Below are positions 1 to 12,250 of a stretch of 12,250 nucleotides of DNA, piece after piece. The notes under the pieces were generated by a model that worked only from the letters and a program-made list of their open reading frames with translations, was not told the origin of the DNA and ran no database searches. A program made the position numbers and the translations under genes. This DNA is from J061 sp003695725 [NCBI: Candidatus Schekmanbacteria bacterium] (GTDB lineage Bacteria; Schekmanbacteria; GWA2-38-11). Location of the stretch: contig RFHX01000225.1 in NCBI GenBank assembly GCA_003695725.1, positions 1-12,250 of the forward strand. The letters are read 5' to 3'. Position 1 is the stretch's first letter, and each line of letters opens with the position of its first letter.

Positions 1-10
1 GACTAAAATT

Positions 11-40
11 TTGGAATAATCTGAGGGATTTTTCGATAAT
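11..40 (+). promoter_or_regulatory. Candidate sigma70-type promoter for the Fe-S/sulfur operon
   Basis: TTGGAA at 11-16 and GATAAT at 35-40 are separated by 18 bp. This would start transcription near 47 and leave a leader of about 40 nt before the first gene. The match is four of six at -35 and five of six at -10. In AT-rich DNA such matches occur by chance, so this is only a candidate, supported by its position ahead of a run of co-directional genes. Confidence 0.35.
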
Positions 41-88
41 TCTTGAAAAAAACACAAATAGTTAATAGTGTATTAGAAAGGAGTAAAA

Positions 89-295
89 ATGCTTGATGAA
101 AATGTCAAAGTTGTTGATGCTATAAGAATAGCAATTGAAAGAGAAAAAAAAGCGGTAGAATTTTATGCTCAGGCTGTGAATATAACTAAAGATCCGGGAG
201 CAAAGAAGATGTTTGAACATCTTTTGAATGAAGAGAAGAGACATGTGCAAATATTAGAAGAAGAATATGACAAGAATATAATGACAGAAATGTAA
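89..295 (+). CDS. Half-size ferritin-like (rubrerythrin-type) diiron protein
   Basis: A 68-residue, highly charged, all-helical protein. The first helix (about 5-31) has the rubrerythrin-like pattern AIEREKKAVEFY with Glu17 as the likely metal ligand. The second (about 36-60) has EEKRH, giving Glu49 and His52 in an ExxH arrangement. This is one helix pair, or half of the four-helix diiron bundle of ferritin/rubrerythrin (usually 140 or more residues), so a dimer or larger assembly would be needed to complete a site. The ATG follows a strong AAAGGAG (77-83), and no extension of the fold is visible after the TAA. It is first in the sulfur/Fe-S gene run, 60 bp before the NifU-like gene, which fits a role in iron handling or oxidant defence. 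The family call rests on motif recognition; the exact activity is unknown. Confidence 0.75.
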   Translation: MLDENVKVVDAIRIAIEREKKAVEFYAQAVNITKDPGAKKMFEHLLNEEKRHVQILEEEYDKNIMTEM

Positions 296-355
296 CTGTC
301 TGAAAATAAACCATTTATTTATTAAAATGATTTAAATCTTTGAGAGGAAGAAAAA

Positions 356-577
356 ATGATTGAAAAAGTCAAAAGTGTTATAGACAAGATTAGGCCAAGA
401 CTTCAAATGGATGGCGGCGATATTGAATTAGTTAGCATAGAAGACAATGTTGTAAAAGTGAAACTTCAAGGCGCCTGTCACGGATGCCCCGGCGCCCAAA
501 TGACATTAAAAATGGGCGTAGAAAGAATGATTAAGGAGGAAGTGCCAGAAATCAAAGAAGTTATATCTGTAGAATAA
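356..577 (+). CDS. NifU C-terminal-domain (Nfu-type) Fe-S carrier protein
   Basis: A 73-residue stand-alone NifU C-terminal domain. The N-terminal half has the typical IRPRLQMDGGDIELV segment (12-26). The cluster-binding motif is C41-H-G-C44 followed by PGAQMTLK, the signature of Nfu proteins, which hold a [4Fe-4S] cluster between two subunits and deliver it to apo-proteins. The length matches single-domain Nfu proteins, with no N-terminal scaffold fused. A GAGAGG Shine-Dalgarno lies about 10 nt before the ATG. It sits 37 bp upstream of the DsrE gene and in the same unit as a separate IscU-type scaffold (2265-2645), so the functions of a full-length NifU are split over two genes here. The family call is secure; specific client proteins cannot be read from the sequence. 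Confidence 0.92.
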   Translation: MIEKVKSVIDKIRPRLQMDGGDIELVSIEDNVVKVKLQGACHGCPGAQMTLKMGVERMIKEEVPEIKEVISVE

Positions 578-614
578 TCATATTGTATTTGAATAAGCTG
601 GATGATGGACAAAA

Positions 615-1037
615 GTGACTGAGAAAAAGGATAGATTCTTCATTCTTTCTCACAGCAGTAATTATGACCGTTTATACCAAACAATAACCATTGCGGTTAC
701 TGCTGCATCTTTGGGAAATGAAGTCTATGTAGTCTTATTCTTCGATGCTCTTCGAAAATTTGTGGAAGGCGAAATGGATAGGGAAGATTTGTCCGATGAT
801 ATGGGAGCAGAAAAGAAGGAAGTTTATAAAAGGATGAAAACAATGAATCCTATGAGTATGCAGGAAATGATAGATACTGTTAAGCCCCTTGGAAATTTGA
901 AGTTCATCGCTTGCAGTGCAAATGTTGAATTTATGGGATTAGAAAAAGAAAAAGTGTTAGAAAAAGTCGATGAAATTATGGGGCTTCCTACTATATTGAA
1001 AATGATGAAAGAAGCAAAAAATCAGCTTTACATTTGA
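615..1037 (+). CDS. DsrE/DsrF-family sulfur-relay-like protein
   Basis: A 140-residue soluble protein with the DsrE-like alpha/beta layout. It opens with a hydrophobic strand (FFILSHS, 8-14), followed by a helix (TITIAVTAASLG) and a second strand (VYVVLFF, 37-43). A late strand carries the single cysteine Cys100 in FIACSANVEFMGL. That Cys matches the conserved position that carries persulfide in active DsrE-family members. The start is GTG at 615: the nearby ATGs at 604 and 607 are in another frame and stop within seven codons, and the Shine-Dalgarno is weak. The gene lies 18 bp before the NifS-like gene and shares its unit with a TusA-family carrier, a known kind of partner for DsrE proteins. 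Whether Cys100 accepts sulfur is inference; related proteins of unknown function exist. Confidence 0.82.
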   Translation: MTEKKDRFFILSHSSNYDRLYQTITIAVTAASLGNEVYVVLFFDALRKFVEGEMDREDLSDDMGAEKKEVYKRMKTMNPMSMQEMIDTVKPLGNLKFIACSANVEFMGLEKEKVLEKVDEIMGLPTILKMMKEAKNQLYI

Positions 1038-1055
1038 TAAATAAGGGGAAGAAGT

Positions 1056-2240
1056 ATGGGTGATAGAATATATATGGATTATGCATCAACGACACCTCAA
1101 TTGAAAGAAGTAACTGAGGCAATGATGCCATTTTTTGAAGAAGAGTTCGGCAATCCCCAAAATCTTCACTCCTTCGGTGAAGGACCCAAAAAAGCAATTG
1201 ATGAAGCAAGGGAAAAGGTAGCCAATCTCATTGGTGCTGAACCATCAGAGATTTATTTCACTTCAACTGGCACGGAAAGCAACAATATGGCAATAAAGGG
1301 AATAGCTGCAGCGAATCAGAAAAAAGGGAAGCATATAATCAGCACTCAGATTGAGCATCATTCCGTTCTTCACAGTTTGAGGACTCTTGAAAAACAGGGA
1401 TTTGAAGTAACCTACCTGCCAGTTGATAAATATGGGAGTGTAAATCCGCAAGATGTTGAAAAAGCGTTAAGGGATGATACTATTCTTGTAACAGTAACTC
1501 ATGCATCAAATGAAATAGGGACCATTGAGCCAATAAGTGAAATCTCCAAAATCTTAAAAGGCAAAAAGATACCTTTTCATACCGATGCGGTGCAAACAGC
1601 AGGGACGATTCCAGTTGATGTAAATGAGCTTGGCGTTGACCTTCTTAGTATGGCTGCTCATCAATTTTACGGACCAAAGGGAGTAGCGGCTCTCTATATA
1701 AGAAAAGGGACAAGAATCATTCCGATAATCGACGGAGGAATTCAGGAAAACGGAAGAAGAGCAGGCACAGAAAATGTCGCAGGCATCGTGGGAATGGGAA
1801 AAGCTTGTGAAATCGCAAAAAGAGAAATGGAATCGAGGATAAAAAAACTGACAGAACTTCGCAACAAACTGATTGAAGGATTAACTTCATCGATCTCCCA
1901 CTCATATTTGAATGGGCATCCTGAAAAGAGACTACCCGGCAATGCAAATATCTCTTTTGAATACATTGAAGGCGAGTCGATGCTGCTTTTTCTAAATATG
2001 CAGGGCATTGCGGCATCGAGCGGTTCTGCTTGTACATCGAGGGCTCTAAAAGCTTCTCATGTGTTGACAGCAATGGGGATACCGCCCGAAATCGCACAGG
2101 GGTCTCTGCTTTTTAGTCTTGGTATTTACAATACAGAAGAAGATATAAAAAAGGTGTGCGAAGTGCTTCCTCCTATAGTTGACAGGTTGAGGCAGATGTC
2201 TCCTCTCTATGAAGAAGCACAGAAAGCAGGAAAAATTTAG
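1056..2240 (+). CDS. NifS/IscS-fold cysteine desulfurase homologue lacking the PLP lysine
   Basis: A 394-residue, full-length class V aminotransferase-fold protein of the NifS/IscS group. Normal family features are MDYASTTP (7-14), FTSTGTESNN (68-77), His101 of EHHSV, Asn152 of SNEIG, Asp177 and Gln180 of HTDAVQ, GRRAGTEN (233-240), and the sulfur-accepting Cys326 in SSGSACTS. The expected Schiff-base lysine of the S-x-H-K-x-x-GPKG motif is Gln203 (CAA at 1662-1664) in AAHQFYGPKG. The Ser three residues earlier is Ala200. The usual ARGSLRFSLGR segment reads AQGSLLFSLGI, so the substrate-carboxylate Arg is Leu352 and two other Arg are lost; the usual GGGQERG also reads GGIQENG. The frame is intact, so this is not a decayed pseudogene. 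It is unlikely to perform ordinary PLP-dependent desulfuration. It could act as an IscU-binding partner, a persulfide relay or a cluster ligand donor. Ribosome site AAGGGGAAG precedes the ATG, and iscU follows after 24 bp. Confidence 0.9.
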   Translation: MGDRIYMDYASTTPQLKEVTEAMMPFFEEEFGNPQNLHSFGEGPKKAIDEAREKVANLIGAEPSEIYFTSTGTESNNMAIKGIAAANQKKGKHIISTQIEHHSVLHSLRTLEKQGFEVTYLPVDKYGSVNPQDVEKALRDDTILVTVTHASNEIGTIEPISEISKILKGKKIPFHTDAVQTAGTIPVDVNELGVDLLSMAAHQFYGPKGVAALYIRKGTRIIPIIDGGIQENGRRAGTENVAGIVGMGKACEIAKREMESRIKKLTELRNKLIEGLTSSISHSYLNGHPEKRLPGNANISFEYIEGESMLLFLNMQGIAASSGSACTSRALKASHVLTAMGIPPEIAQGSLLFSLGIYNTEEDIKKVCEVLPPIVDRLRQMSPLYEEAQKAGKI

Positions 2241-2264
2241 ATTTAATAAATAAAGGAGCAAACA

Positions 2265-2645
2265 ATGGAAAAGTATAGTGATAAAGTAATGGACCACTTT
2301 ATGAATCCCCGCAATGTAGGGGAAATAGAGGATGCTGACGGAGTAGGACAAGTTGGCAATCCTTCCTGCGGAGATATAATGAAGCTTTATATCAAGGTGG
2401 AAGACGGTAAAATCGTAGATGCCAAATTTAAGACCTTTGGATGTGGTGCGGCTATAGCTACAAGCTCAATGGTTACAGAAATGGTCATTGGGAAAACAAT
2501 AGATGAGGCGATGAAGATAACAAAGCAGGCCGTTGCAGATGCGCTCGATGGTTTACCGCCGCAGAAGATGCATTGCTCGAATTTAGCTGCCGACGCTTTA
2601 AAGGCGGCAATAGAAGAATATCAGAAAAAAAACAGCAATCAATAA
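2265..2645 (+). CDS. iscU: IscU-type Fe-S cluster assembly scaffold
   Basis: A 126-residue scaffold protein on which [2Fe-2S] clusters are built, normally with sulfur from IscS/NifS. All ligand positions are present: Cys35 and Asp37 in GNPSCGD, Cys60 in TFGCGAAIA, and His103-Cys104 in KMHCSNLA. The HscA-binding segment usually written LPPVK reads LPPQK (97-101), a mild change. Length equals stand-alone IscU, without the ferredoxin-like middle or the C-terminal domain of full NifU. A good AAAGGAG lies ahead of the ATG. It directly follows the NifS-like gene that lacks the PLP lysine, so either sulfur arrives by another route (TusA/DsrE, free sulfide, a second desulfurase elsewhere) or the NifS-like protein works in an unusual way. 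The function as scaffold is well supported by motifs. Confidence 0.93.
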   Translation: MEKYSDKVMDHFMNPRNVGEIEDADGVGQVGNPSCGDIMKLYIKVEDGKIVDAKFKTFGCGAAIATSSMVTEMVIGKTIDEAMKITKQAVADALDGLPPQKMHCSNLAADALKAAIEEYQKKNSNQ

Positions 2646-2658
2646 GGAGAATAACTAT

Positions 2659-2892
2659 ATGGAAGCAGATGAAGTACTTGATGCAGTAGGACTGTACTGT
2701 CCAATGCCAATTCTATTGACTACACAAAAAATCAAAGAACTGAAAAAAGGGCAAATTCTTGAAGTAATCGCAGATGATGAAGGTATTGTGAAAGATATGC
2801 CTTCATGGTGCAAAACAACTGGAAATGAATTTCTAAAAATTGAGAAAGAAGATGATCAGTTTCATGTTTTTGTAAAGAAAACAACTGATTAG
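2659..2892 (+). CDS. TusA-family sulfur carrier protein
   Basis: A 77-residue SirA/TusA-fold protein. The diagnostic motif is GLYCPMPILLT (11-21), where Cys14 of the CPxP element carries persulfide sulfur in the family. The rest follows the family: helix TTQKIKELKKGQILEVIADDE, then KDMPSWCKTTGNEFL with a second Cys at 51, and a terminal strand. TusA proteins accept sulfur from desulfurases or rhodaneses and hand it to DsrE-type or biosynthetic partners in the cytoplasm. It starts 13 bp after iscU with an AAGGAG site, and ends 22 bp before the radical SAM gene. That placement makes it a candidate sulfur donor either to the scaffold or to the downstream modification system; the sequence does not decide between them. 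Confidence 0.92.
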   Translation: MEADEVLDAVGLYCPMPILLTTQKIKELKKGQILEVIADDEGIVKDMPSWCKTTGNEFLKIEKEDDQFHVFVKKTTD

Positions 2893-2914
2893 ATTCTCTT
2901 CTTGATATGAAATT

Positions 2915-4099
2915 TTGAAATCGAAAAAAGATACAGAGCTATATCCGGTTTTTGAAGACGGAGTTTATTTAAAATATCTTGAAGAGCCGGCTGTTTATAA
3001 TATAAAGAATGATGAGCTCTATGAAATCAATGAAGAAGCATTAGATTTCCTAAAAAAATGCAATGGACTCAATCCTCTTTCAAATCTGCAGTATGATGAA
3101 GAATTTTTGTCATACTGCATCGATGAAAAACTAATTTCTCTAAAAGAAAAGAAAGAAAAACATTTTCAAAGCCAACCCATAAAAAAACCAACACTCCCTT
3201 CACTTCGTTATCTCGAGCTTCAAATCACCGACCGCTGCAACCTCAAATGTAAGCACTGTTATCTTGGAAATCCGAAGAAAAGAGACTTGAAGATAGGAAT
3301 CATTGAATCGCTCTTCGACCAATTTGAAGAAATTCAGGGATTGAGAATGATTATTTCAGGCGGAGAGCCGCTTCTTCATCCTCGATTTGAAGAAATCAAT
3401 GAACTTCTAAAAGATAGAAGCTTTAGAGCTATTTTGTTAACTAATGGAACACTTTTAGATGAAGATTTAATTGCAAGAATAAATGTACAGGAGTATCAGA
3501 TTAGTATTGATGGTTTGGAAGAAGCTCATAATTTTTTAAGGGGCAGAGGAACATTCAAAAAATCGATGCAATCTGTTGAAATGCTTCTCAAAAAGGGTAT
3601 CGATGTGTCAATCGCCACTATGGCCAATAAAAAAAATGCCAATGATTTTCCCGCAATGGAAAAGATATTCAGGGATATGGGAATAAAGGAATGGTCTGTT
3701 GATGTACCTGTTTCTTTGGGATATGCTACCACTTATTCTTCATCAATTCTTCTTTCTCCTAAAGAAGCTTATAAATATCTAAATTTTGGATTTGGAGGTG
3801 GACTTTACAATTCATCAGAAGGATATGCCTGCGGGGCCCATCTGTGCGCTGTTACTCCAAATGCAGATGTATGCAAATGTGGTTTCTATTATGACTCTCC
3901 ATCAGGAAATCTTGAAAAGAAATCACTTAAAGAATGTTGGGAAAAAATTGAGAAAATTAGAATCGACGAAATAGAATGCAGAAACTGTAAAGTTGTAAAT
4001 GAATGCCGCGGTGGATGCCGTTATCGCGCATCTATGGAAGGCTCAGAAAAAGGAACAGATATAGTCAAATGCTTCTTCTACGGAGTTAAAAATCCATAA
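2915..4099 (+). CDS. Radical SAM/SPASM protein, probable peptide maturase
   Basis: A 394-residue radical SAM enzyme. Residues 1-80 resemble a PqqD-like/RiPP recognition winged helix (DGVYLKYL, YEINEEALDFLKKCNG, then ...DEKLISL). The core has the cluster motif C108-x3-C112-x2-C115 and GGEP at 149-152. The C-terminal SPASM region carries Cys306, 311, 320, 322, 341, 355, 358, 364, 368 and 386, ending in CRNC...NECRGGCRYRA. This is the arrangement of enzymes with two auxiliary 4Fe-4S clusters that modify peptides by radical chemistry. The start is TTG at 2915, since a stop (TGA, 2903) lies in frame just above and the ATG at 2907 is in another frame with an immediate stop; the Shine-Dalgarno is poor. 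A 20-codon Cys-rich ORF lies 102 bp downstream and is the natural substrate candidate. The product class cannot be told from sequence. Confidence 0.9.
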   Translation: MKSKKDTELYPVFEDGVYLKYLEEPAVYNIKNDELYEINEEALDFLKKCNGLNPLSNLQYDEEFLSYCIDEKLISLKEKKEKHFQSQPIKKPTLPSLRYLELQITDRCNLKCKHCYLGNPKKRDLKIGIIESLFDQFEEIQGLRMIISGGEPLLHPRFEEINELLKDRSFRAILLTNGTLLDEDLIARINVQEYQISIDGLEEAHNFLRGRGTFKKSMQSVEMLLKKGIDVSIATMANKKNANDFPAMEKIFRDMGIKEWSVDVPVSLGYATTYSSSILLSPKEAYKYLNFGFGGGLYNSSEGYACGAHLCAVTPNADVCKCGFYYDSPSGNLEKKSLKECWEKIEKIRIDEIECRNCKVVNECRGGCRYRASMEGSEKGTDIVKCFFYGVKNP

Positions 4100-4126
4100 A
4101 TTTTACATTTTTTTTTTGATTATTCC

Positions 4127-4155
4127 TTGCGGTTTAAAACATTATTAATTATCAT
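4127..4155 (+). promoter_or_regulatory. Candidate promoter for the small cysteine-rich peptide
   Basis: TTGCGG (4127-4132) and TATCAT (4150-4155) are spaced by 17 bp, with an AT-rich stretch between and after. The -10 matches in five of six positions, the -35 in only three. Transcription would start around 4162 and give a roughly 40-nt leader to the GTG at 4202. A separate promoter would let the peptide be made in excess over its maturase. Support is modest because the sequence is very AT-rich. Confidence 0.35.
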
Positions 4156-4188
4156 AATTTTATTGGACGACTCCTAAAAAACCCCGGG

Positions 4189-4197
4189 AGGAGGTGA
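4189..4197 (+). promoter_or_regulatory. Near-perfect Shine-Dalgarno of the 20-codon peptide ORF
   Basis: AGGAGGTGA matches the 16S anti-Shine-Dalgarno over nine bases, and its last base is four bases before the GTG start at 4202. It is the strongest ribosome site in the window and is the main reason for treating the tiny ORF as real. An upstream CTCCT (4171-4175) could pair with AGGAG (4189-4193) in a weak five-pair hairpin, a possible but unproven way to mask it. Confidence 0.8.
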
Positions 4198-4201
4198 TAC
4201 T

Positions 4202-4264
4202 GTGAAGATTAGAAAGATTTCAAAATCATCTGCATCAACCTGCAAATGCAAATCATCCTGCTAA
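4202..4264 (+). CDS. 20-residue cysteine-rich peptide, candidate RiPP precursor
   Basis: This short frame begins at GTG (4202-4204) and ends at TAA (4262-4264). It encodes a basic N-terminal part, MKIRKISKSSAS, followed by TCKCKSSC with Cys14, Cys16 and Cys20, the last being the C-terminal residue. It lies between the radical SAM/SPASM gene and a strong terminator, is preceded by a nine-base Shine-Dalgarno, and has a possible promoter of its own. A short basic leader, a Ser/Cys-rich tail and an adjacent SPASM maturase are the usual signs of a ribosomally made, modified peptide. Thioether cross-links or metal binding through the C-x-C-x3-C tail are possible products; I do not recognise a named family. 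It could instead be an unmodified metal-binding peptide. An attenuator leader is unlikely because no + strand gene follows the terminator. Confidence 0.72.
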   Translation: MKIRKISKSSASTCKCKSSC

Positions 4265-4289
4265 TTTCCTTATTTTCCATAGTTTATGA

Positions 4290-4323
4290 GAGGAAGTCTA
4301 AGATGGACTTCCTCTTTTTTTTT
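4290..4323 (+). terminator. Strong rho-independent terminator
   Basis: A perfect nine-pair stem, GAGGAAGTC (4290-4298) with GACTTCCTC (4306-4314), has a seven-base loop and is followed by nine T residues (4315-4323). It closes the + strand operon 25 bp after the peptide stop. On the opposite strand the same stem lacks a T run, so it is not a clear terminator for holB. Confidence 0.93.
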
Positions 4324-4352
4324 CAAATGAGGAAAGATTTTTCCTGCCGTTC

Positions 4353-5702
4353 TTAATAAGCTGACAACTGCAATAGAAACTCTTCCACCATAAGCTGTGT
4401 ATTGAAATTTCTGTCAAGCTTGTCAGAAAGCTGGCAGGATTTGAAAAAGATATCTTCAAGTTTCTTTAATTTAGATTCACTAAAATTTCTTAACTTCTCG
4501 ACAATTTCATCAGGAAGAGCAGAATCATCTTCAATGCCTTTCTTAAAGAATATAATATCGCGCAATATTTTTCTGAAACAGGTTAGGAAGAAATCTATTT
4601 TTTCAACACCATTGCCTGTTCTTTCATCAAAGATGCCTTCTTCTACAAAACGCGAGAGAAGTAAATTTTCATCCTTCGTATCTCCAAACAACGAATCAAA
4701 GGCCAGTTTCTTTATTCTCTCAATATCGAAAAGAGCTATTCCCAACGCTTTGCCGGGACTTCCATCTGAAAATGGATATACTTCATTCCACTTTATCTCG
4801 TTCTTGGGAATCTTTTCATTCAAGAGAGAAATAAAATCTCCTTTCTCAAGATAAGAAAACCTTATTGTTTCACACCTTGACTTTATCGTCTGCAACAGCC
4901 CACGAGGGTTTGAAGTTATTAAAATCAATATGGAATCATTTGGTGGCTCTTCCAAAGTTTTAAGAAGTGCATCTGCGGCTTCTTCTGTAATGTTATGAGC
5001 ATTATCTATAATGAATACCTTTTTTCTCCCTTCAGTTGGTTTTAGGTAAATATCCTGAATAATTCCTCGCACACCTCTTCTTCCAATAGGAAGACGGCCA
5101 TTGTAAACATAATTGTTGAGCATTACAAGCTTTCGAAAAAGCTCAACAGCAAGAGGAGATTTGCTTTTCAGATTTTCAGACAACTTCTCAACACATTGAC
5201 TATCAATATACAAGCTGCCATCTGATGTATCTTTCGTAAAAAGAATTTCCTTATTCAAATCAATACAGTCAAGTAAGCTATGAGGAAGCCCGCAAAGTGG
5301 ATTGGGCAAAATAATTCCACATTCCTCCAATGCCTTCAGTGCTTCAGCATATTCTTCTAAAACAGAGTCATCTATATTCTGACCGCTGTAAATTGAATTT
5401 AATATTTCTACGCGGTCAATCCAAAGACGCTCATTTAGATTTCTATAAATTCGTATATCAGGAAAGAAAGTATATCTGTTTTTAATAGAGATACAATTTT
5501 CACATTTGCCGCATATTTCTCCATTGTTGTCATCAAGGCAATTGATTGCTTTTGCAAAGACTTGGGCTGTCATTTTTTTACCGATTCCGGAAGGTCCCTG
5601 AAAAATAAAGGAATGAGGCACAGTTTTTTTCTTCAGTGCATTTTTCAACAAAGCTATCGGTTTTCGATGTCCTTTTATTGTGCTGAAATTCATCTCATTC
5701 AC
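4353..5702 (-). CDS. holB: DNA polymerase III delta-prime clamp-loader subunit with a large insertion
   Basis: A 449-residue AAA+ clamp-loader protein. Visible parts are GHRKPIALLKNALK near the N-terminus, a P-loop GPSGIGKK (36-43) with Lys in place of the last Ser/Thr as often seen in delta-prime, and a zinc module Cys55, Cys64, Cys67, Cys70. The Walker B-like segment is VFIIDNAH (229-236), followed by DALLKTLEEPP (244-254), sensor TSN (263-265) and SRCETIRF (275-282). Between the zinc module (FFPD, 79-82) and RGIIQDIYLKP (212-222), where relatives have a short link, there are about 130 residues, so roughly 100 are inserted, including Cys128, 137, 146 and 170. This explains the length, above the usual 310-350. 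The start is GTG at 5702, with ATG at 5693 as an alternative. The GTG shares one base with the holA stop, implying translational coupling. DnaX is less likely because of the short C-terminal part. Confidence 0.85.
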   Translation of the reverse strand: MNEMNFSTIKGHRKPIALLKNALKKKTVPHSFIFQGPSGIGKKMTAQVFAKAINCLDDNNGEICGKCENCISIKNRYTFFPDIRIYRNLNERLWIDRVEILNSIYSGQNIDDSVLEEYAEALKALEECGIILPNPLCGLPHSLLDCIDLNKEILFTKDTSDGSLYIDSQCVEKLSENLKSKSPLAVELFRKLVMLNNYVYNGRLPIGRRGVRGIIQDIYLKPTEGRKKVFIIDNAHNITEEAADALLKTLEEPPNDSILILITSNPRGLLQTIKSRCETIRFSYLEKGDFISLLNEKIPKNEIKWNEVYPFSDGSPGKALGIALFDIERIKKLAFDSLFGDTKDENLLLSRFVEEGIFDERTGNGVEKIDFFLTCFRKILRDIIFFKKGIEDDSALPDEIVEKLRNFSESKLKKLEDIFFKSCQLSDKLDRNFNTQLMVEEFLLQLSAY

Positions 5703-6802
5703 TAAACAGAAATCAAAGAAAAAACCATCTTCTCTACAATCAAGTTTTTTGATAATGCAGATGTCTTCAATTCAAAATCCATTCTTGCAAGCACATCTAT
5801 CGCCTTTTTTGAAGATTCAAAGGAAAAACTTAGAGCAGAAAGCATTAGTTTATAAATATAATAGGGATGTCCTTTTAAAAGATTTGTGCTTTCTGCTGTG
5901 TTTTGCGCACAAAAATCTTCCAAAAGAGGATATATTCTATTCTTAAATTCATTATACCTCATCATCCTATTTATTCCTTCCAACCCTGTGCTTTTTAAAA
6001 AGCAAAAAACCTGCAGGAAGGAATGAATTCTTTTTGAAAGAAGAGCAATTATTTTCCCATATTCCTCACCATTTTTAATCATTCTATTTAAAAGGTCCAA
6101 GGAAAGACTTAAATTTTTATCGCCTACTGCATCGAGAAAATCAAAAATAAGAATTTCATTCGTGGCAACAACCGCTAACTGTACATCTTTCTTTTCTATG
6201 ACTGTTTTTTCATCAGCAGCAAGAATAAGTTTATCCGCCTCTAAAAGAGTTTTTGTGTAATCAAAATCACATCTTGTCAAAAGCTCTAATAATGCATCAT
6301 TATCTATTGTATAACCCTTTTCTGAAAAGAAGTTTTTTACAATTTTGGGTAAATCAGACTTCTCCGCCTTTGTTTCCTTCCTAAACTCGAGCAGCTCAGC
6401 ATTTTTTTTTGCCCAATTATAGAAAAATTTCCTTTTATCTTTTAAGGCTTCCGATAAAATCAATACATAGTTGTCTTCAGGAATTCCCTTCTCTATTTCA
6501 GAACAAAACAATTTTTGTTTTTCTTCTGACAACCTGCTTATATCCCAGTCAATCAATGCAACTGCCTTTTTTCCCGGGAAAAAGGGCCTCATCATAATAG
6601 ATGAAAGAATGTCGGGAATATCAGGAAAATCTTCTTTATAAACTTCAAGGTTGGTAGAAGCATCAGCGCCTAAAAGCGCTTCTACTATAGAATTGAGCGC
6701 CTCCTTCATCATTCCTCTCTCATCTCCAACAATTACAATGAGAGAGGCAATATTTCCCTTTGAAATCTTATCAACAATTTTTTTTATTTCTCTGGAAGAA
6801 AT
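5702..6802 (-). CDS. holA: DNA polymerase III delta clamp-loader subunit, probable ATT start
   Basis: This is HolA, the delta subunit that opens the beta sliding clamp. Counting from the first in-frame ATG (6712) gives 336 residues that begin mid-domain at MMKEALNSIVEALLG. The reading frame stays open upstream to a TAG at 6809-6811 and there encodes SLIVIVGDERG directly before that Met, which is the expected first strand and GxE turn of HolA (compare the usual YLLYGEE...LIEEAL). There is no ATG, GTG or TTG in frame there, but an ATT at 6800-6802 has AAAGAGGT eight bases upstream, so I place the start at this ATT (366 residues). Later parts fit the family: DNYVLILSEALKDKRKFFYNW, the LLELLTRCDFDYTKTLLEADKL helix pair, and NEILIFDFLDAVG. 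It is translationally coupled to holB downstream. The product is clear; the start codon is inference. Confidence 0.82.
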   Translation of the reverse strand: MSSREIKKIVDKISKGNIASLIVIVGDERGMMKEALNSIVEALLGADASTNLEVYKEDFPDIPDILSSIMMRPFFPGKKAVALIDWDISRLSEEKQKLFCSEIEKGIPEDNYVLILSEALKDKRKFFYNWAKKNAELLEFRKETKAEKSDLPKIVKNFFSEKGYTIDNDALLELLTRCDFDYTKTLLEADKLILAADEKTVIEKKDVQLAVVATNEILIFDFLDAVGDKNLSLSLDLLNRMIKNGEEYGKIIALLSKRIHSFLQVFCFLKSTGLEGINRMMRYNEFKNRIYPLLEDFCAQNTAESTNLLKGHPYYIYKLMLSALSFSFESSKKAIDVLARMDFELKTSALSKNLIVEKMVFSLISV

Positions 6803-6832
6803 TTTTGACTACCTCTTTATTTTAAGTTGAAC

Positions 6833-6861
6833 ATTATGATAAATATCGATTTGTTTTTGAA
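6833..6861 (-). promoter_or_regulatory. Candidate promoter for holA-holB
   Basis: Read on the minus strand, TTCAAA (6861-6856) and CATAAT (6838-6833) are 17 bp apart, giving four of six and five of six matches. A start near 6826 would lie just ahead of the AAAGAGGT site and the proposed ATT start. It abuts the nadE promoter on the other strand, with the two -35 boxes touching. Confidence 0.35.
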
Positions 6862-6889
6862 TTGACAAGCATTAACATTGTAGCATAGT
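6862..6889 (+). promoter_or_regulatory. Promoter for nadE
   Basis: A perfect -35 box TTGACA (6862-6867) is followed after 16 bp by CATAGT (6884-6889), four of six for the -10. The predicted start near 6896 leaves a leader of about 30 nt before the nadE ATG. No operator or riboswitch structure is evident in this short leader. Confidence 0.55.
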
Positions 6890-6926
6890 TTTTTTTGCTG
6901 AAAACCTTCTTTTTTATTTGAAAAAA

Positions 6927-8672
6927 ATGAAAAGTGTAAGAATTGCAGTTGCGCAAATCAATACGACTGTAGGCGACCTTTCGGGAAATAGTGAAAAGAT
7001 TATCTCTTATCTTGAAAAAGCTGTCAAACAAAAGGTTGATATTGTTACATTTCCAGAGCTTGCAATCACAGGCTATCCGCCAAAAGATCTGCTCAATAAA
7101 AGAAAATTCATTGAAGACAATATTTCAGCTCTCAAAAAAATAAAAGACAGGACAAAAAATATCACTGCCGTTATTGGTTTCGTAAATAAAGAAAATGAGA
7201 AGATTTACAATTCCGCTGCAATTGTCAAAGATGGTAAAATCTGCGGCGTTCAGAATAAAATCCATCTTCCCAATTACGATGTTTTCGATGAAAAACGGTA
7301 TTTCTCCCAAGGGGAAAAAAGCATAATTTTTACATCCACAGAGTTGTCTTTCGGGGTGAGTATCTGTGAAGACATCTGGATTAGAGGATATCCAACGAAG
7401 ACACAGGCAGAAGCAGGCGCCAATATTTTGATCAACATTTCAGCTTCACCGTATCATATGAGCAAGCCAGCTTTTAGGGAAAAGATGCTTAAAGGAAGGT
7501 GCCGTGAAAACTCATCATTCCTAATCTTCAACAACCTTGTGGGCGGACAGGATGACCTTGTTTTTGACGGAAATAGTATGATTATCAACCCGAAGGGAGA
7601 AATATTGAATAAGGCAAAACTCTTCGAAGAGGATTTCATTTGGTATGATATAGAAGTAGACGAAAAGAAAGAAAAAACAGAAGCAGAAGAAAAGAGAAAA
7701 ATAAGAAATCTTGCAGAAAAAAGAATCCGCTTTATACCGATTGAGTTTTCCTTAAAAAAAAGAAGAGGTGTTGTCAAAAGAAAAAGAGGCATTCAATCCC
7801 CAAAATCCCTTCCAAAAGCTCAATCAAAATACGAGGAAATCTACAATGCCATAGTCCTTGGCGTAAAAGATTATGTTCATAAAAATGGATTCAAAAAGGT
7901 AGTGATAGGATTGAGCGGTGGCATTGATTCATCACTTGTTGCTACTATTGCTGTAGATGCTCTTGGATGCCGAAATGTATTGGGAATTTCTATGCCCACT
8001 TCAATATCATCCTCTCATAGCATCGAAGATGCGCAAAAGCTTGCCGAGAATTTATCCATAAAATACAAAGTAATAGAAATACAGAAAATTTTCGAAACAT
8101 ATCTGACAGTGCTTTCTCCAATATTCAAAGGGCGCAAATGGGATGTAACGGAAGAGAATCTTCAAGCAAGAATAAGGGGAAATATTCTGATGGCAGTTTC
8201 CAACAAGTTTGGCTACCTCCTTCTTACAACAGGAAATAAATCAGAATTGAGTGTAGGATATGCCACACTTTATGGTGATATGGCAGGAGGATTAGCTGTT
8301 ATATCAGATGTGCCTAAGACTATGGTATATAAACTTGCCAAATATAGAAATTCTATCTCCCACAAAGAATTGATACCGCGCAGATGTCTCACAAAGCCAC
8401 CGTCAGCAGAATTAAGGCCAAATCAGAAGGACACGGATTCTCTACCAAAATATGAAGTCCTTGATAAAATACTTCATCTTTATGTGGAAGAAGAAAAATG
8501 TTTGGATGAAATTATCAAGGCAGGTATAGATGAAAAAATTGCAAGGGAGATTATTTTGAAAATAGATGGCAATGAATACAAAAGACAGCAGGCGCCGCCC
8601 GGAATCAGAATAACTCCTAAAGCATTTGGTTCAGGCAGAAGAATACCTATAACAAATAAATACAGAGGGTAA
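6927..8672 (+). CDS. nadE: Glutamine-dependent NAD+ synthetase
   Basis: This 581-residue, two-domain enzyme makes NAD+ from deamido-NAD+, ATP and glutamine-derived ammonia in the cytoplasm, the last step of NAD synthesis. The N-terminal nitrilase-like glutaminase (about 1-245) starts VRIAVAQINTTVGDLSGN and has the catalytic triad Glu44 (FPELAITGYPPKDLL), Lys111 (QNKIHLPNYDVFDE) and Cys147 (SICEDIW). A charged, Lys/Glu-rich linker (about 245-300) leads to the synthetase domain with the ATP-pyrophosphatase loop SGGIDSS (330-336), TTGNKSELSVGYATLYGDM (434-452) and KPPSAELRPNQKD (490-502). Length is normal for the glutamine-using class. ATG at 6927 places the family N-terminus correctly; a TTG nine bases upstream is possible. 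There is no clear Shine-Dalgarno. It is divergent from holA and convergent with the ATPase gene. Confidence 0.96.
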   Translation: MKSVRIAVAQINTTVGDLSGNSEKIISYLEKAVKQKVDIVTFPELAITGYPPKDLLNKRKFIEDNISALKKIKDRTKNITAVIGFVNKENEKIYNSAAIVKDGKICGVQNKIHLPNYDVFDEKRYFSQGEKSIIFTSTELSFGVSICEDIWIRGYPTKTQAEAGANILINISASPYHMSKPAFREKMLKGRCRENSSFLIFNNLVGGQDDLVFDGNSMIINPKGEILNKAKLFEEDFIWYDIEVDEKKEKTEAEEKRKIRNLAEKRIRFIPIEFSLKKRRGVVKRKRGIQSPKSLPKAQSKYEEIYNAIVLGVKDYVHKNGFKKVVIGLSGGIDSSLVATIAVDALGCRNVLGISMPTSISSSHSIEDAQKLAENLSIKYKVIEIQKIFETYLTVLSPIFKGRKWDVTEENLQARIRGNILMAVSNKFGYLLLTTGNKSELSVGYATLYGDMAGGLAVISDVPKTMVYKLAKYRNSISHKELIPRRCLTKPPSAELRPNQKDTDSLPKYEVLDKILHLYVEEEKCLDEIIKAGIDEKIAREIILKIDGNEYKRQQAPPGIRITPKAFGSGRRIPITNKYRG

Positions 8673-8677
8673 CCAAG

Positions 8678-11176
8678 TCAGGCTCGGGCAGCTGCTTGCA
8701 ACGGTGTGGGACGAATAAGCAAATTTTTAAAGAAATCGAAATCAACTATTTCATAAACAAGATTTGATGAATTGTCCTTTCCATTGCCATTATCTTGCGC
8801 TTCCGTCACCGATTCAAGATATATGAACAATTCTTTTCCATTGTTTCTAATTACAGCTTCAGCAAAATCTACTGAATGATTGACTCGAAGTTTTATAGCA
8901 TAGAATATAACGGCTTCAATAAATAGGGACAAATCTATATCATCTTCTCTGAAGTTGTAATACTTTCTGTAATAGACATAATACATATAAATATCTTTCA
9001 TTGCATCAATTTCATCTTCTATCTGCCTGCAGTTGAGCCGTATTCTAAATACTTCTATTCCATTCCTGCTTTCTCTATCAAATGAATAAAGCATATTTTC
9101 AGGAGATATTTTCTCAATATTTTCCTTCTCATCTATACTTTCATCTCTTGCAGGAAGTTCCTCTTTTTTAACTTCATCGGCAGAAACCTCGATGACATCT
9201 GATTCATCATCTATTTCATAAATGCTCTTGTTTTCATCTATATCTTCATACTGTCTTTTGGAGACTTCAAAGATTTCATGAAGTTTCCGAGGAATGTACT
9301 GGTCAACTTCAGCATGGAAAACTACTCTGTTTATTTCTTCAAGAGTAGTCAATCCACATAGTGCCTTATAAACTCCATCTTCTCTTATTGAGAGGAGGTC
9401 GGCTTCATGTCTTGCAATATTTCTTATCTCAGTCGAGGTTTTCTTCTTTAAGATTGCATCCCTTATTGCGTCATTTACAAGGAGCAACTCATGTATAGCA
9501 GACCTTCCTTTATAACCTGTATTGTTGCACTTTTCACACCCTTCACCTTTATAAAATTTAAAATTTCTTGCTTCCTGTGGAGATATTTTAAATGAGCGTA
9601 GAAGCCCTTTGCTGATAGCTTTATCCTCAACTTTACAATTGGGACAAATAGTTCTAACAAGCCGTTGTGAAACGACAGATACTACTGTGGATGAAACAAG
9701 AAATGTATCAATACCCATATCAAGCAAGCGAAGTAGAGCTCCTGTCGTATCATCTGTGTGAAATGATGTTAAAACTTTATGTCCTGTTAGAGCGGCTTGT
9801 ATTGTTGCTTCGGCTCCTTCATTGTCTCTTATTTCTCCAACCATAAGGACATCAGGGTCCTGACGCATCATTGATTTGATGAAATCCATATATGTCATTC
9901 CAAGTTTAGGGTCAAGCTTCCCTTGCACAACACCATCGATCATATATTCAACAGGGTCTTCAACTGTTATAATGGAAAGATTTTTATTATTGAGATAAGC
10001 TAATGACGCATAAAGGGTCGTGCTCTTTCCAGAACCTGTTGGTCCAGTTACAAGAATTACGCCAGAAGGATAATCGAGTATTGTTCTGTATCTAAACAGA
10101 TTGAGTGGAGAAAAACCGAGATTCTCCAAGTCTATCAATGAAGTATGGCGGGCAAGGATTCTTATGACAACAGTTTCTCCAAAGGTGGAAGCATATGTCG
10201 ATACCCTTAAATCCACCTCCTTGCCCATTATAGAGGCAGTAATTTTTCCATCCTGATGCCTTCTTTTCTCTGCTATATCAAGGCCGCATACCGCTTTTAT
10301 TCTTGAAGCAATGCTTAATGCCATTGAAATGGGAAGATCGGTTTTATGGAAAAGCACACCGTCTATTCTATATCTCACACGCAGTCTGTTAAGCTGAGGC
10401 TCTATATGGATGTCACTTGCTCCTTCCTTGAAGGCATTAAGGATTATGTAGTTAACAATAGATACAGTTTTGTCATCACCCTTTCCAAGGTCAACATTTC
10501 CTATTACCAACCGGCCGTAGGCGTTGTATGTCTTCCCTTTTTGTCCATCTAATTTTTTAAGATGATAATTTTCATAGACGAGATTTATAGCTGAAAGAAT
10601 CTCATTTTTTGAGGCGATTCCTATTACAAGTTTATTTTTTATCCTTGCCTGAATCCCGCTTATTGTCTTCTCATCAAAGGGGTTTGCCATAATAATTGTC
10701 GTGCTTTCTTTATCTGAGAAGACAGGAATAAAGGCATTCGCCTCGAGGAATTTTCTATTGAATAGTCGTACAAGATCAAAATCTATGACATTTGAATCAG
10801 GCTTCATTCTTGGTATGTCGAACTGTTGGCTAAGGGCAAGCATCAACTCGTCTTCCGTGATATATCCAAGCTCAATAAGCACTTCACCAAGCTTTTTGCC
10901 AAGCTCTTTCTGTTTTGCAAGGGCTTCTTCGAGCTGTTTTTCGCTTATAATTTTTGATGAAGTGAGTAGCTCACCCATTCTCATCTGTTTCTTGTACATC
11001 TTGAGAATGTTCTTGAGCTCTTGACGAGTTATGAACCCTTCAGCAATGGCTAATTCGCCAAGTGGAGGTTTTTCAGGCAATTCATTCTGTTTTAGAAGAA
11101 GATGCTCAAGGTCTTCTTCTGTGAGAAACTTTTCCTTTACAAGAATCTCACCTAATTTTAACTTTTCTCCAATCAT
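8678..11176 (-). CDS. GspE/PilB-type secretion or type IV pilus ATPase with extended C-terminus
   Basis: An 832-residue assembly ATPase; relatives are usually 500-600. Residues 6-118 hold four tandem copies of the MshEN pattern, LGE-x-L...T-x-x-x-L-x-x-x-L-x-x-Q, which in MshE and some PilB proteins binds cyclic di-GMP. A T2SSE_N-like region follows (119-205). The ATPase core has the RYRIDG arginine segment (268-273), Walker A GPTGSGKST (378-386), Asp box TVEDPVEY (404-411), Walker B DVLMVGE (442-448) and the His box TGHKVLTSFHTDD (464-476). A zinc site is formed by Cys511, Cys514, Cys547 and Cys550. From about 640 an acidic linker leads to roughly 140 residues I do not recognise, with an aromatic-rich helix around 728-741. 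The ATG at 11176 has no good Shine-Dalgarno. No other pilus genes are in the window, so PilB versus GspE cannot be settled. Confidence 0.93.
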   Translation of the reverse strand: MIGEKLKLGEILVKEKFLTEEDLEHLLLKQNELPEKPPLGELAIAEGFITRQELKNILKMYKKQMRMGELLTSSKIISEKQLEEALAKQKELGKKLGEVLIELGYITEDELMLALSQQFDIPRMKPDSNVIDFDLVRLFNRKFLEANAFIPVFSDKESTTIIMANPFDEKTISGIQARIKNKLVIGIASKNEILSAINLVYENYHLKKLDGQKGKTYNAYGRLVIGNVDLGKGDDKTVSIVNYIILNAFKEGASDIHIEPQLNRLRVRYRIDGVLFHKTDLPISMALSIASRIKAVCGLDIAEKRRHQDGKITASIMGKEVDLRVSTYASTFGETVVIRILARHTSLIDLENLGFSPLNLFRYRTILDYPSGVILVTGPTGSGKSTTLYASLAYLNNKNLSIITVEDPVEYMIDGVVQGKLDPKLGMTYMDFIKSMMRQDPDVLMVGEIRDNEGAEATIQAALTGHKVLTSFHTDDTTGALLRLLDMGIDTFLVSSTVVSVVSQRLVRTICPNCKVEDKAISKGLLRSFKISPQEARNFKFYKGEGCEKCNNTGYKGRSAIHELLLVNDAIRDAILKKKTSTEIRNIARHEADLLSIREDGVYKALCGLTTLEEINRVVFHAEVDQYIPRKLHEIFEVSKRQYEDIDENKSIYEIDDESDVIEVSADEVKKEELPARDESIDEKENIEKISPENMLYSFDRESRNGIEVFRIRLNCRQIEDEIDAMKDIYMYYVYYRKYYNFREDDIDLSLFIEAVIFYAIKLRVNHSVDFAEAVIRNNGKELFIYLESVTEAQDNGNGKDNSSNLVYEIVDFDFFKNLLIRPTPLQAAARA

Positions 11177-11339
11177 ATTTATTTGTCAATAGAGACAGAA
11201 ATAACCTATTGTTTTCTCTGCTTCTATTCGGAAAATTGATAATAGATATTAGATAGATATGAAGTTTGGTCGACAATCTGTGGAAAGAGCTTCCTTTGAA
11301 CATTAACTTATTGAATTTATTTAATTTTTAAATCTATTT

Positions 11340-11368
11340 TTGACTACAAAAATCTAAAATAGTCTATT
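11340..11368 (+). promoter_or_regulatory. Candidate promoter for the downstream membrane protein
   Basis: TTGACT (11340-11345) and TCTATT (11363-11368) are 17 bp apart, five of six and four of six matches. It lies in the 275-bp AT-rich gap 11177-11451, which otherwise shows only short imperfect AGATA repeats (11244-11260) and no convincing gene. The predicted leader would be about 75 nt, without a clear Shine-Dalgarno. Confidence 0.4.
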
Positions 11369-11451
11369 TGTATTTTTTTTGCTATTTTTTACAGATTCAA
11401 AGGTAAGGCTTTCATTTTTAAAATTTTCCTGTTAACTTTATCAATTCTGAA

Positions 11452-12250
11452 ATGGTTAAAATTGAGAAGACATCTTCAAAAATTTATCTCCTATTGCTCT
11501 CACTCCTTGCAATAGGTATTGTTATTTTCCTTTCAATCAATGACTTCTTTTCTACTAATACCATTTTTGAAAAACATTTTATTACGCTTGATAATTTTCA
11601 TCAGACACTTCTTTCGGGCAATTTTTTCCCAAAATGGGCATCGCAGTTTGGGAATGGATATGGATATCCTCTTTTTATTTTTCGACCACCGCTAATCTAT
11701 TGGATACAGGAGATCTTTAAACTTTATTTCATAAATCCCCTAATCTCATCAAAAATATTACTAACCTCCTCATTTATTTTATCAATTATTCTTTTCTTTT
11801 ATTTTTCATCTTTTTTGTGCGAAAAAAGAGGCGCTTTTGTTTCGTCGATTCTTTTTCTTACTTCCCCTTCAATGATAGATGTCGTTCTTTGCAAAAAGAA
11901 TTTTGATGAAATATTATCTATTTTTCTTTTCCCTTTGAGCTTGTTTTTTCTTACAAAACTTCTTCTTGTAAATGAAGCAAAGGACAGAGAAAGATTTTTC
12001 TTCCCTTTAACATTTTCTTCAACACTTCTTGCCATCTCTAACACTGCATCGCTTTTCTCTGTATTATCGCTCTTTGTTTGGACAGCAATTATTGTGTCGG
12101 TAAAAAAAGAGAGTATAAAAAATAGAAATCCTTTTTTTGCGATAATATCCCTTATTACTTCAATAGCTGTATCTTCCTTTTATTGGCTGCCGGCCCTTGT
12201 GGAAAAAAAATTCATAAAAGATGGGAATATAATTGTCAGTTCTATGCTCC
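11452..12250 (+). CDS. Multi-spanning membrane protein, PTPS-related/GT-C-like, 3' end outside window
   Basis: An open frame from ATG at 11452 runs to the window edge without a stop (266 residues). It has an N-terminal membrane segment (about 11-29) and then a periplasmic-type loop with LDNFHQTLLSGNFFPKW (46-62) and GYGYPLFIFRPPLIYW (69-84). Further hydrophobic spans lie at about 102-123, 127-137, 153-173, 184-217 and 228-247, followed by WLPALVEKKF. The Asp47-x2-His50 loop, the LxxGxxxPxW element and the GYGYPLF motif resemble large membrane proteins annotated as 6-pyruvoyl-tetrahydropterin synthase-related, which share the GT-C glycosyltransferase-like layout. A role in polymer or surface glycan synthesis is inference. 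Codons and AT content match its neighbours. A start without Shine-Dalgarno is a mild concern, but the frame is clearly coding. Confidence 0.8.
   Translation, partial: MVKIEKTSSKIYLLLLSLLAIGIVIFLSINDFFSTNTIFEKHFITLDNFHQTLLSGNFFPKWASQFGNGYGYPLFIFRPPLIYWIQEIFKLYFINPLISSKILLTSSFILSIILFFYFSSFLCEKRGAFVSSILFLTSPSMIDVVLCKKNFDEILSIFLFPLSLFFLTKLLLVNEAKDRERFFFPLTFSSTLLAISNTASLFSVLSLFVWTAIIVSVKKESIKNRNPFFAIISLITSIAVSSFYWLPALVEKKFIKDGNIIVSSML

What the first reader, a model, noticed from the sequence alone, without database searches (positions are those of the whole stretch)
4202..4264. Unlisted 20-residue Cys-rich peptide beside a SPASM radical SAM gene
The frame has a nine-base Shine-Dalgarno, a basic leader-like half, a C-x-C-x3-C tail ending on Cys, and a strong terminator 25 bp after its stop. 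It is easily missed by gene callers. Adjacent to a radical SAM/SPASM protein with a PqqD-like N-terminus, it is a strong candidate for a RiPP precursor of a family I do not recognise.
Basis: partly seen in the sequence, partly recalled or inferred. Interest (0 to 1): 0.85.

Follow-up and report, generated by a model that had tools for sequence, protein, structure and literature searches.

The report
Conserved tiny peptide with radical maturase
A 20-amino-acid gene too small for the usual protein-family libraries belongs to a peptide family found together with a radical-chemistry enzyme and a third, cysteine-rich protein in diverse bacteria, and its sister peptides sit beside copper-export genes, so it probably makes a small modified metal-binding peptide, of which my searches found no description.

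Summary
The ORF at 4202-4264 is real. The same 20-residue peptide, M-x-I-[KR]-K-[VI] ... T-C-K-C-K-x-S-C-stop, lies near the orthologous radical SAM gene in 64 of 83 loci, and elsewhere in the genome in 12 of 13 cases where it is not nearby. It is under protein-level selection (pN 0.20, pS 0.83). Of 148 Nitrospirota genomes 51 have peptide and enzyme, 1 and 2 only one, 94 neither; in a broad sample 10 have both and 183 neither. A third component, a seven-Cys protein of about 115 residues without credible family, is in 50 of 53 enzyme genomes and sometimes fused to the enzyme. The enzyme model matches SkfB, SuiB and CteB, with an RRE-like domain. Paralogous CKCH peptides sit beside heavy-metal, copper-type P-ATPases (11 of 15; in a second set of that branch 13 of 19), CKCK-type peptides in 0 of 96. 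Best reading: a new RRE/SPASM radical SAM RiPP family whose product binds metal, copper in the CKCH branch. Modification and metal binding are inferred.

The parts
4202..4264 (+). 20-residue precursor peptide VKIRKISKSSASTCKCKSSC, GTG start; basic leader-like N-half, TCKCKSSC core-like C-end
4190..4198 (+). Shine-Dalgarno GGAGGTGAT, 3 nt before the GTG
   Evidence: SD-like sequence before 58 of 59 homologues, window included
4288..4323 (+). intrinsic terminator, 13-pair stem (4288-4316) and T tail
   Evidence: (dG -18.4, z -2.9)
2915..4099 (+). RRE-radical SAM-SPASM enzyme, 394 aa, TTG start, the proposed maturase
2942..3145 (+). N-terminal RRE-like (PqqD-like) domain, residues 10-77
3236..3259 (+). 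CxxxCxxC motif (CNLKCKHC, residues 108-115) of the radical SAM cluster
3830..4072 (+). SPASM region, seven Cys invariant in 38 rows (306, 322, 355, 358, 364, 368, 386)
2659..2892 (+). TusA-like sulfurtransferase, same order in the two closest relatives
2265..2645 (+). IscU-like Fe-S scaffold (named from its sequence), conserved neighbour
1056..2240 (+). NifS/IscS-like cysteine desulfurase (named from its sequence), conserved neighbour
615..1037 (+). DsrE-like sulfur carrier, conserved neighbour
356..577 (+). NifU C-terminal (Nfu) Fe-S carrier, conserved neighbour

Best explanation
The ORF encodes the precursor of an undescribed RiPP family. SHOWN by sequence: a 20-residue precursor with a basic N-half and a C-x-C-x3-C end is conserved at protein level and co-occurs with one RRE-radical SAM-SPASM enzyme and one seven-Cys partner protein; paralogous precursors with His in the core sit at copper-type export loci. 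INFERRED: the RRE (residues 10-77) binds the leader M-x-I-[KR]-K-[VI]; the radical SAM cluster, helped by two SPASM Fe-S clusters and by the seven-Cys partner, oxidises the TCKCKxSC core, most likely forming one or more Cys thioether links; the finished peptide stays in the cell and binds a soft metal through its remaining thiolates (and His in the CKCH form). The CKCK form would serve a housekeeping role, the CKCH form copper handling together with the ATPase. One enzyme per genome probably matures both.
For: Conservation and coding constraint. Retention elsewhere in 12 of 13 genomes when unlinked. Co-occurrence with the enzyme: Fisher p 4e-36 among 148 genomes, 6e-17 among 193. Partner in 50 of 53 enzyme genomes (p 3e-33), fused to the enzyme in L096, L107 and G256, and in peptide-partner-enzyme operons in G246 and G298. 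RiPP-maturase fold with RRE-like domain. Copper-type ATPase near CKCH peptides: 11 of 15 against 0 of 96 CKCK-type; in a second set 13 of 19; three ATPases tested exceed the copper subfamily cut-off TIGR01511. One enzyme match per genome at E <= 1e-50 in each of the 53 positive genomes.
Against: No modification, product or metal binding was observed. CKCK-type peptides, including this one, are not near such ATPases (0 of 96), so copper may concern the CKCH branch only. The same three ATPases also exceed the cadmium subfamily cut-off TIGR01512, with lower scores, so the metal is not settled. Partner not found in 3 of 53 enzyme genomes, nor in G307 and G331. G175 has peptide and partner but no enzyme found; G060 has the enzyme but no peptide found. 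L216, L278 and L279 hold CKCH peptides without any metal-type neighbour found. Loci share ancestry, so Fisher values overstate independence. No protease or exporter was among the recurrent neighbours that I annotated.
Confidence: 0.72

Rival explanations
1. Same RiPP system, but the product is a peptide-derived redox or sulfur cofactor (PQQ- or mycofactocin-like role, or a persulfide carrier tied to the Cys desulfurase/TusA/DsrE genes), not a metal binder.
For: In the window and two relatives the enzyme follows Nfu, DsrE-like, NifS, IscU and TusA in one order; IscU or NifS matches also flank it in Hainich Nitrospiria, Syntrophaceae and some other loci; dsrA over its cut-off is in 42 of 53 enzyme genomes against 19 of 95 others (p 1.7e-12).
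Against: Matches to the window's TusA and DsrE-like proteins lie near the enzyme in only 3 of 83 loci, to IscU in 12 (loci are of unequal length); CKCH paralogues follow copper-type genes instead; three invariant Cys and a K-to-H exchange in the core suit metal ligation.
Confidence: 0.17
2. The peptide is made and used unmodified, as a tiny metallothionein-like Cys peptide; the radical SAM enzyme acts on something else and co-occurs because both serve metal or Fe-S stress.
For: Cys-rich core, copper-type loci for CKCH; peptide genes can lie far from the enzyme.
Against: The N-half is conserved as a recognition leader would be (I3 59 of 59, K5 58 of 59); the enzyme carries an RRE-like domain; peptide-partner-enzyme operons and tight co-occurrence.
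Confidence: 0.07
3. A Cys-codon leader peptide for transcription attenuation, or a chance ORF over a conserved RNA element.
For: Own Shine-Dalgarno and a terminator just downstream; in many Nitrospirota loci a conserved 5'UTR hairpin element precedes it.
Against: Constraint covers the peptide with free third positions; the peptide lies among different genes in different genomes yet tracks the enzyme; no Rfam match at gathering threshold in window 2600-4500.
Confidence: 0.02

Closest known systems
Ranthipeptides / SCIFF with CteB, and sactipeptides with SkfB
   Same: RRE-radical SAM-SPASM maturase and Cys-rich core; fold matches SkfB Z 26.8 (329 aligned, 5.0 A) and CteB Z 23.0 over model 95-390; SCIFFs too are widespread in a clade, which argues against an antimicrobial role (PMC8326336, passages).
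   Different: 20 residues with 3 Cys instead of about 45 with 6; none of the 25 best NCBIfam models shown (of 82) reaches its cut-off, best NirJ 106.6 of 515; a seven-Cys partner; precursor genes scattered in the genome; copper-linked paralogues.
Streptide system (SuiA/SuiB)
   Same: Full-length structural match including the N-terminal domain: 5v1t Z 26.0, 362 aligned, 4.0 A, model 10-392.
   Different: Lys-Trp carbon link (recalled); our peptide has no Trp.
Bufferins and methanobactins (MNIO enzymes)
   Same: Small Cys-containing modified peptides tied to copper (PMC12452194, abstract; methanobactins from the listing of PMC3621798).
   Different: Made with MNIO (DUF692) enzymes; most MNIO precursors have Sec signal peptides (same abstract), which a 20-residue peptide of this kind has not.
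Noursin, copper-binding lanthipeptide
   Same: Copper-binding RiPP (PMC10206099, abstract).
   Different: Lanthipeptide synthetase chemistry, unrelated enzyme.

Membership tests
RiPP system with RRE-containing radical SAM maturase (general kind) | short conserved precursor gene tied to the maturase gene | tested here: met
   64 of 83 loci nearby; co-occurrence 51/1/2/94 of 148
RiPP system with RRE-containing radical SAM maturase (general kind) | RRE (PqqD-like) leader-binding domain | tested here: met
   by predicted fold: whole model aligns to SuiB from residue 10; N-terminus alone matches RREs TbiB1 5v1u (Z 8.0, 66 aligned, 2.1 A), 6jx3 (7.9), 8t19 (7.6), PqqD 5sxy (6.3). Non-RRE winged folds rank level or higher at larger rmsd (8hkr Z 8.6, 3.9 A; GdmN 8.0-8.5, 3.6-3.8 A). 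Pfam shows no PqqD hit. Peptide binding itself untested
RiPP system with RRE-containing radical SAM maturase (general kind) | enzyme-dependent modification of the precursor | not testable with these tools
   needs expression and mass spectrometry
SPASM radical SAM family | CxxxCxxC plus seven-Cys SPASM pattern (pattern recalled) | tested here: met
   all ten Cys invariant in 38 rows; spacing CX2CX5CX3C in the window, CXCX5CX3C in many relatives; no Pfam SPASM hit at E <= 1
Sactipeptide / ranthipeptide | Cys thioether cross-link | not testable with these tools
   only fold similarity to SkfB and CteB
SCIFF | six Cys in about 45 residues | tested here: not met
   three Cys in 20 residues
Known NCBIfam radical SAM peptide maturases (GeoRSP, ScmE, SbtM, mycofactocin, Clo7bot, AlbA and others) | score above the curated cut-off | tested here: not met
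   none of the 25 best of 82 models shown reaches its cut-off
Bufferin / methanobactin | MNIO (DUF692) enzyme | tested here: inconclusive
   the tied enzyme is radical SAM; MNIO genes were not searched for in the genomes
Copper-binding peptide | binds copper | not testable with these tools
   genome linkage of the CKCH branch only
Prokaryotic viperin | score of a viperin-specific model above its cut-off | tested here: not met
   NCBIfam viperin_w_prok 65.2 of 180; PADLOC pVip 77.3 bits over residues 102-260 only, the shared core

The most novel reading that the evidence does not exclude
A three-part metallopeptide system: one RRE-SPASM radical SAM enzyme with a seven-Cys partner turns very short, genome-scattered peptides into cross-linked metal ligands, a CKCK form for basic metal or Fe-S handling and a CKCH form placed in copper-export islands. 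It would be the first radical SAM-made copper peptide that I know of, and a case where one maturase serves several unlinked precursor genes.
Probability: 0.42. Interest if true: 0.9.

Novelty: new variant of a known kind. Interest (0 to 1): 0.82.

Why it matters
It adds a RiPP family whose 21-codon gene is easily missed and has no family model. It ties radical SAM peptide chemistry to copper handling, for which the papers I saw describe MNIO and lanthipeptide enzymes. It gives a simple testable set: a 20-residue substrate, one enzyme, one partner.

Tried and rejected
Attenuator or chance ORF: rejected on codon-level constraint and enzyme co-occurrence. Defence role: PADLOC gave only viperin models over the shared core. 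Isc/Tus operon as the general context: rejected, matches to the window's TusA and DsrE-like proteins lie in 3 of 83 loci. A dsrA (sulfite reductase) dependence: correlated but loose, dsrA not over its cut-off in 11 of 53 enzyme genomes, two of which (G062, G124) hold split matches. Known family for the peptide: none in NCBIfam or Pfam at E <= 10 for 32 of 33 homologues (HMMER filters drop weak matches). For the partner: only single-member weak matches, best Pfam Cathelicidins E 0.0036 in 1 of 13, best NCBIfam E 0.084, and solved chains at E 0.15 or worse. Literature: motif strings gave no paper; topic searches gave none or listings whose titles and abstract starts do not describe it. I read no whole paper: abstracts of PMC12452194 and PMC10206099, term passages of PMC12452194 and PMC8326336; PMC12710340 held none of my terms. 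The 2022 atlas of radical SAM RiPPs (Clark and Seyedsayamdost, seen only as a reference) was not read and could list this cluster. The first genome-contig scan with the single window protein found no relative; the alignment scan did and kept 80 of 116. Left out of the copper count: L097, L220 (core CKCKSFC, no clear start) and L239. The printout was cut, so I saw only part of that alignment. VIA-align lists cannot exclude other folds. G110, counted as enzyme without peptide, gave a partial 13-residue match to the CKCH profile on another contig, not followed.

Full report
OBSERVATION. The frame 4202-4264 reads VKIRKISKSSASTCKCKSSC*. It is preceded by GGAGGTGAT (4190-4198) and followed by a 13-pair terminator starting at 4288. 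Upstream, in the same direction, lies a 394-residue radical SAM protein (2915-4099; Pfam PF04055, E 1.4e-20). Before it come TusA, IscU-like, NifS-like, DsrE-like, Nfu and a short ferritin-like ORF.

HOMOLOGUES. The two other genomes of the window's small phylum that hold the enzyme (58% and 50% identity; 3 of 4 genomes of the phylum) carry VKIRKIAKSASITCKCKSSC and MKIRKVTKKAGITCKCKASC behind it, each with a strong Shine-Dalgarno. A three-sequence alignment brought 80 further loci, 80 of 116 relatives, mostly Nitrospirota metagenome genomes with some Syntrophaceae, Desulfobacca and other deltaproteobacteria by record title. Of the 83 loci, 59 have a strictly matched peptide of exactly 20 codons starting with ATG (56) or GTG (3), and 5 more have a slightly different leader (L039, L041, L051, L078, L097). 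It lies downstream of the enzyme except in L096, L107 and L109, where it lies upstream. Of the other 19 loci, six end at most 118 nt after the enzyme match, two of them inside a recognisable peptide start (L030, L047), and 13 lack it nearby. A whole-genome profile search found the peptide elsewhere in 12 of those 13 genomes at E <= 3.8e-4; G060 had none. In eight unlinked copies (L205-L207, L209-L213; L213 comes from the genome of L103, whose record is titled Thermodesulfovibrio) the peptide has 19 residues.

SELECTION. Over 59 sequences, pairwise diversity is 0.218, 0.216 and 0.568 at codon positions 1, 2 and 3; pN 0.20, pS 0.83. Residues I3, C14, K15, C16, S19 and C20 are invariant, K5 and K17 are in 58 of 59. 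C-x-C-x3-C-stop within 400 nt after the enzyme: 61 of 77 loci, shuffled rate 0.0006.

CO-OCCURRENCE. In 148 Nitrospirota genomes the peptide (E <= 0.01) is in 52, the enzyme (E <= 1e-50) in 53, both in 51. The exceptions are G175 (peptide and partner, no enzyme found), G105 (enzyme only a contig-end fragment, open frame 194 codons) and G110 (contig ends about 100 nt after the enzyme match; a partial peptide match on another contig). In 193 genomes spread over the domain, the same 10 have both and 183 neither; G267's peptide is marginal at E 0.009 but reads MKLVKVSKKSRGLCKCCSSC just downstream of the enzyme. Shared ancestry inflates the Fisher values (4e-36 and 6e-17), but linkage that survives relocation of the peptide gene argues for function.

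THIRD COMPONENT. Clustering of ORFs around the 83 loci gave an unfamiliar Cys-rich protein whose cluster has members in 23 loci, in 22 of them on the strand opposite to the enzyme, mostly just upstream (in some loci it is fused to, or split from, a cupin-like part that also clusters here). The same domain is fused to the enzyme's N-terminus in L096 and L107 and G256. Its pattern is C-x3-C-x12-C-x-G ... C-x2-C-x-F-x4-C-D ... P-C-G-G with seven invariant Cys in 13 rows. It is in 52 of 148 Nitrospirota genomes, 50 of them with the enzyme; enzyme without partner: G079, G094, G102; partner without enzyme: G175, G191. In the broad sample it is in 9 of 193: eight of the ten enzyme genomes, missing in G307 and G331, plus G003, a 70%-complete relative. 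In the window's own genome it is a separate gene, G000:C82:4177-4530. In G246 and G298 peptide, partner and enzyme follow each other on one strand within 2 kb. It has no credible family or solved relative.

ENZYME. The AlphaFold2 model of the window enzyme has mean pLDDT 93.6. Best solved matches are SkfB, CteB, SuiB and anSME; SuiB with its precursor aligns over model residues 10-392 (Z 26.0, 362 residues, 4.0 A). The N-terminal 90 residues modelled alone (pLDDT 82.3) match RRE domains: TbiB1 5v1u (Z 8.0, 66 residues, 2.1 A), 6jx3, PbtF 8t19, TigE 8vpo, PqqD 5sxy. Unrelated winged parts (8hkr Z 8.6, GdmN and NovN 8.0-8.5) rank level or higher at 3.6-3.9 A, so this is support, not proof. The three Cys of CxxxCxxC and seven SPASM Cys are invariant in 38 rows. 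None of the 25 best NCBIfam models shown, of 82, reaches its cut-off; the best is NirJ at 106.6 bits against 515.

COPPER LINK. Unlinked peptide copies include a branch with CKCH in place of CKCK. Within 4 kb on either side, 11 of 15 CKCH genes (14 loci) match a heavy-metal P-type ATPase and 14 of 15 an ATPase, a Met-rich ORF or a MerR-type gene; the exception is L216. CKCK-type genes (a few with CKCA or CKCG): ATPase in 0 of 27 unlinked and 0 of 69 enzyme-linked copies, two of the latter with a weak thioredoxin-reductase match. The three ATPases that I scanned (L208, L197, L218) exceed the copper subfamily cut-off TIGR01511 (624, 640 and 477 against 397); they also exceed the cadmium subfamily cut-off TIGR01512 with lower scores (410, 414 and 379 against 313.5), and none reaches the CopA equivalog cut-off. 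As a second test I searched 395 Nitrospirota genomes with a CKCH profile and fetched 20 stretches around its hits, picked by hand from the better-scoring ones; all but G211 are from genomes outside the first 148. They hold 16 CKCH loci, three relatives of that branch (CKFH in L283, CKCY in L286 and L287) and one CKCK control. An ATPase match (E <= 1e-10) is present in 13 of the 19, the one in L275 short; an ATPase or Met-rich ORF in 17 of 19. L278 and L279 have none, nor has the CKCK control. L244 (CKCH) has a Met-rich ORF and an ATPase; L243 (CKCH) a Met-rich ORF and only short matches to the ATPase's Cys-rich front; L245 holds a copy with an in-frame stop beside a Met-rich ORF and an ATPase. 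All 12 genomes of the 148 in which I read a CKCH copy also hold the enzyme, with one match each.

READING. Shown: a conserved precursor-like peptide, its enzyme and partner as a co-occurring unit, an RRE-SPASM maturase fold by prediction, and a copper-type-linked paralogue branch. Inferred: leader binding by the RRE, thioether-type modification of the Cys core, metal binding by the product. The conserved non-ligand residues K15, S19 and T13 are candidate acceptor sites (inference). The CKCK product's metal and role are open; its neighbours vary (Isc-type genes, rubrerythrin, superoxide dismutase, oxidoreductases, TPR genes).

KNOWN OR NEW. Family libraries and paper searches gave no description, within a library that lacks most subscription papers. 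It works like a SCIFF/ranthipeptide or sactipeptide system in its enzyme and like bufferins in the copper setting of one branch. It fails SCIFF's six-Cys definition, and its tied enzyme is not an MNIO. I file it as a new variant of the radical SAM RiPP kind.

Noticed in passing
L231:76-127, L211:4079-4131, L101:3108-3164 and 25 more: In many Nitrospirota loci the CKCK peptide has an upstream TATAAT-like box and a 5'UTR with two small hairpins: the first has an AUGAA loop and compensatory stem changes (8 of 10 predicted pairs in A8 have a both-sided change), the second overlaps the Shine-Dalgarno. A model from 20 loci hits 30 places at E <= 0.1 in 84 other loci (706 kb); by my comparison of coordinates 28 lie right before a CKCK peptide and none before a CKCH peptide. 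No Rfam family reaches its gathering score in the stretches searched. Not seen in the window.
   Followed up: partly
L245:3894-3947 (G063:C8): A peptide copy with an in-frame stop beside a Met-rich ORF and a copper-type ATPase, apparently a decaying copy.
   Followed up: no
L208:2810-3877, L198, L222, L225, L228: Thioredoxin-reductase-like proteins with an N-terminal YHS-like Cys motif recur beside CKCH peptides (6 of 15 genes).
   Followed up: no
L090:3947-4447, L079:5031-5531, L074:7641-8231: Rubrerythrin-type and Fe/Mn superoxide dismutase genes recur near the enzyme in Nitrospirota loci.
   Followed up: no
L307:3962-4351 (G003:C18): A 70%-complete relative of the window genome holds the seven-Cys partner, but no enzyme or peptide was found.
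   Followed up: no
L034 and L044, downstream of the enzyme: A DsrE-like ORF (my reading of the translation) follows the enzyme in two loci without the peptide nearby, again a sulfur-carrier neighbour.
   Followed up: no
L053, L088 (opposite strand); L035, L042, L070, L080, L084 (downstream): Further, divergent radical SAM-like matches (21-26% identity) lie near the enzyme in some loci.
   Followed up: no
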